Source: Micromonospora echinospora (GTDB lineage Bacteria; Actinomycetota; Actinomycetes; Mycobacteriales; Micromonosporaceae). From it: a stretch of DNA of 64,000 bases. This document shows, piece by piece, positions 1 through 64,000 of this stretch (the first letter of the stretch is position 1; every line of letters starts with the position of its first letter). The position numbers and the translations under genes are program-made. A model generated the notes under the pieces. That model made no database searches. It saw only the letters and a list, made by a program, of their open reading frames with translations, and had not been told where the DNA came from. The stretch is from contig NZ_JACHJC010000001.1 in NCBI RefSeq assembly GCF_014203425.1, positions 1,674,001-1,738,000 on the forward strand, read 5' to 3'.

Positions 1-1564
1 TCGGCACCGGCAGCACGGTCGGCCGGTCCGCGGCCAGCGCGGCCGCGAGCGCCGCACCGAGCCCGTCCAGCGTGGTCACCTCACCGGCGCAGCCGTAGCC
101 GTGCGCCACCGCCGTCACATCCAGCCCGGGCAGGTCCAGCGCGGGCACGCCCGGGGTGTGCTTGAGGTCGGCGAACGCCTTGAGGATCGCGTACTGCTGG
201 TTCACCGGGACCACGACGGCGAGCGGTAGCCGCAGCCGCGCCGCCGTCCACAGCGCCTGCACCGAGTAGTGGAACGAACCGTCGCCGACCACCGCGACCA
301 CCGGGCGGCAGCGCCCGGTGTCGCGTTCGGCGAGCGCCAGGCCGACCGCCGCCGGCAGCCCGAAGCCGAGGCCGCCGCTGGCCATCGTCAGGTACGAGCG
401 AGGCCGCTCGATCGGCAGCCGGCGGCGCAGCGCGGCCAGGTTGGACGGCGACTCCTGCACCAGCACCCCGTCCGCCGGCCACGCGGCTGCCAGCGCGGCG
501 AACAACGCGTCGGCGCTCGGCGGGTCGGTCGGCTCGGGCGGCGCCGGCTGCGGGCGCGGTGACGGCGCCGGCCGGTCGGTCGTCGGCAGCAGCTCCCGCA
601 GCGCGGCCATGGTCAAGCGGGCGTCGCCGAGCAGGCTGTCCCCGACCGGGGCGCGGGCCGCCTCGTCCGGGTCGTCGGTGACGTGCAGCAGCCGCGCGTC
701 GCCGGGCAGGTACTCGCCCGGCACGTGCGGGTAGTAGCGGAACACCGGCGCGCCCACCACCAGCACCACGTCGTGGCCGCGCAGCGCCTCCGACAGCGGC
801 CCGATCGCGTACGGCAGCACGCCCCGGAAGTGCGGATGCCGCTCCGGGAACACGGCCCGCTCCGGCGCCGGGGCGGCCCAGACCGGGGCGGCCAGGTGCT
901 CGGCCAGCGCGACCGCGTCGGGCCAGGCGTCCGACCGGTCCACCGCCGCGCCGAGCACCAGCGCCGGGGCGCGGGCGGCGGCCAGCGCGCCGGCGAAGCT
1001 CCGCAGCCGGTCCGGGTCCGCCGCGATCCGGGTGGCGACGGTACGCACCTGCGGCGGCGGGTCGGCCGGGCGGTCCCAGTCGTCCATCGGCAGGGAGAGG
1101 AAGACCGGGCCGGCCGGTGGCTGCACCGCCGAGGCGTACGCCCGCATGAAGGCGGCCGGGATGTCCTGCGCGCGGGCCGGCTCGTGGGCCCACTTGACGT
1201 ACGGCTGGGCCAGCTCGACCGCCCGAGGGCTGGCCAGGCGCGGCTCGATCAGCAGCATCTCGCGGGTCTGCTGGCCGGCGCTGACGATCAGCGGGGTCCG
1301 GTTGTGCCAGGCGGTGACCAGGTTGCCCATGCCGTTGCCGGTGCCCGGCGCGGTGTGCAGGTTGACGTGCGCGGGCCGGCCGGTGCCCTGGGCGTAGCCG
1401 TCGGCCATCGCGACCGCCGAGGCCTCCTGGAGCGCGTGCACGTAGTGGAAGTCGGTCGGGAACTCCTGGAGGAACGGCTCCTCGGTCGAGCCGGGGTTGC
1501 CGAAGACGGTGGTCAGCCCGAGCGCGCGCAGCAGGTCGTAGGTCGCCTCCCGCACCGTCGCCAT
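1..1564 (-). CDS. mdlC: Benzoylformate decarboxylase-like ThDP enzyme (3' end outside window)
   Basis: Thiamine-diphosphate enzyme that probably decarboxylates benzoylformate or a related 2-oxo acid to the aldehyde. About 521 residues are visible and the family has about 530, so only the last few are cut by the left edge. The N-terminal Pyr domain starts with VFGNPGSTEEPFL and HALQEASAVAMADGYAQG, the benzoylformate-decarboxylase form of the cofactor-activating Glu region. The PP domain has GDGSFHYSVQALWTAARLRL and then NQQYAILKAF as the Mg-ThDP motif. The ATG at 1562-1564 follows GGAGG on the minus strand. The next gene in the same direction is a methylthioadenosine phosphorylase with no clear link. 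Other 2-oxo-acid decarboxylases of the acetolactate-synthase superfamily are possible, but the motifs favour MdlC. Confidence 0.85.
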   Translation of the reverse strand, partial: MATVREATYDLLRALGLTTVFGNPGSTEEPFLQEFPTDFHYVHALQEASAVAMADGYAQGTGRPAHVNLHTAPGTGNGMGNLVTAWHNRTPLIVSAGQQTREMLLIEPRLASPRAVELAQPYVKWAHEPARAQDIPAAFMRAYASAVQPPAGPVFLSLPMDDWDRPADPPPQVRTVATRIAADPDRLRSFAGALAAARAPALVLGAAVDRSDAWPDAVALAEHLAAPVWAAPAPERAVFPERHPHFRGVLPYAIGPLSEALRGHDVVLVVGAPVFRYYPHVPGEYLPGDARLLHVTDDPDEAARAPVGDSLLGDARLTMAALRELLPTTDRPAPSPRPQPAPPEPTDPPSADALFAALAAAWPADGVLVQESPSNLAALRRRLPIERPRSYLTMASGGLGFGLPAAVGLALAERDTGRCRPVVAVVGDGSFHYSVQALWTAARLRLPLAVVVPVNQQYAILKAFADLKHTPGVPALDLPGLDVTAVAHGYGCAGEVTTLDGLGAALAAALAADRPTVLPVP

Positions 1565-1673
1565 CGCCGGCTGCCTCCGTCCTCCATGCGGATGCCGGAG
1601 ACGGCCCGGTGCCCGGTTCCCCGACCAGCCGAATCTATCGGGCCGTAGCCGACTTTTCGGGCGCTTCCCACGC

Positions 1674-2474
1674 TCAGGGCAGCGGGAACGGCAGCTTGAT
1701 CCCGTCCAGCGCGCTCCCGCACTGGCACGCCCGCTCAGTCGGCAACGCGGCGACGGCGTCCAGCAGCAGCCCGCGCAGCCGGTCGGTGTTCTCGGCGAAG
1801 ACCCGGAACACCTCCTCGTGGGTGACCGACTCGCCCGCCTCGACACCCGCGTCCAGATCCGTCACCAGCGCGATCGACGTGTAGCAGAGTGCCAACTCGC
1901 GGGCCAGCACCGCCTCCGGGTGGCCGGTCATGTTGACGATCGTGCCGCCCATCGAGGCGAACCAGCGCGACTCCGCCCGCGTCGAGAAGCGCGGGCCCTC
2001 GACCACGACCACCGTCCCGCCGTCCACCGCCGGCACGCCCCGACCGGCCGCCGTGTCCAGCAGCGTGCGCCGCCCGGCCGGGCAGTACGGGTCGGCGAAC
2101 GACACGTGCACCGCGCCCCGGTCGTAGTACGTCTGTACGCGCCCGCTGGTGCGGTCGATCAACTGGTCGGGCACCACGAACGTGCCCGGACCCAACTCCG
2201 GCCGCAGGCCGCCCACCGCGCAGGGTGCCAGCACCTGGCGTACGCCCAGTGACCGCAGCGCCCACAGGTTCGCCCGGTAGGGGATCAGGTGCGGCGGGTA
2301 CCGGTGATCGCGCCCGTGCCGGGGCAGGAACGCCACCCGGCGACCGCCCACCTCGGCGACGGTGATCGGGCCCGACGGCTCGCCGTACGGGGTGTCCACC
2401 ACGTGCTCCACCCCGTCGAGCAGAGCGTAGAGACCCGACCCGCCGATCACCGCCAGTTCGGCCTCCGCCGCCAT
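1674..2474 (-). CDS. mtnP: S-methyl-5'-thioadenosine phosphorylase family protein
   Basis: Purine nucleoside phosphorylase of the MTAP/PNP class-II family, 266 residues, the usual size. It would split methylthioadenosine (or inosine/guanosine) with phosphate, releasing the base and a sugar-1-phosphate for purine and methionine salvage. Visible motifs are the N-terminal phosphate-binding IGGSGLY, LPRHGRDH, the VVVEGPRFSTRAES loop, IVNMTGHPEAVLARE with the substrate Met/Thr, and VTDLDAGVE with the base-contacting Asp. The C-terminus has a CQC pair. The start ATG follows GGGAGGG. Whether adenine or 6-oxopurine nucleosides are preferred cannot be settled by eye. Confidence 0.9.
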   Translation of the reverse strand: MAAEAELAVIGGSGLYALLDGVEHVVDTPYGEPSGPITVAEVGGRRVAFLPRHGRDHRYPPHLIPYRANLWALRSLGVRQVLAPCAVGGLRPELGPGTFVVPDQLIDRTSGRVQTYYDRGAVHVSFADPYCPAGRRTLLDTAAGRGVPAVDGGTVVVVEGPRFSTRAESRWFASMGGTIVNMTGHPEAVLARELALCYTSIALVTDLDAGVEAGESVTHEEVFRVFAENTDRLRGLLLDAVAALPTERACQCGSALDGIKLPFPLP

Positions 2475-2614
2475 CCGGCCCTCCCTCGATACGTGGCGAT
2501 CACCCGCCCGTCAGACCTTAACCAGCGGGCGGAACGCAAGCTATGGTGCGTGACATGGCGTTGACAGGGTGGACGGTCGACGGCCTCGGGCGCGTACGGG
2601 CGCACGGCTGACGG

Positions 2615-3214
2615 GTGTCGGACATGCAGAGTGAGGGGCAGGCGATCGGTGGCCGAGCCATGGAGTCGATGACCGGACGACTGCTGGTCGCGACACCAGG
2701 GCTCAAGGATCCGAACTTCGACCGTACGGTCGTGCTGCTCGTCGCCCACGAACCCGGCGGCGCCCTCGGGGTGGTGCTGAACCGGGCCACCGAGGTCTCG
2801 GTGGCCGACGTGCTCGGCGACTGGAGCGACCTGGCCCGCGATCCGGCCGTGCTGTTCGAGGGCGGCCCCGTGCAGCCCGACTCCGCCATCTGCCTGGCCC
2901 GGATGCGGCACCCCGTCCGGCCGGTCAAAGGCTTCCACCGCGTCTCCGGCGCGGTCGGCACCATCGACCTCTCCGTCGACCCGGAGAAGCTGCGCGAGGC
3001 AGTCGGCGGGATCCGGGTGTTCGCCGGCTACTCCGGCTGGGGCGCCGGGCAGGTGGAGCGCGAGATCGAGGAGGGCTCCTGGTTCGTGCTGGACGCGCTG
3101 CCCGGTGACGCCTTCGTCGAACGGCCGGATGATCTCTGGCCGATGGTGCTGCGCCGGCAGGGCGGCATGATGGCGGCGGTGGCCCACTTCCCGCCGGACG
3201 TGGCGCTGAACTGA
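2615..3214 (+). CDS. YqgE/AlgH family protein (UPF0301)
   Basis: 199-residue member of the YqgE/AlgH family, named after a Pseudomonas gene linked to alginate regulation; the biochemical role is not firmly known. Diagnostic stretches are MTGRLLVATPGL, DRTVVLLVAHEPGGALGVVL, FEGGPVQPDS and the C-terminal FAGYSGWGAGQVEREIEEGS. The start is uncertain: family members usually begin at MESMTGRLL (ATG 2660), and the stretch from GTG 2615 through ATG 2624 is an N-terminal extension with no convincing ribosome-binding site. It is divergent from the mtnP gene and lies just upstream of a tRNA gene. Confidence 0.88.
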   Translation: MSDMQSEGQAIGGRAMESMTGRLLVATPGLKDPNFDRTVVLLVAHEPGGALGVVLNRATEVSVADVLGDWSDLARDPAVLFEGGPVQPDSAICLARMRHPVRPVKGFHRVSGAVGTIDLSVDPEKLREAVGGIRVFAGYSGWGAGQVEREIEEGSWFVLDALPGDAFVERPDDLWPMVLRRQGGMMAAVAHFPPDVALN

Positions 3215-3240
3215 CCCTCTCGGTGGGGGACCCCCGCGAG

Positions 3241-3269
3241 ATGACCATGCGGGGCGGCGTGTGTATAGT
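3241..3269 (+). promoter_or_regulatory. Probable promoter of tRNA-Ala
   Basis: ATGACC (3241-3246) and TATAGT (3264-3269) are separated by 17 bp and end 35 bp before the tRNA. The -10 is unusually AT-rich for this genome, as expected of a strong stable-RNA promoter. Confidence 0.6.
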
Positions 3270-3304
3270 TCTTCCCGTGCCCGGGCGACCGGGCGCGAAC
3301 GCAA

Positions 3305-3377
3305 GGGGCCGTGGCGCAGCTGGTAGCGCACCACACTGGCAGTGTGGGGGTCAGGGGTTCGAGTCCCCTCGGCTCCA
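3305..3377 (+). tRNA. tRNA-Ala (anticodon GGC)
   Basis: 73-nt cloverleaf. The acceptor stem GGGGCCG pairs with CGGCTCC (one G-U), followed by discriminator A at 3377. The anticodon stem CCACA/TGTGG encloses the loop CTGGCAG, giving anticodon GGC. The T arm contains GGTTCGAGTCC. CCA is not fully encoded (CC then G). Apparent protein ORFs starting inside the gene on either strand are artefacts of tRNA sequence. Confidence 0.97.
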
Positions 3378-3416
3378 CCGATCGCACCATTGTGCGAACC
3401 GGTGGTACTCCTGAGG

Positions 3417-3443
3417 TGCCCCCGTCCGTTTCGGGCGGGGGCA
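3417..3443 (+). terminator. Hairpin terminator after tRNA-Ala
   Basis: TGCCCCCG and CGGGGGCA arms form a GC-rich stem around TCCGTTTCGGG, 40 nt past the tRNA. It is followed by TTGT but no long T run, as is common in actinomycetes. Confidence 0.65.
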
Positions 3444-3700
3444 TTGTCGTGTCGGTGGGGATCTTGAACGCGGGTGCGACTCCCTGGCCGGTGAGTTGGA
3501 CTTCGGCGATGACGGGCTTGGAGTTGGGCGAGTCGTTGGCGGAGTTCGCGAATGCGGGGTCCGGCGGTGGCGTCGTCGATGGTGCCGTTCTCGAATGCCG
3601 TGTGGTGGCGGTCGATCGAGTTTCTCGGTGGCGCTCGTCCGGATGCTGCTCCACCTCAGCCTCAAGGGCCGCAGCCTCGTCAGCCACACTCATCGACACG
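3430..3700 (-). pseudogene. Remnant of a serine recombinase C-terminus (frameshifted)
   Basis: On the minus strand one frame reads DEAAALEAEVEQHPDERHRE (about 3690-3627). After a frame shift near 3627 the next frame reads SIDRHHTAFENGTIDDATAG and then PRIRELRQRLAQLQARH (about 3620-3510). This is the zinc-ribbon/coiled-coil tail typical of large serine recombinases (ID-RY-AFE-GT, then a leucine-rich coil). The catalytic domain is absent and no single frame is open. The local GC content is lower than the flanks. I read it as the decayed end of an integrated element next to the tRNA. The match is by eye from family memory. Confidence 0.5.
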
Positions 3701-3751
3701 GCACCTACCGCACTGGATGCCTTGACGCGATCGGGCACGGAGCCAGGGGCG

Positions 3752-3958
3752 TCATGAGCGGTACACGTCAATTCGATAAGCACTTTCCGCAGCAGTCACG
3801 GTGTGGTTGTCATCGTCAATGCGGTAGATGATCCGATAGGTGCCTCGCCGGGCGCTGAACCGATCCGACAATGGCGGCGCAGGACAGTGACGAGACCAGC
3901 GATGATGGCAGCGCGGTCTTGCTGCCACCAACAGCGGCGCTTCTACCCCAAGCCCCAC
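3752..3958 (-). pseudogene. RelE/ParE-type toxin C-terminal remnant
   Basis: The minus-strand frame ends in LSDRFSARRGTYRIIYRIDD then DNHTVTAAES and IDVYRS with a stop at 3752. This matches the end of RelE-family mRNA interferases (SARRG-YRV-YRIDD, then a terminal DVYR). The N-terminal half is not in this frame. A neighbouring frame has AAIIAGLVTVL, resembling the helix that normally precedes it, so the gene seems frameshifted. No antitoxin gene is recognisable nearby. With the recombinase remnant it forms a mobile-element scar. Confidence 0.5.
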
Positions 3959-3959
3959 A

Positions 3960-4079
3960 AGTCAGACACCGTCACGACTTGCCGGGGCCCTGGGTCTGGG
4001 ACCTCCTCCGCGGGGAAGATCTCAGTGCACGGGCGAGGATCTGATCGAGGAGCAGCGCCAATCAGGTGAAGAAAGCTCA
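3960..4079. other. Rest of the scar, no gene recognised
   Basis: The stretch between the toxin remnant and the promoter of the LamG gene has lower GC than the flanks and short open frames only. I see no recognisable domain. Confidence 0.4.
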
Positions 4080-4109
4080 TTGACCAAGGTCACCAGTGGC
4101 TCCTACCAT
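4080..4109 (+). promoter_or_regulatory. Probable promoter of the LamG-RHS operon
   Basis: TTGACC (4080-4085) and TACCAT (4104-4109) are spaced 18 bp apart, about 95 bp before the start codon of the LamG protein. It is the best sigma-70-like pair in the region. Confidence 0.45.
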
Positions 4110-4204
4110 CTGCCCACGCGCTTTGCCGTACGGGGGCAGATGGGCAACCGCTGAACCCTGCGCGAGAACGAGTTCATCGCATGGTTCACGGGGGAGCAAC
4201 ACAA

Positions 4205-7200
4205 ATGACGATGGCGTATGCCCGCATCGCGCAGGGCGCCACTCTGGCGATCCTGGCGACGTTACTCTCAGTCGTTACCTCACCACCTACCGCCGCTCAT
4301 GCTGCGGATTGTCCGTCCGGGGTGGCCGCCGAGAGCGAGCCGGCTGCCGAGACCGAGGCGGCGGCACAGCGCCTCGCGGAGCTCTGTGACAAGCCCGTCG
4401 AGGTCCTCGCCGAAGCCGATGAGACCACCAAGGTCGTCGCCCTGCCCAGCGGTGACTTCTCTATGGAGACCTACCTCGAGCCGCAGCGCGTCGAGCGGAA
4501 CGACCGCTGGATCGCGCTGGACACGAACCTCGAGCGCGGCGCGGACGGCCGGTTCCGGCCCAGGGCCGCGGCCGACGTGTCGTTCTCGGCCGGAGGCACC
4601 GGCCCGCTGGCGACCTACCGCGAGGGCGGCGCCGACTTCACGCTGACCTGGCCCGCGCCGCTGCCAGCCGGCGTCGTGCGCGAGGACTCGGTCACGTACC
4701 CGGAGGTCCACCCGGGCGTGGACCTGGTGGTGCGTGCCGTTCCCGGCGGCTTCTCGCACGTGCTCGTGGTGAAGAACGCCGAGGCTGCCGCGAACCCCGA
4801 GGTGCGCGAGACGGCCTACGTCATCGGCGGCTCGGCGACCGTGACCGAGACCAACGACGAGATCGTCATCAAGGGCCCGGCCGGTGTGATCGCCGGCGCT
4901 CCCAAGGCGATGGCCTGGGACTCGACCCGGCAGGTCCGTGACCCGCAGACCGCCGCGCTGCGCCGGGAGGATCCCGAGGGCCTCGCCCCACCGCGGGTGG
5001 CCGAGCCGTCCACCGCCGAGGCGCCGAGCGAGTTCGCCCGCCGGTCCGACCTGGACGTACGGGTTACCGGCAAGAGGCTGACGGTGAGCGTCGACGAGGA
5101 TCTGCTGTCCGCGCAGTCGGCGTTCCCCGTCTACATCGACCCGACCTATTCGAAGTACTACGCGAAGTGGATCCCGGTCAACGACTCCCGGCCGGACACC
5201 AAGTGGGTCTCCGGCGACGCCTGGCCGCGTGAGGTCATCCGGATCGGGTCCAACTACGACAACTACGGCGACGTGTGGCGCGCGCACATGCAGTTCGACG
5301 TCAGCGCGCTCAGGGGCAAGAGGGTCATCAATACGCCCAGCGTCGACGCCTACCTGACGCACAGCGCCTGGTGCGCCGGTGAGTCGTTGGCGCTCTGGCA
5401 GACCAACGCCATCGACGGCAACACCCCGACCTGGAACGGCATGAAGGGCAAGTGGCTGCACGGCAAGGCGATCCACACCAAGACGGTCAAGGTGAACAGC
5501 GGCTGCAGCGGCCAGAAGCCGGCCTGGGTCAAGTTCAACGCGGGCGGTGTGAAGACCCACGTGCAGCGGCATGCCGACGAGAACTACAGCACCATCACGT
5601 TCGGCCTGCGGGTGCCCACCGAGAGCGGCGGCCACTGGGTCAAGGCCGAGCGCGGCAAGATCAAGCTGATCGTCGAGTACCAGTCGAAGCCGACCTCGCC
5701 GGTGCCGGTGCGCACCTCGCCGGGCGGTAACTGCGCCGCGTCGCCCGGTCCTTGGATCAACGACAGCACCCCGGCCCTGTACGCCACGGCAACCGACGCC
5801 GACAACTCGGTGCGGCTCGTCTTCGACGTGAACGGCCCGACGGCGCCGGCCGACTACACCTCCGCCGCGGTGGCCTCGGGCAAGGAAGCGACCTGGACCA
5901 CCCCGGTGCTCGCGGACGGCAGCTACAACTGGAGGGTCTACGCCACCGACGGCACGGACAAGACCGGCTGGAGCAAGACCTGCTACTTCCGGCAGGATCA
6001 CACGCCGCCCACCCTGCCGGTGATCGCCCGCAAGGCCGGCACCCCGACGCCCGAGCTGGGCAAGCCGGTGACCCTCACCTTCTCGTCGACCGACGCGCTC
6101 TCCGGCGTCGAGCGCTTCGACTACGGCATCGGCGTCGACGTGAAGTCGTCGAACGTCACGGCGTCGGCCGGCAAGGCGGAGGTCACCTTCACCGCGGACA
6201 GCGGCCAGACACAGATCTACGTGTGGGCCCGGGACAACGCCCTCAACTCCTCGTCGCGGGCGATCTACAACATCTTCACCGGGCGGGTCACGCCGGTCGA
6301 GCCGATGGCCGTCTGGCGGATGACCAGCAACCTGCGTGACGACTCCGGCACCATCGACGACGAGGGCAACACCAGTGAGGCGCCCACCGCGAAGGACCTG
6401 CGGTGGACTGTCTCCGGCACGCCGACGTACTCGACGGACCGGCTGAACCGCGGCAGCACCGCGCTCAACCTGACCGGCACGGGCTGCGCCACCACCATTC
6501 CGGTGGTGCGCAGTGACGCGGCGTTCACCGCCACGGCCTGGGTCAAGCTGACCAGCAAGGCGGCCGGGTCGAACCGCACCGTGCTGGCCGTCGCCGGCAC
6601 CAACGCGCCGGCCTTCGCGCTCTCCTACGACCAGGCCAGCGACCGCTGGCAGACGGCGATCACCAACGCCGACTCGGCTACGGGAACCTCAACGATCGCC
6701 CGCGGCACCACCTCCCCGACGCTCAACGGCTGGCAGCATGTGGCGGCCACGGTCGACCCGGTCGGCAAGACGATGCGGCTCTATGTGGACGGCGCGGTAC
6801 AGGCGACCACCGCGATCAGCGCCCTGCCGTGGCGCGGCACCGCCCGCACCCTGGTCGGCTGCGGCGGTACCGCCGGCGTGATCAACGAGCATCTGATCGG
6901 CGCGGTGGACGACGTCGCGATGTGGAGCGGCCTGCTCAGCGACGCGCAGATCGCCGCGGCGCGCGACGAGCTGCCGGCCGGTGTCGCTGCGGCCTGGAAG
7001 CTACGCGGCACCGGTGACGACGCCAGCAACCACGGCCACACGCTGACCGTGCCCGCCCCGGCGACGCCGCCGACGCCCGAGCCGACCCCGGAGCCCGAGG
7101 TCACCGACGACCCGGCACCCGATCCGGGCCCGGGCGGTGGCCCGACCCCGCCGCCGGGCGAGGAGCCGACGCCCGAGCCGACCGAGACCGGCGACCCGAA

Positions 7201-8557
7201 CGAGCCGGACCCGACCGGTAGTCCCGAGGTGCCCGAGGAGACCGAGGAGCCGTCGCCGGATCCGTCCGAGGAACCGACGCCCGAGCCGACCCCGGCGCCG
7301 ACGGTTCCCATGGAGTGGACCGACGACGCGTACGGCCGGCCGGGCTCCGCCTGGTACGTCAGCGGTGACCGGTGCGCCACCACGCAACACAGCGTGATCC
7401 GCAGCGACGAGTCGTTCACGCTCGCCGTCTGGGCCCGCCTGGACGACCCGAGCGCGATGAACCAGACGATCATCGGCACCGACGGCAACCGGGTCAGCGG
7501 CTTGTTCCTCGGCGCCCGCACGAACGCTGCCGGCGTACCGTTCTGGGCGCTCATGATGAAGGCCTCCGACTCCGAGACCTCGACCTCGGAGTGGGCGGGC
7601 GGCAGCACCGACGCGTTCGCCGCGACGGTGGGCAAGTGGACGCACCTGACCGCCACCTACAACGCCACCACCAAGACGATGTCGCTGTTCGTGAACGGCG
7701 CGAAGGCGGCGTCCGTGGTGCGGTCGACCGGCGGGAACTGGAACGCGTCCGGTGTGCTCAGCCTCGGCTGCGCCAAGTACGCCGGCGCGCGCAACGACTT
7801 CTTCCGAGGCGCGATCACCGATGTGAAAGTGTGGCGCGGCGCGCTCACCGACGCCGCGGCGGCCGCCGTGAAGAACGCCAACCCGCCGGTCAGTGTGCAG
7901 GCCTGGTACCCGCTGGAGGGGCCGCGTGCCGAGGAGCCGACCAACCTGGAAGACCGCTCCGGCAACGCCAGGCACCTCTCGATGGCCTCCGGCGAGCCGC
8001 ACTGGGAGCAGGACCGGTTCGCCAGCCGCAACGGCGCGCTGGGCCTGGCCCTCGACGAGGGCTCGTGCGCCGAGACCAGTGCGCCGGTGATTCAGGCGAA
8101 CGAGTCGTTCTCGGTCGCGGCCTGGGTATCGCTGGACGACCTGACCGGCAACCGCACCGTGCTGTCGCAGTCGGGCAGCGTCAAGCACCGCTTCCTCATC
8201 GAGTACGCGGCCGGCGTCGGCCGGTTGCGGGTGGTGATGACCGGCGGTGACTCCGCGGACGCGCCGACCGCGGAGGTGCGCTCGCTGGCCGCCCCGGCGG
8301 CCGGCGCCTGGACGCACGTGGCGGCGGTCTTCAACGGGCTGACGAACAAGCTCACGTTCTATGTGAACGGCGATCCGCAGGGTGAGGGCATCACGCTGAC
8401 CGGCTCGCTGTGGTCCGGGTCCTCCCCGCTGCGAGTCGGTTGTCTCGCCCTGACCGGCGGGACCCGCTCCAACTACCTGGGCGGCATCGTCGACGACGTC
8501 CGCGTCTGGACCTCCACGGTCGACCCCGACCTCTTCGGCACCTTCGCCCACGCCTGA
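4205..8557 (+). CDS. Secreted multi-LamG protein with DNRLRE-like domain, partner of the RHS toxin
   Basis: 1450-residue exported protein. ATG 4205 is chosen over 4181 because GGGGAG lies 8 nt before it. A signal peptide (MTMAYARIAQ to AHAAD) is followed by a beta-rich N-terminal part, a DNRLRE-like stalk domain (about 308-495), Ig-like strands, a LamG/concanavalin domain (about 700-915), a Pro/Glu/Thr linker (about 945-1035, PEPTPEPEV type) and two more LamG domains (about 1038-1228 and 1231-1450). The LamG parts repeat the CATT/RSDESF, AVWARLDD and LFVNGAKA pattern. It probably binds glycans or supports display of the RHS protein, whose gene starts 13 bp downstream in the same operon. No catalytic motif is visible. 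Confidence 0.85.
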   Translation: MTMAYARIAQGATLAILATLLSVVTSPPTAAHAADCPSGVAAESEPAAETEAAAQRLAELCDKPVEVLAEADETTKVVALPSGDFSMETYLEPQRVERNDRWIALDTNLERGADGRFRPRAAADVSFSAGGTGPLATYREGGADFTLTWPAPLPAGVVREDSVTYPEVHPGVDLVVRAVPGGFSHVLVVKNAEAAANPEVRETAYVIGGSATVTETNDEIVIKGPAGVIAGAPKAMAWDSTRQVRDPQTAALRREDPEGLAPPRVAEPSTAEAPSEFARRSDLDVRVTGKRLTVSVDEDLLSAQSAFPVYIDPTYSKYYAKWIPVNDSRPDTKWVSGDAWPREVIRIGSNYDNYGDVWRAHMQFDVSALRGKRVINTPSVDAYLTHSAWCAGESLALWQTNAIDGNTPTWNGMKGKWLHGKAIHTKTVKVNSGCSGQKPAWVKFNAGGVKTHVQRHADENYSTITFGLRVPTESGGHWVKAERGKIKLIVEYQSKPTSPVPVRTSPGGNCAASPGPWINDSTPALYATATDADNSVRLVFDVNGPTAPADYTSAAVASGKEATWTTPVLADGSYNWRVYATDGTDKTGWSKTCYFRQDHTPPTLPVIARKAGTPTPELGKPVTLTFSSTDALSGVERFDYGIGVDVKSSNVTASAGKAEVTFTADSGQTQIYVWARDNALNSSSRAIYNIFTGRVTPVEPMAVWRMTSNLRDDSGTIDDEGNTSEAPTAKDLRWTVSGTPTYSTDRLNRGSTALNLTGTGCATTIPVVRSDAAFTATAWVKLTSKAAGSNRTVLAVAGTNAPAFALSYDQASDRWQTAITNADSATGTSTIARGTTSPTLNGWQHVAATVDPVGKTMRLYVDGAVQATTAISALPWRGTARTLVGCGGTAGVINEHLIGAVDDVAMWSGLLSDAQIAAARDELPAGVAAAWKLRGTGDDASNHGHTLTVPAPATPPTPEPTPEPEVTDDPAPDPGPGGGPTPPPGEEPTPEPTETGDPNEPDPTGSPEVPEETEEPSPDPSEEPTPEPTPAPTVPMEWTDDAYGRPGSAWYVSGDRCATTQHSVIRSDESFTLAVWARLDDPSAMNQTIIGTDGNRVSGLFLGARTNAAGVPFWALMMKASDSETSTSEWAGGSTDAFAATVGKWTHLTATYNATTKTMSLFVNGAKAASVVRSTGGNWNASGVLSLGCAKYAGARNDFFRGAITDVKVWRGALTDAAAAAVKNANPPVSVQAWYPLEGPRAEEPTNLEDRSGNARHLSMASGEPHWEQDRFASRNGALGLALDEGSCAETSAPVIQANESFSVAAWVSLDDLTGNRTVLSQSGSVKHRFLIEYAAGVGRLRVVMTGGDSADAPTAEVRSLAAPAAGAWTHVAAVFNGLTNKLTFYVNGDPQGEGITLTGSLWSGSSPLRVGCLALTGGTRSNYLGGIVDDVRVWTSTVDPDLFGTFAHA

Positions 8558-8570
8558 CCGGAGAACGTTC

Positions 8571-11500
8571 ATGACTGAGAAAAAGAAGTTCTTCTCATCA
8601 GACCGGCGCGGGTTCGCCCTGGCTGCCTCGGCTTTGATGCTGACCTCATTCCTGACCTACAACTGGGTCGCCGAGGCGCTGGACGGCGAGCGGGACAGCC
8701 AGTCCGTCGCCGCCACCAACTTCGGCACCGTCAAGGTCGACCCGGTCCCGCTGCCCGCCGACGGCGGCGCCTGGAAGGGGCCGGAGAAGGGCCGCTGGCC
8801 CGCCGCCGGCTCCACCGAGATCGTCCTGGCCGGCGCCGCCGGCCGGGCGGTCGAGGGCAAGGCCGGCTCGATCACGGTGCGGGTCAAGGCCATACCCGGC
8901 AAGAAGGCGCCGGACCGGGTGCGGGTCACGTCCCTGCCCGAGGAGCAGTCCACCAAGCTGGGGTTGAGCGGCCCGGTGCTCGCGGTCGAGGGCGACCAGC
9001 CCGGCGACGTGGAGACCGAGGTCGACATCGACAGCTTCAGCCAGATGTACGGCGGCGGCTGGGCGGGCCGGCTCAACCTGAGCAGTTTGCCGGCGTGCGC
9101 GGCGACGACCCCGCAGAAGGCGGAGTGCCAGGACGCGGTGCCGCTGAAGACGGCGAAGCAGGCGACGACGCTGGCGGCGCCGATGGCGCTGACGGCGGCG
9201 GGGCCGACCATGCTCGCCCTGTCCGCGGACACCGAGTCCGGTGAGGGCGACTACAAGGCCAGCGACCTGCAGGCGTCCGGCTCGTGGACGGCCGGCGACA
9301 GCTCCGGGGCGTTCAACTACTCGAATGCCATCAAGGTGCCTCCGGCGCCCGGCCCGGTGCCGGACGTCGCGCTGAACTACTCGTCGCAGATGGTCGACGG
9401 CCGGATGGCGGGCAACAACAACCAGGCGTCCTGGGCCGGCGACGGCTGGGACTACACCCCCGGCTACATCGAGCGCAGCTACGTCACCTGCCAGGACGAC
9501 GTGGACAAGGTCGCCGGCAAAGACCCGAACAACAAGGACAAGAAGACTCTCGACCAGTGCTGGAAGGACAAGTCGCCGAACATCACCGTCTCGCTGAGCG
9601 GAACGAACACGGCGCTGGTCAAGGACGACGCGACGGGCACCTGGCGGCCCGCCGCGGACGCCAACTGGAAGGTCCAGCTGGAGGGCTCGCCCGCCAAGAA
9701 GGGCACCGCGACCACCGAACGGTGGATCATCACGACCCCGGACGGCACCCGAAACTTCTTCGCCGCCGAGGTCGCCACGTCCAACTCGCGGTGGTCGGTG
9801 CCGGTCTTCGGCAACCACGACGGCGAGGACTGCCACGCCGACGCGTTCAAGGACTCGTCCTGTCAGCAGGTCTGGCGCTGGCTGCTGGACAAGCAGATCG
9901 ACGTCCACGGCAACATGACCCGCTACTTCTACAAGAAGGAGACCGGGCACTACGGCGCGGCCGGCGACAAGAGCAACCGCGTCTCGTTCGACCGCGGCGG
10001 CAACCTCGAGCGCATCGAGTACGGCCTGCACACGGCGTACCCGGACGTCGCGGCCACCGGCCGGATCATTTTCAGCACAGCGGACCGGTGCTTTGCGACC
10101 GAGTGCTACTCCGACGGCAAGCCGGTCACCGCGAACTGGCCGGACGTGCCGTGGGACAAGGAGTGCACCGCCGAGCCGTGCACCGACAAGCTCGCGCCGG
10201 TCTTCTACTCCATCAAGCGGCTCACCAAGATCACCACTCAGATCCGCACGAGCGCGACCGGGTTCGACCCGGTCGAGTCATGGACGCTCGACCAGGAGTT
10301 CAAGGCGCCCAAGGCGGCGCGCTCCGCGTCGCTGTGGCTCAAGTCGATCACGCACGCCGGGCACGTCGGTGGCACCGTCACCGACCCGCCGGTGGTGTTC
10401 ACCGGCGTCGAGCTGGCCAACCAGGTCAACGCGATCGCCGGCACCGAGTTCTTCTCCCGCTGGCGGATCCAGAACATCCGCACCGAGTCCGGCGCGGACA
10501 TCTTCGTCAGCTACTCGGACGCCGACTGCGACGCGAACGACCTGCCGGCCGTGGAGAACAACAGCCGGCTCTGCTATCCGGTGTACTGGACCCCGGACGG
10601 CTACTGGGACCCGACCAGGGATTGGTTCCGCAAGTACGTGGTCAAGGAGGTCACCACGTACGAGCGCACCGCCGACCAGCCGCCGGTGACCACCCGCTAC
10701 GCGTACTCGAACGAGGGCACCAATACCAATGTGCTCTGGGGCTGGGACGACGGCGAGTTCACCAAGAAGAAGCACCGCACGTACGGTCAGTGGCGCGGCT
10801 ACTCCCGGGTGACCGCCACAGTCGGCGGCACGCAGGCTCCGCTGGTCACCCGCAAGCAGTTCTTCCGTGGCCTCGACGACCAGCCGCTGCCCGGCGACAA
10901 GACCCGCAGCGTGCAGGTCATCGACTCGGCCGGCAACAGCTACACCGACCAGCCCGCGCTCGCCGGCTCTACGCTCGAGGTGGCCTCGCTCGACGGCACC
11001 GCGGTCGTCGAATCGTCGATCACGTCGTACTGGGTCAAGCAGACCGCGACCCGCACGCGAACCGGCGGATCGGACCGGGCGTACAAGATCGCCCCGTCGG
11101 TGAAGAAGGAGCGCCGGCTGCTCGCCCCCGGCACCTGGGAGCAGAGCGAGACCCGGACGACGTACGACGACGAGGGCTACGCCGAGGTCGCGTACGAACT
11201 CGGCGACACAGGCAAGACCGGCGACGAGTCGTGCACCCGTAACACGTACGTGCAGAACGACGCCCTGTGGTTGCGCGGGCTGGTGTCGCGGAGCGAGACC
11301 GTGTCCAAGGCCTGTGGCGCGACCGTGTCCCGGCCGGCCGACGTCGTCGCCGACGTCAAGACCTACTACGACGGGTCGGACACACATGGCGCGGTGCCCA
11401 GCAAGGGCAGGGCGACCCGAGTCGACACGCTCGACGAGTGGATGAACGGCGCGCCGAAGTACACGGTGACCACGCGGGCGGCCTTCGACGCGCTGGGCCG

Positions 11501-14500
11501 GCCGACCAGCAACACCGACTCGCTCGGCAAGACCAGCAAGACGTACTACACCCCGGCGGGTCCGGGCCCGGTCACCCAGACCCGGACGCGCAACCCACTT
11601 GAACACGAGGTGATCACCGACCAGAACCCGGCGTGGGCCACGCCCACCTCGATCCTGGACGCCAACAACAAGCGCACCGACCTGGAGCACGACCCGATGG
11701 GCCGGCTGGCGAAGGTCTGGCTGCCCGGCCGAGCCAGGACCGCCACGCCGAACCTGGAGTTCTCCTACCTGGTCCGCAACAACGGGCCGCTGGCGGTGAC
11801 CACCAAGCGGCTCGGCCCGAACAACAACCAGATCAGCGAGATCGGCCTGTTCGACTCGCTCTACCGGTCGGTGCAGGTCCAGGAGGACGCGCAGAAGGAC
11901 AACGACGGCAAGGACGCCCGCCTGGTCACCGGCACCGGCTACAACGACCGCGGTCAGGTCGAGTACAAGTCGGACGGCAACTACGCCCTCGGCAAGCCGG
12001 GCGCCGGACTGGTGAGCATCACACCGGGCGAGGACCGCAGCCGGACCGTGTCGACCTACGACCGGCTGGGCCGCGTCGTGGAGGAGGCGCTCTGGTCGCA
12101 CGATGTCCGCAAGTGGGGCACCACCACGGCGTACGGCGGAAACTCGCTGGGCTGGCAGGTGGCCGTCACGCCGCCGAAGGGCGGCACCGCGACCGCGACC
12201 ATCGAGAACGTCGACGGCGACGTCATCGAGGAGCGGGAGTTCCACGGGCCCAAGCCGGAGGGCGCGTTCGACAAGACGTCGTACACGTACACGCCGCGCG
12301 GCGACGTCGAGACCGTGGTGAAGGGGGCCCTCACCTGGCGGTACGAGTACGACCTGCGCGGTCGTGAGATCAAGACGGTCGACCCGGACAAGGGCACCAC
12401 GGTGCTCGAGTACAACAACGGCGACGACGTCACCAAGTCGACCGACGCCGAGGGCGACGTGGTCTCGACCACCTACGACGACCTGGGCCGGCAGAAGCAA
12501 CGCCTGTTCAACGGCGTCAAGGCGGCGGAGTGGACCTACGACACCGTCGCGAAGGGACACCTCAGCAAGTCGACCTCGATCGTCGGCGGGCACTCCTTCA
12601 CCAAGGAGATCTTCGAGTACAGCGACGCGTACCAGGTCGTCGACGAAGAGGTCATCCTCCCGGCGATGCCGGGGCTGACAGGGCTCGCCGGCACCTACGT
12701 CGCGACGTACACGTACACCGCGAACGGCCTGCCGTTGCGTTCCAGCTTGCCGAAGATCGGCCCGATGGAGAAGGAGGGTCTGACCCGCACGTACGACGAC
12801 CTCGGCAACGTGGTCAAGCTGGCGGGCACCTCCTCGCCGTCCGGCACCGCCCGCACGTACGTCGACCGGACCACCTACTCGCCGTACGGCGAGGTGCTCA
12901 ACCGCTGGCTCGGAACGCCGGTCGGGGACAAGCCGCAGGCGTACCAGAACTACGTCTACGACGACGCCACCCGGCGGCTGTCGGAGTTCCGGTTCGACCG
13001 CGACGGCAGCGTGCCGAACGTTGCCACGGTCACGTACGACTACGACGAGATCGGAAACGTCCGTTCGGTCGCCAACCGGCCCGTGGACGCGGACAAGATC
13101 CCGCGTTCGGGTGAGGAAGACGTCCAGTGCTTCACCTACGACCACCTGCGTCGCCTGACGGAGGCCTGGACACAGGTGGCCACCGAGTGCGCCGGCCCGA
13201 CCGCCGCGGGTGGCAAGGCGCCGTACTGGAAGACCTGGGCGTTCGACGAACACGGGTCGCGGACCACCACCAGCGACAAGCTCACCGGTAAGACCTCGAT
13301 CTACGGGTACGCGGCCGGTGCCCAGCCGCACGGCGTGCGCACCATTACGACCGGTGAGCAGGTCGACCACTACGACTGGGACAAGCGGGGCAACCTGAAG
13401 TACCGCAAGGTGGGCGACCGCACCGAGACGTTCCAGTGGAGTCCGCACGGCAAGCTGACCAAGATCAGCGGGCCGGAGGGCGACACCACGATGGTGTACG
13501 ACGTCGACGGCAACCGCATTGCGCGGATCGACCCGACGGGGGCGGCCACCGCCTTCCTGTTCGGCAACGAGTACACCTCGTCGCCGGCGAACACCAGCGC
13601 CACGCGGTACTACGAGCACGCCGGTGACACGATCGCGTCACGGACCGACACCACCAGCCGCAAGGGCGACATCATCTGGCTGGCGTCGGACGCCCAGGAC
13701 TCCGCGACCTGGGCGGTCAACTCGGTCACCCGGGCCGCAACGATCAAGTACAACGACCCGTACGGCAACCCGCGCGACGGATCGCCGACCCCGCAGTGGC
13801 CCTCGGGTCAGCGCGGGTTCGTGGGCGGCATCAACGATCCGACCGGACTGACCCTGCTCGGCGCCCGGTACTACGACCCGAGAACCGGCGCGTTCATCTC
13901 GGTCGACCCCGAGATCGACGAGCACGACCCGCAACGGCTTCACCCGTACGCGTACTCGAACAACAACCCGACGACGTTCTCCGACCCGGACGGCCTGTTC
14001 TGGGGTGCCATCAAGAATGGCATCCAGAAGACGGCCAGTGCGGTGGCGAACGGCGCCAAGGCGGCCACCAAGGCGGTGGTCGACAACGCCGGCACGATCG
14101 CGTCGGTGGCCGGCACCGTGGCGATGGTCGCGGCGGTGCTGCCCCCGCCCGCGCAGGTGGTCGCTGCGGCGGCCGGTGCGGTGGCGGCCGTCGCCGGAGC
14201 GATCGACACGGCCAAGTCCTGTGTGGGTGGTGACGTCGGCGGCTGTGCGTCGGGCATCGCCGGCATGGTTCCCGGCGTCCGGCAGGCCAAGAACGCCGCA
14301 CGTGGTATCGGGTCGTTGAAGAATGCCGCGAAGGGCGTCTTCTCCAAGGGCTGCAACAGCTTCCTACCCGGCACGCGGGTGCTGATGGCCGACGGCAGCA
14401 CCAAGCCGATCGAGGACGTCGACCTGGATGATCAGGTCGTCGCGCGGAACCCGGAGACCGGTGAGGACGGCATCCGCCCCGTCACGTCGCTGATCACGGG

Positions 14501-15302
14501 CACCGGTGAGAAGCAGCTCGTGAAGATCACCATCGACGCAGACGGCGACGGCGTCGAGGACGGCACCGTGACCGCCACCGACGGCCACCCGATCTGGGTG
14601 GAAGACGAGCGGAAGTGGCTGGACGCCGGCGCGCTGAAGGCGGGCATGCAGCTGCTCACGCCGGACGGCGCCCGCGTCACGGTCATCGCGGTGGTCGCCT
14701 ACGGTGCCGTCGCCACGGTGCACAACCTCGACGTCGACGACATCGACACGTACTACGTCGTCGCCGGTGGCACGCCGGTCCTGGTCCACAACGCGGAAGC
14801 CTGCTCGATCCTCGAGCACCGAGCCAAGGAGCTGCACGACCTGCGCCGGGACGGCACCGCGGCGGGCTACTTCCAGTGGAAGCTCGGCACGACGGCGATC
14901 GTTCGCAGCAAGAAGGTGCTGCCGGACGGCACGGTCACCTACGTCGACGTGGTCGCGGCCAACGGCAAGGGACTGACGGCGGCGCAGAGGGCGGCGCTGC
15001 GCGGCAACGAGGAAGAAGCGGTCAACTTCGACGACCTGCACGCCGAGATGAACGCCCTGAAGCACGCTGTGGACTCGAAGTACGAGCCGCTGCACGGCGC
15101 GGCGAGCCGCAACGTCTGCCCCTGGTGTGAGAACTCGATCCGGGATCGCGGCGGCCGACTCACCGGACGCTCGAAGTGGCGGCAGGCGGTTCCCGCGGCG
15201 GGCGGCAAGAAGAAATACCCGAAGGGGCAGCGCGGCTTCGAGATCTACCGCAACGGCTCACTGTATGGCATCAAGGTGAACGGGGGCACCCTGCTGCTCT
15301 GA
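8571..15302 (+). CDS. RHS-repeat polymorphic toxin with Hint domain and C-terminal deaminase-like toxin
   Basis: 2243 residues. An N-terminal signal/anchor (residues 11-36) is followed by a large beta region, many YD repeats (roughly 800-1750) that should form the RHS cocoon, and the core motif GARYYDPRTGAFISVDP (about 1764-1780). A hydrophobic linker precedes a Hint autoprotease, which starts at Cys1928 (CNSFLPGTRVLMADGS), has ATDGHPIWV, and ends with VHN at Asn2074. The last 169 residues carry H2157-A-E2159 (DLHAEMNAL) and C2183-P-W-C2186, the zinc signature of the cytidine-deaminase fold. The likely action is self-cleavage releasing a nucleotide or nucleic-acid deaminase into a target cell. 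The substrate (DNA, RNA or nucleotide) is unknown. Confidence 0.88.
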   Translation: MTEKKKFFSSDRRGFALAASALMLTSFLTYNWVAEALDGERDSQSVAATNFGTVKVDPVPLPADGGAWKGPEKGRWPAAGSTEIVLAGAAGRAVEGKAGSITVRVKAIPGKKAPDRVRVTSLPEEQSTKLGLSGPVLAVEGDQPGDVETEVDIDSFSQMYGGGWAGRLNLSSLPACAATTPQKAECQDAVPLKTAKQATTLAAPMALTAAGPTMLALSADTESGEGDYKASDLQASGSWTAGDSSGAFNYSNAIKVPPAPGPVPDVALNYSSQMVDGRMAGNNNQASWAGDGWDYTPGYIERSYVTCQDDVDKVAGKDPNNKDKKTLDQCWKDKSPNITVSLSGTNTALVKDDATGTWRPAADANWKVQLEGSPAKKGTATTERWIITTPDGTRNFFAAEVATSNSRWSVPVFGNHDGEDCHADAFKDSSCQQVWRWLLDKQIDVHGNMTRYFYKKETGHYGAAGDKSNRVSFDRGGNLERIEYGLHTAYPDVAATGRIIFSTADRCFATECYSDGKPVTANWPDVPWDKECTAEPCTDKLAPVFYSIKRLTKITTQIRTSATGFDPVESWTLDQEFKAPKAARSASLWLKSITHAGHVGGTVTDPPVVFTGVELANQVNAIAGTEFFSRWRIQNIRTESGADIFVSYSDADCDANDLPAVENNSRLCYPVYWTPDGYWDPTRDWFRKYVVKEVTTYERTADQPPVTTRYAYSNEGTNTNVLWGWDDGEFTKKKHRTYGQWRGYSRVTATVGGTQAPLVTRKQFFRGLDDQPLPGDKTRSVQVIDSAGNSYTDQPALAGSTLEVASLDGTAVVESSITSYWVKQTATRTRTGGSDRAYKIAPSVKKERRLLAPGTWEQSETRTTYDDEGYAEVAYELGDTGKTGDESCTRNTYVQNDALWLRGLVSRSETVSKACGATVSRPADVVADVKTYYDGSDTHGAVPSKGRATRVDTLDEWMNGAPKYTVTTRAAFDALGRPTSNTDSLGKTSKTYYTPAGPGPVTQTRTRNPLEHEVITDQNPAWATPTSILDANNKRTDLEHDPMGRLAKVWLPGRARTATPNLEFSYLVRNNGPLAVTTKRLGPNNNQISEIGLFDSLYRSVQVQEDAQKDNDGKDARLVTGTGYNDRGQVEYKSDGNYALGKPGAGLVSITPGEDRSRTVSTYDRLGRVVEEALWSHDVRKWGTTTAYGGNSLGWQVAVTPPKGGTATATIENVDGDVIEEREFHGPKPEGAFDKTSYTYTPRGDVETVVKGALTWRYEYDLRGREIKTVDPDKGTTVLEYNNGDDVTKSTDAEGDVVSTTYDDLGRQKQRLFNGVKAAEWTYDTVAKGHLSKSTSIVGGHSFTKEIFEYSDAYQVVDEEVILPAMPGLTGLAGTYVATYTYTANGLPLRSSLPKIGPMEKEGLTRTYDDLGNVVKLAGTSSPSGTARTYVDRTTYSPYGEVLNRWLGTPVGDKPQAYQNYVYDDATRRLSEFRFDRDGSVPNVATVTYDYDEIGNVRSVANRPVDADKIPRSGEEDVQCFTYDHLRRLTEAWTQVATECAGPTAAGGKAPYWKTWAFDEHGSRTTTSDKLTGKTSIYGYAAGAQPHGVRTITTGEQVDHYDWDKRGNLKYRKVGDRTETFQWSPHGKLTKISGPEGDTTMVYDVDGNRIARIDPTGAATAFLFGNEYTSSPANTSATRYYEHAGDTIASRTDTTSRKGDIIWLASDAQDSATWAVNSVTRAATIKYNDPYGNPRDGSPTPQWPSGQRGFVGGINDPTGLTLLGARYYDPRTGAFISVDPEIDEHDPQRLHPYAYSNNNPTTFSDPDGLFWGAIKNGIQKTASAVANGAKAATKAVVDNAGTIASVAGTVAMVAAVLPPPAQVVAAAAGAVAAVAGAIDTAKSCVGGDVGGCASGIAGMVPGVRQAKNAARGIGSLKNAAKGVFSKGCNSFLPGTRVLMADGSTKPIEDVDLDDQVVARNPETGEDGIRPVTSLITGTGEKQLVKITIDADGDGVEDGTVTATDGHPIWVEDERKWLDAGALKAGMQLLTPDGARVTVIAVVAYGAVATVHNLDVDDIDTYYVVAGGTPVLVHNAEACSILEHRAKELHDLRRDGTAAGYFQWKLGTTAIVRSKKVLPDGTVTYVDVVAANGKGLTAAQRAALRGNEEEAVNFDDLHAEMNALKHAVDSKYEPLHGAASRNVCPWCENSIRDRGGRLTGRSKWRQAVPAAGGKKKYPKGQRGFEIYRNGSLYGIKVNGGTLLL

Positions 15303-15306
15303 GCAC

Positions 15307-15341
15307 CGGGCTGCCCGGCGCTTGCGGCGCCGGGCAGCCCG
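15307..15341 (+). terminator. Strong terminator between toxin and immunity genes
   Basis: CGGGCTGCCCGGCGC and its exact complement GCGCCGGGCAGCCCG form a 15-bp stem with a 5-nt loop, starting 5 nt after the RHS stop codon. It would separate toxin transcription from the next gene. Confidence 0.8.
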
Positions 15342-15353
15342 ACCCATCGTCGA

Positions 15354-15359
15354 TAGAAT
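15354..15359 (+). promoter_or_regulatory. -10 box of the immunity gene, leaderless
   Basis: TAGAAT lies 6 nt before GTG 15366, the spacing of leaderless actinomycete promoters. No good -35 is seen. With the terminator just upstream it implies independent expression of the candidate immunity gene. Confidence 0.5.
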
Positions 15360-15365
15360 GCCGCC

Positions 15366-16493
15366 GTGATTCGTGAGATGCGCTTCGTCGTGTCGGTGCC
15401 GGATGAGGTCTCGGCCCATGCCGTCGCCGAGAAGCTGGCCGAGCGCGGCCACCTGCTGGTCGCGGTACGGGAGGTGCCGACCGACCCGCTGGAGGGTCGC
15501 TTCGCCGGCTGGTGGCGAGTCCACTCGCTGGCCGTGGACCCGCCCTACGAGGGTCCGCTGGAGGTCTCACCGGCCGAGAAGAAGGCCGTTGCGGCAATTG
15601 CCCGGAAGTACGGCGGGCAGGTCAACTCGGCGTGCGGCCAGTTTCCGGACAAGGCGATCGAGCGCTTCTCCCGGGAGGGCCTCGCGCACGAGCTCGACCG
15701 GGCCGAGGCCGACCGGATCCGCGCGGAGCTCGTCGGCGGGCAGACAGCCGTCGCGCCGTCCTTGCCCGCGCCTCCCGGACTCAAGTGCGGTGGTTTCCGT
15801 CGTCCTGCCGCCGATCTTCGCGCGGCCGCCGAGGTGGTGCCCTTCGAGGGCCACACCTTCGACGGTGTGGGCGACCTGATCGCAGCGATCGCGAGCGACG
15901 CGTTCCCGCAGGGCTCGGTGGTGCCCGCCACCCCGGGGGCGGTGCCGCGGCTGGCCGCGCTGGCAGGTGCCGACGGGGTGAGCGACTTCTACCGGGCGAT
16001 GACGCTCATGGTGCTGTTCCAGATGAGCACCGCGGGTCGGCGGCGGCTGGCCTACCAAGCGGACGCCCCGGAAGACGGCGGTGCCGAGACGCCCGTGGAG
16101 ACGGCGACCCGGGCCGCGGTCGCGGCGGTGCTGCCCGGTCTCGCCGTGGGCCGCAGCGAACTGGCCGAGTTCCTCCTCGCCGGGCTGTCCGCGGCCACGC
16201 GGGAGGCGGGGGTCGGAATGCCGGCCGGCCTGGAGCGGATCGCGGGGCGGTACGCGGGCACCGCCCGCATCCCGGTGGTGAACCTGATCCGGGCCGTGGC
16301 TGACGGCGCCGAAGAGCCCATGCGGACCGCCACCGCAGCGGTGGTGGCGGCCCTGCCCGAGGTGGTCGACGGCCTGCAGAGCACAAAGGCGTTGGTCGAA
16401 GGGCGGGCACTCGACACGCTCGATACCGTGCTGCAGTGGGAGCTGGACAACGCTCGCCTGTCCAAGCTGGGCACGGTCTTCGGCCCCCGCTGA
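15366..16493 (+). CDS. Candidate immunity protein with RraB-like N-terminal domain
   Basis: 375 residues, soluble, no signal peptide. Residues 1-95 (MRFVVSVPDEVSAHAVAEKL, WWRVHSLAV, AIARKYGGQVNSACGQF) resemble the RraB fold, a small ribonuclease-E-inhibitor-like domain also found in immunity proteins. The rest is an Ala-rich helical domain I do not recognise. It sits directly after the RHS-Hint-deaminase gene, where immunity genes of such toxins lie, and has its own -10 box. The start is GTG 15366; ATG 15378 is an alternative. The immunity role comes from position and the domain hint only. Confidence 0.6.
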   Translation: MIREMRFVVSVPDEVSAHAVAEKLAERGHLLVAVREVPTDPLEGRFAGWWRVHSLAVDPPYEGPLEVSPAEKKAVAAIARKYGGQVNSACGQFPDKAIERFSREGLAHELDRAEADRIRAELVGGQTAVAPSLPAPPGLKCGGFRRPAADLRAAAEVVPFEGHTFDGVGDLIAAIASDAFPQGSVVPATPGAVPRLAALAGADGVSDFYRAMTLMVLFQMSTAGRRRLAYQADAPEDGGAETPVETATRAAVAAVLPGLAVGRSELAEFLLAGLSAATREAGVGMPAGLERIAGRYAGTARIPVVNLIRAVADGAEEPMRTATAAVVAALPEVVDGLQSTKALVEGRALDTLDTVLQWELDNARLSKLGTVFGPR

Positions 16494-16587
16494 TGACCGC
16501 CGGCCCACCGGTGGCGTGAGTTGGCGAACGGCGGTGTGCCAGCAATCCGGGTGGTGCCGGCAATGGGCTGAACCGGCCGGAATCCGC

Positions 16588-17076
16588 TCAACCGGCCGCC
16601 CGGCCGGCGAGCAACAGCGCCCAGCACAGCGCGCCGAAACCGGCCGTGTTCGCCAGCGTCCGCACCACGTTCCAGGTGACCCAGGCGGACTCGAAGCGCT
16701 CCCGCGCCGTGGCGGGATCGGCCGTACCGGCCGCGGCGAGCGCGTCGTTCAGCGGGACGTTCACCGCCACCGTCACGACGAACATCACCAGGTAGAGAAC
16801 GAGCCCGGCGACGATCCACGGCAACGCCGGCCGTGCCGTCCCGCGCCACGCCAGCACCGCCGAGAGCGCGGCGAGCACCGGCGTACCCAGGAAGGCCGGC
16901 AGGAACCAGCCGTTGACGATGGTGGCGTTGATGCGCTGCATGGCGTCCACGAACGTGCTGTCGTCCGCGCCGCGCAGCGCCGGCATCACGGCGTACGCGA
17001 ACGCGGCGAACAGGCCCGCCATCAGCCCGGCCCCGACTGTGGCGCCGACCAGCGTCAGTTGTTGTACGAGTCGCAT
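16588..17076 (-). CDS. DUF1772 family membrane protein
   Basis: 162-residue integral membrane protein with four predicted helices (GATVGAGLMAGLFAAFAYAV, FLGTPVLAALSAV, IVAGLVLYLVMFVVTVAVNV and a C-terminal helix). VPLNDAL followed by WNVVRTLAN is typical of DUF1772, the fold shared with anthrone-oxygenase-like proteins. The start is ATG 17076; longer versions of the frame run antisense through the AraC gene and are unlikely. It is divergent from that AraC regulator, which is often associated with DUF1772 genes and may control it. Biochemical function unknown. Confidence 0.82.
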   Translation of the reverse strand: MRLVQQLTLVGATVGAGLMAGLFAAFAYAVMPALRGADDSTFVDAMQRINATIVNGWFLPAFLGTPVLAALSAVLAWRGTARPALPWIVAGLVLYLVMFVVTVAVNVPLNDALAAAGTADPATARERFESAWVTWNVVRTLANTAGFGALCWALLLAGRAAG

Positions 17077-17146
17077 GTCCTCATCGAACCGCCGCGCGGT
17101 GAGACGGCCCATGGCCAGGACGCGCGATTCTGTGTTCAATCGTCTC

Positions 17147-18091
17147 GTGGACGCCGTTTCCGGTCTGCTCGACGGTCCCCGCGCACGGGGCGCCTTCCTG
17201 CTGCGCTCGATCCTCTCCCCGCCCTGGTCGATGCTGATCCGGGACGAGGCGCCGCTGACGCTCGTCGCCGTGGTGCGCGGGAACGGCTGGATCGTGCCGG
17301 AGGAGGGCGACGCCGCGCGGCTGACCGGTGGTGACGTGGCGATCGTGCGCGGCCCGGCCCCGTACACGGTGGCGGACGACCCGGCCACGGCGCCGCAGGT
17401 CGTCGTGCACCCGGGCCAGCGCTGCACCACGCCGGACGGGCGCGAGCTGTTCGCGATGACGCGGTGGGGCGTACGCACCTGGGGCAACGGGCCGGACGGC
17501 CGGACCGTGCTGCTCACCGGCACGTACCCGGTGCGGGGCGCTGTCGGGCGGCGGCTGCTGGACGCGCTGCCGCCGCTGGCGGTGGCCCGGCGCGAGTCCT
17601 GGGACACGCCGCTCGTGCCGTTGCTGGCCGACGAAATCGTCAAGGACGACCCCGGCCAGGAGGCGGTGCTGGATCGCCTGCTCGACCTGCTGCTCATCGC
17701 CGCGCTGCGGGAGTGGCTCGCCCGGCCGGGCGCCGCCGCGCCCGCCTGGTACCGGGCGTACACGGATCCGGTGGTCGGCCGCGCGCTGCGGATACTGCAC
17801 CACGACCCGGCCCGGCAGTGGACGGTGGCGTCGCTGGCTGCCGAGGTGGGGCTGTCCCGGGCGGCGCTGGCGCGGCGCTTCACCGCGCTGGTGGGCGAGC
17901 CGCCCATGTCGTACCTGACGGGCTGGCGGCTGGCGCTCGCGGCCGACCTGCTCCGCGAGCCCGGCGCCACAGTGGGCGCGGTGGCCCGCCGGGTCGGCTA
18001 CGGCAGCTCGTTCGCCCTGAGCGCGGCGTTCAAGCGCCGGTACGGCGTGAGCCCACGCGGACACGTCGACGCCGCTAGATTGGCCGGATGA
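17147..18091 (+). CDS. AraC family transcriptional regulator (cupin type)
   Basis: 314 residues. The N-terminal cupin-like sensor (SGLLDGPRARGAFLLRSIL, PLTLVAVVRG, LTGGDVAIVRGP) is followed by two C-terminal helix-turn-helix motifs (WTVASLAAEVGLSRAALARR and VGAVARRVGYGSSFALSAAF, then KRRYGVSP). GTG 17147 is favoured over ATG 17111 because TTCAAT lies 6 nt upstream and the protein then begins at the usual VDAVSGLLDGPRARGAF. Its stop overlaps the next ATG (ATGA), so it is co-transcribed with the VOC gene. It is divergent from the DUF1772 gene, a likely target. Confidence 0.88.
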   Translation: MDAVSGLLDGPRARGAFLLRSILSPPWSMLIRDEAPLTLVAVVRGNGWIVPEEGDAARLTGGDVAIVRGPAPYTVADDPATAPQVVVHPGQRCTTPDGRELFAMTRWGVRTWGNGPDGRTVLLTGTYPVRGAVGRRLLDALPPLAVARRESWDTPLVPLLADEIVKDDPGQEAVLDRLLDLLLIAALREWLARPGAAAPAWYRAYTDPVVGRALRILHHDPARQWTVASLAAEVGLSRAALARRFTALVGEPPMSYLTGWRLALAADLLREPGATVGAVARRVGYGSSFALSAAFKRRYGVSPRGHVDAARLAG

Positions 18092-18429
18092 CTGTCGACC
18101 TGTTCGCCGGCGTCCCGATCCGCGATCTCGCCGTGTCGACGGCCTGGTACGAGCGGCTGCTCGGCGCCCCGCCGCAGTTCCTGCCCAACGACCACGAGGC
18201 GGTGTGGGAGCTGGCCGAGCACCGCTACCTCTACATCGAGGTGCGGCCCGACCACGCCGGTCACGCCATGCAGACGGTCTTCGTCGAAGACTTCGACTCC
18301 CGCGTCGCGGCGATCGCCGCCCGTGGTCTGACGCCTGCGGCGCAGGAGACCTACGACAACGGCGTCCGGAAGGCGACCTTCCGCGACCCGGACGGCAACG
18401 AGATCGGCTTCGGCGGCGGCCCCGCCTGA
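18088..18429 (+). CDS. VOC family (glyoxalase/bleomycin-resistance fold) protein
   Basis: 113 residues, one VOC module pair: FAGVPIRDLAVSTAWYERLL opens the first beta-alpha-beta-beta-beta unit and FRDPDGNEIGFGG closes the second, the usual metal/substrate edge. The start overlaps the AraC stop by 4 nt, so the regulator and this gene are one operon. Members detoxify or bind small molecules; the substrate here is unknown. Confidence 0.85.
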   Translation: MTVDLFAGVPIRDLAVSTAWYERLLGAPPQFLPNDHEAVWELAEHRYLYIEVRPDHAGHAMQTVFVEDFDSRVAAIAARGLTPAAQETYDNGVRKATFRDPDGNEIGFGGGPA

Positions 18430-18458
18430 CCGGGCCGCGGCGATCCGCGGCCCGGTCA
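18427..18458. terminator. Bidirectional terminator between convergent genes
   Basis: A perfect 14-bp stem (TGACCGGGCCGCGG / CCGCGGCCCGGTCA) with loop CGAT lies in the 35-bp gap between the VOC gene and the convergent membrane-protein gene. Confidence 0.75.
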
Positions 18459-18464
18459 GAAACG

Positions 18465-20717
18465 TCAGCGTGGGCTCCGCGTCTTCGGCAGGTCGAACTG
18501 GTCCGCGCGGCGGCAGTCCTTCGGGCCGCCGACCGCCTGCGGGCCGACCTCCTCCAGTGCCTTGCGGGCGCGCTGGCGGCCCAGGTTCCAGGCGTACCAG
18601 GGGTCGGGCTCGGCGAGGTCGTCGGCGATCCAGCTCAGCGTGCACCGGCGTACCGGGTCGGGAAGCTTGGCGAGCGACGGCGTCGCGTCGGCGGACAGCG
18701 CCCGCAGATACCAGGCGTCGATCTTGCCGGTCTGCTCGTACCGCAGCGTGTTGCGCCGGGCGACGTAGTCCTCCGGGTTGAGCACCGCCAGGCCGAGCAG
18801 CATCGCCACCGCCAGCGCGACTGTGGTGCCGGGAATCCACCGGCCCTTGAACCGGACGCCGGCCAGGATGATCATCAGGAAGACCGTGCCGAGCAGCATC
18901 TCGAACGCCATCACGAAGATCCGCTCACCGGTGAAGCTGTAGACCTTCTGGTACGTCCACATCCGGGACAGCGCCGACGCCACGATCACCACGCTCAGCG
19001 CGCTGATCAGCCCGAGCAGCACACGCAGCAGGACGCGCTCGACCGGCCGCTCCCGGCGCGCCCAGCGGCCCACGCCACCGAGCACCGCCACCGTCAGCAG
19101 CGTGACGAAGAGCAGCTGCCAGAAGCCGCTCCGCGCGTACTCGGCGTAGCTGAGACCGGCGACCCGCTGCACGTGTCGCTGCCCGCCGAAGAGCACCGTG
19201 AACTGCACCACCACGAAGCCGGCGAACAGCAGGACGAGCGCGCCGATGGCCGGGGCCCACTCCAGCAGGCCGATCCGCCGCTCGCCGGACTTGTCCACGG
19301 TGGACAGGTCGGGCGGCGCGGCGATCGTGTAGACCGCGGCGACCGCGATCAGCCCGCCCACCACTGCCAGGAACACCCAGCTGAACACCGAACCCATGTC
19401 GGTCTCGGGAACGAGCGAGCCGAGCGCCTCGGAGAACGCCGCGTCGGCGGAGGCGAGCAGACTGCCGAAGACCACGAGCACCACGACTGTGGCGACCACC
19501 GAGACGGTCACCTTGCTGACCGTCGCCGCCGACGCCGAGGTGGTGACGTGCCGGCGTACCCAGGGCAGGCCGCGCAGCGCCGCGAACGGCGTGGCGACCA
19601 GGCCGAACAGGATCGACCGCACCAGCCGCCCGCCGATGATCGCGAGGGTGGCGCAGCCCAGCGCGCCGAGCACGCAGAACGTCACGAGCCACCAGGCGTT
19701 GCGGAACGCCGGCACGGCCATCAGGGCCAGCGCGGCCGCCGCCCACCCGGCCCGGATGAGCCGGTCGGCGCGAGGCAGGTCAGCGGTCTTCGCGCGGACC
19801 GCCAGCACCACCGCGACAGTGAGCGTGAGCCACCCCAGGAACCAGCCGACGCCGACCCGGCCCAGCGGCACGAAGACCGCGCTGCCGACCGCGCCGGCCA
19901 GCACCGCGAGCGGCGCGGCCCGGCCGGTCGCCTTCTTCGGGCCGGGCCACCGCGCGCCGAGGAACGAGGTCCGCGGCGTCGGCGGTCGCGGCGCCCAGAC
20001 CGGCGCCTGCGGGTGGCCGGTCCATCCCGGGCCGGGGTACGGCGGCGCGCCCATCGGCCGACCGGGAGGCGGTGGCATGCCCGGAGCGTGCGGTGTGCCC
20101 GGTGCGGGCGATTGACCGGGGACCGGCGGCGTGCCCGGTGCGGGCGACGGACCGGGGACCGGCGGCGTGCTCGGTGCGGGCGACGGACCGGGGGGCGGCG
20201 GCGTGCTCGGGGTCCCCGGTGTGCCGGGAGCGTCCGGTGTGGCGGCGACGGGCCCCGCCGGACGGTCGGCCGGTGCGGTGGCAGGCTCTCCACGATCAGC
20301 CGCCCTCGTCGAACCGTCCCCGGCCGGGGACACGCCCGCGCCCGCGGGAGCCGGCTGCGTCCTGGCGGCGTCGCCGGTGGCGGGGGAGAGGGCGGCACCC
20401 TCCGCCGGGGAGCGTTCGACGGCCGGCGCTGTCGCCTGAGCGGGCACCGCGCTCGGCTGGCCGGTCGCCGGCACCAGCGGGACGAACAGCGCGTACCCCT
20501 GGGTGCCGGGCGGGACGGTGACCGGAATCGCCCAGCCGGGCTGCCCCTCCGCACCGGGCCAGGGCACCGGCGGGGGCGCGCCCTCCATGGTGGGCAGGAC
20601 CAGCAGATACGGCTGGGCGGCAGGTGGGACGTCGCCCGTCGTCGGCCCGTCCGCCGGGGCGGCGCGGGACGGCTCGGGGGACGGTTCCGGCTCGGGCAAG
20701 GGACGCTCCTCGATCAC
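18465..20717 (-). CDS. DUF4153/DUF4173-like polytopic membrane protein with Pro-rich N-terminus
   Basis: 750 residues. The first 250 or so are Pro/Ala/Gly-rich, with repeats of the type PGTPPVPGPSPAPGTPPVPG, and are probably cytoplasmic and disordered. About ten transmembrane helices follow (for example VLAGAVGSAVFVPLGRVGVG and VSVVATVVVLVVFGSLLASA). GSLVPETDMGSVFSWVFLAV and VLLGLISALSVVIVASALSR match the DUF4173 pattern. The C-terminal tail after NPEDYVARRNTLRYEQTG is soluble, with DLAEPDPWYAWNLGRQRARK. GTG start. Function unknown; such proteins are often near sporulation or envelope genes. Confidence 0.75.
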   Translation of the reverse strand: MIEERPLPEPEPSPEPSRAAPADGPTTGDVPPAAQPYLLVLPTMEGAPPPVPWPGAEGQPGWAIPVTVPPGTQGYALFVPLVPATGQPSAVPAQATAPAVERSPAEGAALSPATGDAARTQPAPAGAGVSPAGDGSTRAADRGEPATAPADRPAGPVAATPDAPGTPGTPSTPPPPGPSPAPSTPPVPGPSPAPGTPPVPGQSPAPGTPHAPGMPPPPGRPMGAPPYPGPGWTGHPQAPVWAPRPPTPRTSFLGARWPGPKKATGRAAPLAVLAGAVGSAVFVPLGRVGVGWFLGWLTLTVAVVLAVRAKTADLPRADRLIRAGWAAAALALMAVPAFRNAWWLVTFCVLGALGCATLAIIGGRLVRSILFGLVATPFAALRGLPWVRRHVTTSASAATVSKVTVSVVATVVVLVVFGSLLASADAAFSEALGSLVPETDMGSVFSWVFLAVVGGLIAVAAVYTIAAPPDLSTVDKSGERRIGLLEWAPAIGALVLLFAGFVVVQFTVLFGGQRHVQRVAGLSYAEYARSGFWQLLFVTLLTVAVLGGVGRWARRERPVERVLLRVLLGLISALSVVIVASALSRMWTYQKVYSFTGERIFVMAFEMLLGTVFLMIILAGVRFKGRWIPGTTVALAVAMLLGLAVLNPEDYVARRNTLRYEQTGKIDAWYLRALSADATPSLAKLPDPVRRCTLSWIADDLAEPDPWYAWNLGRQRARKALEEVGPQAVGGPKDCRRADQFDLPKTRSPR

Positions 20718-20854
20718 AGGGTTTGGTCACTGTAGGTCCCCCTGCACGCGCCCCGCCGCCCCGCCTGTCCGTTCGGTCACACCGGCCCGGCCGATCGGCG
20801 CGGATCGAACCTTTGACGCCTCGCGGCCGTACCAGTGCGCAGGAGGTCGATCAC

Positions 20855-21757
20855 ATGGCCGCACGCCGCGCGTTCGCCGCGCTCGCCGCCGTCGCCGTGA
20901 CGGTGCCGCTCGGCGCCACACCGGCCGGCGCGCACGGTGCGCCGACCAGCCCGCTGAGCCGGGCCGCCGCGTGCGGGCCGGAGGGTGGCCGGGCGAAGAC
21001 GGCCGCGTGCCGGGCCGCGATCGCCGCCGGCGCGGCGGTACGCGAGTGGGACAACATCCGGGTGGCCCGCGTCGACGGGCGGGACCGGGAACTCATCCCG
21101 GACGGGGAGCTGTGCAGTGGCGGGCTCTCCGCGTACCGAGGGCTGGACCTGCCGCGCGCCGACTGGCCGGCCACCACGCTCACCGCCGGTGCCCGGCACA
21201 CGTTCCGCTACCGCACCACCATCCCGCACCAGGGCACGTTCCGGTACTACGTCACCACCGGCTCGTACTCGCCGCAGCAGCGGCTGACCTGGGCGGAGCT
21301 GGAGAAGAAGCCGTTCCTTCAGGTCACCGACCCGCCGATCCGCTCCGGCGCGTACGAGATGCGGGGCCGGCTGCCGGCTGACCGCACCGGCCGGCACATC
21401 GTCTACGTCATCTGGCAGAACTCGGACACCCAGGACACCTACTACTCCTGCTCGGACGTGATCTTCCGGGCGGCCCGCGGTGAGCCGGACGCGTCACCGG
21501 CAGCGCCGAAGGCGAGCGCGTCGCCTCCGCGTACCCTCGCCGGGGCGGCGACCGACGACGAGTCGGCGGTGCCGGTGGCGACGGTGACCGACGGCGGACC
21601 GCTGTCCCGGCCGCTCGTCGTCGGCGCGGCGGCGCTCGTCGTCGCGCTGCTCGCGGCAGCGGTGGTCGGGGTGCGGCTGAACCGGACCGGCGGCCCGCCG
21701 CCCGGGCGGCCGTGCGGTGTCCGCAACCACCGCGCCGGGCGGCGCCGGATCTGGTGA
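20855..21757 (+). CDS. AA10 lytic polysaccharide monooxygenase with C-terminal membrane anchor
   Basis: 300 residues. The signal peptide ends at TPAGA so that the mature protein starts HGAPTSPLSR, with the N-terminal His of the copper histidine brace. The second brace His is in TIPHQGTFRYYVTTG. The axial/equatorial region is YVIWQNSDTQDTYYSCSDVI. The enzyme would oxidatively cut chitin or cellulose. After the catalytic domain (to about residue 205) come a Pro/Ala/Ser-rich linker and one transmembrane helix (PLVVGAAALVVALLAAAVVG), then a basic tail, so it is probably cell-attached rather than free, which is unusual. AGGAGG lies 8 nt before ATG 20855. Confidence 0.88.
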   Translation: MAARRAFAALAAVAVTVPLGATPAGAHGAPTSPLSRAAACGPEGGRAKTAACRAAIAAGAAVREWDNIRVARVDGRDRELIPDGELCSGGLSAYRGLDLPRADWPATTLTAGARHTFRYRTTIPHQGTFRYYVTTGSYSPQQRLTWAELEKKPFLQVTDPPIRSGAYEMRGRLPADRTGRHIVYVIWQNSDTQDTYYSCSDVIFRAARGEPDASPAAPKASASPPRTLAGAATDDESAVPVATVTDGGPLSRPLVVGAAALVVALLAAAVVGVRLNRTGGPPPGRPCGVRNHRAGRRRIW

Positions 21758-21758
21758 C

Positions 21759-22748
21759 TCAGCCGAGCAGGCCCTCGATCTCGGCCAGGTCGTCACCGGC
21801 GAGGTCGAGGTTGTCCAGCACGGCCACGTTGCCCTCCAACTGCGCGACGCTGCTCGCGCCGATGATGAGGCTGGTCATGCGCGGGTCGCGCAGCGCCCAG
21901 GCGAGAGCGAGCTGGGCCAGCGTCTGGCCGCGCCGCTCGGCCACCGCCGCGAGCCCGCGGACCGTCGCCATCGTCTCCTCGTCGAGGTCGCTCTCGTTGA
22001 GGAAGACGCTCGTACGCACCCGGGAGTCGGCCGGAATGCCCGTGAGGTAACGGTCGGTGAGCAGGCCCTGGGCGAGCGGGCTGTACGCGATGCAGCCGGC
22101 GCCCACGCGCTCCAGCGTGTCCAGCAGGCCGTCGCTCTCCGTCCAGCGGTTCATCATCGAGTACGACGGCTGGTTGATCAGCAGCGGCGTACCAAGGTCG
22201 CGCAGGATCTCGGCGGCGCGCTCGGTCTGCTCCGAGTCGTAGTTGGAGATGCCGACGTAGAGCGCCTTGCCGGAGCGGACGATCGCGTCGAGCGCGCCCA
22301 TCGTCTCCTCCAGCGGAGTCTCCGGGTCGAAGCGGTGCGAGTAGAAGATGTCGACGTAGTCCAGCCCGAGGCGGCGCAGCGACTGGTCCAGCGACGAGAT
22401 CAGGTACTTGCGCGAGCCCCATTCGCCGTACGGGCCGGGCCACATCAGGTAGCCGGCCTTGCTGGAGATCACCAGCTCGTCCCGGTACGGCTTCAGGTCG
22501 GTGGCGACCAGCCGGCCGAAGTTCTCCTCCGCCGAACCGGGCGGTGGGCCGTAGTTGTTGGCCAGGTCGAAGTGGGTGATGCCGAGGTCGAAGGCGCGGC
22601 GGACGATGTCGCGCTGCCGCTCGAAGGGCCGGTCCGGTCCGAAGTTGTGCCACAGGCCGAGGGAGATCACGGGGAGCTTCAGCCCGCTCCGGCCGCTGCG
22701 CCGGTAGCTCATCTCCTGGTAACGGTCGTCGCTGGCGAGGTAAGTCAC
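21759..22748 (-). CDS. Aldo/keto reductase (YghZ/L-glyceraldehyde-3-phosphate reductase type)
   Basis: 329-residue NADPH-dependent reductase with a TIM-barrel fold. It begins MSYRRSGRSGLKLPVISLGL and contains HFDLANNYGPPPGSAEENFG, the active-site Tyr and Asp region of the AKR14/YghZ subfamily, then VISSKAGY with the catalytic Lys, VDIFYSHRFDPETPLEETM, and a C-terminal NADP loop IIGASSVAQLEGNV. The start GTG 22748 has CAGAAT 6 nt upstream, consistent with a leaderless transcript. It is tail-to-tail with the LPMO gene (1 nt apart) and divergent from a second reductase. Confidence 0.9.
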   Translation of the reverse strand: MTYLASDDRYQEMSYRRSGRSGLKLPVISLGLWHNFGPDRPFERQRDIVRRAFDLGITHFDLANNYGPPPGSAEENFGRLVATDLKPYRDELVISSKAGYLMWPGPYGEWGSRKYLISSLDQSLRRLGLDYVDIFYSHRFDPETPLEETMGALDAIVRSGKALYVGISNYDSEQTERAAEILRDLGTPLLINQPSYSMMNRWTESDGLLDTLERVGAGCIAYSPLAQGLLTDRYLTGIPADSRVRTSVFLNESDLDEETMATVRGLAAVAERRGQTLAQLALAWALRDPRMTSLIIGASSVAQLEGNVAVLDNLDLAGDDLAEIEGLLG

Positions 22749-22805
22749 GAGGCCATTCTGTCCGCAGCGGAGTGCTGTCGCCGCGGCGCGGGTACGTTCG
22801 GCCTC

Positions 22806-23774
22806 ATGCGTTACGTGCGGCTCGACACCCCCAAGCCCATCTCCAAGATCGGTCTCGGCACCTGGCAGTTCGGCTCCAAGGAGTGGGGCTACGGCTCCGA
22901 GTACGAGCGCCGGGCCGCCGAGATCGTGCGACGGGCGCTCGACCTGGGCGTCACCCTGTTCGACACCGCCGAGCTGTACGGCTTCGGCCGCAGCGAGCGC
23001 ATCCTCGGCGCGGCGCTCGGCGACGACCGGGCCAAGGTGGTGGTCGCCAGCAAGATCTTCCCGCTGCTGCCGGTCGCCCCCGTCGTGCAGCAGCGCGCCG
23101 TCGCCTCCGCCGCCCGGCTCGGCGTCGACGGCATCGACCTCTACCAGGTGCACCAGGCCAACCCGGTGGTCGCCGACACCACCACCATGCGCGGCATGCG
23201 CTCGCTGCAGGACGTCGGACTGGTCGGCGAGGTCGGCGTCAGCAACTACGGCCTGCGCCGGTGGCGGTTCGCCGAGGCCGCGCTGGGCCGCCGGGTGCTG
23301 AGCAACCAGGTCCGCTACAGCATGATCGACCGCGGGCCCGAGGAAGACCTCATCCCGTACGCGGAGCAGGCCGGCCGCATCGTCATCGCGTACTCGCCGC
23401 TGGCGCAGGGCTTCCTCTCCGGCCGCTACGACGCCACGAACCCGCCCGCCGGGGCGGTACGCCGGGCCAACCCGTACTTCCTGCCGGAGAACCTGGAACG
23501 CGGCGCCGAGCTGATCGCCACGCTGCGCGAGGTCGCCGACGCGCACGACGCCACGCCGAGCCAGATCGCGCTCGCGTACGTGCTGCGGCACCCCAACGTG
23601 GTGGCCATCCCGGGCGCCTCCGGGGTCGAGCAGATGGAACGCAACGCGGCCGCCGCCGAGATCGACCTGACCGACGACGAGTACGCCGCGCTGGTCGCCG
23701 CCGCGCGCGCGTTCCGCCCGGTCACCGGCCTGGCCGCCGTGCCCCGGATGGTCCGCGCCCGCCTCGGGAAGTGA
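22806..23774 (+). CDS. Aldo/keto reductase
   Basis: 322-residue aldo/keto reductase, a different subgroup from its divergent neighbour. It shows ISKIGLGTWQFGSKEWGYGS, LFDTAELYGFGRSERILG (catalytic Asp and Tyr), VVVASKIFP (catalytic Lys) and VDGIDLYQVHQAN (His). The C-terminal NADP-binding stretch is VVAIPGASGVEQMERNAAAA. ATG 22806 follows TACGTT by 7 nt, a leaderless arrangement. Substrate unknown. Confidence 0.9.
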   Translation: MRYVRLDTPKPISKIGLGTWQFGSKEWGYGSEYERRAAEIVRRALDLGVTLFDTAELYGFGRSERILGAALGDDRAKVVVASKIFPLLPVAPVVQQRAVASAARLGVDGIDLYQVHQANPVVADTTTMRGMRSLQDVGLVGEVGVSNYGLRRWRFAEAALGRRVLSNQVRYSMIDRGPEEDLIPYAEQAGRIVIAYSPLAQGFLSGRYDATNPPAGAVRRANPYFLPENLERGAELIATLREVADAHDATPSQIALAYVLRHPNVVAIPGASGVEQMERNAAAAEIDLTDDEYAALVAAARAFRPVTGLAAVPRMVRARLGK

Positions 23775-23851
23775 GCGGCGCTCCGGGTGCGTCAGGGTCG
23801 TGGATACGACGACAGGCGCACCCGGAGCCGGACCGCGCTAGCGTGGATCGG

Positions 23852-25330
23852 GTGACCGCTCCCAACCAGGTTCCCCCGGTTCCGCCCGCCGAGCTGCCGA
23901 GCACACTCGGCGCGCTGCGTGCGGCCGGCCACCAGTACCGCACGGTCAAGCAGGAACTCCGAGACAACCTCCTCGCCCGGATGGGCTCCGGCGAGGACCG
24001 CTTCCCCGGCATCGTGGGCTACGAGGACACGGTGCTGCCCGAGGTCGAGCGCGCGCTGCTCGCCGGGCACGACATGGTGCTGCTCGGCGAGCGCGGGCAG
24101 GGCAAGACCCGGCTGATCCGCTCGCTCGGCGCGCTGCTGGACGAGTGGACCCCGGTGATCCCCGGCTCGGTGCTCAACGAGCACCCGATGCACCCGATCA
24201 CGCCCGCCTCCCGGGCGCTCGTCGAATCGGCCGGCGACGACCTGCCGATCGGCTGGCTGCACCGCTCGATGCGGTACGGCGAGAAGCTCGCCACGCCGGA
24301 CACCAGCGTCGGTGACCTGATCGGCGACGTCGACCCGATCCGCCTCGCCCAGGGGCGCACGCTCGGCGACCCGGAGACCATCCACTTCGGGCTCGTACCG
24401 CGTACCAACCGGGGGATCTTCGCCGTCAACGAGCTGCCCGACCTGGCCGAACGCATCCAGGTGGCGCTGCTCAACGTGCTGGAGGAGCGCGACATCCAGG
24501 TCCGCGGCTACCAGCTGCGGCTGCCGCTGGACCTGCTGTTGGTGGCCAGCGCCAACCCGGAGGACTACACCAACCGGGGCCGGATCATCACGCCGCTGAA
24601 GGACCGGTTCGGCGCGGAGATCCGTACCCACTACCCGCTGGACCTGGAACTGGAGCTGGCGCTGATCCGGCAGGAGGCCGATCTGGTCGCCGCCGTGCCG
24701 GAGCACGTGCTGGAGGTGCTCGCCCGGTTCGCCCGCGACGTGCGGGAGTCGCCGTCGGTGGACCCGCGCTCCGGTGTGTCCGCCCGGTTCGCCATCGCCG
24801 CCGCGGAGACAGTGGCCGCCGCCGCGCTGCGCCGTTCCGGTCTGCTGGCCGGTGCCTCTGCCGTCGCCTCGGGTGGCGGTGCTGCGTCGTCGGCGTCTCG
24901 TCCGGAGGCGCCGGTGGCCCGGATCGGGGACACCGTCTCGGTCACCTCCACGCTGCGCGGGAAGGTCGAGTTCGAGAGCGGCGAGGAGGGACGCGAGATC
25001 GAGGTGCTCGCGCACCTGCTGCGTACCGCCACCGCCGAGACGTTCCGCGCCCGCCTGGCCGGGCTGGACCTGTCCGGCTTCACCGCGCTCGTCGCCGAGG
25101 GCGGCGCCGTCGAGACCGGGGAACTGGTCTCCTCGGCCGAGCTGCTGCGCCAGGTCGGCACCGTACCGGGGCTGGCCAAGGTGCTCGACCGGCTCGGGCT
25201 CGGCGACGCGCCCAGCCCGGAGGAGGCCGCCGCCGGCATCGAGTTCGTGCTGGAAGGACTGCACCTGACCCGGCGGCTCGGCAAGGACGTCACCGACTCC
25301 GGGCGCACCGTCTACGGGGACCGGGACTGA
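23852..25330 (+). CDS. AAA+ ATPase of the magnesium-chelatase/MoxR type
   Basis: 492 residues. Walker A is GERGQGKTRL (about 77-86); the Walker B segment is GIFAVNELPDL (about 187-197), with Asn where Asp is usual but the Glu kept; sensor 1 is LLLVASANPEDYTNRGRII and the arginine finger region is LKDRFGAEIRTHYPL, as in Mg-chelatase ChlI. A C-terminal helical part follows an Ala/Ser-rich insert. GTG 23852 has TAGCGT 7 nt upstream (leaderless); GTG 23843 overlaps the box. It is followed 2 nt later by a VWA gene, so the two form a chaperone-like ATPase/VWA unit that remodels an unknown client. Confidence 0.85.
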   Translation: MTAPNQVPPVPPAELPSTLGALRAAGHQYRTVKQELRDNLLARMGSGEDRFPGIVGYEDTVLPEVERALLAGHDMVLLGERGQGKTRLIRSLGALLDEWTPVIPGSVLNEHPMHPITPASRALVESAGDDLPIGWLHRSMRYGEKLATPDTSVGDLIGDVDPIRLAQGRTLGDPETIHFGLVPRTNRGIFAVNELPDLAERIQVALLNVLEERDIQVRGYQLRLPLDLLLVASANPEDYTNRGRIITPLKDRFGAEIRTHYPLDLELELALIRQEADLVAAVPEHVLEVLARFARDVRESPSVDPRSGVSARFAIAAAETVAAAALRRSGLLAGASAVASGGGAASSASRPEAPVARIGDTVSVTSTLRGKVEFESGEEGREIEVLAHLLRTATAETFRARLAGLDLSGFTALVAEGGAVETGELVSSAELLRQVGTVPGLAKVLDRLGLGDAPSPEEAAAGIEFVLEGLHLTRRLGKDVTDSGRTVYGDRD

Positions 25331-25332
25331 CA

Positions 25333-27288
25333 GTGGCCGGCGGCAACCGCTTCCGGTACGGGCAGTGGCGCGGCGGACCCGACCCGCTCGCCCCGCCGTA
25401 CGACGTGCGCGCCGCGGTGGACGCGGTCGGTTCGGACGTGCTCGCCGGCGGCAGCCTGCGCGAGTCGCTTCGCGAGCTGCTGCGGCGCGGCCCGCAGGGG
25501 CGGGGTGGGCTGGACGACCTCGCCGCCCGGGCCCGCCGCATGCGTCGCGAGGCGCTGCGCCGCGGTGACCTCGACGGCGCCGTCACCCGGGCCCGGGCGC
25601 TGCTCGACCAGGCGCTCGCCGCCGAACGCGACGAGCTGCGCGGCCGCGACGGCGACGACGCCCGGTTCGCCGAGGCCGTGCTCGACAACCTGCCCCGCTC
25701 CACCGCCCGCGCGGTGTCGGAGCTTTCCGGGTACGACTGGGCCAGCGCCGAAGCGCGGCAGACGTACCAGCGTATCCTCGACGGGTTGCGTGGCGACGTG
25801 CTGGAGCAGCGCTTCGCCGGGCTGCGCGACGCGGCGCGGGCCGCCGCCGACCCGGCCGCCCAGCGGCAGCTCGCCGAGATGATGCGCGACCTCAACGACC
25901 TGCTCGCCCGGCACGCGCGGTCGGAGGACACCACCGACGCGTTCGCCGAGTTCATGCGCCGGCACGGGGAGTTCTTCCCCGAGCGGCCCACTAACGTCGA
26001 CGAGCTGATCGACGTGCTGGCCCGCCGGGCCGCCGCGGGTGAGCGGCTGATGCGGTCGCTGTCCGACCGGCAGCGCGAGGAACTGGCCGGACTGATGCGC
26101 CAGTCGCTCGGCGACCGGCTGGCCGGTGAGCTGTCCCAACTCGACGCCCACCTGCGGTCGCTGCGGCCGGACCTCAACTGGCAGCGCGGTGAGCGGGTCC
26201 GCGGCGACCAGCCGCTCGGCTACGGCGAGGCCACCGGCGCGCTGGACGAGATCGCCGAACTCGACGAGCTGCTGGACTCCCTCGACCAGGACCAGTCCGG
26301 CGGCACGCTCGACGACGTCGACGTGGAGGCGGTCGCCCGCACGCTGGGCCGCGACGCCGCCGACGACGTACGCCGGCTGCAGGAGCTGGAACGCGAGCTG
26401 CGCCGCCAGGGCTGGGTCACCCGCGACGCGGACGGGCTGACGCTCAGCCCGAAGGCGCTGCGCCGCCTCGCGAGCACCGCGCTGCGGCGTGTCTTCGCCG
26501 ACCTGACGGCCGGCCCGCGCGGCCAGCACGACCTCCGCACCGCAGGCGCGGCAGGCGAGGTGAGCGGCGCGTCCCGCCCCTGGGAGTACGGCGACGAGCA
26601 GCCGCTGGACGTGGTGCGCACGCTCACCCGGGCGGTACACCGGGCCGGGCCCGGAGTGCCGGTGCCGCTCGCGGTCGAGGACTTCGAGGTGGTGGAGACC
26701 GAGCGGCGGGCGTCGGCGGCTGTGGTGCTCTGCGTCGACCTGTCGTACTCGATGATCTCGCAGGGCCGCTGGGGTCCGATGAAGCAGACCGCGCTGGCCC
26801 TGTCGCATCTGATGGCCACCCGGTTCCCGCAGGACGCGTTGCAGATCGTCGGCTTCGGCCGGGAGGCGATGCCGCTCACCCAGCAGGAGCTGGCGGCGGT
26901 GGAGCCGGACATGCAGCAGGGCACCAATCTGCAGCACGCGCTGCGGCTCGCCGGCCGGCACCTGCGCCGCCATCCGGGCGCCGAGCCGGTGGTGCTCGTG
27001 GTCACCGACGGCGAGCCCACAGCGCACCTGGACCCGGAGGACGGCGAGGCGTACTTCCACTGGCCGCCGCTGCCGGAGACCATCTCGGCGACGATCCGGG
27101 AGGTGGACCGGCTGACCCGGTACGGCGCCACGCTCAACCTGTTCATGCTGGGCGACGACCCGGGACTGCGCCGGTTCGTGGACGCGGTGGCACGGCGCTC
27201 GGGTGGCCGGATGTTCACCCCAGACCTGGACGACCTGGGCGAGTACGTGGTGTCCGACTACCTACGCGCCCGCCACGGCCGCCGCTGA
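25333..27288 (+). CDS. VWA-domain protein, partner of the AAA+ ATPase
   Basis: 651 residues. The first 460 or so are helical and Arg/Asp/Glu-rich, probably contacting the ATPase. The C-terminal VWA domain (about 460-640) has the MIDAS motif CVDLSYSM (DxSxS), a Thr in QGTNLQHAL, and VVLVVTDGEPTAH. GTG 25333 follows the stop of the AAA+ gene by 2 nt, so the pair is translationally linked. Comparable pairs are ChlI/ChlD, MoxR/VWA and RavA/ViaA, which insert metals or mature enzymes. The client is not evident from the neighbours. Confidence 0.85.
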   Translation: MAGGNRFRYGQWRGGPDPLAPPYDVRAAVDAVGSDVLAGGSLRESLRELLRRGPQGRGGLDDLAARARRMRREALRRGDLDGAVTRARALLDQALAAERDELRGRDGDDARFAEAVLDNLPRSTARAVSELSGYDWASAEARQTYQRILDGLRGDVLEQRFAGLRDAARAAADPAAQRQLAEMMRDLNDLLARHARSEDTTDAFAEFMRRHGEFFPERPTNVDELIDVLARRAAAGERLMRSLSDRQREELAGLMRQSLGDRLAGELSQLDAHLRSLRPDLNWQRGERVRGDQPLGYGEATGALDEIAELDELLDSLDQDQSGGTLDDVDVEAVARTLGRDAADDVRRLQELERELRRQGWVTRDADGLTLSPKALRRLASTALRRVFADLTAGPRGQHDLRTAGAAGEVSGASRPWEYGDEQPLDVVRTLTRAVHRAGPGVPVPLAVEDFEVVETERRASAAVVLCVDLSYSMISQGRWGPMKQTALALSHLMATRFPQDALQIVGFGREAMPLTQQELAAVEPDMQQGTNLQHALRLAGRHLRRHPGAEPVVLVVTDGEPTAHLDPEDGEAYFHWPPLPETISATIREVDRLTRYGATLNLFMLGDDPGLRRFVDAVARRSGGRMFTPDLDDLGEYVVSDYLRARHGRR

Positions 27289-27309
27289 CGCCCTCGCGCT
27301 CCCCTCGTC

Positions 27310-27377
27310 GATCTTGGACTTGTGGCGCCCAGGATGCCCGGTTTACACCCTTCGCGAGGTGCCACAACTCCAAGATC
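27310..27377. repeat. GATC-ended hairpin repeat, copy a
   Basis: Arms GATCTTGGACTTGTGGC and GCCACAACTCCAAGATC are complementary except for one base, around a loop of about 34 nt. It lies 22 bp after the VWA stop and could act as a terminator. Confidence 0.7.
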
Positions 27378-27446
27378 GCCGACCCAAGGCTCCTCGGGGG
27401 AGTTTCTTCGGCGCCCCAACCCGCCCAGGGCTCCCTGGGGCCGCGC

Positions 27447-27517
27447 GCGATCTTGCACTTTGGTACCCCGCAAACCGCGCGAATGGGACGCCCGGAGGGC
27501 TCGAACTGCAAGATCGC
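27447..27517. repeat. GATC-ended hairpin repeat, copy b
   Basis: Outer arms GCGATCTTGCACTT and ACTGCAAGATCGC pair with few mismatches. The arm sequence is related to copies a and 29423-29497. Confidence 0.6.
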
Positions 27518-27571
27518 GTGCCTGTCGGCGGCCGCTGCGCTCCCGTCCAGCCACACCCCGCCCGAGGGCGT

Positions 27572-27627
27572 CGATCATGAACTTGACGGCACTCGGTGTC
27601 CGTTTTGCCGCCGCCAACCTCATGATC
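27572..27627. repeat. GATC-ended hairpin repeat, copy c
   Basis: Arms GATCATGAACTTGACGGC and GCCGCCAACCTCATGATC form a long imperfect stem. Confidence 0.6.
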
Positions 27628-27667
27628 AACCCCTGTGTGGGGGCCTGGGAAGGGCCTCTTCGGGGGT

Positions 27668-27723
27668 GATCAAGGAGTTTGTGGTCTCGCGGGCGCCCGG
27701 AAGGTGCCGCAAACTCCTTGAGC
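27668..27723. repeat. GATC-ended hairpin repeat, copy d
   Basis: Arms GATCAAGGAGTTTGTGG and CCGCAAACTCCTTGAGC are nearly complementary. The arm GATCAAGGAGTT is shared with the copy inside the kinase gene at 53789. Confidence 0.65.
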
Positions 27724-27920
27724 ACGGGGCGCAGAGCGAGGTGCCCGGCTGGGCGCGGTGAGGATCTGGCGCGTGTGGGGTGGGTGTCCGGTTCGGGGGT
27801 GGTGGGTGGCACTCTGGTGGTGGAATCGTGGGCGGGTCGGTGGCGTTGTAATCAGGTGACTGACCGAGCAAGGCCACGCCCCCTCAAGGCGGCGGCGGGT
27901 ATGGGAACGGTCCGGGGCTG

Positions 27921-28066
27921 CCGGTCGTTGAGTTCGGTTGCGGCGGCGTGAGCCGCGGGAATCATCTCGCCCGGCCGGTCGTTGAGCCTGGTTCCGACGA
28001 CGTGAACCCGCGCCGCCCCGCCGGTGGCGTGAGGCCCCGGGAATGACGCCGGGCCGCGGGTCGTTG
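27921..28066. repeat. Imperfect tandem repeat, period 54 bp
   Basis: CCGGTCGTTGAG occurs at 27921 and 27975, with the following GGTT-CG-CG-CGTGA-CC conserved, and a third weaker copy (CGGGTCGTTG) at 28057. GGCGTGAG and CGGGAAT blocks recur between them. The period is a multiple of three, but no gene start is evident on either strand. Confidence 0.5.
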
Positions 28067-28215
28067 GACATCCTTCCGGCGCCGCGCCGAGGCCCCCGGG
28101 CCCCGCGAGCAGCCGAGATCCCCCGCGAAGACTTCTGTTGAGCGCCTGACGGTGCTCGCACCCGCGCCGAACCCCCTGTCGGTGTGGGCGTCGATCCCCC
28201 GAATGGAGCCCCATC

Positions 28216-28791
28216 ATGAACACGATTCTGCGTAAGAGCGTCCTGGGTATTGCTGGTCTGGCCTTCACCGGTGGCGTGTTCGCCGGCCCGGTCGCCGCGC
28301 ACGCGGCTGACACCACGGCCAACGCCAAGCCGGTCACGGCCACCGTCCAGTCGGACAAGCTGATCCCGCACGGTGTGCAGGGCAACCAGTCGCGCATCGA
28401 GTTGAACGACGAGCAGACCGCGAATGTGAAGGCGATCATCGCGGCCACGAAGAAGGCCGGCATGGACGAACGCGCCGCCGTCGTCTCCATCGCCACCGCG
28501 TTGCAGGAGTCGAAGCTGGAGAACCTCGGCCACCTCGGTGACCGCAACGACCACGACTCGCAGGGCCTGTTCCAGCAGCGCCCCTCCAGCGGGTGGGGCA
28601 CGGTCGAGCAGATCACCGACCCCGAATACTCCACCACCGCGTTCCTGAAGGGTCTGAAGCAGGTCGACGGCTGGCAGGACATGCCACTGACCAAGGCCGC
28701 CCAGACCGTCCAGGTCTCCGCCTACCCCGACCACTACGCCCAGTGGGAGCAGCAGGCCGCCGACCTCGTCGCCGAACACTGGAACAAGTAA
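28216..28791 (+). CDS. Secreted lysozyme/transglycosylase-like protein
   Basis: 191 residues with a signal peptide (MNTILRKSVLGIAGLAFTGG to AHAAD). The mature part has VSIATALQESKLENLGHLGD with a Glu in the position of the catalytic acid of transglycosylase-like folds, then DSQGLFQQRPSSGWGTVEQI and VQVSAYPDHYAQWEQQAA. This block is common in actinobacterial secreted cell-wall hydrolases and phage-tail lysins. It probably cleaves peptidoglycan outside the cell, but activity is inferred only. GGAG lies before ATG 28216, and a strong terminator follows, so it is a single-gene unit. Confidence 0.75.
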   Translation: MNTILRKSVLGIAGLAFTGGVFAGPVAAHAADTTANAKPVTATVQSDKLIPHGVQGNQSRIELNDEQTANVKAIIAATKKAGMDERAAVVSIATALQESKLENLGHLGDRNDHDSQGLFQQRPSSGWGTVEQITDPEYSTTAFLKGLKQVDGWQDMPLTKAAQTVQVSAYPDHYAQWEQQAADLVAEHWNK

Positions 28792-28803
28792 CAGACACAC
28801 GTG

Positions 28804-28840
28804 AAAGGCCGGCACCCCCAAGACGGGGTGCCGGCCTTTT
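28804..28840 (+). terminator. Intrinsic terminator of the lysozyme-like gene
   Basis: AAAGGCCGGCACCCC and GGGGTGCCGGCCTTTT form a 15-bp stem with a short loop and end in TTTT, 12 nt past the stop codon. Confidence 0.92.
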
Positions 28841-28919
28841 CGCCTGTCCGGACCCGTCCGGGTGAACCCGGCGCGGTAGCCGGGGTGGGCGCGGCAGCGG
28901 CGGGGGTTGGATGCGACAC

Positions 28920-29405
28920 ATGGACGAGGTGGACGTCGCGGCACTACGGCAGGCGTACGACGAACTGCTCGCGGAGATCGACGCGGGCGGGTTCGGGCCG
29001 CCGCCGGAGGGTCAGTTGAGCGCTGAGCAGATCGTGGCGCACCTCGCCGCCAACGACGAGCTGATGAGCGAGGCGACTGAGGCGGTGCTGGCCGGCTCGC
29101 CGTTCGCCTACTACGACCTGGACACCATCCACCGGCCCCAACTGGACGCGCTGGTGTCCGAGTGCGGCGGGTTGGACGGCCTGGCCGCGCTGTTCCGGGC
29201 CACCAGCCAGAAGCTGTGCGCGCTGGCCGAGCGGCTCGGCCCGGCGGCGGAGACACCTGTGGACACGGTGCTGCGCGAGGGCTTCGACCTGGACGTGGAC
29301 GACTCGCTGCCGTGGGGCAGAGCCCTGGATCTGCACATCCGCGTGCACCTGCCGCTGCATCTCACCCAGCTCCGCGCCCTGCGCCGCCAGCCCCACCTCG
29401 CCTGA
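28920..29405 (+). CDS. DinB/maleylpyruvate-isomerase-like four-helix protein
   Basis: 161 residues, probably the DinB-like fold. It starts MDEVDVAALRQAYDELLAEI and has LSAEQIVAHLAANDELM in the first helices and the C-terminal helix LDLHIRVHLPLHLTQLRAL, where paired His residues could bind a metal. ATG 28920 is preferred to 28911 because TTGGAT lies 7 nt before it and the upstream ATG is inside that box. Function unknown; thiol-dependent transferases are one possibility. Confidence 0.65.
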   Translation: MDEVDVAALRQAYDELLAEIDAGGFGPPPEGQLSAEQIVAHLAANDELMSEATEAVLAGSPFAYYDLDTIHRPQLDALVSECGGLDGLAALFRATSQKLCALAERLGPAAETPVDTVLREGFDLDVDDSLPWGRALDLHIRVHLPLHLTQLRALRRQPHLA

Positions 29406-29422
29406 CCGTCAGACCGCCCGCC

Positions 29423-29497
29423 GCCGATCATGCAGTTGTGGCAGTGGACAACTCCGACACGTCCGGCCTTCCCGGCGCCACAACTCCAAGATCGGCG
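29423..29497. repeat. GATC-ended hairpin repeat, copy e
   Basis: Outer arms GCCGATCATGCAGTTGTGGC and GCCACAACTCCAAGATCGGC pair with a few mismatches. The repeat covers the 3' end and stop codon of the GlxA-type regulator gene and fills the gap to the DinB-like gene. Confidence 0.65.
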
Positions 29498-30519
29498 GGA
29501 CCAGGCGAGGGCGGGGCAGCGGGCGAAGGCGGGGCGGGGGAGGCCGCGGGGGAAGGGCGGCGGAACGTCCGGCGGTACGCGCTCGGTGCCACGCCCACCC
29601 GGGAGTGGAAGTGCTGGCGCAGCGCGGCGGTGGTGCCGAAGCCCGCGTCCCGGGCGATGCGGTCGACGCTCAGGTCAGTGGTCTCCAGGAGCACCCGGGC
29701 GTGCTCGGTGCGCTGCTGGAGCAGCCACTGCGCCGGGCTGAGCCCGGTCTCGGAGCGGAAGTGCCGGGTGAACGTGCGGACGCTCATCCGCGCGTGCGCC
29801 GCCATCTCGCGCAACGCCATTGGCTCGTGCAGGCGCTGCCGGGCCCACTCGCGGGTGGCGGCGGTGCCGTGGTCCGCGCCCCGGGGCACCGGCCGTTCGA
29901 TGTACTGGGCCTGCCCGCCGTCGCGCCACGGCGGCACCACGCAGCGCCGGGCCGCCCGGTTGGCCACCGCGCTGCCGTGGTCGGTGCGGACGACGTGCAG
30001 GCACAGGTCGATGCCGGCGGCCACCCCGGCCGAGGTGAGCACGCGCCCGTCGTCGACGAAGAGCACGTCGGGATCGAGTCGTACGCCGGGGTGCAGGCGG
30101 CGGAAGCGCGGCGCGTACGCCCAGTGGGTGGTGGCCGGGCGGCCATCGAGCAGGCCGGCGGCGGCGAGCACGAACGCGCCGGTGCAGATGGACATGACGC
30201 GGGCGCCCCGGGCGTACGCGGCGCGCAGCGCGTCGGCCACCTCGGCGGCCATCGTGCCGTCGCGCAGCGGCGAACCGGCGTGGATGCCGGGGACGATCAC
30301 GGTGTCGGCGCTGTCGAGGAGTTCCAGGCCGTGGTCGGGGAGCACCTGGAAGCCGGCGCTGCTGCGTACCGGCTGCCCGCCCGGGGTGCAGGTCGCGACG
30401 GCGTACAGGGGGACGCCGTCGTCGGTGCGGGCGGCGCCGAAGACCTGGGCCGGGGTGCCGAGGTCGATCGCGATCACGCCGTCGAGGGCGAGGACGGCCA
30501 CCCGGTGCGGTACGGACAT
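29428..30519 (-). CDS. GlxA-type transcriptional regulator (DJ-1/PfpI plus AraC HTH)
   Basis: 363 residues. The N-terminal DJ-1/PfpI-like domain has VAVLALDGVIAIDLGTPAQV, VIVPGIHAGSPL and VMSICTGAFVLAAAGLLDGR with the nucleophile-elbow Cys. The C-terminal AraC domain has MREMAAHARMSVRTFTRHFR-like and LSVDRIARDAGFGTTAALRQ helices, then HFHSRVGVAPSAYRRTF. ATG 30519 has AATAAT 6 nt upstream. The last 20 or so residues (after PGPADLG) are encoded by hairpin copy e, so the tail was probably altered by repeat insertion. It is divergent from the MFS gene and a likely regulator of it. Confidence 0.88.
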   Translation of the reverse strand: MSVPHRVAVLALDGVIAIDLGTPAQVFGAARTDDGVPLYAVATCTPGGQPVRSSAGFQVLPDHGLELLDSADTVIVPGIHAGSPLRDGTMAAEVADALRAAYARGARVMSICTGAFVLAAAGLLDGRPATTHWAYAPRFRRLHPGVRLDPDVLFVDDGRVLTSAGVAAGIDLCLHVVRTDHGSAVANRAARRCVVPPWRDGGQAQYIERPVPRGADHGTAATREWARQRLHEPMALREMAAHARMSVRTFTRHFRSETGLSPAQWLLQQRTEHARVLLETTDLSVDRIARDAGFGTTAALRQHFHSRVGVAPSAYRRTFRRPSPAASPAPPSPAAPPSPGPADLGVVAPGRPDVSELSTATTA

Positions 30520-30590
30520 GGCCCGATTATTGCGCACGATGGCTTTCCGGCCACTCGTCGCCGAGGCCATCCCGGTCCGAGACTCGGCTG

Positions 30591-31889
30591 GTGACCCGAT
30601 CCCGCCTGCATCCGGCCTGGCTCGTCGCTGCTGTCGCCTTCGTCGCGCTGGTCGGCGCGGCCGGCTTCCGGGCCACCCCCGGCGTGCTGCTGCACCCGCT
30701 GCACGCCGAGTTCGGCTGGCCGCTGGCGACCATCTCCGCGGCCGTCTCGGTCAACCTGCTGCTGTACGGCCTCACCGCGCCGTTCGCCGCCGCGCTGATG
30801 GACCGGTTCGGCATCCGCCGGGTGGTGGCCGCGGCACTGGTGCTGGTGGCCGTCGGCAGTGGCCTGACCGTGGGGATGACCGAGAGCTGGCAGCTACTGC
30901 TCTGCTGGGGCGTCCTCGTCGGGCTGGGTACCGGCTCGATGGCCCTGGCGTTCGTGGCGACGGTGACCGGACGCTGGTTCGTCAAGCGCCGCGGCCTGGT
31001 GACCGGTGTGCTCACCGCCGGTGGGGCGGCCGGGCAGCTCGTCTTCCTCCCGCTGTTGGCGGTGCTGGTGCGCGACCACGGCTGGCGCACGGCGGCACTC
31101 GTCGTGGCCGGAGGCGCGCTGGCGGTCGTACCCCTTGTGGTGTGGTTGTTGCGCGAGCACCCGGCGGACCTGGGCCGGCCCGCTTATGGCGCGACCGAGG
31201 TCGTGCCGCCGCCGCGGCCGGAGGGCGGCGCGGCGGCCCGGGCGGTCGGCGCGCTCGCCGCCGCCGCGCGGACGCGGCCGTTCTGGCTGCTCGCCGGTGG
31301 TTTCGCGATCTGCGGCGCGACCACGAACGGCCTGGTGGGTACGCACTTCGTGCCTGCGGCGCACGACCACGGCATGCCGGAGACCACAGCGGCCGGGCTG
31401 CTCGCCCTGGTCGGGCTCTTCGACATCGCCGGTTCGATCGCCTCCGGCTGGCTCACCGACCGGGTCGACGCCCGGCTGCTGCTCGGCGCCTACTACGCGC
31501 TGCGCGGGGCGTCGCTGCTGGTGCTGCCGAGTCTGTTCGCCGGGTCGGCCCGGCCGAGCATGCTTGTCTTCATCGTTTTCTACGGGCTGGACTGGGTGGC
31601 CACCGTGCCGCCGACGGTGGCGCTGTGCCGGGAGTGGTTCGGCGCGTCCGGTGCTGTGGTGTTCGGCTGGGTGTTCGCCGCGCACCAGTTCGGCGCCGCG
31701 CTCGCGGCCACCGGTGCGGGCCTGGTCCGGGACCGGCTCGGCGACTACGCGACGGCCTGGTACGTGGCGGGCGCGCTGTCCGTCGGCGCGGCCGGGCTGT
31801 CCCTGCTGCTGCGGCGCCGTCCCGCCGACGAGCCCGCGTTCGCGCTGCCGGTGGTCGCGGGCCGGCGGGCCTGGAGCTACCGCGGCTGA
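30591..31889 (+). CDS. MFS transporter
   Basis: 432 residues, twelve predicted helices. The loop after helix 2 has AALMDRFGIRRVV and loop 8-9 has GWLTDRVDARLLLG, the two MFS signature loops. Monocarboxylate- or oxalate-type MFS proteins begin similarly with FRATPGVLLHPLHAEFGWP. GTG 30591 follows GAGACT by 6 nt, suggesting a leaderless mRNA. Substrate unknown; the divergent GlxA-type regulator is the natural control candidate. Confidence 0.88.
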   Translation: MTRSRLHPAWLVAAVAFVALVGAAGFRATPGVLLHPLHAEFGWPLATISAAVSVNLLLYGLTAPFAAALMDRFGIRRVVAAALVLVAVGSGLTVGMTESWQLLLCWGVLVGLGTGSMALAFVATVTGRWFVKRRGLVTGVLTAGGAAGQLVFLPLLAVLVRDHGWRTAALVVAGGALAVVPLVVWLLREHPADLGRPAYGATEVVPPPRPEGGAAARAVGALAAAARTRPFWLLAGGFAICGATTNGLVGTHFVPAAHDHGMPETTAAGLLALVGLFDIAGSIASGWLTDRVDARLLLGAYYALRGASLLVLPSLFAGSARPSMLVFIVFYGLDWVATVPPTVALCREWFGASGAVVFGWVFAAHQFGAALAATGAGLVRDRLGDYATAWYVAGALSVGAAGLSLLLRRRPADEPAFALPVVAGRRAWSYRG

Positions 31890-31920
31890 CCGGCCGGAGT
31901 CACCGGGGGTGACCGGTCAG
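31886..31920. terminator. Possible bidirectional terminator
   Basis: CTGACCGG (31886-31893) and CCGGTCAG (31913-31920) are exact complements and include the end regions of two convergent genes, with CACC/GGTG pairing inside the loop. Confidence 0.45.
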
Positions 31921-32639
31921 CCGACCGCCCACTGCTGCTCGGGAGCGCCGCTGCACGGCGCCTGCTCCAGCTCGCGGCCGGGCTCGGTGCCCGCGTCGTC
32001 GACCTGGGTGCACTTGCCGCTGTGCACGGCGACCAGCAGCGCCACGCCCTCGCCGGCCTGCTGGAACCGCCACTGCTGGTTGGCCTGCCCGTTGCAGGAC
32101 CACTGCTGCACGTCCGCGCCGTCGTCGGTCTTCGCCTCGTTGACGTCCAGGCACTTGCTGCTCGCGGCGTTGACGAGCAGGTAGGTGTCGTTCGTGACCG
32201 GCGTGACCACCCACTGCTGCTCGGGCCCGCCGGTGCAGTCGGCGAGCGCGGCCTGCGCGCCCTCGGCCTCGTCGCCCGTCACGCCGAGGCAGCGCCCGGA
32301 CGGCACGCCCCGGAGCACCTTCGGGGTGGCCACCGGCGCGGCGGGCTTGGTCGGCGCCGCGCTCGGCGAGGGCGACGACGACGGCGTGGGCTCGGCCGTC
32401 GGTTCCACGCTCGGCTCGCTCGGCGCAGCGGTCGGCACTGCCGCCGCCGGCACCACAGGCCGCTCGTTGCCGCCGCCGAGCACGCCGGTGGCGAAGAAGG
32501 CCCCGAGGAGTACGCCCGTCGCGCCGACGCCCAGCGCGATCCGCATCAGCGGGTCCTGCGGCAGCCGGAGACCACGGGCGCCACGGGCGCGGCGGGCCCC
32601 GTAGACGGTGCCGGACGGGTCGGAGTGCGGGTCGGCCAT
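31917..32639 (-). CDS. Membrane-anchored ricin-type beta-trefoil protein
   Basis: 240 residues. A cytoplasmic N-terminus (MADPHSDPSGTVYGARRARG) is followed by one transmembrane helix (IALGVGATGVLLGAFFATGV), a Pro/Thr/Ser linker, and a C-terminal ricin B-type lectin domain with three subdomains each ending in QQW (EQQWVV, NQQWRF, EQQWAVG) and Cys pairs. It would display a carbohydrate-binding module outside the cell. ATG 32639 has CACTAT 6 nt upstream. Confidence 0.85.
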   Translation of the reverse strand: MADPHSDPSGTVYGARRARGARGLRLPQDPLMRIALGVGATGVLLGAFFATGVLGGGNERPVVPAAAVPTAAPSEPSVEPTAEPTPSSSPSPSAAPTKPAAPVATPKVLRGVPSGRCLGVTGDEAEGAQAALADCTGGPEQQWVVTPVTNDTYLLVNAASSKCLDVNEAKTDDGADVQQWSCNGQANQQWRFQQAGEGVALLVAVHSGKCTQVDDAGTEPGRELEQAPCSGAPEQQWAVG

Positions 32640-32687
32640 GGGGGCATAGTGACCCACCGGGGCGGCCGGGTGCCAGTCGAGCCGGTG

Positions 32688-32972
<285 letters not shown>

Positions 32973-33012
32973 GTTCTCCACGCTATGCCGCCGGCCGCCC
33001 ACCGGCCACCGG

Positions 33013-33483
33013 TCAGCGCGTCGGCTCCTCGTCGGTCACGTCGGCCACCGTCGCGTCGAGCGCGGCCAGCGCGGTGTCCGCGTCGACCGCGACGGCGAGG
33101 CCGTGCTCGCCCGCGCCGAGCGTGATCTCCCGGCCGCGCAGCCGCTCGTCGGCGACCACCGGCCAGGCGGTGCTGGACCCGAACGGCGTGATGGTGCCGC
33201 GCGCGTACCCGGTGGCGTCCTTCGCCGCGGCGGCGTCCGGCATCGACAGCCGGCTCACCCCGAGCAGGGCGCGCAGCTTCGGCCAGGAGATCACCCGGCC
33301 GCCGGGGGTCAGTACGAACAGCAGGTCGTCCTCGCCGCGGCGGATCACGATCGTCTTGACGACGTCCGGCACCTCGACGCCGCGCGCGGCGGCCGCCTCG
33401 GCGAGGCTCGCCACCGGCCCGTGCCGGATGACCCGGTACGGCAGACCGGTGTGGTCGAGAGCGGTCAGCGCGGGATTCGCCAT
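33013..33483 (-). CDS. YbaK/EbsC family aminoacyl-tRNA deacylase
   Basis: 156 residues of the YbaK/ProX editing fold. It has GLPYRVIRHGPVASLAEAAA, VVKTIVIRRGEDDLLFVLTP with the key Lys, LPGGRVISWPKL-type strand, and GTITPFGSSTAWPVVADERL. Members hydrolyse mischarged aminoacyl-tRNA such as Cys- or Ala-tRNA(Pro). ATG 33483 follows TACCGT by 7 nt. Longer starts are not supported. Confidence 0.88.
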   Translation of the reverse strand: MANPALTALDHTGLPYRVIRHGPVASLAEAAAARGVEVPDVVKTIVIRRGEDDLLFVLTPGGRVISWPKLRALLGVSRLSMPDAAAAKDATGYARGTITPFGSSTAWPVVADERLRGREITLGAGEHGLAVAVDADTALAALDATVADVTDEEPTR

Positions 33484-33574
33484 GGCGGTCACGGTAACGC
33501 GCGTGTCGACGGCGTGTCGGCGAGGCCACCGTGGACGTCCCACGAATTGTCGTACCCGAGCGTAAGGTGATCTC

Positions 33575-34960
33575 ATGCACGCTGTCCGTGATCATGAACG
33601 GGCGGTGGACACGCTGCGGCGCTCCTACGCCGCGGTGCCCGCCGGGGAACCCGTACGGCTGGCCAAGCAGACCTCGAACCTCTTCCGGCCCCGCTCCGCG
33701 CCGCGTACCCCGGGTCTGGACGTGAGCGGCCTGACCGGTGTGCTCGCCGTCGACCCGGCGGCCCGCACCGCCGACGTGCAGGGCATGTGCACCTACGAGG
33801 ACCTGGTCGACGCGACGCTGCCGCACGGCCTGATGCCGCTGGTCGTGCCGCAGTTGCGCACGATCACGCTGGGCGGCGCGGTGACCGGGCTGGGCATCGA
33901 GTCCACCTCCTTCCGCAACGGCCTGCCGCACGAGTCGGTGCTGGAGATGGACGTGCTCACCGGCGCCGGGGAGATCGTCACGACCCGGCCCCGAGGCGAG
34001 CACGCCGACCTGCACCGGGCCTTCCCCAACTCGCTGGGCAGCCTCGGCTACGCCACCCGGCTGCGCATCGAGCTGCAACCGGTCCGCCGGTACGTGGCGC
34101 TGCGCAACATCCGGTTCACCCGCCTGGAGGAACTGGTCGACGCCGTCGGCGAGGTGGTCGCCAAGGGCGCCTGGGGTGGCGAGCCGGTCGACGCCATGGA
34201 CGGGGTGGTGTTCAGCCCCGGCGAGTCCTACCTGGTGTTGGGCACGTTCACCGACGAGGCCGAGGGTGGCCCGTCCGACTACACCGGCCAGGACATCTAC
34301 TACCGCTCGCTGCGTCGCCGCACCCGGGACACGCTCACCGCGTACGACTATCTCTGGCGGTGGGACACCGACTGGTTCTGGTGCTCGGCGGCGTTCGGGG
34401 TGCAGCATCCGGTGGTGCGGCGGCTGTGGCCGCGGCGCTACCGGCGCAGCGACGTCTACCACCGGATCGTGCGGCTGGAGCACCGGCACCAGGTGGCCGC
34501 CCGCGTCGACAGGTGGCGGGGCCGCCCGGCGCGTGAGCGTGTCGTGCAGGACGTGGAGGTCCCGCTGGACCGCACGCCCGAGTTCCTGCGCTGGTTCGCC
34601 GCGAACGTGGGCATGACGCCGGTCTGGCTGTGCCCGCTGCGGCTGCGCGAACCCGCCGGCCCCGGGTCCGCGAAGGCGTGGCCGCTATATCCGCTCCAAC
34701 CGGGTGAAACGTATGTGAACATCGGCTTCTGGGGGAGCGTGCCCATCGCGGTGGGCGCCGCCGACGGCGACGTCAACCGGCAGATCGAGCGCATGGTGTC
34801 GGAGGTGGGCGGTCACAAGTCGCTCTACTCCGACGCGTACTACGACCGGGCGGCGTTCGACCGGCTCTACGGCGGGGACACCTGGCGCGCCGTGAAGGAC
34901 CGCTACGACCCGGACCACCGGCTCACCGGACTGTACGAGAAGGCGGTATCCCGAGCATGA
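33575..34960 (+). CDS. tmsA: FAD-linked oxidoreductase, probable 10-methyl fatty acid synthesis reductase (TmsA-like)
   Basis: 461 residues, FAD_binding_4 (PCMH-type) flavoprotein of the DHCR24-like group. The flavin domain has GVLAVDPAARTADVQGMCTY, LVVPQLRTITLGGAVTGLGI and SLGSLGYATRLRIEL. The stop overlaps the ATG of a cyclopropane-synthase-like methyltransferase. This pair (oxidoreductase plus SAM methyltransferase) is the known arrangement for making 10-methylstearate-type lipids: the methyltransferase forms a 10-methylene intermediate and the flavoprotein reduces it. ATG 33575 follows TAAGGT by 6 nt. The assignment rests on the pair and domain type, so the symbol is provisional. Confidence 0.75.
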   Translation: MHAVRDHERAVDTLRRSYAAVPAGEPVRLAKQTSNLFRPRSAPRTPGLDVSGLTGVLAVDPAARTADVQGMCTYEDLVDATLPHGLMPLVVPQLRTITLGGAVTGLGIESTSFRNGLPHESVLEMDVLTGAGEIVTTRPRGEHADLHRAFPNSLGSLGYATRLRIELQPVRRYVALRNIRFTRLEELVDAVGEVVAKGAWGGEPVDAMDGVVFSPGESYLVLGTFTDEAEGGPSDYTGQDIYYRSLRRRTRDTLTAYDYLWRWDTDWFWCSAAFGVQHPVVRRLWPRRYRRSDVYHRIVRLEHRHQVAARVDRWRGRPARERVVQDVEVPLDRTPEFLRWFAANVGMTPVWLCPLRLREPAGPGSAKAWPLYPLQPGETYVNIGFWGSVPIAVGAADGDVNRQIERMVSEVGGHKSLYSDAYYDRAAFDRLYGGDTWRAVKDRYDPDHRLTGLYEKAVSRA

Positions 34961-36300
34961 GTCTGACCGACCGAACACCCGGGGCGGCGAGCGCCCCGGC
35001 CGGCCCGCCGGCGGGCGGCCGGCGTACCGGACCCACAGTCGCGGACGTGGTCCGCGCGGTCACCACCGGCGACCTGCCCGTCCGGGTCACCGGCTACGAC
35101 GGCAGCACGCTGGGCCCGGTCGACGCCGGGATCACCCTGGCGATCCGTACCGAGCGGGGCCTGTCCTACCTGCTCACCGCGCCGGGTGACCTGGGCATGG
35201 CCCGCGCCTACGTCAGCGGCGACCTGGGGCTGGAGGGCGTGCACCCGGGCGACCCGTACGAGGCGCTTCGGGTGATCAAGGACGAGGTGCCGCTGCGGAT
35301 CCCGGCGATGAGCGAGGCGCTGGCGCTGGTCCGCGGGCTCGGCTGGGAACGGCTGCGTCCGCCGCCGCCCCCGCCGCAGGAGGCGGCGCCGCGGTGGCGG
35401 CGGCTGATGACCGGCCTGCGTCACTCGCGTACCCGGGACAGCAGCGTGATCTCCCACCACTACGACGTGTCGAACGCCTTCTACGAGAAGGTGCTCGGGC
35501 CGTCCATGACGTACACCTGCGCGGTCTTCCGCAGCCCCGGCGACACCCTGGAGGAGGCGCAGCGGGCCAAGTACGACCTGGTCGCCGGCAAGCTGGCGCT
35601 CAAGCCGGGGATGCGGCTGCTGGACGTCGGCTGCGGCTGGGGCGGCATGGTCCGGCACGCGGCCCGGGAGTACGGCGTCAAGGCGCTCGGCGTCACTTTG
35701 TCCCGCGCGCAGGCCGAGTGGGCGCGGGCCGCGATCGAGCGGGAAGGGCTGAGCGAGCTGGCGGAGGTGCGCCACCTCGACTACCGGGACGCGCCGCGCG
35801 AGCAGTTCGACGCGATCTCCTCGATCGGGCTGACCGAACACATCGGCGTGCGCAACTACCCGGCCTACTTCGGCGCGCTGCGCTCCCGGCTCAAGCCCGG
35901 CGGGCGGCTGCTCAACCACTGCATCACCCGCGCCGACAACCGGGCCCCGCACCGGTCCGGCGCGTTCATCGACAGGTATGTCTTCCCGGACGGCGAGCTG
36001 GCCGGTCCGGGCCGGCTGATCAGCGAGATCCACGACGCCGGGTTCGAGGTGCACCATGAGGAGAACCTGCGCCAGCACTACGCGCTGACCCTTGCCGGCT
36101 GGTGCCGCAACCTGGTCGAGCACTGGGACTTCTGTGTCGGCGAGGTCGGGCCGGGCACCGCAAGGGTGTGGGGGCTGTACATGGCCGGTTCCCGGCTGGC
36201 GTTCGAGCGCAACGGCATCCAGCTGCACCACGTGCTCGCCACGCACAGCGGCCCGGAGGGGGTGAACGGGTACCCGTTGCGTCCGGACTGGACGCCCTGA
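34957..36300 (+). CDS. tmsB: Cyclopropane-fatty-acid-synthase-family methyltransferase (TmsB-like)
   Basis: 447 residues of the CFA/UfaA SAM-dependent methyltransferase family. The N-terminal lipid-binding part includes LTAPGDLGMARAYVSGDLGL. The catalytic domain has SVISHHYDVSNAFYEKVLGP, MTYTCAVF, KPGMRLLDVGCGWGGMVRHA (SAM motif I), FDAISSIGLTEHIG with the active-site Glu, and FIDRYVFPDGEL. With the overlapping TmsA-like flavoprotein it should methylate oleoyl phospholipids to 10-methyl-branched chains. Plain cyclopropanation is the alternative. A large hairpin follows. Confidence 0.82.
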   Translation: MSLTDRTPGAASAPAGPPAGGRRTGPTVADVVRAVTTGDLPVRVTGYDGSTLGPVDAGITLAIRTERGLSYLLTAPGDLGMARAYVSGDLGLEGVHPGDPYEALRVIKDEVPLRIPAMSEALALVRGLGWERLRPPPPPPQEAAPRWRRLMTGLRHSRTRDSSVISHHYDVSNAFYEKVLGPSMTYTCAVFRSPGDTLEEAQRAKYDLVAGKLALKPGMRLLDVGCGWGGMVRHAAREYGVKALGVTLSRAQAEWARAAIEREGLSELAEVRHLDYRDAPREQFDAISSIGLTEHIGVRNYPAYFGALRSRLKPGGRLLNHCITRADNRAPHRSGAFIDRYVFPDGELAGPGRLISEIHDAGFEVHHEENLRQHYALTLAGWCRNLVEHWDFCVGEVGPGTARVWGLYMAGSRLAFERNGIQLHHVLATHSGPEGVNGYPLRPDWTP

Positions 36301-36311
36301 CGCGACGTACC

Positions 36312-36346
36312 GACGAGAGGCCGCGCGGACCGCGCGGCCTCTCGTC
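36312..36346 (+). terminator. Terminator after the tmsAB-like operon
   Basis: A perfect 16-bp stem (GACGAGAGGCCGCGCG / CGCGCGGCCTCTCGTC) with loop GAC begins 12 nt after the methyltransferase stop. It has no T run. Confidence 0.75.
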
Positions 36347-36353
36347 AACGCCA

Positions 36354-36380
36354 TTGACAAAGAAGTTTTGTACGTACAAA
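36354..36380 (+). promoter_or_regulatory. Promoter region and 14-bp palindromic operator of the ArsR-SRPBCC operon
   Basis: TTGACA (36354-36359) is a consensus -35. A perfect palindrome TTTGTACGTACAAA covers 36367-36380, where the spacer and -10 would be, and ends 11 nt before ATG 36392. A dimeric ArsR-type repressor bound here would block its own operon. Confidence 0.7.
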
Positions 36381-36391
36381 CTGATTTTGCC

Positions 36392-36952
36392 ATGAGAGAC
36401 GTCCTGTACCTGGAACAGCGCGAGCAGGCCGAAGTCCTGCTCAAGCCGCAGCGCATCGAGGTGCTGCGGCAACTGGCCGAACCCCGCACCTGCACCGAGG
36501 TCGCGGGCCGGCTGGACCAGACGCCGCAGCGCGTCTACTACCACGTCAAGCAGCTCGTCGCGGCCGGGCTGGCCGAGCAGGTGGCGCAGCGGCAGGTGCG
36601 CGGCATCACCGAGGGCATCTACCAGGCCGTCGCCCGGTCGTACTGGCTCTCGCCCCGCCTTGTCGGCCGCATCGGCGGCGCCCGCCGGGCCCGCGACGAG
36701 CTGAGCCTCGGCTACCTGCTCGACCTCATGGAAGAGGTGCAGGCCGACATCGCCGCGCTGGACCGCGCCGCCCCCGAACTGCCGTCCATCGGCGTCTCCG
36801 GCGAGATCCGGGTGCCCGCCGAGCGACGGCAGGAGTTCCTGCACGACCTGCAGACGACGCTGCAGGACCTGTTCACGCGCTACGGCGGCGCCGAGGGGGA
36901 CGCCTTCAAACTCGCCGTGGCCTGCTACCCGAAAGGCGACAAGCATGAGTGA
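36392..36952 (+). CDS. ArsR-family transcriptional regulator
   Basis: 186 residues. The winged helix has LLKPQRIEVLRQLAEPRTCT, EVAGRLDQTPQRVYYHVKQL (recognition helix) and the wing VAQRQVRGITEGIYQAVA. The C-terminal part (SLGYLLDLMEEVQADIAALD) is helical and probably dimerises or senses. ATG 36392 was chosen because the upstream in-frame ATG lies inside the operator. It overlaps the next gene by 8 nt, giving the common ArsR-SRPBCC operon, and the palindrome upstream suggests autorepression. Confidence 0.85.
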   Translation: MRDVLYLEQREQAEVLLKPQRIEVLRQLAEPRTCTEVAGRLDQTPQRVYYHVKQLVAAGLAEQVAQRQVRGITEGIYQAVARSYWLSPRLVGRIGGARRARDELSLGYLLDLMEEVQADIAALDRAAPELPSIGVSGEIRVPAERRQEFLHDLQTTLQDLFTRYGGAEGDAFKLAVACYPKGDKHE

Positions 36953-37772
36953 GTCGATGACCATCCGCGCCCGCCTCGCCGCACCGATGGCGACCGTCCG
37001 CCGAGCCCTGACCGACCCCGCCGAGCTGCGCGTCTGGCTGGCCGAGCACGCCGAGGTCGAGCTGCCCCGGCGGTACGAGTTCTGGGGCCGCTACACGCCC
37101 GAAGGTGACGCGCCACACCAGCGGCTGCTGCACGTCGACGACGGCACACTGCGCTTCATGTGGACGCTCGACGGGGTGGAGACCACCACCGAGTTCGAGC
37201 TGGAGCCCGACGGCGACGGCACCCTGCTCACGCTGCGGCAGAGCCACTTCAACTACGAGGAGGCGATGAGCGGCAGCAGCATCCGGGGCGTGCTCCAGAC
37301 CTTCTGGTACCTGGCGATCGCCAACCTCAACGACCACCTGGACGGACGACCGCTGCTGCCGCGTACCGACTTCACCTCCGCCGACCTGCGCGGCGAGGTG
37401 GTCATCGACGCGCCGATGGACAAGGTGTGGACGTCGCTCACCGACTCGGAACAGGTCACTGCCTGGTTCGGCCACCCGATCGGCGTCGAGCCCTGGGAGG
37501 GCGGCCGGTACGCGATGGGTGGCCTCGACGCCGGTGAGGCCGCGAAGGTGTTCGACGTGACACCGGGGCGGGCGCTGTCCATCGACTGGGGACCGGTCGG
37601 CGTGACCTCCTGGGAGCTGGCGGAGAGCGGCGGCAGGACGAAGCTGACGTTCGTGCAGTCCGGCTTCGACGAGGGCAACCCGCCGTACGCGGCCTGGAGC
37701 GGCAGCGTGGCCGGGTGGGCCGAGCTGCGCCGCTTCCACGAGGTGCCCGACTGGCAGCCGATCTGGGTGTAA
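36945..37772 (+). CDS. Tandem SRPBCC (AHSA1-like) protein
   Basis: 275 residues, two START/AHSA1 domains: one around residues 5-120 (IRARLAAPMATVRRALTDPA, LWTL-type strands) and one from about 140 (GEVVIDAPMDKVWTSLTDSE, VTAWFGHPIGVEPWEGGRYA). It would bind a hydrophobic ligand in the helix-grip cavity. It overlaps the ArsR gene by 8 nt. The stop TAA at 37770-37772 is supplied by the 58-bp repeat that begins at 37767, so the C-terminus WV is the junction with that repeat. Confidence 0.85.
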   Translation: MSESMTIRARLAAPMATVRRALTDPAELRVWLAEHAEVELPRRYEFWGRYTPEGDAPHQRLLHVDDGTLRFMWTLDGVETTTEFELEPDGDGTLLTLRQSHFNYEEAMSGSSIRGVLQTFWYLAIANLNDHLDGRPLLPRTDFTSADLRGEVVIDAPMDKVWTSLTDSEQVTAWFGHPIGVEPWEGGRYAMGGLDAGEAAKVFDVTPGRALSIDWGPVGVTSWELAESGGRTKLTFVQSGFDEGNPPYAAWSGSVAGWAELRRFHEVPDWQPIWV

Positions 37773-37824
37773 GGAAGGGCCCCCTCTTAACGCCTCCGGT
37801 AGAGGAGGGGGCCCCTTTTAACAC
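37767..37824 (+). repeat. 58-bp repeat, left copy
   Basis: Begins GTGTAAGGAAGGGCCCCC and ends GGCCCCTTTTAACAC, with CGCCTCCGGTAGAGG in the middle; the GGGCCCC blocks can pair. It is an inverted match to 38279-38336 with about five differences. It contributes the stop codon of the SRPBCC gene. Confidence 0.8.
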
Positions 37825-37850
37825 GGACCCCGGGTGGGTAATGCCGGGCG

Positions 37851-38084
37851 ATGTTCTTCATCTTCGGGCTGCGCACCAAGGTCGTCAGGTCCGGCGTCGT
37901 CACCGAGGTCTGCCGCAACTGCGGCAACCAGGCCGCCCAGGTGATCACCCGCCGGGTCACCAAGTTCAGCCTCTTCTTCGTCCCGTTGATCCCGCTGCGC
38001 ACCCGGTACTCGCAGCAGTGCACGTTCTGCGGCGCCGAGTACGACATCTCCCGCGCCGAGGCCCAGCGCCTCCCGGTCGGCTGA
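37851..38084 (+). CDS. Small zinc-ribbon protein
   Basis: 77 residues. It begins MFFIFGLRTKVVRSGVVTEV and has two CxxC knuckles, CRNCGNQAAQV and CTFCGAEYDIS, around a hydrophobic strand FSLFFVPLIPLRTRYSQQ, the zinc_ribbon_15 pattern. Function unknown, perhaps nucleic-acid or protein binding. It lies with a small basic ORF between two inverted 58-bp repeats. Confidence 0.8.
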   Translation: MFFIFGLRTKVVRSGVVTEVCRNCGNQAAQVITRRVTKFSLFFVPLIPLRTRYSQQCTFCGAEYDISRAEAQRLPVG

Positions 38085-38086
38085 CC

Positions 38087-38263
38087 GTGACCCGTTTCCT
38101 CTACTGGCTGATCGGCCGGCAGCCGGCCGCTCCGATCGCCCCGCCGGTGCACACCGCCGCGCGTCCGCCCTGCACGCCGGGCCGCCGGCACCGTCGCCGT
38201 CGTCGTCCGGACGCGGGCGCGCAGTCGCCCCGCGCGCCCTGGAACCGCTCCGCCGGCCGGTGA
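38087..38263 (+). CDS. Small basic hypothetical protein
   Basis: 58 residues starting GTG 38087, 2 nt after the zinc-ribbon stop. It begins MTRFLYWLIGRQPAAPIAPP and continues as a Pro/Arg-rich tail (GRRHRRRRRPD). No domain is recognised. Its tight spacing behind the zinc-ribbon gene suggests translation, but the composition could also be chance in this GC-rich genome. Confidence 0.35.
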   Translation: MTRFLYWLIGRQPAAPIAPPVHTAARPPCTPGRRHRRRRRPDAGAQSPRAPWNRSAGR

Positions 38264-38278
38264 CCGGACGGTCCCCCT

Positions 38279-38336
38279 GTGTTAACAAGGGGCCCTTCCT
38301 CTACCGGAGGCGTTAATAGGGGGCCCTTCCTTACAC
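38279..38336 (-). repeat. 58-bp repeat, right copy, inverted
   Basis: Reverse-complement copy of 37767-37824. Its end TTACAC, plus the next T, makes TACACT (38332-38337), which sits 7 nt before GTG 38345 as a -10 hexamer for the downstream gene. Confidence 0.8.
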
Positions 38337-38344
38337 TTCATCGG

Positions 38345-39415
38345 GTGGAAGAACGGCTGGCGCAGATCCGGGGTGGTGGACCGCCGCGGCGGCACAACGC
38401 CCGTACCATCGCCGCGCTGACCGGCAACCCCGGCTGCACCCGGCGCGCCGTGCTGGACAGCGCGGGCGCGGACAAGCCGGCGCTGGCCGAGCGACTCGGC
38501 TTCCCGGCCCGGTTCGGCCAGTCCCGTTTCGCGATCACCCGGGGCAACGCCTTCGAGGCGCAGGTGAAGGCCGACGGCGGGGCGGAACTGCTGCGCCTGG
38601 TCGCGGAGCGGCTCGGCGTACCGGTGCCGGAGGGCGCGACCTGGACCGACCTCGGCGCCGACGACGACCGGCCGGAACGGTCGCGGGCGGCGCTGACCGC
38701 GAGCGGCGACGGCCCGGCCCTCTTCGACCACCCGCTGCTCGGCCTGGACGTGGCGGGCACCCGGGTGCACCTGGAACCGGACCTGGTCGCCGCCCGGCTG
38801 GCCGGCCGGTTCCACGTCGTGGAGATCAAGTCGTTTCCGGTGATCGACGGGCAGGCCGACCCGGGCAAGGTCGCCGCCGCCGCGATCCAGTCCGCCGTCT
38901 ACGTGCTGGCGCTGCGCGAACTGCTCGCCGCCGAGGGACGCGACCCGGAACTGGTGTCGCACGAGGTGGTGCTGGTCTGCCCGCGTGACTTCGCCAACCA
39001 GCCGCTGGCCAGCCTGCTCGACGTGCGCCGGCAACTGCTGGTGCTGCGCCGCCAGCTGGCCCGGATGGCGCGGGTCGAGGACCTGCTCGCCGTCGTACCG
39101 GCCGGGTTCACAGTCGATCCCGCGGCCGATCCGGCCACGCTCGCCGCCGCGCTGCACGAGGTGCCGGCCCGCTACGCGCCGGACTGCCTGGCCGCCTGCG
39201 AGCTTGCGTACTTCTGCCGGCACGAGGCGCGCGGGCAGACCGGCGCGCTGGGCCGGCCGGTCCGCGAGGCGCTGGGCGGCGTCGAGGAGGTGGCCGACGT
39301 GCTGGCGCTCGCCGAGGGCTCGGCCGCTCCCGAGCCGGAGCAGGCGGAGGCCGCCGCGCTGCTGCGGGCCGCCGCGCGCCTGCGCGCCGACGCCCTCGCC
39401 GGGCAGACCGCATGA
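38345..39415 (+). CDS. PD-(D/E)XK nuclease-like protein
   Basis: 356 residues. The central part fits the RecB/Cas4-type nuclease core: GNAFEAQVKAD with the helix-1 Glu, VHLEPDLVAARLAGRFHVVE then IKSF (Asp, Glu, Lys of the D-ExK motif) and AAIQSAVYVLALRELLAAEG with the trailing Gln and Tyr. The C-terminus has CLAACELAYFCRHEARG, a Cys-rich stretch like the iron-sulfur knuckle of Cas4/AddB-type enzymes. GTG 38345 follows TACACT by 7 nt. It overlaps the next gene by 4 nt. The role (repair, defence, plasmid control) is unknown. Confidence 0.72.
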   Translation: MEERLAQIRGGGPPRRHNARTIAALTGNPGCTRRAVLDSAGADKPALAERLGFPARFGQSRFAITRGNAFEAQVKADGGAELLRLVAERLGVPVPEGATWTDLGADDDRPERSRAALTASGDGPALFDHPLLGLDVAGTRVHLEPDLVAARLAGRFHVVEIKSFPVIDGQADPGKVAAAAIQSAVYVLALRELLAAEGRDPELVSHEVVLVCPRDFANQPLASLLDVRRQLLVLRRQLARMARVEDLLAVVPAGFTVDPAADPATLAAALHEVPARYAPDCLAACELAYFCRHEARGQTGALGRPVREALGGVEEVADVLALAEGSAAPEPEQAEAAALLRAAARLRADALAGQTA

Positions 39416-40917
39416 GTACGCTGCGCGCGCTCGCCCGGGCGCAGGCGGTCGCCTCCGGGCGGGCCCAGCCGGTGGCCACCGTCCGCCACCTGCACCTGTC
39501 GGAGCGGCCACTGGTGGTGGTGCCGCTCGCGCTGGCCGGTGAGGCGAACGCCCCGCTCGCGGCGATGGTCGGCGCCGCGCCCGACGAGGCCCGGCTGCTC
39601 GTGGTGCCGCAGCCACGCAACCGGGACCAGCGGTTCGCGTTCGCCGCCGAGCTGGCCGCGATCGTGCTGCCGTACCTGGACGAGTTCCGTGACCTGACCG
39701 AGGCGGTGCCGGTGGACCGGGGCCGGGACGTCCGCCACCGGTACGCCGACGCGCCGCAACTGCTGGTGCCGAACCCGGCCGGGGTCACGTTCCTGCGGTT
39801 GTTCGGGCGGTCCACCCGGTTCCGCCGTACCGACGGCGACTATCCCGTGCACCAGTCGGTGCCGCTGCTCGGCCGCTGGCTGACGTTCTTCGCCGAGCGC
39901 GCCGAGCAGCCCGGCTCGGCGGCGCTGCTGGCGCTCACCGACGTGTTGACGCTGCACTGGGCGACCGGGCAGAGCACTGTGGAGGATCTGCACCTGCCGG
40001 CGGTGCTGGGCTGGCTCGACCCGCCGGCCGGGATGACCGGCGCCGAGGCGGCGGCCCGCGCCGAGGACCCGGCCCGCTGCCCGCCGGCCGGGCCGGCCAC
40101 CGACCCGGACTTCGACAACCACCGGCTCGCCCCGGCGATCGAGGCGTACACCCGGGCCGAGGACGACCCGGTCGCGCGCGCGGCCGCGTACGACGAGCTC
40201 GCCGGCCTGCTGCGGGACCAGCTCGCGCCCACCTGGGAGCTGATGTGGCGCGGCGTGGGGCTGTTGCGGACGCTGCCGGCCGGCGCTCGGGTGGCCGGCC
40301 GGTGGGCCGGTGACCGGGACGCGTTCACCGCGCACGCCGAGCACGTCGACGCCGGGGGCGGTCCGCAGCCGCGGCGCGACGGCGCGGTGGCGGCGGCGCT
40401 GCGGTTGCAGCGGCTGGAGCGGGCGTCGACCGCGTGGGCGGTGCAGCGCGCCTACGACGATCCGCTGGTGATGGCCGAGCACCGGCTGTCCGGGGAGGCG
40501 TTCGTCGGCGAGGTGACGCTCGCCGACCCGGCGCGGGTGGACGACTCCGGCAAGCGGCCGGTGCTGCGCCCGCGCATCCAGGTGGTCACCACCGAGCCGG
40601 TGCCGATGCCGGTGGGCGCGAGACTGTTCTCGCCGCAGCGTCCGGGGCAGAAGGCCGCTGTGGTGTTCGTGACGCCGGGGGCGGACGGCAAGACCGAGGT
40701 GGTGCTGGAGCTGTCCGGCGGGATGGGCCGAGGGCTGACCGCGCCGCCGGGCAGCGTGCCCGAGGTGGGGGAGCGGATCTGCCTGACCAGCCTGTCGGAC
40801 GGCTTCCTGCCGGGCGGAGCGTTCCCCGCGCCGGAGGAGACGCCGTGGACGCACGGCGGGCCGCCCGGCGCTGCCGCCGCGCCGCAGGACCCGGCCCCGG
40901 CGGAGGACTGGTCCTGA
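39412..40917 (+). CDS. Uncharacterised partner of the nuclease-like protein
   Basis: 501 residues. ATG 39412 overlaps the nuclease stop (ATGA). I recognise no catalytic domain. Visible blocks are LDEFRDLTEAVPVDRGRDVR, LLVPNPAGVTFLRLFGRSTR, a central helical part (YDELAGLLRDQLAPTWELMW, LQRLERASTAWAVQRAYDDP), and a C-terminal beta-rich domain (VVTTEPVPMPVGARLFSP, VVFVTPGADGKTEVVLELSG). The coupled genes should act together. It may be a DNA-binding or regulatory subunit, but that is a guess. Confidence 0.6.
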   Translation: MSTLRALARAQAVASGRAQPVATVRHLHLSERPLVVVPLALAGEANAPLAAMVGAAPDEARLLVVPQPRNRDQRFAFAAELAAIVLPYLDEFRDLTEAVPVDRGRDVRHRYADAPQLLVPNPAGVTFLRLFGRSTRFRRTDGDYPVHQSVPLLGRWLTFFAERAEQPGSAALLALTDVLTLHWATGQSTVEDLHLPAVLGWLDPPAGMTGAEAAARAEDPARCPPAGPATDPDFDNHRLAPAIEAYTRAEDDPVARAAAYDELAGLLRDQLAPTWELMWRGVGLLRTLPAGARVAGRWAGDRDAFTAHAEHVDAGGGPQPRRDGAVAAALRLQRLERASTAWAVQRAYDDPLVMAEHRLSGEAFVGEVTLADPARVDDSGKRPVLRPRIQVVTTEPVPMPVGARLFSPQRPGQKAAVVFVTPGADGKTEVVLELSGGMGRGLTAPPGSVPEVGERICLTSLSDGFLPGGAFPAPEETPWTHGGPPGAAAAPQDPAPAEDWS

Positions 40918-40927
40918 CCCGCTCGGC

Positions 40928-41881
40928 TCAGCCCAGGGCGGCGAGAGCCGTCCGCGCCTCGGCCGCCGTCGGCCGGTCCGGGCCCGCCGCCAGCAGCGCC
41001 TCCAGGCTCCTGCGGTACGCGACGTCGTGCGCCCGGCCGGCCGGGGTCTCCACGTCCGGGGTGACGCCGCAGCCCTCCCAGTTCGTGCCGCTCGCCGCGT
41101 GCACGGGCCGGGCCACCGGCACCGTCAGCTCCAGGTGCGGGTGCAGCCGGTACCCGATGCGGGGATGCGCGCCGCCCCGGGTCGGTTCGCCGACCACTGT
41201 GGCGCGGCCGAACTGCTGAAGGTCGTACGCCAGCTCCTCGCCCCCGGAGAACGTCGCCGGACCGGTGAGCACCTGGACCAGCTTGTCCGGGGCGTACCGG
41301 GGGACCGGCAGCCAGGCGGCGCTCCAGAACTGGCGGGTGGCGCCGGAGCGCTCGTGCATGGTGTGCAGATGCGTCGGCTCGGCGAAGAACCAGCCGCAGA
41401 GCAGCGCCACCCCGTCCGGGCTGCCGCCCTCGGTGCCCCGCAGGTCGAGCAGGAGCGCGTCGGTGCCGGCGAGCAGCCGCAGCGCGGCGGTCAGCGCGTC
41501 GCCGGCCAGGTCGGGCGGGAACACGTACGGCTGGATCTCCAGCAGCCCGACGTTGCCGGGCAGCCGTTGCACCCGGGTCACGCCGCCCATGCCGAGCGCG
41601 GCGAGGCGCGCGAAGTGCTCCCCGGCCGGGTCGTCGGCCTTGTCGGACAGCGGCTGCTCGTGGTGCTTGAGCCGCAGGTGCAGGTCGCCGTTCGCCGACT
41701 GGAGGTCGGCGGTGACGAGCGCGCCGAGCGTGGCGGGATCGCCTGCCATGGCGTACGCCCCGGCGCGCAGTCGCTCGCGCAGGTGGCCGGCGACCCGGTC
41801 GGCGACGTCGGGAATGACGTACTTGTCGGCGACCAGGCGGGCGGCCCGCTCGACGACGGTGGTCACGTCTTCTGGATCCAT
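40928..41881 (-). CDS. S41 family serine peptidase
   Basis: 317 residues of the IRBP/tail-specific protease family. An N-terminal helical domain (VVERAARLVADKYVIPDVAD) precedes the catalytic core with VGLLEIQPYVFPP, LLLDLRGTEGGSPDGVALLC, and PATFSGGEELAYDLQQFGRA with the nucleophile Ser, then VVGEPTRGGAHPRIG. No signal peptide is seen, so it may act in the cytoplasm or leave by a non-classical route. It is divergent from an ArsR-type gene 78 bp away, whose operator lies between the two. Confidence 0.82.
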   Translation of the reverse strand: MDPEDVTTVVERAARLVADKYVIPDVADRVAGHLRERLRAGAYAMAGDPATLGALVTADLQSANGDLHLRLKHHEQPLSDKADDPAGEHFARLAALGMGGVTRVQRLPGNVGLLEIQPYVFPPDLAGDALTAALRLLAGTDALLLDLRGTEGGSPDGVALLCGWFFAEPTHLHTMHERSGATRQFWSAAWLPVPRYAPDKLVQVLTGPATFSGGEELAYDLQQFGRATVVGEPTRGGAHPRIGYRLHPHLELTVPVARPVHAASGTNWEGCGVTPDVETPAGRAHDVAYRRSLEALLAAGPDRPTAAEARTALAALG

Positions 41882-41923
41882 CGGTTCCCCGTTCTCGTGG
41901 TGGGTGAGAAGTAGAGCAGCCGG

Positions 41924-41955
41924 TTGACAAAAGCGTCAAGAGAAATAGACGCTTT
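41924..41955 (+). promoter_or_regulatory. Promoter with inverted-repeat operator before the ArsR-type gene
   Basis: TTGACA (41924-41929) and TAGACG (41946-41951) are spaced 16 bp. The inverted repeat AAAGCGTC (41930-41937) / GACGCTTT (41948-41955) overlaps the spacer and -10. GTG 41960 is 8 nt past the -10, so the message is probably leaderless. Confidence 0.7.
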
Positions 41956-41959
41956 GGCG

Positions 41960-42457
41960 GTGACCGACGATCCGCTGGAGATCCGCGAGCCGGCCCAGTT
42001 CAAGGCGCTGGCCCACCCGTTCCGGCACCGGCTGCTGTTCGCGCTCGGAGCCGGCCCTGCCACGCTCAGCCAGCTCGCCGCCCGTCTCGGCGCGGCGAAG
42101 GGCACGGTGGCCCACCACCTCGCGGTGCTGACCGAGGCGGGCATGGTCCGCCCGGCGCACAGCCGCCAGGTCCGGGGCGGCACCGAGCGCTACCACGAAC
42201 GCACGTTCCGCCGGCTCGTCGGTGCTGACACCGACGCGGGCGCCACGGCGGCGCTGCTGGGCGCGTACGCCGAGGAACTCGCCGGTGACCCCGACCCGCT
42301 CGTGCACCTGCGGCACCTGCGGCTCACCCCGGCCCAGGCCGAGCGCCTGCGGTCCACGCTGGACGAACTGGTGGGCGAGGCGGAGGAGGCGCCACCGGGA
42401 CAGGCGCGCTACGGCGTCCTGGTCTCCCTCTACCGGCACCCGCCCGCGGTCCGCTGA
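41960..42457 (+). CDS. ArsR-family transcriptional regulator
   Basis: 165 residues. The winged helix has QFKALAHPFRHRLLFALGAG, ATLSQLAARLGAAKGTVAHH, LAVLTEAGMVRPAHSRQVRG and the wing GGTERYHERTFRRLV. A helical C-terminal domain follows. GTG 41960 is chosen over the more upstream TTG because that TTG is the -35 box itself. The inverted repeat in the promoter points to autorepression and possible control of the divergent S41 peptidase. Confidence 0.85.
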   Translation: MTDDPLEIREPAQFKALAHPFRHRLLFALGAGPATLSQLAARLGAAKGTVAHHLAVLTEAGMVRPAHSRQVRGGTERYHERTFRRLVGADTDAGATAALLGAYAEELAGDPDPLVHLRHLRLTPAQAERLRSTLDELVGEAEEAPPGQARYGVLVSLYRHPPAVR

Positions 42458-42586
42458 CCGACAGCCGTCGACTCTGGCGGCGGCCCCCGGCGCTGACTAG
42501 GCTTGCGCCGTCCGTCGTCCTGCCCTCACCGTCGAGGGTGCACGTCTGGAAGAGAGCCGGAGCGCATTGTTGTACCCCAGCTCGAC

Positions 42587-44866
42587 GTGAGCCTCGCCGC
42601 CGCGGCGCCGGCCCGTCATCCGCTCGCCGGCCGTGTCGGACTTGCCGCGGCCGCCGTCGCCGTACTCGGGGAGACGGCCTGGCTGGTCGCCCGGCTGCCC
42701 GGCGCGGCGCTGGTCAGCGACCTCGGCGCGATGGCGGTGTCGAGCCTGGCGGCGGTGCTCTGCTTCGGCGCGGCGCGGCGCCAGCCGGTCGCGTTGCGCC
42801 GGTTCTGGGAGCTGATGGCGGCCACCATGGCCCTCGCCGCGCTCGGCCGTACGGTGTGGACAGTCGAACGCCTCGGTGGGCTGGGCCTGCCGCACACGCC
42901 GCTGGTCGCCGGACTGTTCGCCGCCGGCATCGTCACCGGCACCGCCGCCCTGCTCACCTTCCGCGCCGGCCCGCGCAGCCTGATCGGCCGGGCCCGCACC
43001 CTGCTCGACGGGGTCATCGTCGGGCTGGCCCTCATCCCGATCGGCTGGGTGGTGGTGTTCCAGGAGATCACCGAGGCCGGCCTGGCCGATCCGATGCGCA
43101 CGTTCGGCCTGCTCTACCCGATGTTCGACCTGATGCAACTGACCATCCTGGTGGCGGTCGCCGGTCCGGGCCGGCCGATGTGGCGGGCGCTCACCGTGAT
43201 CGGGGCGGGCCTGGCGATCCGGGCCGGCGCGGACGCCGTCTACGTGTCCCTGGTCGCGCACGGCAACTACACGCCCGGTCACCCGGTCGACATCTGCTGG
43301 CCGCTGAGCTATCTGCTGGTCGGACTGGCCACCCGCTATCCGCCGCCGGTCGACGAGGACGGCGAGGACGACGTGGTCGAGTCGCCGCTGCCGCCGTGGT
43401 GGCGGGTGGCGCTGCCGTACCTGCCGGTGGGCGGTGCGATCGTCGCGGTCATGCTGTCGCGGCGGCCCAGCGGGCAGACTCCGCACGTGGTCTTCGTCGG
43501 CATGATGGCCCTGCTCGGCGTGCTGGCGCTGCGCCAGGGGCTGGCCGCGAACGAGAACCTGCGGCTGGTCGGCCGGCTGCGCCGGCTCGCGTACTCCGAC
43601 CAGCTCACCGGCCTGCCGAACCGGCTGACGTTCGTGCGGCGGCTGCGCCGGGCGTTGCGTGGGGGCGGGCCGGTCGCCGTGGTGCTGCTCGACCTGGACG
43701 GCTTCAAGCAGGTGAACGACAGGTTCGGTCACGCCGCCGGGGACCGGTTGCTGACCACGACCGCGGAGCGCATGCGGGACGCGGTCGGCCCGGACGGGAT
43801 GATCGCGCGGCTGGGCGGCGACGAGTTCGCGGTGCTGGTGGCCGGGGAGCGCCCGGTGCCGCCCGAGCGGCTCGCGATCCGGCTGCTCGCCGCGCTGGAA
43901 CCGCTGCCCGGCGAGGAGGACCTCGGCGTCCACCCGTCGGCGAGCATCGGCATCGCCGAGTACGGGCCGCAGCACACCTCGCACACCGACCTGCTCCGCG
44001 ACGCCGACATCGCCATGTACGCGGCGAAGGCGGCCGGCAAGGCCGCGTACCGCACGTGCACGCCGGAGCTGCGCGAGTCGGCGGTGAGCCGGGCCGAGCT
44101 GATCGCCGACCTGCGCCGCGCGGTGGACGAGGGCCAGTTGCTGATGGAGTTCCAGCCCATCGTCGACCTCGACACCGGCGTGGTACGCAGCGCCGAGGCC
44201 CTGGTGCGCTGGCGGCATCCCCGGCTCGGCGTGCTCACCCCGGCCCGGTTCCTGCCGCTGGCCGAGGAGACCGGGCTGATCGTGGCGATCGACAGGTGGG
44301 TCATCCACGAGGCGTGCCGGGCCGCGGCGACCTGGCGCGCGAACGCGCCGGAGGTGACAGTGGCGGTGAACATCGCCGCCGCTCACCTGTGCCGGCCCGA
44401 CCTCATCGCCACTGTCACCGGCGCGGTCGCCGCGGCCGGCCTGCCGCCGCGCGCGCTCACCCTGGAACTCACCGAGTCCGCGCTGATCGAGGGCAGCGAG
44501 TCGGTGCTGGACCGGCTGTCCCAGCTGCGCGACCTCGGCATCCGGATCGCCATCGACGACTTCGGCACCGGCTACTCCTCGCTGAGCTACCTGCACCGCA
44601 TCCCGGCCACCGAGTTGAAGATCGACAGGTCGTTCGTGTCCCGGCTGGACGCCGGTGACACCCGCGCGTACGCCACCGTCGAGATGGTGAACCGGCTGGC
44701 CGGCGCGTTCGACCTCGCGGTGGTGGCCGAGGGGGTGGAGACGGTCGCGCAGCACGCGGCGGTCACCGCGATCGGCTGCCGGCAGGGCCAGGGCTGGCGG
44801 TACGGCCGCCCCACGGCCCTGCCGGACCTGCTTCCCGCGTTGTCCGGGGCGGGCGCGGACCGCTGA
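42587..44866 (+). CDS. Membrane-bound GGDEF-EAL protein (c-di-GMP turnover)
   Basis: 759 residues. About nine transmembrane helices occupy residues 10-330. GGDEF follows (LAYSDQLTGLPNRLTF, VVLLDLDGFKQVNDRFGHAA, ARLGGDEFAVLVAG), then EAL (LLMEFQPIVDLDTGVVRSAE, ALVRWRHP, LTLELTESALIEG, IAIDDFGTGYSSLSYLHRIP, TELKIDRSF, VVAEGVET). Both catalytic cores look intact, so it may both make and degrade c-di-GMP. GTG 42587 is chosen; an actinomycete -10 TAGGCT lies at about 42499, giving an 80-nt leader without a good ribosome site. Confidence 0.88.
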   Translation: MSLAAAAPARHPLAGRVGLAAAAVAVLGETAWLVARLPGAALVSDLGAMAVSSLAAVLCFGAARRQPVALRRFWELMAATMALAALGRTVWTVERLGGLGLPHTPLVAGLFAAGIVTGTAALLTFRAGPRSLIGRARTLLDGVIVGLALIPIGWVVVFQEITEAGLADPMRTFGLLYPMFDLMQLTILVAVAGPGRPMWRALTVIGAGLAIRAGADAVYVSLVAHGNYTPGHPVDICWPLSYLLVGLATRYPPPVDEDGEDDVVESPLPPWWRVALPYLPVGGAIVAVMLSRRPSGQTPHVVFVGMMALLGVLALRQGLAANENLRLVGRLRRLAYSDQLTGLPNRLTFVRRLRRALRGGGPVAVVLLDLDGFKQVNDRFGHAAGDRLLTTTAERMRDAVGPDGMIARLGGDEFAVLVAGERPVPPERLAIRLLAALEPLPGEEDLGVHPSASIGIAEYGPQHTSHTDLLRDADIAMYAAKAAGKAAYRTCTPELRESAVSRAELIADLRRAVDEGQLLMEFQPIVDLDTGVVRSAEALVRWRHPRLGVLTPARFLPLAEETGLIVAIDRWVIHEACRAAATWRANAPEVTVAVNIAAAHLCRPDLIATVTGAVAAAGLPPRALTLELTESALIEGSESVLDRLSQLRDLGIRIAIDDFGTGYSSLSYLHRIPATELKIDRSFVSRLDAGDTRAYATVEMVNRLAGAFDLAVVAEGVETVAQHAAVTAIGCRQGQGWRYGRPTALPDLLPALSGAGADR

Positions 44867-44995
44867 CCGGCCCGCCCGGGTGGGGGCCGAAGGTCCCGGA
44901 CAGGACAGGGGATTCGACCCTGCTCACGGGCGGTACGCGCCGTCATGATTATTCTCGTCAGCCAGACGAATACACCCTCCACACGGGAGTCAGAT

Positions 44996-45628
44996 ATGAA
45001 GCGACGGACGCTCGACCTGCTGTTCAGCATCGGTGGGCTGGGCCTGGCGGTCCTGCTGCTCGTCGTCGGCGTCGTCCTGACGACGAACGCCAACTTCGCC
45101 AACGACTACGTACGTTCCCAGCTCGGCGAGCAGAACATCACCTTCACCCCGGCGGACAAACTGTCGGACGAGGAGAAGAAGTCGGACTGCCTGCGCGAGT
45201 ACGCCGGCCAGAAGATGACGACCGGCAAGCAGGCGGAGTGCTACGCCAACGAGTACATCGGCCTGCACCTGAAGAACATGGCCGGCGGCAAGACCTACGC
45301 CGACCTGGGCGAGCCGCAGAGCGCGCTGCGCGAGCAGGTGGCCCAGGCCGAGCAGAGCAACGCCGCCAACCTGGCCGACCTGCAGAAGCAGCTCGCCGAG
45401 GTGACCGCCCAGCGGGAGACCGTGTTCAAGGGCGAGACGCTGCGCGGCCTGCTGCTCACCTCGTACGGCTTCAGCGAGTTCGGCCGCAAGGCCGAGCAGG
45501 GCGCCCTGGCCGTGTACCTCGGCGCGGGCCTGCTCCTGCTGCTCTCCGCCGCCGGCCTGGTGCACGCCTTCCGCACCCCGCCGACCGCGACCTTCGCCGC
45601 CCCGGAGAAGGAGAAGGTCACCAACTGA
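44996..45628 (+). CDS. Two-helix membrane protein of unknown function
   Basis: 210 residues. One helix near the N-terminus (LLFSIGGLGLAVLLLVVGVV) and one near the C-terminus (GALAVYLGAGLLLLLSAAGL) flank a soluble loop of about 125 residues with two Cys (DCLREYAG and AECYANEYI), which could form a disulfide outside the cell, and a short coiled coil (LREQVAQAEQSNAANLADLQ). The start is ATG 44996 after GGGAG. A strong terminator follows. No family recognised. Confidence 0.75.
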   Translation: MKRRTLDLLFSIGGLGLAVLLLVVGVVLTTNANFANDYVRSQLGEQNITFTPADKLSDEEKKSDCLREYAGQKMTTGKQAECYANEYIGLHLKNMAGGKTYADLGEPQSALREQVAQAEQSNAANLADLQKQLAEVTAQRETVFKGETLRGLLLTSYGFSEFGRKAEQGALAVYLGAGLLLLLSAAGLVHAFRTPPTATFAAPEKEKVTN

Positions 45629-45634
45629 CCGCAC

Positions 45635-45674
45635 CGACGACGCCCCCGGCCGATCATGGTCGGGGGCGTCGTCG
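45635..45674 (+). terminator. Terminator after the two-helix membrane protein
   Basis: CGACGACGCCCCCGGCC and GGTCGGGGGCGTCGTCG form a 17-bp stem with one G-T pair and loop GATCAT, 7 nt past the stop codon. Confidence 0.85.
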
Positions 45675-45737
45675 TGTTCGCGGCTTGACCCTCACGCAGC
45701 GGAAGGCGGCAGCCTTGGTCGCGGAAGGGAGGGAACC

Positions 45738-46496
45738 ATGGCGTACACGGTGGGGCAGGTGGCGCGGGCGGCTCGGGTGACGGTCCGGACGCTGCACCAC
45801 TACGACGAGATCGGGCTGCTGCGGCCCAGCGGGCGAACGCCGGCGGGCTACCGCCGCTACGACGACGCGGACCTGGACCGGTTGCAGCTCATCCGCTACT
45901 ACCGCGAGCTGGGGTTCCCGCTTGAGGAGATCGCCGAGATCCTGGACGATCCGGACGCCGACCCGGTGGCGCACCTGCGCCGGCAGCACGAGCTGCTGTC
46001 CGGGCGGATCGGGAAGCTCCAGGAGATGGTCGCGGCGATCGAACACGCGATGGAGGCGAGGACGTTGGGGATCCAGTTGACGCCGGAGGAGCGGTTCGAG
46101 GTGTTCGGTGACTTCGACCCGGACGAGCACGCCGAGGAGGCCGAGCATCGCTGGGGTGACACCGAGGCGTACCGGCAGTCGCAGGAGCGCGCGGGCCGCT
46201 ACTCGAAGGAGGACTGGCTGCGCAACAAGGCGGAGAACGAGGACTGGGGGCGGCGGTTCGTCGCACTCATGGACTCGGGCGCGCCGGCTGACGGCCCGGA
46301 GGCGATGGCGCTGGCCGAGGAGCACCGGCAGCTCATCACCACGTGGTGGTACGACTGCTCGTACGAGATCCACACCGGTCTGGCCGACATGTACATGGCC
46401 GACCCGCGGTTCACCGAGTACTTCGAGACGCTGCGGCCCGGGATGGCCGCGTACCTGAACGAGGCCATCCACGCCAACGCGATCACCCGGGCCTGA
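45738..46496 (+). CDS. MerR-family regulator of the TipA type
   Basis: 252 residues. The N-terminal MerR helix-turn-helix is YTVGQVARAARVTVRTLHHY followed by DEIGLLRPSGRTPAGYRRYD. A dimerisation coil (LRRQHELLSGRIGKLQEMVA) leads to the C-terminal TipAS domain (about 110-250), with FGDFDPDEHAEEAEHRWGDT, YSKEDWLRN and TWWYDCSYEIHTGLADMYMA. TipA proteins bind thiopeptides or other drugs and activate transcription. GGAGG precedes ATG 45738. Targets are not evident. Confidence 0.9.
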   Translation: MAYTVGQVARAARVTVRTLHHYDEIGLLRPSGRTPAGYRRYDDADLDRLQLIRYYRELGFPLEEIAEILDDPDADPVAHLRRQHELLSGRIGKLQEMVAAIEHAMEARTLGIQLTPEERFEVFGDFDPDEHAEEAEHRWGDTEAYRQSQERAGRYSKEDWLRNKAENEDWGRRFVALMDSGAPADGPEAMALAEEHRQLITTWWYDCSYEIHTGLADMYMADPRFTEYFETLRPGMAAYLNEAIHANAITRA

Positions 46497-46523
46497 CCGG
46501 GGGTCCGTGGCAGGATGGCCGGC

Positions 46524-46808
46524 ATGCTCATCGTCGCCGGCACCCTCTACGTCGATCCGGCCCGGCGGTACGCCTACCTGGCGTCCTGTGAGGCCGCCGT
46601 CCGCGCGGCCCGGGCCGCGCCCGGCTGCGTCGACTTCGCGGTCAGCGCCGACCTGGTCGAGCCGGGCCGGGTCAACGTCTACGAGCGGTGGGAGTCCGAC
46701 GAGCAGTTGCTGGCGTTCCGGGGCTCCGGCCCGGAGGCCGAGCAGGTGACGGAGATCCTCGGCGCCGAGGTGCACAAGTTCCGCATCTCCGGCGTCGAGG
46801 CTCCCTGA
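46524..46808 (+). CDS. ABM-domain monooxygenase-like protein
   Basis: 94 residues of the antibiotic-biosynthesis-monooxygenase (ABM) dimeric barrel fold: MLIVAGTLYVDPARRYAYLA, APGCVDFAVSADLVEPGRVN and VYERWESDEQLLAFRGS are typical. It may be a quinol monooxygenase or a small-molecule sensor. ATG 46524 is favoured over 46515, because CAGGAT (46511-46516) lies 7 nt before it as the -10 box. Substrate unknown. Confidence 0.82.
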   Translation: MLIVAGTLYVDPARRYAYLASCEAAVRAARAAPGCVDFAVSADLVEPGRVNVYERWESDEQLLAFRGSGPEAEQVTEILGAEVHKFRISGVEAP

Positions 46809-46815
46809 GACGTCG

Positions 46816-48336
46816 CTACAGGAAGACGTCGAGCAGCAGGACGCCGAGGAAGCCGACCACCGAGATGATCGTCTCCATCACCGACCAGCTCTTGATGGTC
46901 TGCCCGACGGTCAACCCGAAGTACTCCTTCACCAGCCAGAAACCGGCGTCGTTGACGTGCGAGAAGAACAGCGACCCGCAGCCGATGGCCAGCGCCAGCA
47001 GCGCCACCTCGGGACCGCCGAGCGTGTCGGCCAGCGGCGCCACGATTCCGGCGGCGGTGATGGTGGCGACGGTGGCCGAGCCGGTGGCGACCCGGATGCC
47101 GACCGCCACGAGCCAGCCGAGCAGCAGCGGCGAGAGGTTCGCGCCGTCGGCGGCGTTCGCGACCAGGTCGCCCACACCGGCGTCGACGAGCACCTGCTTG
47201 AAGCCGCCACCGGCGGCGACGATCAGCAGGATGCCGGCGATCGGCGGCAGTGAGCCGCCGAGGAAACCGGAGACCTGGGTACGGCTGAAGCCGGACCGGT
47301 AGCCCAGGAAGATCATGGCGAAGATGACGCCGGCGAGCAGGGCGATGATCGGGGTGCCGACGATGTCCAGCGCCTTGCGGCCGGCGGTGTTCTCGGCGAG
47401 TGTCAGCTCGCCGATCGCCCGCAGCAGCATCAGCACCACCGGCAGCAGCACGGTGACCACCGCCGCCCACAGCGCCGGGGAGCGGCTGGATCGCCGGCCG
47501 GCCGGTTCCTCGATGGCGGCGCCGGGGCGGCCGGTGCCGGGGTTGAGCAGGTCGTCCTCGGTGACCAGGTCGCCGTCGGCGTCGGCCCGGCCGTCACCGG
47601 GACGGGTCGGGCTGCGGTCGTCGGCGGCGTCCCGCCGGGTCGGCAGCAGCTCCGTCGGGGCGGTGGCCGACACGTACCGGGCGATGAAGTTGCCGAAGAC
47701 CGGGCCGGCGATGATCACCGTGGGGATCGCCACCAGCAGGCCCAGGGCGAGCGTCTGACCGAGGTTGGCGCCGAGCGCGTCGATCGCCACCAACGGGCCG
47801 GGGTGCGGCGGCACCAGGCCGTGCAGCACCGACAGACCGGCGAGCGCGGGAATGCCGATCTTGATCAGCGGGACATTCACCCGCAGCGAGACGAGCAGCA
47901 CGATCGGCACCAGCAGCACCACGCCGACCTCGAAGAACAACGGCAGGCCGATGAGCGCGGCCACGCCGGCCATCGCCCAGGGCAGCGCGGTGCCGGAGAC
48001 CCGGCCGACCACCCGTTCCACGATGCCGTCCGCGCCGCCGGACTCGGCCAGCAGGCCGCCGATCATCGCGCCGAGCGCGATCAGCAGACCGACGCCGCCG
48101 ACTGTGGAGCCGACGCCGCCGCTGAACGACGTGACGATCTTGTCGACGGGTACGGCGGCGACCACGCCGAGCACCGCCGCGCCGAGGATCAGCGAGAGGA
48201 ACGGGTGCACCTTGCCCCACGCGATGAGCAGCACCACAGCGGCGATGCCGAGCAGGGCGGCGAGGACGAGTTGGGTGTCACCGGCGTTCGTGAGCGGTTC
48301 CGCGGGAGCAGCGAGCAGTGTGACCACGGCGACCAC
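46816..48336 (-). CDS. gntP: GntP-family gluconate:H+ symporter
   Basis: 506 residues, about twelve to fourteen helices. Conserved stretches are VHPFLSLILGAAVLGVVAAV, FSGGVGSTVGGVGLLIALGA, HGLVPPHPGPLVAIDALGAN and VNDAGFWLVKEYFGLTVGQT, all GntP marks. It lies 12 bp downstream of the gluconate kinase gene in the same direction, so the two form an import-and-phosphorylation operon feeding the pentose phosphate pathway. Confidence 0.92.
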   Translation of the reverse strand: MVAVVTLLAAPAEPLTNAGDTQLVLAALLGIAAVVLLIAWGKVHPFLSLILGAAVLGVVAAVPVDKIVTSFSGGVGSTVGGVGLLIALGAMIGGLLAESGGADGIVERVVGRVSGTALPWAMAGVAALIGLPLFFEVGVVLLVPIVLLVSLRVNVPLIKIGIPALAGLSVLHGLVPPHPGPLVAIDALGANLGQTLALGLLVAIPTVIIAGPVFGNFIARYVSATAPTELLPTRRDAADDRSPTRPGDGRADADGDLVTEDDLLNPGTGRPGAAIEEPAGRRSSRSPALWAAVVTVLLPVVLMLLRAIGELTLAENTAGRKALDIVGTPIIALLAGVIFAMIFLGYRSGFSRTQVSGFLGGSLPPIAGILLIVAAGGGFKQVLVDAGVGDLVANAADGANLSPLLLGWLVAVGIRVATGSATVATITAAGIVAPLADTLGGPEVALLALAIGCGSLFFSHVNDAGFWLVKEYFGLTVGQTIKSWSVMETIISVVGFLGVLLLDVFL

Positions 48337-48348
48337 GCCCTTCGGTCG

Positions 48349-49890
48349 TCAGCGGGGAGGTGCTGTCGGTGGCGGTTCCGGCGGCAGGCTGGGCGCCATC
48401 CGCCGCAGGGACGCGAACGTGGGCACGAGCGCGTCGTACAGCTCGGAGAAGAGGGGGAGCAGCGCGGCGTACGTGGCGGCGGAGGCGGGATCCGGGTGGA
48501 CCGTCTCCTCGATCCGGACCAGATCGGCGGCGACCTCGATCGACCCGATCAGCCCGAGCGCCTGCATACCCAGCAGCGCGGCGCCGAAGCCGGACCCCTC
48601 GTGCCCGGCGGGGAACCGCACCGGCATGCCCAGCGCGTCGGCGAGGATCTGCCGCCACAGCGGGCTGCGGGCGAAGCCGCCGCTGGCGCGGACCTCGCGT
48701 ACCTCGTTGCCGGCCGCCCGGACCGAGGCGAGGACCAGCGCGAGCTGCTGGCAGACGCCCTCCAGCGCGGCCCGGACCAGGTGCGCCCGGCCGTGGCCGT
48801 GGGTCAGCCCGACGTACGCGCCGCGCGGTAGCGCGCTCCAGTGCGGCGCCCGCTCGCTCAGCAGGTACGGCAGCATGATCAGCCCGCCGGAGCCGACCGG
48901 CGCCTGGGTGGCCAGGTCGAGCAGTTCCTCCTCGGCGTGCTCACCCAGCTCCGGGGCGAGCGCGTCGTTCGCCCACTTGAGGACGATCCCGCCGTTGTTG
49001 ATGGCGCCGCCGACGACCCAGCGGTCCTCGGTGAGCGCGTAGCAGAACACGCCACCGAGCGGGTCGACGCCGGGGCGCTCCACCATCACCCGCATCGCGC
49101 CGCTGGTGCCGATCGAGCAGGCCACCACGCCGGGGCGTACCGCGCCGAGGCCGAGGTTCGCCAGCGGCCCGTCGCCGGCGCCCACCACCAGCGGGGTGTC
49201 CGCCGGCAGCCCGGTGGCCCGCGCCGCCCCGGCGGTGAGCCCGGGCAGCACGTGGGTGGTGGGTACGAGCTGGGGAAGCTGTTCCTCGGTGATGCCGGCC
49301 AGGCGTAGCGCCTCGGCGTCCCAGGTCAGCCGGTGGATGTCCATCAGGCCGGTGGCCGAGGCGACCGAGTGGTCGGTGACGAGCGCGTCGGCGAGCCGCC
49401 GCAGCACCAGATCCTTGATGCCGACCCAGTGCGCGACCCGCTCGTGCAGCTTCGGCTCCTGCTCGGCGAACCAGACCAGCTTGGGCAGCGGCGCCATCGG
49501 GTGCACCGGGGTGCCGGTGCGCCGGTGCAGCGCGAGCCCGGACGGCACCGCCCGTAGCCGCTCGGCCTGCGCGCTGGCCCGGGAGTCGGCCCAGGTGATC
49601 GACGGGGTCAGCGGGGTGCCGTCGGCGTCCAGCCCGATCAGGCTGTGCATGGCGGTGCTGAACGACAATCCGGCCACCGGTACGCGCAGCTCGTCCACCA
49701 CCGCGCGGATCACGCCCAGCACTGCCTGGTGGATGAGGTCCGGATCCTGCTCGGCCCAGCCCGGGTTCGGCTCCTCCAGCGGGTAGCCGATCGAGTGGCT
49801 GGCCAGTTGCCGGCCGGTGGTGTCGAACGCGACGGCCTTGGAGCTGGTGGTGCCGATGTCCACTCCCACCACCACGGCCGGGTCGCCCAC
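48349..49890 (-). CDS. gntK: FGGY-family gluconate kinase
   Basis: 513-residue sugar kinase with two actin-like ATPase domains. The N-terminal phosphate motif is VVVGVDIGTTSSKAVAFDTT; substrate and hinge motifs include GLSFSTAMHSLIGLDADGTP, ITWADSRA and VVGAGDGPLANLGLGAV. The C-terminal FGGY signature region is GGINNGG-like (VVGGAINNGGIVLKWANDAL) followed by ASGGFARSPLWRQILADALG. GTG 49890 follows GGAGG. Pairing with a GntP permease makes gluconate the likely substrate. Confidence 0.88.
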   Translation of the reverse strand: MGDPAVVVGVDIGTTSSKAVAFDTTGRQLASHSIGYPLEEPNPGWAEQDPDLIHQAVLGVIRAVVDELRVPVAGLSFSTAMHSLIGLDADGTPLTPSITWADSRASAQAERLRAVPSGLALHRRTGTPVHPMAPLPKLVWFAEQEPKLHERVAHWVGIKDLVLRRLADALVTDHSVASATGLMDIHRLTWDAEALRLAGITEEQLPQLVPTTHVLPGLTAGAARATGLPADTPLVVGAGDGPLANLGLGAVRPGVVACSIGTSGAMRVMVERPGVDPLGGVFCYALTEDRWVVGGAINNGGIVLKWANDALAPELGEHAEEELLDLATQAPVGSGGLIMLPYLLSERAPHWSALPRGAYVGLTHGHGRAHLVRAALEGVCQQLALVLASVRAAGNEVREVRASGGFARSPLWRQILADALGMPVRFPAGHEGSGFGAALLGMQALGLIGSIEVAADLVRIEETVHPDPASAATYAALLPLFSELYDALVPTFASLRRMAPSLPPEPPPTAPPR

Positions 49891-50155
49891 CGGTGCACCT
49901 CCTCGCCGCCGGGGGCCGCGGTCCGCCCCGCTGTTGCGGCTGACGTTACCCACGTGTCCACGCGCCCGCATGACGAAGCGGGACCGCCGGAGGCCGGTGG
50001 CACGGAACGTGAATCGACGCGGGAGTTTCCGCCGATTGTGGAGGTCAATCAGCCGATCGGTCTAATTGGTGAATTTCGCGTGTCTTCGTACCCCTGCCGG
50101 ATCGTTGACATGAATGACACCCCGATTGGTGGGCTCGCGCGGCGGAGGAGTCGGC

Positions 50156-51310
50156 GTGGCGAAGACTGATTCGACGGGTTCCACATGGCGGTACCGGTGG
50201 GCGCACCGGCAGAACGAACGGCGGCAGCGGGCCTTCCGCGCGGCCGACGAGGCGTGGCGACGCCGCGACGACGAGCTGTGCCGCCTGCGTACGCTCGCGG
50301 TGTCCTTCCACGGCTCGGCCCAGGCCGGCGTCGGCCTGCCGATGGAGCTGGCCTCCGGTGAGGTGGTCTTCTGGACGCTCCCGGCCGCGCAACTGGTGGA
50401 GGTGCGGCACACCGCCGTGCTGCCCGCCCCCGAGCTGACAGTCGACCCCGACCCGCCCGTGCTGCGCCCGCGCCGCCCGGAGGGGGTCAAGGTGGTCGAC
50501 GCCGGGCTCGCGGTGCTCACCAACCGCCGGCTGGTGCTGCTCGGCGGGCGCGGCCGGCGCGACTGGGCGTACGGCCGGATGACCGGCCTGTCCCACGACC
50601 CCGGCGCGCCGGTCACCCTGATCCAGGTGCTGGACCGCCGACGTACCTCCGGGTTGCTGCTGCCCACCGGCGCGGTGGCCGACTTCCGGTTCACGCTCAC
50701 GCTCGCGTTCGCCGACGCGATCGAGCAGCGCGCCGCGGTCGTGGCCGAGCTGGACGAGCTGATCGAGGAGCACGCGGCGGAGCGCCCCCAGCGCCCGCCC
50801 GTGCTCACCCCCGCCCAGGCCCGGGTCTCCGCGCTGGTGCCCGGCGGCCGGCGCACAGTGGCGGTCGGCGCGGCGCTCGCGCTCGTCGTGCCGGCGATGC
50901 TCTTCGAGTCCAACCCGCCGACCCGGGCCGGCTCGGAGCGCGCCGCCGCGGCCACCCCGGCGGCCACCGACACCCCCTCGCCGCCGCAGGTCGCGCCCGC
51001 CGTCCAGGTCCGGCCCACGGCCAGCCCCGAGCCGTCGCGCGCCCGTCCCGCGCCGCCGCGCGGCACGCCCCAGCCGCCGGTCGAGCGCCGCTGCGGCGCC
51101 CCGGTGAACCCCTTCGGGTACGACTTCTGCGGCGGCCAGCGGATCCGCAGGCCGGCTGCCGGGGTGTGCGACTGGTTCGAGTGCGTACCCGGGTTCTGGT
51201 CCGATCGGGGCTGGCTGGTGCAGTGCCGCGACGGCTCGATCAGCCGCACCGGCGGCCAGCGTGACGTGTGCGCCGGGCACAAGGGGCTGCGCCGGACCGT
51301 CTGGCGCTGA
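50156..51310 (+). CDS. Single-pass membrane protein, unknown function
   Basis: 384 residues. A cytoplasmic N-terminal domain (about 1-225) contains HRQNERRQRAFRAADEAWRR and VVDAGLAVLTNRRLVLLGGR with TGLSHDPGAPVTLIQVL, reminiscent of PH-like membrane-associated folds (strand L-T-N-R-R-L-V). One helix (TVAVGAALALVVPAMLF) precedes a Pro-rich linker and a C-terminal Cys-rich extracellular segment (CGAPVNPFGYDFCGGQRI, CDWFECVPGFW, CRDGSIS, DVCAGHKG) with seven Cys, suggesting disulfides. GTG 50156 follows GGAGGAG. Function unknown. Confidence 0.7.
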   Translation: MAKTDSTGSTWRYRWAHRQNERRQRAFRAADEAWRRRDDELCRLRTLAVSFHGSAQAGVGLPMELASGEVVFWTLPAAQLVEVRHTAVLPAPELTVDPDPPVLRPRRPEGVKVVDAGLAVLTNRRLVLLGGRGRRDWAYGRMTGLSHDPGAPVTLIQVLDRRRTSGLLLPTGAVADFRFTLTLAFADAIEQRAAVVAELDELIEEHAAERPQRPPVLTPAQARVSALVPGGRRTVAVGAALALVVPAMLFESNPPTRAGSERAAAATPAATDTPSPPQVAPAVQVRPTASPEPSRARPAPPRGTPQPPVERRCGAPVNPFGYDFCGGQRIRRPAAGVCDWFECVPGFWSDRGWLVQCRDGSISRTGGQRDVCAGHKGLRRTVWR

Positions 51311-51316
51311 CGCCGG

Positions 51317-52591
51317 TCAGGGCGTGGATGGCGTCATGATCGACAGTCTGGTCAGGTTGGCAAGGTCGGCTGTCGGCGTGAGCTCCACGGTGGTCGCACC
51401 CGCCACCTTGTCCGCAGCGGCTCGCCCGATCGTGACAGCGCCGACCCGATCGCTCTGCTGGGACGGATCCGGCATCAACACACGATTGGTCCGGTAGACC
51501 TGACCACTCGCGGGAATGCCCTCCATCACGAGCCTTCCGCCGGTGCCGCGCACGAAACCCGGAACATTGCTGATGTTCGTGTACACCCGTCCGGAGAATC
51601 CGGTGCTGGTGACGAGATCGACACTGGCTTCGCCACGCACGGTGTCGACTGCGGAGACTCGTCCGACCAAGCCTTCGGCGACGACGGCAAGTTGCCCTCG
51701 CCGGACTCCCTGATCCTTCGGGAACGCCACGGTGATCTGTTGGCCGTTCCTGCCGATCACCTCTGCGGGCACGGCCCGCGCGTCGCCGTCCACGCCCGCC
51801 TCACCAGGCACCTCGAACATCCTCGTGAAGCCGGCGAACGGTCGCTTCGACTTGACGAACCCCGCGATCGTCGTCGTCTGCGCGGTCGCAGCGATCGGAA
51901 GCCGTTTCACGACGAGGCGGCTGGTGGGTCCGTCCGGTTCTTGGACGATTTCGTCATCGACAGCCGTGCTCGACACCCGCAGCGCTGTCACGCCCGGCAT
52001 GGCGAGGGCAATGACATAGGTGCCCGCAGAGTCGTTGCTCACCTCGCCGGCGGCTCCGGACAGCCGTGGACTGACCAGGCTTACCACCTGGGTCTTCACC
52101 GGATCAGGCGCCGGCCGATCGACCCGCATCCGCAAGGCGTCCGCCGCACCGGAATCACCCGTGAAGAAGGCCAACCGCGCGTCACCCTGCTTGTCGTATC
52201 CCTGCAGGATGACCACTGTCGAGCGCAGGCGTGGATGGCGCGTCGCGACAAGTGCTCGAACATCCCTGTGTGGGCCCGTCGAGCCGGCACGGTCCCAGAC
52301 GCCGGTGGCCTCCCGAACCAGCCCCGCGTCCACGTCTCCCACCGGAGACCAGCCCAGAAGAGGACCGTCCGGCGGCGGTGCGGCGAGTTGCGGCGGGGAC
52401 CCGAGTCCTACCACCCGAAACGTCGTGACCAGCACCGCCAAGCACACTGCCGCCGCAGTTCCGGCGGCGATACGCTGCCGCCCGCGACGCCGTTCCGCCC
52501 GCCGCATGATCTTGCTTTCATAGCCCGTTGTCGGTATCACCGACTCAGCCAGATCCGCCAGGCCGTCGCGCAACTCGGTCGTGTCATGCAT
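51317..52591 (-). CDS. Membrane protein co-transcribed with an ECF sigma factor, possible MreC-like domain
   Basis: 424 residues. A cytoplasmic N-terminus (MHDTTELRDGLADLAESVIP), which could hold the sigma factor, precedes one transmembrane helix (IAAGTAAAVCLAVLVTTFRV) and a large outer domain. Around residues 285-360 the sequence ITVAFPKDQGVRRGQLAVVA, EGLVGRVSAVDTVRGEASVD, LVTSTGFSGRVYTN resembles the beta domain of MreC (VRVGMPVV-GLVGRV-A-VLLITD). The start overlaps the sigma gene by 8 nt. It may be an anti-sigma or signal sensor; the MreC similarity is a visual impression. Confidence 0.6.
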   Translation of the reverse strand: MHDTTELRDGLADLAESVIPTTGYESKIMRRAERRRGRQRIAAGTAAAVCLAVLVTTFRVVGLGSPPQLAAPPPDGPLLGWSPVGDVDAGLVREATGVWDRAGSTGPHRDVRALVATRHPRLRSTVVILQGYDKQGDARLAFFTGDSGAADALRMRVDRPAPDPVKTQVVSLVSPRLSGAAGEVSNDSAGTYVIALAMPGVTALRVSSTAVDDEIVQEPDGPTSRLVVKRLPIAATAQTTTIAGFVKSKRPFAGFTRMFEVPGEAGVDGDARAVPAEVIGRNGQQITVAFPKDQGVRRGQLAVVAEGLVGRVSAVDTVRGEASVDLVTSTGFSGRVYTNISNVPGFVRGTGGRLVMEGIPASGQVYRTNRVLMPDPSQQSDRVGAVTIGRAAADKVAGATTVELTPTADLANLTRLSIMTPSTP

Positions 52592-53105
52592 AGCGCACCT
52601 CTTGATCAGCGACAGCGTCTGCCTCAACCCACTGCTGACGCAGGGTCCGCAGGCCCCTTGACGAAAGACTCTTGACCGTGCCGACCGAACAACCCATGAC
52701 GAGCGCCGTGTCCTGCTCCGACAGATCCTCGTAGAAGCGCAGGACGACGGCGGCACGCTGTCGTGCCGGCAGCCCGTCCAACGCCCGGCGGAGCAGGTCG
52801 CGCTGTTCCACGCCCACGTACTCGTCTCGTGCCTGGGTCTCCACCAGCCGGCCCAGGGGCTGTTCCCACCAGGATCGGCGTCGCCTCCAGGTCACGAAGG
52901 TGTTCACCAGAACGCGGCGAACGTAATGATCGACGCCTTCTGAGCGTTGCAGCCGAGACCACGCCACGACCGTCTTGGCCAGCGTCGTCTGGACCAGATC
53001 CTCGGCTTTCCCACGGTCTCCGCACAGCAGGAAGGCGGTCCGAAGCAGCGATCCGTAACGCGCCCTCACAAAGGCTGTCACCTCCTCATCCTCGCGATCG
53101 TGCAT
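52584..53105 (-). CDS. ECF sigma factor, SigE-family type
   Basis: 173 residues. Region 2 has FVRARYGSLLRTAFLLCGDR, GKAEDLVQTTLAKTVVAWSR and VRRVLVNTFVTWRRRRSWWE (the WRRRR box of the actinobacterial SigE family). Region 4 has ALDGLPARQRAAVVLRFYED, LSEQDTALVMGCSVGTVKSL and SSRGLRTLRQ. The next gene starts within its last codons, so the membrane protein is co-expressed and probably its regulator. No promoter matching a self-recognised motif is evident. Confidence 0.93.
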   Translation of the reverse strand: MHDREDEEVTAFVRARYGSLLRTAFLLCGDRGKAEDLVQTTLAKTVVAWSRLQRSEGVDHYVRRVLVNTFVTWRRRRSWWEQPLGRLVETQARDEYVGVEQRDLLRRALDGLPARQRAAVVLRFYEDLSEQDTALVMGCSVGTVKSLSSRGLRTLRQQWVEADAVADQEVRYA

Positions 53106-53297
53106 CGGCCACCCGCACCTTCGGTTTCGATCTCACGGCCACTACTTACGCTCTCGGCCCCAGTAAACGTTGCCGCGACCACGGGAAATCTTTGGCGATC
53201 AATTATCTTGGCCCCGCGGGTCGGTGAGAGTGACGACCGGCCCGGCGTCCGATGAATGTGGTCGCCTCCGGTGACGGTTCCCGGCTACCGTCCGGCC

Positions 53298-54506
53298 GTG
53301 TCCCGCACCGTGACGCTCGTCCTGCTCGACGCCACCGGCCGCCCGCTCGGCGCGCTGCCGCCGTTCGACGTGCCAGAGCCGTGGTGGCAGGAAGCCGCCT
53401 CGATCGTCGACACCGTCCGGCGTCGCCACGGTCTGGAGGTCGCCGTGCTGCGGCTGCTCGGCGCCGACCGTCCCGCGCCGCCCGGCGGCCACGTCCGCTA
53501 CCTGGCACAGACCGCCGACGCGCCCGCCGTACCCCTGGAGCCGGTTGCCGTGGACCTCGCGCCGCATCCGCTGCGTCTGCCGTGGGCGCAGGCCGGCGGT
53601 CCGGACCGCAGCGTCGCCTGGGCGGCGGGTGAGCTGCACCGGCTCGGCCGTCGAGTGACGGCGGTGGCGCAGCAGCGCACCTGGAATCTCTCCGCCATCT
53701 GGCGCCTGGACACCGACCACGGCCCCGCCTGGCTGAAGCAGCTCCCCCCTTTCGCCCGCCACGAGCCCATGCTCCTGGCCTTCCCCGCTGATCAAGGAGT
53801 TGGTGTCGGTGACGATCTCCCTGGCGACACGAACTCCTTGATCAACGGGCCGAGGGTGCTCGCCGCGGACGGGGAAGGGCGGATGCTGCTGGAGGACGTG
53901 CCGGGACAGGACCGGTACGGGGCCGGGGAGGGGGAGCGCGCCGCGATCGCGGCCGGGCATCACCTGGTGCAGCGGCGGGCGTGTGTGGTCGTCGGTGAGC
54001 TGGTCGCGGCGGGGGTGCCGGATCTGCGCGGGGCGGGGCTGGCGGACTGGATCCGCGAGCGGCTGGCCGGGCACGACGTGTCGGCCGCCGCGGCCCTGCT
54101 CGACGGGCTCGACCGGCGGTTGCGGCAGGTCGGCGACTGCGGCCTGCCGGACACGCTCGTGCACGGCGACCTGCACCCCGGCAACGTGCGCGGCGACGGG
54201 CAGCGGCGGGTGGTGATCGACTGGGCGGACTCATTCGTCGGCCACCCCGCCTTCGACATCCTGCGCCTGACCGAGGACGTCGACGCGGACGCCGCCGCCC
54301 GGCTGGTCGACGCGTGGGCGCGGCGCTGGCGTACCGACGCGCCCGGCAGCGACCCGCGCCGGGCCGTCGACCTGCTCCGGCCGGTCGCGCCGCTGCGGCT
54401 GGCCGCCGTGTACGCGATGTTCCTCGCCGCCATCGAGCCGAGCGAGCACCCGTACCACGTACACGACGTGCCGGCCGCGCTGGCGCGAGCGGCAGCTACT
54501 CCCTAG
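53298..54506 (+). CDS. APH-family (aminoglycoside phosphotransferase-like) kinase with in-frame repeat insertion
   Basis: 402 residues. The C-terminal lobe has DTLVHGDLHPGNVRGD (catalytic Asp) and RRVVIDWADSFVGHPAFDIL (Mg-binding Asp), the APH signature; the N-lobe is preceded by a NUDIX-like or unrelated beta domain of about 100 residues. GTG 53298 has TACCGT 6 nt upstream. Residues of about 165-182 (DQGVGVGDDLPGDTNSLI) are encoded by a 56-bp hairpin repeat, between MLLAFP and RVLAADGEGRMLLEDVPG, which would otherwise join normally. Substrate unknown; a small-molecule kinase rather than a proven resistance enzyme. Confidence 0.82.
   Translation: MSRTVTLVLLDATGRPLGALPPFDVPEPWWQEAASIVDTVRRRHGLEVAVLRLLGADRPAPPGGHVRYLAQTADAPAVPLEPVAVDLAPHPLRLPWAQAGGPDRSVAWAAGELHRLGRRVTAVAQQRTWNLSAIWRLDTDHGPAWLKQLPPFARHEPMLLAFPADQGVGVGDDLPGDTNSLINGPRVLAADGEGRMLLEDVPGQDRYGAGEGERAAIAAGHHLVQRRACVVVGELVAAGVPDLRGAGLADWIRERLAGHDVSAAAALLDGLDRRLRQVGDCGLPDTLVHGDLHPGNVRGDGQRRVVIDWADSFVGHPAFDILRLTEDVDADAAARLVDAWARRWRTDAPGSDPRRAVDLLRPVAPLRLAAVYAMFLAAIEPSEHPYHVHDVPAALARAAATP
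53789..53844. repeat. GATC-ended hairpin repeat inside the kinase gene, copy f
   Basis: Left arm TGATCAAGGAGTTGGTGTCG (53789-53808) and right arm CGACACGAACTCCTTGATCA (53825-53844) are complementary with one mismatch in 20 and a 16-nt loop. The arms match intergenic copy d. Confidence 0.85.
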
Positions 54507-55363
54507 ACCCGGCGGACCGGGATCCACAGCTCCGCGTCGGCGGTGCCGCCGTCCTCGGCGACCCGCACCCGCGAGATCTCCGGCCCCGGGCGGGCCTCGT
54601 ACGGGTTGGACGGGAACCAAGACGTGAACACGGCCCGCCACAGGTGCTGCACCGCCACCGGGAACGCGCCGGAACTGGAGAACACCGCCCAGTCACCGGC
54701 CTCCACCGGCAGGCTGTCCAGGTCGCCGGGCACGTCCGCGCCGGTCACCGCCGCGTACCAGTAGTCCAGCTCGGCGCCCTCGTCGCGGGAACCGGCCAGC
54801 TCGGCGCTGACGTTGACAATCCCGCTCGGCTCCTGGTCGGACAGCGCCTCGATGCGACGTACGGTGGCCGGGTCGATGCCCCTGACGAACGCCACGATGT
54901 GCGGGTTCATCCCCTCGTGGACGAGCGGCACCCGCGCCGTGAGACCGGCGAGCCGGAAGGCGTCCTTGGTCACGATCCGGTAGTCCATGCTGGTGTTCCC
55001 TTCGACGACGAGCCGGAAGGACATCCGGGGCTGGGATCGCAGCACCGCACCGGCGTGCCGGGCCTGCGTCGGCCCGACGCCGTGCACGGCGCGGAACGCG
55101 CGGGCGAACGCCTCGTTCGAGCCGTACCCCCAGCGGACCGCCACGTCGAGCAGCGACTCCCGGCCGGCGAGCACGTCCGCGCCGGCCAGCGTCATCCGGC
55201 GACGGCGCACGTACTCCGACAGCGGCAGCCCGGCCAGCGCCGAGAACAGCCGGCCGAAGTGGTGCTCCGACACGCCCGCGATCCGGGCCAGCGCGGCCAC
55301 GTCGAGCGGCCTGTCGAGCCGCTGTTCGAGGTGGTCCAGCGCGGCGTTGAGCCGATCCAGCAC
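54503..55363 (-). CDS. AraC-family regulator with GyrI-like ligand domain
   Basis: 286 residues. The N-terminal AraC HTH pair has LDVAALARIAGVSEHHFGRL and LLDVAVRWGYGSNEAFARAF, RAVHGVGPTQAR. The C-terminal domain (about 115-286) is a GyrI/Rob-type effector-binding fold: MSFRLVVEGNTSMDYRIVTK, HIVAFVRGIDPATVRRIEAL and VFSSSGAFPVAVQHLWRAVF. GTG 55363 follows AGGAGGG; TAGCGT upstream on the minus strand may be the -10. It overlaps the kinase gene tail-to-tail by 4 nt. Confidence 0.9.
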   Translation of the reverse strand: MLDRLNAALDHLEQRLDRPLDVAALARIAGVSEHHFGRLFSALAGLPLSEYVRRRRMTLAGADVLAGRESLLDVAVRWGYGSNEAFARAFRAVHGVGPTQARHAGAVLRSQPRMSFRLVVEGNTSMDYRIVTKDAFRLAGLTARVPLVHEGMNPHIVAFVRGIDPATVRRIEALSDQEPSGIVNVSAELAGSRDEGAELDYWYAAVTGADVPGDLDSLPVEAGDWAVFSSSGAFPVAVQHLWRAVFTSWFPSNPYEARPGPEISRVRVAEDGGTADAELWIPVRRV

Positions 55364-55466
55364 CCGTTTCTTCCCTCCTGGTGACGCCTTCGACGCTAGG
55401 TTCCCGGACGCCCACCGACCCGATCACACCGGACCCGGTCCGGTCGCCACATCGACACTGGCGAGC

Positions 55467-55856
55467 GTGTCGCATCATGACGTGGTGATCTTTCGGAAGC
55501 GGCACCACAACAAGAAGAAGAGCCGGGACTGGTGCAACTGCGACGTGCCCACCTGTGACGGGCCGGGCTGCTGCGACCTGGGCCTCTTCTCGATGCTGCT
55601 CACCCTCGGCTCGGTGACTGCCGGTGTCGTGCGCCGACCCGCCGTGGACCGCGCCGGACGGGCCGCCATCCTCGGTTATCGGCGCTGGCTGTCGCACCGC
55701 TGGCCGGCGACCTGCCGCTACACGCCCACGTGCAGCACGTACGGGCTCGCCGCGGTGGAGCGGTACGGGCTGGCGGTGGGCGGTCGGATGGCCGCCGACC
55801 GGGTACGCCGATGCCGCCCCGACGTGCCGCACGGCACCCACGACCCGGTGCGCTGA
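55467..55856 (+). CDS. yidD: YidD-family membrane insertion factor
   Basis: 129 residues. The core has LGYRRWLSHRWPATCRYTPT, CSTYGLAAVERYGLAVGGRM and RRCRPD, the YidD signature (P-CR-P-CS-YG). The Cys-rich N-terminus (WCNCDVPTCDGPGCCDLGLF) is typical of the larger actinobacterial paralogue. YidD proteins assist YidC-dependent membrane insertion. GTG 55467 has GACACT 7 nt upstream; GTG 55482 and 55485 are alternatives. It is not next to rnpA/yidC, so it is probably a second copy. Confidence 0.85.
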   Translation: MSHHDVVIFRKRHHNKKKSRDWCNCDVPTCDGPGCCDLGLFSMLLTLGSVTAGVVRRPAVDRAGRAAILGYRRWLSHRWPATCRYTPTCSTYGLAAVERYGLAVGGRMAADRVRRCRPDVPHGTHDPVR

Positions 55857-55998
55857 CGCCGCTCGCCTCGGGGCCGCTTGTCTCGGGGCCGCGCGGACGT
55901 GCCGTCGCCACGTCGGGGAGGTGGCGGTGTCCCGGTACGCCGGATGCCGCCACTTCGGCGACCTGGCGTCGATCAAGGTGCTCAGCAACGGGTGGCGG

Positions 55999-56733
55999 TC
56001 AGCCGACCGTGGTGGGGCCGCCGAACACGACCGGGACGCCGGGTGAGTAGAGCACGCTCACCGGCGGCCCGTCCGGTGCCGGCAGGCCCCCGGCGGTGAC
56101 CAGCTCGTCGTCCAGGTGCAGCAGCTCGGCGCTGTGCAGCGGCCACTGCGGATGCCAGTTCGGCACGTGCAGGGTGTGGCCGTACGCGCGGGTGTGCAGA
56201 CCCCAGCGCGCGGTGAGGAAGTGCTCCAGCGGCGTCGGCTCGGGGATGGGCGCGCCGACGCGTACCGTCATCCGGCTGGACGCGCCGGACGGACCGGGCC
56301 AGCGGCGGCGGCACCGGTAGGTGAGCGTGTCGCCGGAGCGGTCCAGCCGCATCGCCGACCACTTGTACGGCAGGCGCAGGCTCAGCTGGGCCACCAGCAC
56401 CGGCACCAGCCGGGACGCGTCGAGCGAGCGGAATACGACAGCGCGCCGCCCGGAGCCGTCGACGGAGTAGAGCCGGATGTTCGTCTCCCAGAACGTGCCG
56501 AAGTACGGCACGCCCGGGCCACGGCCGAGCCCCAGCCCGACCATCTGGAACCCGATCAGCCCGACGTAGGTGAGCCCGTCGAACGTGTCCGGCCGGGTGC
56601 CGGCGGGCAGCAGTGGCGCCACCCGCTCCGGCGGGACCGCCCAGTGCAGGAACGCCAGGTCGTGCCAGCGCTGTGCCAGCCAGGACCGGCGGATGGCGCG
56701 TACCGGAGCGTGCTCGACCGGTTCGATCTCCAC
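55999..56733 (-). CDS. DUF2071 (YqjF-like) protein
   Basis: 244 residues. It has RRSWLAQRWHDLAFLHWAVP, PERVAPLLPAGTRPDTFDGL, TYVGLIGFQMVGLGL and FGTFWETNIRLYSVDGSGRR, all standard for DUF2071/YqjF, a beta-barrel fold related to acetoacetate decarboxylase. GTG 56733 (VEIEPVEHAPVR) is the likeliest start, though longer versions are possible. Function unknown. Confidence 0.85.
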   Translation of the reverse strand: MEIEPVEHAPVRAIRRSWLAQRWHDLAFLHWAVPPERVAPLLPAGTRPDTFDGLTYVGLIGFQMVGLGLGRGPGVPYFGTFWETNIRLYSVDGSGRRAVVFRSLDASRLVPVLVAQLSLRLPYKWSAMRLDRSGDTLTYRCRRRWPGPSGASSRMTVRVGAPIPEPTPLEHFLTARWGLHTRAYGHTLHVPNWHPQWPLHSAELLHLDDELVTAGGLPAPDGPPVSVLYSPGVPVVFGGPTTVG

Positions 56734-56765
56734 CGGTCCATCCTGCCTCCCGGACGCAACCGGAC

Positions 56766-57131
56766 TCACTCCGGCCGGTGGCAGACCGCCTCGACGTTGT
56801 TGCCGTCCGGGTCACGGACGAACGCGCCGTAGTAGGTGGCGTGGTATTCCGGCCACTCCTTCGGCGCGTGCAGCACTTCCGCGCCCGCCGCGACAGCCGC
56901 GTCGTGGAAAGCGCGCACCGTGGCGCGGTCGGCGGCGGTGAACGCGATGTGCACCGGCACCGGCGTGGCGTCGGACGGCGCGGGCTCCACCCAGAAGTCG
57001 GGCTTGTCGACGCCGTAGCCGATCGGGCCGGGCTCCATGAGCCGCCGCGCGCCCAGCGGGGCGAGCACCGTGTCGTAGAAGGCGCCGCTTGCCGCCAGGT
57101 CGCGCACCGCTACGGAGAAGTGGTCGAGCAC
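56766..57131 (-). CDS. VOC family protein
   Basis: 121 residues with two beta-alpha-beta-beta-beta units: MLDHFSVAVRDLAASGAFYD and VHIAFTAADRATVRAFHDAA, ending AFVRDPDGNNVEAVCH. GGGAGG precedes ATG/GTG 57131 and TAGCCT lies further upstream. It is probably a glyoxalase-like or small-molecule-binding protein. The gene lies just upstream of the DUF2071 gene in the same direction. Confidence 0.87.
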   Translation of the reverse strand: MLDHFSVAVRDLAASGAFYDTVLAPLGARRLMEPGPIGYGVDKPDFWVEPAPSDATPVPVHIAFTAADRATVRAFHDAAVAAGAEVLHAPKEWPEYHATYYGAFVRDPDGNNVEAVCHRPE

Positions 57132-57177
57132 GTCGCCTCCCTGCGATCGTCGTTGACCGCGCCAGGCTACGAGCCCT

Positions 57178-58113
57178 CTACGACAATTCCGTCGGGCCGG
57201 GCGTACGCCGTCGCCGGGCGGTGTCCGCGACGATCAGCAGGCCGGGCACCGCGCCGAGCAGCCAGACCACGCCCACCGGCCAGTGGATCATCTCGCCCAC
57301 CGCGCCTCGGATCTCCGGCACGTCACCCACCACGTAGGACGCCTCCGGGTCCGTCGTGCGGCAGTCGAGCGTCCACGTACCCGGAGTCGGCACCCGCACG
57401 GTCGCCACCCAGGCATAGGTGGCGGCGTCGCCGCCGTAGTCGCCCGGTGGAACGGAGACCGGTTCGGCCGTCCGGACCTCCGAGCCGCCTCCGGTGACCC
57501 GGCAGTCCGGGTCCGGTGGGGAGAAGCCCTCCGCGAAGATCGCGTACGCCCCGGCGGCCGGCGCCGTGAACCGGCCCGCCGACGTCGTGTAGGGGCCGAC
57601 GCCGCCGTACTCCCGAGGGGGTTCGCCGATCGTGCTGTCCTCGGCGCCGAGCCGTACCGTGCTCTGCGCCAGCAGCGCGCCGAACACGACGGCGAGCCCG
57701 CCGATCAGATAGCCGCGCCGCGACGCCGGGCCGCCACGGCGGTGGTGGCGCCCGCCGACGGCGTACCCGATCAGCGCCCCGGCCAAAGCAAGCGCCGCGC
57801 CGCCGAGCAGCGCCCGCCCCCAGCGGGCCTCGCCGGTCAGCGGAACCACCCACCGGAAGAAGGCCAGCGACAGGGCGAGAAGCACGGTCGTGGCCAGCGT
57901 GGATACGCCGACGGCCACGGCGGGGCGCCGGGGTTGGCGGGCCGCCAGCACGGCGGCGAGCACCGGCGCCGCGAGCACGGGCCACCACAGCGCGGTGGAG
58001 ACCGGCTGGTCCTCCTCCCACCTGTGGGTCCACTCGAAGAGGATCAGTGGCGCCGGTACGGTCGCGGCCAGCCAGGCGGTCAGGACTCCGGGACCGGGCA
58101 GCCGCAGGCTCAT
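57178..58113 (-). CDS. Membrane protein, unknown function
   Basis: 311 residues. Four helices lie in the first 165 residues (PGVLTAWLAATVPAPLILFE, ALWWPVLAAPVLAAVLAARQ, LATTVLLALSLAFFRWVVPL, ALLGGAALALAGALIGYAVG) and one or two more later. A soluble outer domain has FTAPAAGAYAIFAEGFSPPD and TPGTWTLDCRTTDPEASYVV, and a last helix (VGVVWLLGAVPGLLIVADTA) is at the C-terminus. ATG 58113 is chosen since GAGACT lies 6 nt upstream; ATG 58140 is an alternative. No family recognised. Confidence 0.7.
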   Translation of the reverse strand: MSLRLPGPGVLTAWLAATVPAPLILFEWTHRWEEDQPVSTALWWPVLAAPVLAAVLAARQPRRPAVAVGVSTLATTVLLALSLAFFRWVVPLTGEARWGRALLGGAALALAGALIGYAVGGRHHRRGGPASRRGYLIGGLAVVFGALLAQSTVRLGAEDSTIGEPPREYGGVGPYTTSAGRFTAPAAGAYAIFAEGFSPPDPDCRVTGGGSEVRTAEPVSVPPGDYGGDAATYAWVATVRVPTPGTWTLDCRTTDPEASYVVGDVPEIRGAVGEMIHWPVGVVWLLGAVPGLLIVADTARRRRTPGPTELS

Positions 58114-58225
58114 CAGCCGAGTCTCGGGCACCCGGATCATCGACGAAAGTCCGCGAGCCGTCCGAAAGGGATTGCTCACGCAGCGTAGGATCGCGTGCGA
58201 CACAGCCGAACACACGGGGGAAACG

Positions 58226-60391
58226 ATGTTCGAGCGCCTGGGCAGATTCGTCGTGGGCAAGGCGTGGTGGGTGATCGGCAGCTGGGTCGTCGCCGCGATA
58301 GCGATCATCGCCGCCAGCCCGTCACTGAGCGACATCACCTCCGCGGACCAGGAGAGCTTCCTGCCGCGCTCCTACGAGTCGGTGCAGGCCACCGAGCTGG
58401 CCGAGAAGTCGTTCCCGCAGGCGGCCACCGCCACCGCCACTGTCGTGGTCAAGCGTGGCGACGGTAAGCCGCTCACCCCGGCCGACGAGGCGCGCGTGGG
58501 GCAGCTCGCCGCCGCGCTCAAGGCCCGGAACATCCCGCAGACGTCCGGCTACCTGACCGGCACGCAGGCCGTCGCGCCGGACAAGTCGGTGCAGGTGGTC
58601 ACGGTCGGTCTCGACGCCGACAGCCCGGACGACCCGGGCCTGCTCGACGCCGTACGCGATCTGCGTGCCGCCCTCGGGCCGGACCTGGCCGGCAGCGGCC
58701 TGACCGCCGGGGTGGCCGGCGACGTGGCGAGCTTCGTCGACAACGAGGACACGTTCAACGACGCGTTCGCGGTGGTCGGCGTCGCCACCATCATTCTCAT
58801 CATCGGGCTGATCCTGATCATCTTCCGCAGCCCGATCGCCGCGCTGCTGCCGGTGGTGGTGATCAGCGTGGTCATGTCCGTCACCACCGGGCTGGTCGCC
58901 GCCGCCGGCAAGGCGTTCGACCTCAACGTCAGCCAGGACCTGCAGACCATCCTGCTGATCGTGCTGTTCGGCATCGGCACCGACTACATCCTGTTCCTGC
59001 TGTTCCGCTACCGGGAACGGTTGCGCGCCGGTGACGACAAGCGCACCGCGATGGTCGTCTCGGTGCAGCGGGTCGGCGAGGTCATCACGTCGGCGGCCGG
59101 TGCGGTCATCGTGGCGTTCCTGGTGCTGCTGCTCGCCTCGCTCGGCTTCTTCGGCTCGCTCGGCCCGGCGCTCGCCATCGCCGTCGGCGTCATGCTCGTC
59201 ACCTCGCTGACCCTGATCCCGGCGTTGGTGTCGCTGCTCGGCCGGTGGGTGTTCTGGCCGTCGAAGGCGTGGCAGCGGCCACCGAAGGCGACCCTGTCCC
59301 GGCGGCTCGGCGCCGCCGTCGGCCGTCGCCCGGCCGTCGTCGCAGCCGCCTCCGGCGTGCTGCTCGTCGCGCTCGCCGCCGGGGTGCTCGGCTACAAGGC
59401 CGACTACGACTTCAGCGCCGGCTTCCCGCAGGACACGGAGTCGGCGCGGGCCGCACAGGACCTCCAGCGCGGCTTCGCCGCCGGTGCGCTCGCGCCCACC
59501 GAGGTCTACCTGACCACCGGCAACGGCACCCCGCTCACCGACCAGCAGGTGAACGACTTCGCCGCCGCGTCGGCCAAGGCGCCGGGCGTCGGGCGGGCGC
59601 AGCCGCCGGAGCGCAGCGCCACCGACCCCAGCGTCGCCCGGATCAGCCTGCTGCTGAACGAGAACCCGATGTCCAACGAGGCGATCACGCTGGTCCGCGA
59701 CGACCTGCGGGACGCGCTGCACGCGGCAGCTCCGCCGGGTACCAAGGCCCTGGTCGGTGGCGCCACCGCGATCTTCGCGGACATCAACTCGGCGAACAAC
59801 AGGGACCTCTCGGTCATCCTGCCGGTTGCCGCCGGCCTGATCGCGCTCATCCTCGGGTTGCTGCTGCGCAGCCTGGTCGCGCCGGTCTACCTGGTGATCG
59901 CGGTGCTGCTCAACTTCGCCGCCACGCTCGGCGCGACCGTCTACGTGTTCCAAGGGCTTCAGGGCAACCCGGGCGTCACGTTCCAGCTGCCGATCATCCT
60001 CTACCTGTTCGTGGTGGCGATCGGCACCGACTACAACATCCTGATGATCGCCCGACTTCGCGAGGAGGCGCGCGAAGGCCACGAACCGCACGAGGCCGCC
60101 GCGATCGGGGTGGAACACGCCGGCCCCACAGTCGCCGCGGCCGGGCTGATCCTGGCCGGCACGTTCGGGGTGCTGATGCTCGCGCCGATCTCGTTCCTCC
60201 AGCAGATGGGCTTCGCGGTGGCGATCGGGATCGTGCTGTCCGCGTTCGTCATGTCGATGTTCTTCGTACCGGCGCTTACCGGGCTCATCGGCCACAAGGC
60301 GTGGTGGCCGGGGCACGGCGACGAACGGCGCAACGGCGGTGGCGGCGGCCGGCACGCGGCGCCCGAGCCGGCGGACGCGGCGCCGGTCTGA
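58226..60391 (+). CDS. MMPL-family RND transporter
   Basis: 721 residues with twelve helices in two repeats. It starts MFERLGRFVVGKAWWVIGSW. The first periplasmic loop is residues 32-175. The membrane core has FGIGTDYILFLLFRYRERLR and the second repeat has VVAIGTDYNILMIARLREEA, the MMPL GTDYxxxL motifs, with EHAGPTVAAAGLILAGTFGV. It exports lipids or hydrophobic molecules. The C-terminal tail is Gly/His-rich. ATG 58226. A two-component system is encoded convergently just after it. Confidence 0.92.
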   Translation: MFERLGRFVVGKAWWVIGSWVVAAIAIIAASPSLSDITSADQESFLPRSYESVQATELAEKSFPQAATATATVVVKRGDGKPLTPADEARVGQLAAALKARNIPQTSGYLTGTQAVAPDKSVQVVTVGLDADSPDDPGLLDAVRDLRAALGPDLAGSGLTAGVAGDVASFVDNEDTFNDAFAVVGVATIILIIGLILIIFRSPIAALLPVVVISVVMSVTTGLVAAAGKAFDLNVSQDLQTILLIVLFGIGTDYILFLLFRYRERLRAGDDKRTAMVVSVQRVGEVITSAAGAVIVAFLVLLLASLGFFGSLGPALAIAVGVMLVTSLTLIPALVSLLGRWVFWPSKAWQRPPKATLSRRLGAAVGRRPAVVAAASGVLLVALAAGVLGYKADYDFSAGFPQDTESARAAQDLQRGFAAGALAPTEVYLTTGNGTPLTDQQVNDFAAASAKAPGVGRAQPPERSATDPSVARISLLLNENPMSNEAITLVRDDLRDALHAAAPPGTKALVGGATAIFADINSANNRDLSVILPVAAGLIALILGLLLRSLVAPVYLVIAVLLNFAATLGATVYVFQGLQGNPGVTFQLPIILYLFVVAIGTDYNILMIARLREEAREGHEPHEAAAIGVEHAGPTVAAAGLILAGTFGVLMLAPISFLQQMGFAVAIGIVLSAFVMSMFFVPALTGLIGHKAWWPGHGDERRNGGGGGRHAAPEPADAAPV

Positions 60392-60398
60392 CGGCCAC

Positions 60399-60432
60399 CC
60401 GCCCCGGCGCGGCTCAACCCTCGCCGGGGCGG
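60399..60432. terminator. Bidirectional terminator between MMPL and response regulator genes
   Basis: CCGCCCCGGCG (60399-60409) and CGCCGGGGCGG (60422-60432) are exact complements. The right arm overlaps the last codons of the convergent response-regulator gene. Confidence 0.65.
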
Positions 60433-61076
60433 ACCAGCCCGCTCTCGTACGCGATCACGACGAGCTGCGCCCGGTCGCGGGCATTGAGCTTCTGCAGCAA
60501 CCGGCTCACGTAGGTGCGGGCGGTGTCGGGGCTCAGGAACAGCGCCTGCCCGATCTCCGTGTTCGACCGCCCGGCGCCCACCTGCGCGAGCACGTCCCGC
60601 TCCCGGGCCGTCAGTCCGGCCAGCCGCGCCGGGTCGGCCGCCGGCGAGCGGGCCGCCGCCGCGAGCACCCGCCGGGTGACGGCGGGGGACAGCAGCGCGT
60701 CGCCACCGGCCACCGTCCGGACCGCGTCCCGCAGGGCGTCCGGCGCGGTGTCCTTGAGCAGGAAACCGGCCGCCCCGGCGCGGATCGCCTCGAACAGGTA
60801 TTCGTCGTCGTCGAACGTCGTCAGCATCACCACCTGCACGCCGTCCAGCGTCGGGTCGGTCAGGATCCGCCGGGTCGCCTCCAGCCCGTCTCCGCCGGGC
60901 ATCCGTACGTCCATCAGCACGATGTCGGGTCGCTGCTCGCGTACCACGGCGAGGCCGCTGCGGCCGTCGCCCGCCTCGCCCACCACCTCGATGTCCGGCG
61001 CCCGGTCGAGCAGCGCGCGCAGGCCGGTCCGGACCAGGTGCTGGTCGTCGACGAGGACGACGCGGATCGGGCTCAC
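60414..61076 (-). CDS. NarL/LuxR-type response regulator
   Basis: 220 residues. The receiver domain has IRVVLVDDQHLVRTGLRALL, RPDIVLMDVRMPGGDGLEAT (phospho-Asp) and VVMLTTFDDDEYLFEAIRAG with the Lys in FLLKDTAPDALRDAV. The LuxR HTH has LTARERDVLAQVGAGRSNTE, IGQALFLSPDTARTYVSRLL. GTG 61076. It overlaps the histidine-kinase gene by 4 nt, so both are one operon. Confidence 0.95.
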   Translation of the reverse strand: MSPIRVVLVDDQHLVRTGLRALLDRAPDIEVVGEAGDGRSGLAVVREQRPDIVLMDVRMPGGDGLEATRRILTDPTLDGVQVVMLTTFDDDEYLFEAIRAGAAGFLLKDTAPDALRDAVRTVAGGDALLSPAVTRRVLAAAARSPAADPARLAGLTARERDVLAQVGAGRSNTEIGQALFLSPDTARTYVSRLLQKLNARDRAQLVVIAYESGLVRPGEG

Positions 61077-62245
61077 GCGGCCACCCCCGCCAGCGGCAGA
61101 CTGACCGCCACGCGGAAACCGGCGCTGCCGGTTTCGACGGTGCTGGTTTCGCCAGTGCCGGTTTCGACGGTGCCGCCCAGGAGGGCGACCCGCTCGGCCA
61201 TGCCGCGCAGGCCCTGACCCTCTCCGTCCGTCCGCACGGCGGGTGGGCCGCCGCGACCGTCGTCCACCACTTCAAGCGTGAGCCGTCCGGGCGTGGCGCG
61301 GACCGTCACGGTGACCCGGGTGGCTTCCGCGTGGCGCAGCACGTTCGTCAACGCCTCCTGCACGACCCGGTAGACAGTGCTGCCCACCACCGCCGGAAGC
61401 CTGTCCACCTGCCCTTCGACGCGCAGGTCGACAGCCAGCCCGCCGCGGCGTACGCCGTCGACGAGCGCCGGGATCTGGTCGAAGCCGGGGACCGGCTCCC
61501 GTGGTCCGGGTTCGCGGCGCAGCGTGCCGAGCGTGGCCCGCAACTCCGCCATCGCGCTGCCGCTCACCGACCGGATCGCGGCCAGCGCGCTCTCCGCCTG
61601 CGCCGGATCGCTGTCGGCGAGCGCCTCCCGGGCGACGGCGGACTGCAACGTGATCACCGACATCGTGTGGCCGAGCGTGTCGTGCACCTCCCGGGCGATG
61701 CGCAGCCGTTCCGCCTCGACCTGCCGGGCTGCCTCCCGGTGGCGCTCCTCGTCAGCCGCGACCGCCTGCCGGATCAACGCCGCCCGCAGCGACCTGCGGT
61801 TGCGTACCGCGTCGCCGAGGGCGATGACGGCGAGCAGCAACGCCGCCTCGGAGCCCAGTTGCGTACCGACGACGACGCCGATGTCGTCCCCCTCGGCCAG
61901 CCGCGCGACCACCGACACGGCCAGCAGACCCCCGGCGACCACAGCGGCCGGAACCACCCGCCCGCGTTCGGACACCCGGTAGAGCACGGCCGCGGCCGGG
62001 GCGGCCACCCCGACCGGCGGCAGGCCCAGCGCGTAGTACCCGAGAATGGCGACCGCCGTGGCCAGCAGCGCCGGCACCGGCCACCGCCGGGCGCACAGCA
62101 CCAGCCCGCCGAGCCCCGCGCCGAACAGCACGGCGAGCGCCGCGCCGCCGGCAGCGGGCCGCTCGGCCGCCACGGCCACCGCGACCAGGCCGAGCGTGGC
62201 CGCGGCGAGCAGCGCGTCGGCGCGTCCGGGTGAGGTGTCGGGCAC
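61073..62245 (-). CDS. HisKA_3-type sensor histidine kinase
   Basis: 390 residues. Five or six helices in residues 10-150 form the sensor. The dimerisation box is ERLRIAREVHDTLGHTMSVI with the phospho-His, and the HATPase domain has VVQEALTNVLRHAEATRVTV, LTLEVVDDGRGG and GLRGMAERVALLGGTVETGT. GTG 62245 follows TAGGCT by 6 nt (leaderless). The 4-nt overlap links it to the response regulator. The convergent MMPL gene is a possible but unproven target. Confidence 0.94.
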   Translation of the reverse strand: MPDTSPGRADALLAAATLGLVAVAVAAERPAAGGAALAVLFGAGLGGLVLCARRWPVPALLATAVAILGYYALGLPPVGVAAPAAAVLYRVSERGRVVPAAVVAGGLLAVSVVARLAEGDDIGVVVGTQLGSEAALLLAVIALGDAVRNRRSLRAALIRQAVAADEERHREAARQVEAERLRIAREVHDTLGHTMSVITLQSAVAREALADSDPAQAESALAAIRSVSGSAMAELRATLGTLRREPGPREPVPGFDQIPALVDGVRRGGLAVDLRVEGQVDRLPAVVGSTVYRVVQEALTNVLRHAEATRVTVTVRATPGRLTLEVVDDGRGGPPAVRTDGEGQGLRGMAERVALLGGTVETGTGETSTVETGSAGFRVAVSLPLAGVAA

Positions 62246-62414
62246 GCTTCGAGCCTAGGTCCGCGCGGCCCCTCGCCGCTGTCGTCCGCAGGCGTCAGGG
62301 ACAACCCCGAGGCGTACGCCGAGAAGCGACAACCGGTCGCGCGGCCACGCGGACGACGGCCGCCGGCTGCCGACCTAGCGTCGATGGCGTCCCCAATTCG
62401 TGAGGAGAACCCTC

Positions 62415-62987
62415 GTGGTACGCACAAGACTGACCTGGATCGCCCTGATTGCGATGGTCTGGGCATCGATGATGTCGTTCGGCGGGGTGGCCGCCGAGAC
62501 AGTCATGCTCTATCCGAACATCTTCAACGACGCGCCCGCCTCCCTCGACCGGGCCCGCGAGTTCCTCGTCCACGGCGGCCCGCACGACTACTTCCCGCCG
62601 CTCGGCGCGTCGGTGATCCTCAGCAGCGTCGCCGCGACGCTGCTCACCTGGCGCGACCGCCGGCTGCGCTGGTGGGTCGCCGGTGCCACCGCAGTCTTCG
62701 TCGTCTGCGAGTTCCTGTTCTCGGCTGTCTTCTTCTGGCCGCGCAACGAGATCATGTTCGTGGACCCGGTGGGGACGCACTCGCCGGAGTACCTGCGGCA
62801 GGTCGCGGCGGAGTTCGTCGCCGGGCACTGGGTGCGCTTCGCCGGAGGGGCGGTCACCGCCGTACTGGCGTTCGTCGCGCTGCTGCGGTTCGTGCGCTTG
62901 ACCGCGCCGGCCTCGGCATCGGATTCCGTGCCGGTTTCGGGACCGTCGTCGGTTTCGTCTTCCGCTTCTTCGGAGGTGACGCGATGA
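62415..62987 (+). CDS. Four-helix membrane protein of unknown function
   Basis: 190 residues. Helices include WIALIAMVWASMMSFGGVAA, GASVILSSVAATLLTW, WWVAGATAVFVVCEFLFSAV and FAGGAVTAVLAFVALLRFVR. NIFNDAPASLDRAREFLV and FFWPRNEIMFVDPVGTHSPE are the loops. The start is GTG 62415 with GAGGAG 7 nt before it; TAGCGT at about 62374 may be the -10. It overlaps the next gene by 4 nt (ATGA). It resembles DUF1772-like small membrane proteins only loosely. Confidence 0.75.
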   Translation: MVRTRLTWIALIAMVWASMMSFGGVAAETVMLYPNIFNDAPASLDRAREFLVHGGPHDYFPPLGASVILSSVAATLLTWRDRRLRWWVAGATAVFVVCEFLFSAVFFWPRNEIMFVDPVGTHSPEYLRQVAAEFVAGHWVRFAGGAVTAVLAFVALLRFVRLTAPASASDSVPVSGPSSVSSSASSEVTR

Positions 62988-63622
62988 GCGGGGCCCGCCG
63001 TACCCTCGGGTTCTCCTGGCCGGCGCTGGTCGCGCTCGCCGCGCTGGCCGCCCCGCGCGTAGCTCTGCACGACCTGGACGTGGTGCCGGAGGGCACGATC
63101 GTGGCCGCGCTGCTGGCGGTCGGGCCGCCGCTGTGCTGGGTGGCCGCCGTGCTGTGGCGGCGCCCGCCGCGCCCGTTCCTGACGCTTGTCGTGATCGGGG
63201 CGCTGTACGGGGTGTTCCTGGCGGCCGGTCACCAGGTGTTCTGGGACTCGTCGCTGGGGATGGACGCGCCGGGGTTGGCCGGGCTGGCGCCGGGGGCGCG
63301 GGAGGCGTTGTTGCGGGGTGCGGCGGCGATGTCGAGCCTGGTCACCGGAACGGTGGTGGGGGTGGCGGCTGGGGCGGTGGCGGTGCTGCTGAGCCGGGTG
63401 CTGCCTGTACCAGGTGACCCCCACGCTAGCGGCATTTCCATTGGCTCCTTCCACCGCGCCAACCCAGCAACCATGTCCTCCAGGGATTCGACCGACCCGC
63501 GCGCTGTCCTACCCGGGTGTGGCGACCGAGAGATTGTTCAATCACAGCCATCGCCTCAACCCGACGCAGCATCACGTCCTAGACCAGTTCAGTGCCCCTC
63601 TGGCACTCTCTTCGGCCCGTGA
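62984..63622 (+). CDS. Membrane protein with C-terminus replaced at the island edge
   Basis: 212 residues as read. The first 143 or so form four helices (FSWPALVALAALAAPRVALH, AALLAVGPPLCWVAAVLWRR, PFLTLVVIGALYGVFLAAGH, MSSLVTGTVVGVAAGAVAVL) in normal high-GC codon use and overlap the previous gene. After VLPVPGD (about 63415) composition shifts to lower GC and the rest, including SIGSFHRANPATM and PGCGDREIV, has no domain-like character. I think the native end was lost by insertion and the reading frame now runs into foreign DNA until 63622. Confidence 0.6.
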   Translation: MSGARRTLGFSWPALVALAALAAPRVALHDLDVVPEGTIVAALLAVGPPLCWVAAVLWRRPPRPFLTLVVIGALYGVFLAAGHQVFWDSSLGMDAPGLAGLAPGAREALLRGAAAMSSLVTGTVVGVAAGAVAVLLSRVLPVPGDPHASGISIGSFHRANPATMSSRDSTDPRAVLPGCGDREIVQSQPSPQPDAASRPRPVQCPSGTLFGP

Positions 63623-63820
63623 ACGCGAAGCGATTTCGGCGGGAGCGAAGGCCGTTCCGTCGGCACAGACAACGCTTGTCGTATAGGGCTGCCACCCGAT
63701 ACAGGCCGCAAGCGCATCTAGCGCTGAGGTTCCCGAGGCGGCTGCGCAAGGCCCTGGAGCCCGGCTCCACAGAACGATGCTCTGGCTGCGGAAGGCGGAC
63801 CGCGTGTCGGCCAGCCCCCA
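63413..63820. other. Junction of about 400 bp, no recognised gene
   Basis: Lower-GC stretch between the membrane protein and the methyltransferase promoter. Short frames exist on both strands; one minus-strand frame has MVAGLARWKEPMEMPLAWGS and one plus frame ends with CSGCGRRTACRPAPIG, but I recognise neither and would not call a gene. Confidence 0.4.
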
Positions 63821-63850
63821 TTGGCTAGGGGCAGTGGAGCCGGCTAGTGT
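63821..63850 (+). promoter_or_regulatory. Promoter of the DNA methyltransferase gene
   Basis: TTGGCT (63821-63826) and TAGTGT (63845-63850) are 18 bp apart, and ATG 63857 lies 6 nt past the -10, so the transcript is probably leaderless. Confidence 0.65.
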
Positions 63851-63856
63851 ACTGCC

Positions 63857-64000
63857 ATGCCGAAGATCTTCCGTGTCGTGGACCTCTTCGCCGGGTGTGG
63901 GGGGCTTACGGAGGGCCTTCGAAAGACCGGTCGATATGATCCTGTGGGTGCGGTTGAGGTCGACCCAGCTGCTGCCGCCACGTACGCCGAAAACTTTGGC
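63857..64000 (+). CDS. Cytosine-5 DNA methyltransferase (5' end only)
   Basis: The first 48 codons read MPKIFRVVDLFAGCGGLTEG, LRKTGRYDPVGAVEVDP and AAAATYAENFG before the window ends. This is motif I (DLFAGCGGLxxG, SAM binding) and motif II (VEVDPxAxxTYxxNF) of C5 methyltransferases. It probably belongs to a restriction-modification or other defence unit continuing to the right. No endonuclease is visible inside the window. Confidence 0.92.
   Translation, partial: MPKIFRVVDLFAGCGGLTEGLRKTGRYDPVGAVEVDPAAAATYAENFG

Follow-up and report, generated by a model that had tools for sequence, protein, structure and literature searches.

The window analysed here is a stretch of 64,000 nucleotides (G000:C1:1674001-1738000) of a host genome that forms a single contig of 7.13 Mb, and the features described within it all lie on the plus strand. 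The open reading frame list and matches to Pfam and NCBIfam profiles identified a gene for an RHS polymorphic toxin of 2243 aa at 8571..15302. RHS repeats (PF05593, E 1.3e-9) and a SpvB-like part (profile match, residues 366-489) were found in this protein, together with the Rhs-associated core (TIGR03696, residues 1729-1809, E 1.5e-14, 54.2 bits compared to a cut-off of 32.5). RHS repeats and an Rhs-associated core followed by a variable C-terminal domain is the domain order of an RHS polymorphic toxin. The N-terminus, read by eye, looks like a Sec-type signal peptide. A gene for a 1458-aa protein with Laminin_G_3 (ConA-like lectin) domains (4181..8557; PF13385, E 8.1e-64 over three stretches) stops 13 nt 5' of the RHS start, and because this gap is so short the two genes perhaps share an operon. 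The laminin-G-type protein may have a role in export or binding.

A Hint autoprotease, Cys1928 to VHN2074 (14352..14792), lies immediately N-terminal to the final domain. The codon of Cys1928 is at 14352, VHN is residues 2072-2074 with its last base at 14792, and the stop codon is at 15300-15302. The PT-HINT profile (PF07591) was matched over the whole domain by residues 1939-2075 (profile positions 4-137 of 137, E 1.7e-15, 57.9 bits compared to a cut-off of 27.7), and the complete Hint domain that an earlier, sequence-only reading had proposed is thus borne out. From the cleavage chemistry of Hint domains, a cut after Asn2074 is predicted to free the C-terminal tail. At another locus (L062), the DNA of an RHS gene resembles that of window positions 8907-14792 (71.5% over 5972 columns), and this likeness stops exactly at the final base of the Hint domain, the point at which toxin tails are expected to be swapped. 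The tail of L062 belongs, in diverged form, to the window's own toxin family.

The tail itself is a deaminase-like domain of 169 aa (14793..15299), recognised from its motifs, a family alignment and a structural model. It carries the [HCD]xE and CxxC zinc signature of the cytidine deaminase superfamily, as H2157-A-E2159 (15039..15047) and C2183-P-W-C2186 (15117..15128), and the signature is conserved among the relatives in a 29-row alignment. H2157 is the predicted first zinc ligand, E2159 the predicted catalytic glutamate, and C2183 and C2186 the predicted remaining ligands. In the ligand columns His is found in 27 rows and Asp in two, Glu and the first Cys in all 29, and the second Cys in 28 (with one gap); the cysteine spacing ranges from CxxC to CxxxxC, with CxxxC or CxxxxC in some members. 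When the toxin domain was shuffled at constant composition, HAE-x20-30-CxxC arose in 12 and the looser [HCD]xE-x15-45-CxxC in 837 of 200000 shuffles. The signature exceeds chance, since it is rare in shuffles and its ligand columns are nearly invariant across the 29 rows. The domain has a calculated pI of 9.6 and a net charge of about +9, but not every member is basic: across the 29 members, trimmed, this pI ranges from 4.4 to 10.0. DAE stands in place of HAE, with Asp for the zinc His, in L010 and L012 within the alignment and in L063 and L064 beyond it. A downstream partner gene is present in three of these four, and the toxin match of L063 runs across a stop codon. The residue numbers, coordinates and 169-residue tail given by the sequence-only reading were right, and its central claim, that the RHS protein ends in a deaminase-like toxin released by Hint, finds support in the profile matches to Hint and Rhs, in the conserved family and in the predicted fold described below.

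The toxin domain recurs 100% identical in Micromonospora chalcea DSM 43026 and 99% identical in M. tulbaghiae DSM 45142, in surrounding DNA that is 97% and 96% identical, respectively, and on this likeness we assign the host to Micromonospora. For whole proteins of similar length, one near-identical sequence was found among 1155 candidates. With the own genome included in each count, a single-sequence search found relatives of the toxin in at least 11 of 300 genomes from the family. Profile A1 found them in at least 4 of 396 genomes from the phylum and at least 10 of 298 from the order, and profile A5 in at least 10 of 160 from the genus; profile A1 additionally matched 22 proteins. Plasmid and phage collections gave no match at E 0.01. 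Profile A1 omits a near-identical copy and a remnant (L003 and L006). The alignment A2 has 31 rows and leaves out P0024, in which no CxxC is visible; A5, the 29-row alignment, omits P0004, P0007, P0011, P0013, P0017, P0019 and P0024 as well as L030, L033, L035-L039 and the new loci of the genus search. One genome (G248) holds two different members of the toxin family, at C1:5150677 and 6640912.

Taken alone, the window domain reached no Pfam cut-off, its best matches being OTT_1508_deam (E 0.066) and dCMP_cyt_deam_1 (E 0.16), and it had no NCBIfam match at E 1. Two relatives, P0006 and P0009, scored just above the cut-off of dCMP_cyt_deam_1 (PF00383), with the window domain below it. Members of the 31-row alignment matched nine Pfam families at E 0.01. 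The closeness to DddA/SCP1.201, YwqJ and BURPS668_1122 that had been raised from the sequence was not supported: at this threshold none of the 31 members matched the DddA-like/SCP1.201 profile (PF14428) or the YwqJ profile (PF14431), and PF14424, which we take to be the BURPS668_1122 toxin deaminase family, was absent from the nine, as were the DYW and Pput_2613 families. Searches of the own genome with PF14428 (no match at E 0.001) and PF14431 likewise left the toxin locus unmarked. A DddA-like identity was rejected by this PF14428 result, and an XOO_2897-like identity by the lack of an own-genome match, though one of the 31 members matches that family at E 0.0017. The own genome does hold one PF14431 match above cut-off (121.9 bits), a YwqJ-type deaminase gene separate from the toxin locus, at G000:C1:1626310-1626717 (-), which lies some 47 kb short of the window start. 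A further match of the own-genome search was weak (E 0.217).

Relatives of the toxin do match MafB19-deam (PF14437), OTT_1508_deam (PF14441) and PF00383, weakly to moderately and over the part that holds HAE and CxxC. MafB19-deam was matched by 6 of the 31 members at E 0.01, and among the proteins scored singly (the window protein and ten relatives) the best reached 24.8 bits compared to a cut-off of 27; each of them stayed below both the MafB19 and the OTT_1508 cut-offs. PF14437 has two matches in the own genome, and among the matches listed one is placed, at another locus. Such hits say little, because the profile matches at least one protein in 127 of the 129 genomes searched. HHalign comparison of the toxin family with our own shallow family alignments gave a probability of 7 for MafB19/TadA-like sequences over the motif, 49 for XOO_2897 over 31 columns, and under 1 for each of YwqJ, DddA and an unrelated DUF416-like control; the DddA value says little, because at least one of its three loci (L088) returned an empty reading. 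These comparisons, on shallow alignments, gave nothing firm. By sequence search against solved structures, the single domain had a best E of 0.56, and profile A2 found dCMP deaminase (1vq2) best, at E 0.0017.

These profile results bear on whether the domain instead edits RNA (e.g., tRNA or mRNA) or deaminates adenine rather than cytosine in DNA. The weak MafB19-deam similarity of relatives spans both motifs, the profile has its matches in 127 of 129 genomes, and the MafB19-deam-profile sequences that we inspected look TadA-like by eye, in keeping with such an activity. Against it, the HHalign comparison with MafB19/TadA-like sequences was non-significant, and the toxin deaminases for which the available parts of the reports give mutation sequencing produce C-to-T mutations in DNA. 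This applies to SsdA, for which no RNA changes were detected (PMC7901873), and to UmbC1 of Streptomyces coelicolor (PMC11062931). We regard an RNA or adenine deaminase as unlikely.

An AlphaFold2 model of the toxin domain (pLDDT 85) places both motifs at helix starts, HAE in helix 84-94 and CxxC in helix 110-118 (domain numbering). The sce3516-like toxin deaminases discussed below fall in a C-terminal beta-hairpin division, which lacks a helix between strands 4 and 5. No helix follows 110-118 in the model, but the strands beyond are short, and confidence drops toward the end. The model is nearest to blasticidin S deaminase and cytidine deaminases, with a weaker resemblance to DddA; the best VIA Z of 8.2 lies within the range reached by models without a clear match. 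By Foldseek alone, no PDB match was found at E 0.001 and other folds ranked first. The fold predicted for the toxin domain resembles that of deaminases. Because its closest structural matches act on free nucleosides and on blasticidin, a small-molecule substrate would also fit, with the domain draining or fouling a pool of nucleosides, nucleotides or another small molecule instead of editing. That these enzymes outrank DddA and that several relatives are calculated to be acidic speak for such a substrate; yet fold rank does not reveal substrate, the window domain is strongly basic, and it closes an RHS-Hint protein. In the part of the source available (PMC3482391), deaminase toxins with presumed nucleic-acid targets are described in this architecture. 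We consider a small-molecule deaminase quite unlikely.

Downstream of the toxin lies a candidate immunity gene of 375 aa with a GTG start (15366..16493), found in the ORF list and examined by neighbourhood and model; the sequence-only reading made no mention of it. It begins 63 nt past the toxin stop. The protein had no Pfam match at E 1, a profile of its family found no solved structure by sequence at E 10, and its model gave no Foldseek match at E 0.001. This model is fair (pLDDT 73, with the first 130 residues mostly under 60) and predicts an alpha+beta N-terminal domain, at low confidence, and an ARM/HEAT-like helical C-terminal part. An RraB identity of the N-terminal part was not supported by sequence: PF06877 had no match at E 1, HHalign against Micromonospora RraB was negative, and three genomes that carry the gene (G000, G045 and G284) had no PF06877 match at E 0.001. 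When the domain was compared to the RraB-type ferredoxin-like fold, designed ferredoxin-like proteins scored equally and all Z values were in the background range. At the level of titles and abstracts, we found no literature link of RraB with immunity proteins and toxins.

Among the best 8000 protein candidates scored, at least 12 homologs of the 375-aa protein were found (57-94% identity). The gene adjoins the toxin in all five examined neighbourhoods in which the toxin is at least 61% identical (G000, G209, G926, G248 and G090), the 53% identical toxin P0003 lying outside this count; in G090 the toxin is 61% and the partner 39% identical. Across 160 Micromonospora genomes the gene occurs in seven, with the toxin beside it in three. 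The other four carriers (L058-L061) had no toxin by the A5 profile. Within 16-19 kb around the gene, no RHS match exceeded 300 aa or extended beyond residue 1850, except for a C-terminal toxin remnant in L061. Two of these four toxin-less loci keep 3' remnants of the toxin: L058 retains about 30 bases that resemble the toxin 3' end, and L061 (which overlaps L016 and L026; Micromonospora lutea) has a C-terminal remnant of the toxin, after which the downstream gene lies in two frames. The gene is intact without a toxin in L058-L060, and the L061 copy has a frame break. Because it is linked to the toxin and is also present without it, the 375-aa gene is, from its neighbourhood, probably the toxin's immunity gene.

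An RNA hairpin with a 16-pair stem (15307..15341; -39.2 kcal/mol, z -4.15) lies between the two genes. DNA similarity of the orphan loci to the window starts at 15327 (L058), 15318 (L059), 15329 (L060) and 15170 (L061), within the hairpin for the first three, and ends at 16510 for all. All eight aligned copies preserve the final 12 bases of the right arm, and all have TAGNAT at the site of TAGAAT (15354..15359), six bases 5' of the GTG start. From sequence and alignment, TAGAAT is a possible -10 element of a leaderless promoter; a sigma-70 promoter scan found no promoter, which argues against this reading.

More distant toxins mostly pair with another downstream gene, DUF416-like in several. 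Downstream regions of 18 toxin loci were inspected (with no row from L065 and L024, and with L018 being the G090 pair). A gene of 181-241 aa overlaps the toxin stop by 1 to 37 nt in ten loci (L062, L063, L028, L029, L032, L036, L019, L020, L023 and L025), the partner starts at 0 or +1 nt in L021 and L022, and no clear candidate was seen downstream in L034, L035 and L064. DUF416 was matched at E 0.1 by 5 of 13 partner proteins (those of the twelve loci just named plus the L024 partner), with the L025 partner above the cut-off (L025:1706-2305; 51.9 bits compared to 23.7). The remaining partners share length and position and only faint sequence similarity, so that the DUF416-like label is for them tentative. 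L025:1706-2305 and the partners of L019, L020, L022-L024 and L062 are candidates for the immunity genes that go with other members of the toxin family. At the title and abstract level, we found no literature link of DUF416 with toxins or such immunity. In a tree of the family the three toxins with a 375-aa partner cluster (95/93), with 8 of the 15 inner branches open and long branches meeting; its downstream labels were set by eye, the DUF416 label also on genes without a profile match. A metagenomic relative, P0024, begins by eye like the Hint-toxin junction of L013-type toxins and ends like the DUF416-like partner of L025, as if a deletion had fused toxin to partner.

The 375-aa gene could instead be an unrelated neighbour or a regulator. 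It encodes a protein without a Pfam match, divergent toxin relatives carry a different downstream gene, and 63 nt with a strong hairpin separate it from the toxin whereas other partners overlap or abut the toxin stop. This alternative is nevertheless improbable, for the gene adjoins five of five examined toxins of at least 61% identity even where partner identity falls to 39%, it is intact without a toxin in three genomes, and toxin 3' remnants lie by two of the four toxin-less copies.

Substitution rates were compared between the window and L014, L015 and L017. The toxin gave dN/dS values of 0, 0.22 and 0.165, on small counts of 0, 2 and 8 amino-acid-changing differences, and the downstream gene gave 0.175, 0.189 and 0.255. 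The Hint part (0.133, 0.129 and 0.337) and the 1800 bases of RHS before Hint (0.165, 0.227 and 0.262) served as controls. Values for the pair are like those of the controls, so they indicate constraint and nothing special to the pair. For the intact orphans L058-L060, dN/dS of the downstream gene was 0.305, 0.303 and 0.265, with part of the change carried by the window's own branch. That the window domain is a decayed or catalytically dead remnant is highly improbable: Asp replaces the zinc His in L010, L012, L063 and L064 and the matches of some relatives cross stop codons, but the window copy keeps H, E, C and C complete in an open frame, with toxin dN/dS of 0-0.22 against the three loci on those few differences.

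We consider it likely that the locus encodes an RHS-Hint polymorphic toxin with a 375-aa immunity partner, the toxin being a zinc-dependent deaminase that most likely acts on cytosine in nucleic acid. The domain order, the conserved zinc signature and the predicted deaminase-like fold are what the analysis shows for the toxin, and linkage to the toxin and presence without it for the partner, both with few amino-acid compared to silent changes. What we infer is that the protein is exported and cut by Hint, that the toxin is catalytic with cytosine in nucleic acid as its substrate, and that the 375-aa protein binds it. The RHS protein would be exported from the producer, the Hint domain would cleave past Asn2074, and the freed 169-aa domain would, dependent on zinc, deaminate its substrate in a rival cell. 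Cytosine in nucleic acid is our best guess for this substrate, and its conversion to uracil would be the most likely reaction. The 375-aa protein would shield the producer and its kin, probably by binding and blocking the toxin.

A more far-reaching version appears unlikely. A family for which we found no tested member in the literature would then act on a substrate or in a sequence context unlike those of known bacterial deaminase toxins: a structured RNA, a nucleotide, or double-stranded DNA with a new context. Its immunity protein, of a new build with ferredoxin-like and ARM/HEAT-like domains, would be a self-spreading resistance cassette, bounded at the intergenic hairpin, that replaced the DUF416-like immunity of many other members. 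With four genomes carrying the gene but no toxin, nature provides a test of how immunity genes can outlive the toxins they guard against. That members of one toxin family have different partners raises the question of how two unrelated proteins can block one enzyme. The toxin deaminase DddA is reportedly, from work of Mok et al. in 2020, the source of mitochondrial DNA base editors, and for this reason each untested deaminase family may yield a new substrate or context.

Among published kinds, the sce3516-like toxin deaminases fit best, by published description rather than by prototype sequence. As far as the available part of that source goes (PMC3482391), they have HxE (HAE as a rule, occasionally DxE) with CxxC, are toxins of both Actinobacteria and proteobacteria, accompanied by RHS repeats and HINT, and have SUKH as their listed immunity. 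The window family is similar in having HAE or a similar motif in 27 of 29 members and DAE in two, and the window protein in joining RHS and Hint; unlike them, some members have CxxxC or CxxxxC, and a 375-aa protein without a Pfam match stands in place of SUKH. The Imm-HEAT immunity proteins described in the same source (PMC3482391) are among the closest known kinds to this partner. DddA/SCP1.201 (PF14428) is a double-stranded DNA cytosine deaminase toxin to whose profile the window family has no match, and many SCP1.201 enzymes are, in the part of the report available, active on ssDNA (PMC10847098). SsdA/DYW-like and Pput_2613-like deaminases are likewise described as toxin domains with immunity partners (PMC7901873). 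UmbC1, compared by description, is likewise a polymorphic toxin from an actinobacterium, and its cytosine deaminase tail mutates DNA, but its carrier is an ALF-repeat umbrella particle whereas that of the window is an RHS-Hint protein (PMC11062931). The window holds a deaminase toxin whose release by Hint is credible and which, if the sce3516-like fit holds, belongs to a clade that has been published but little studied. This kind of weapon is already known; beside it stands an undescribed immunity candidate that is also found without its toxin.
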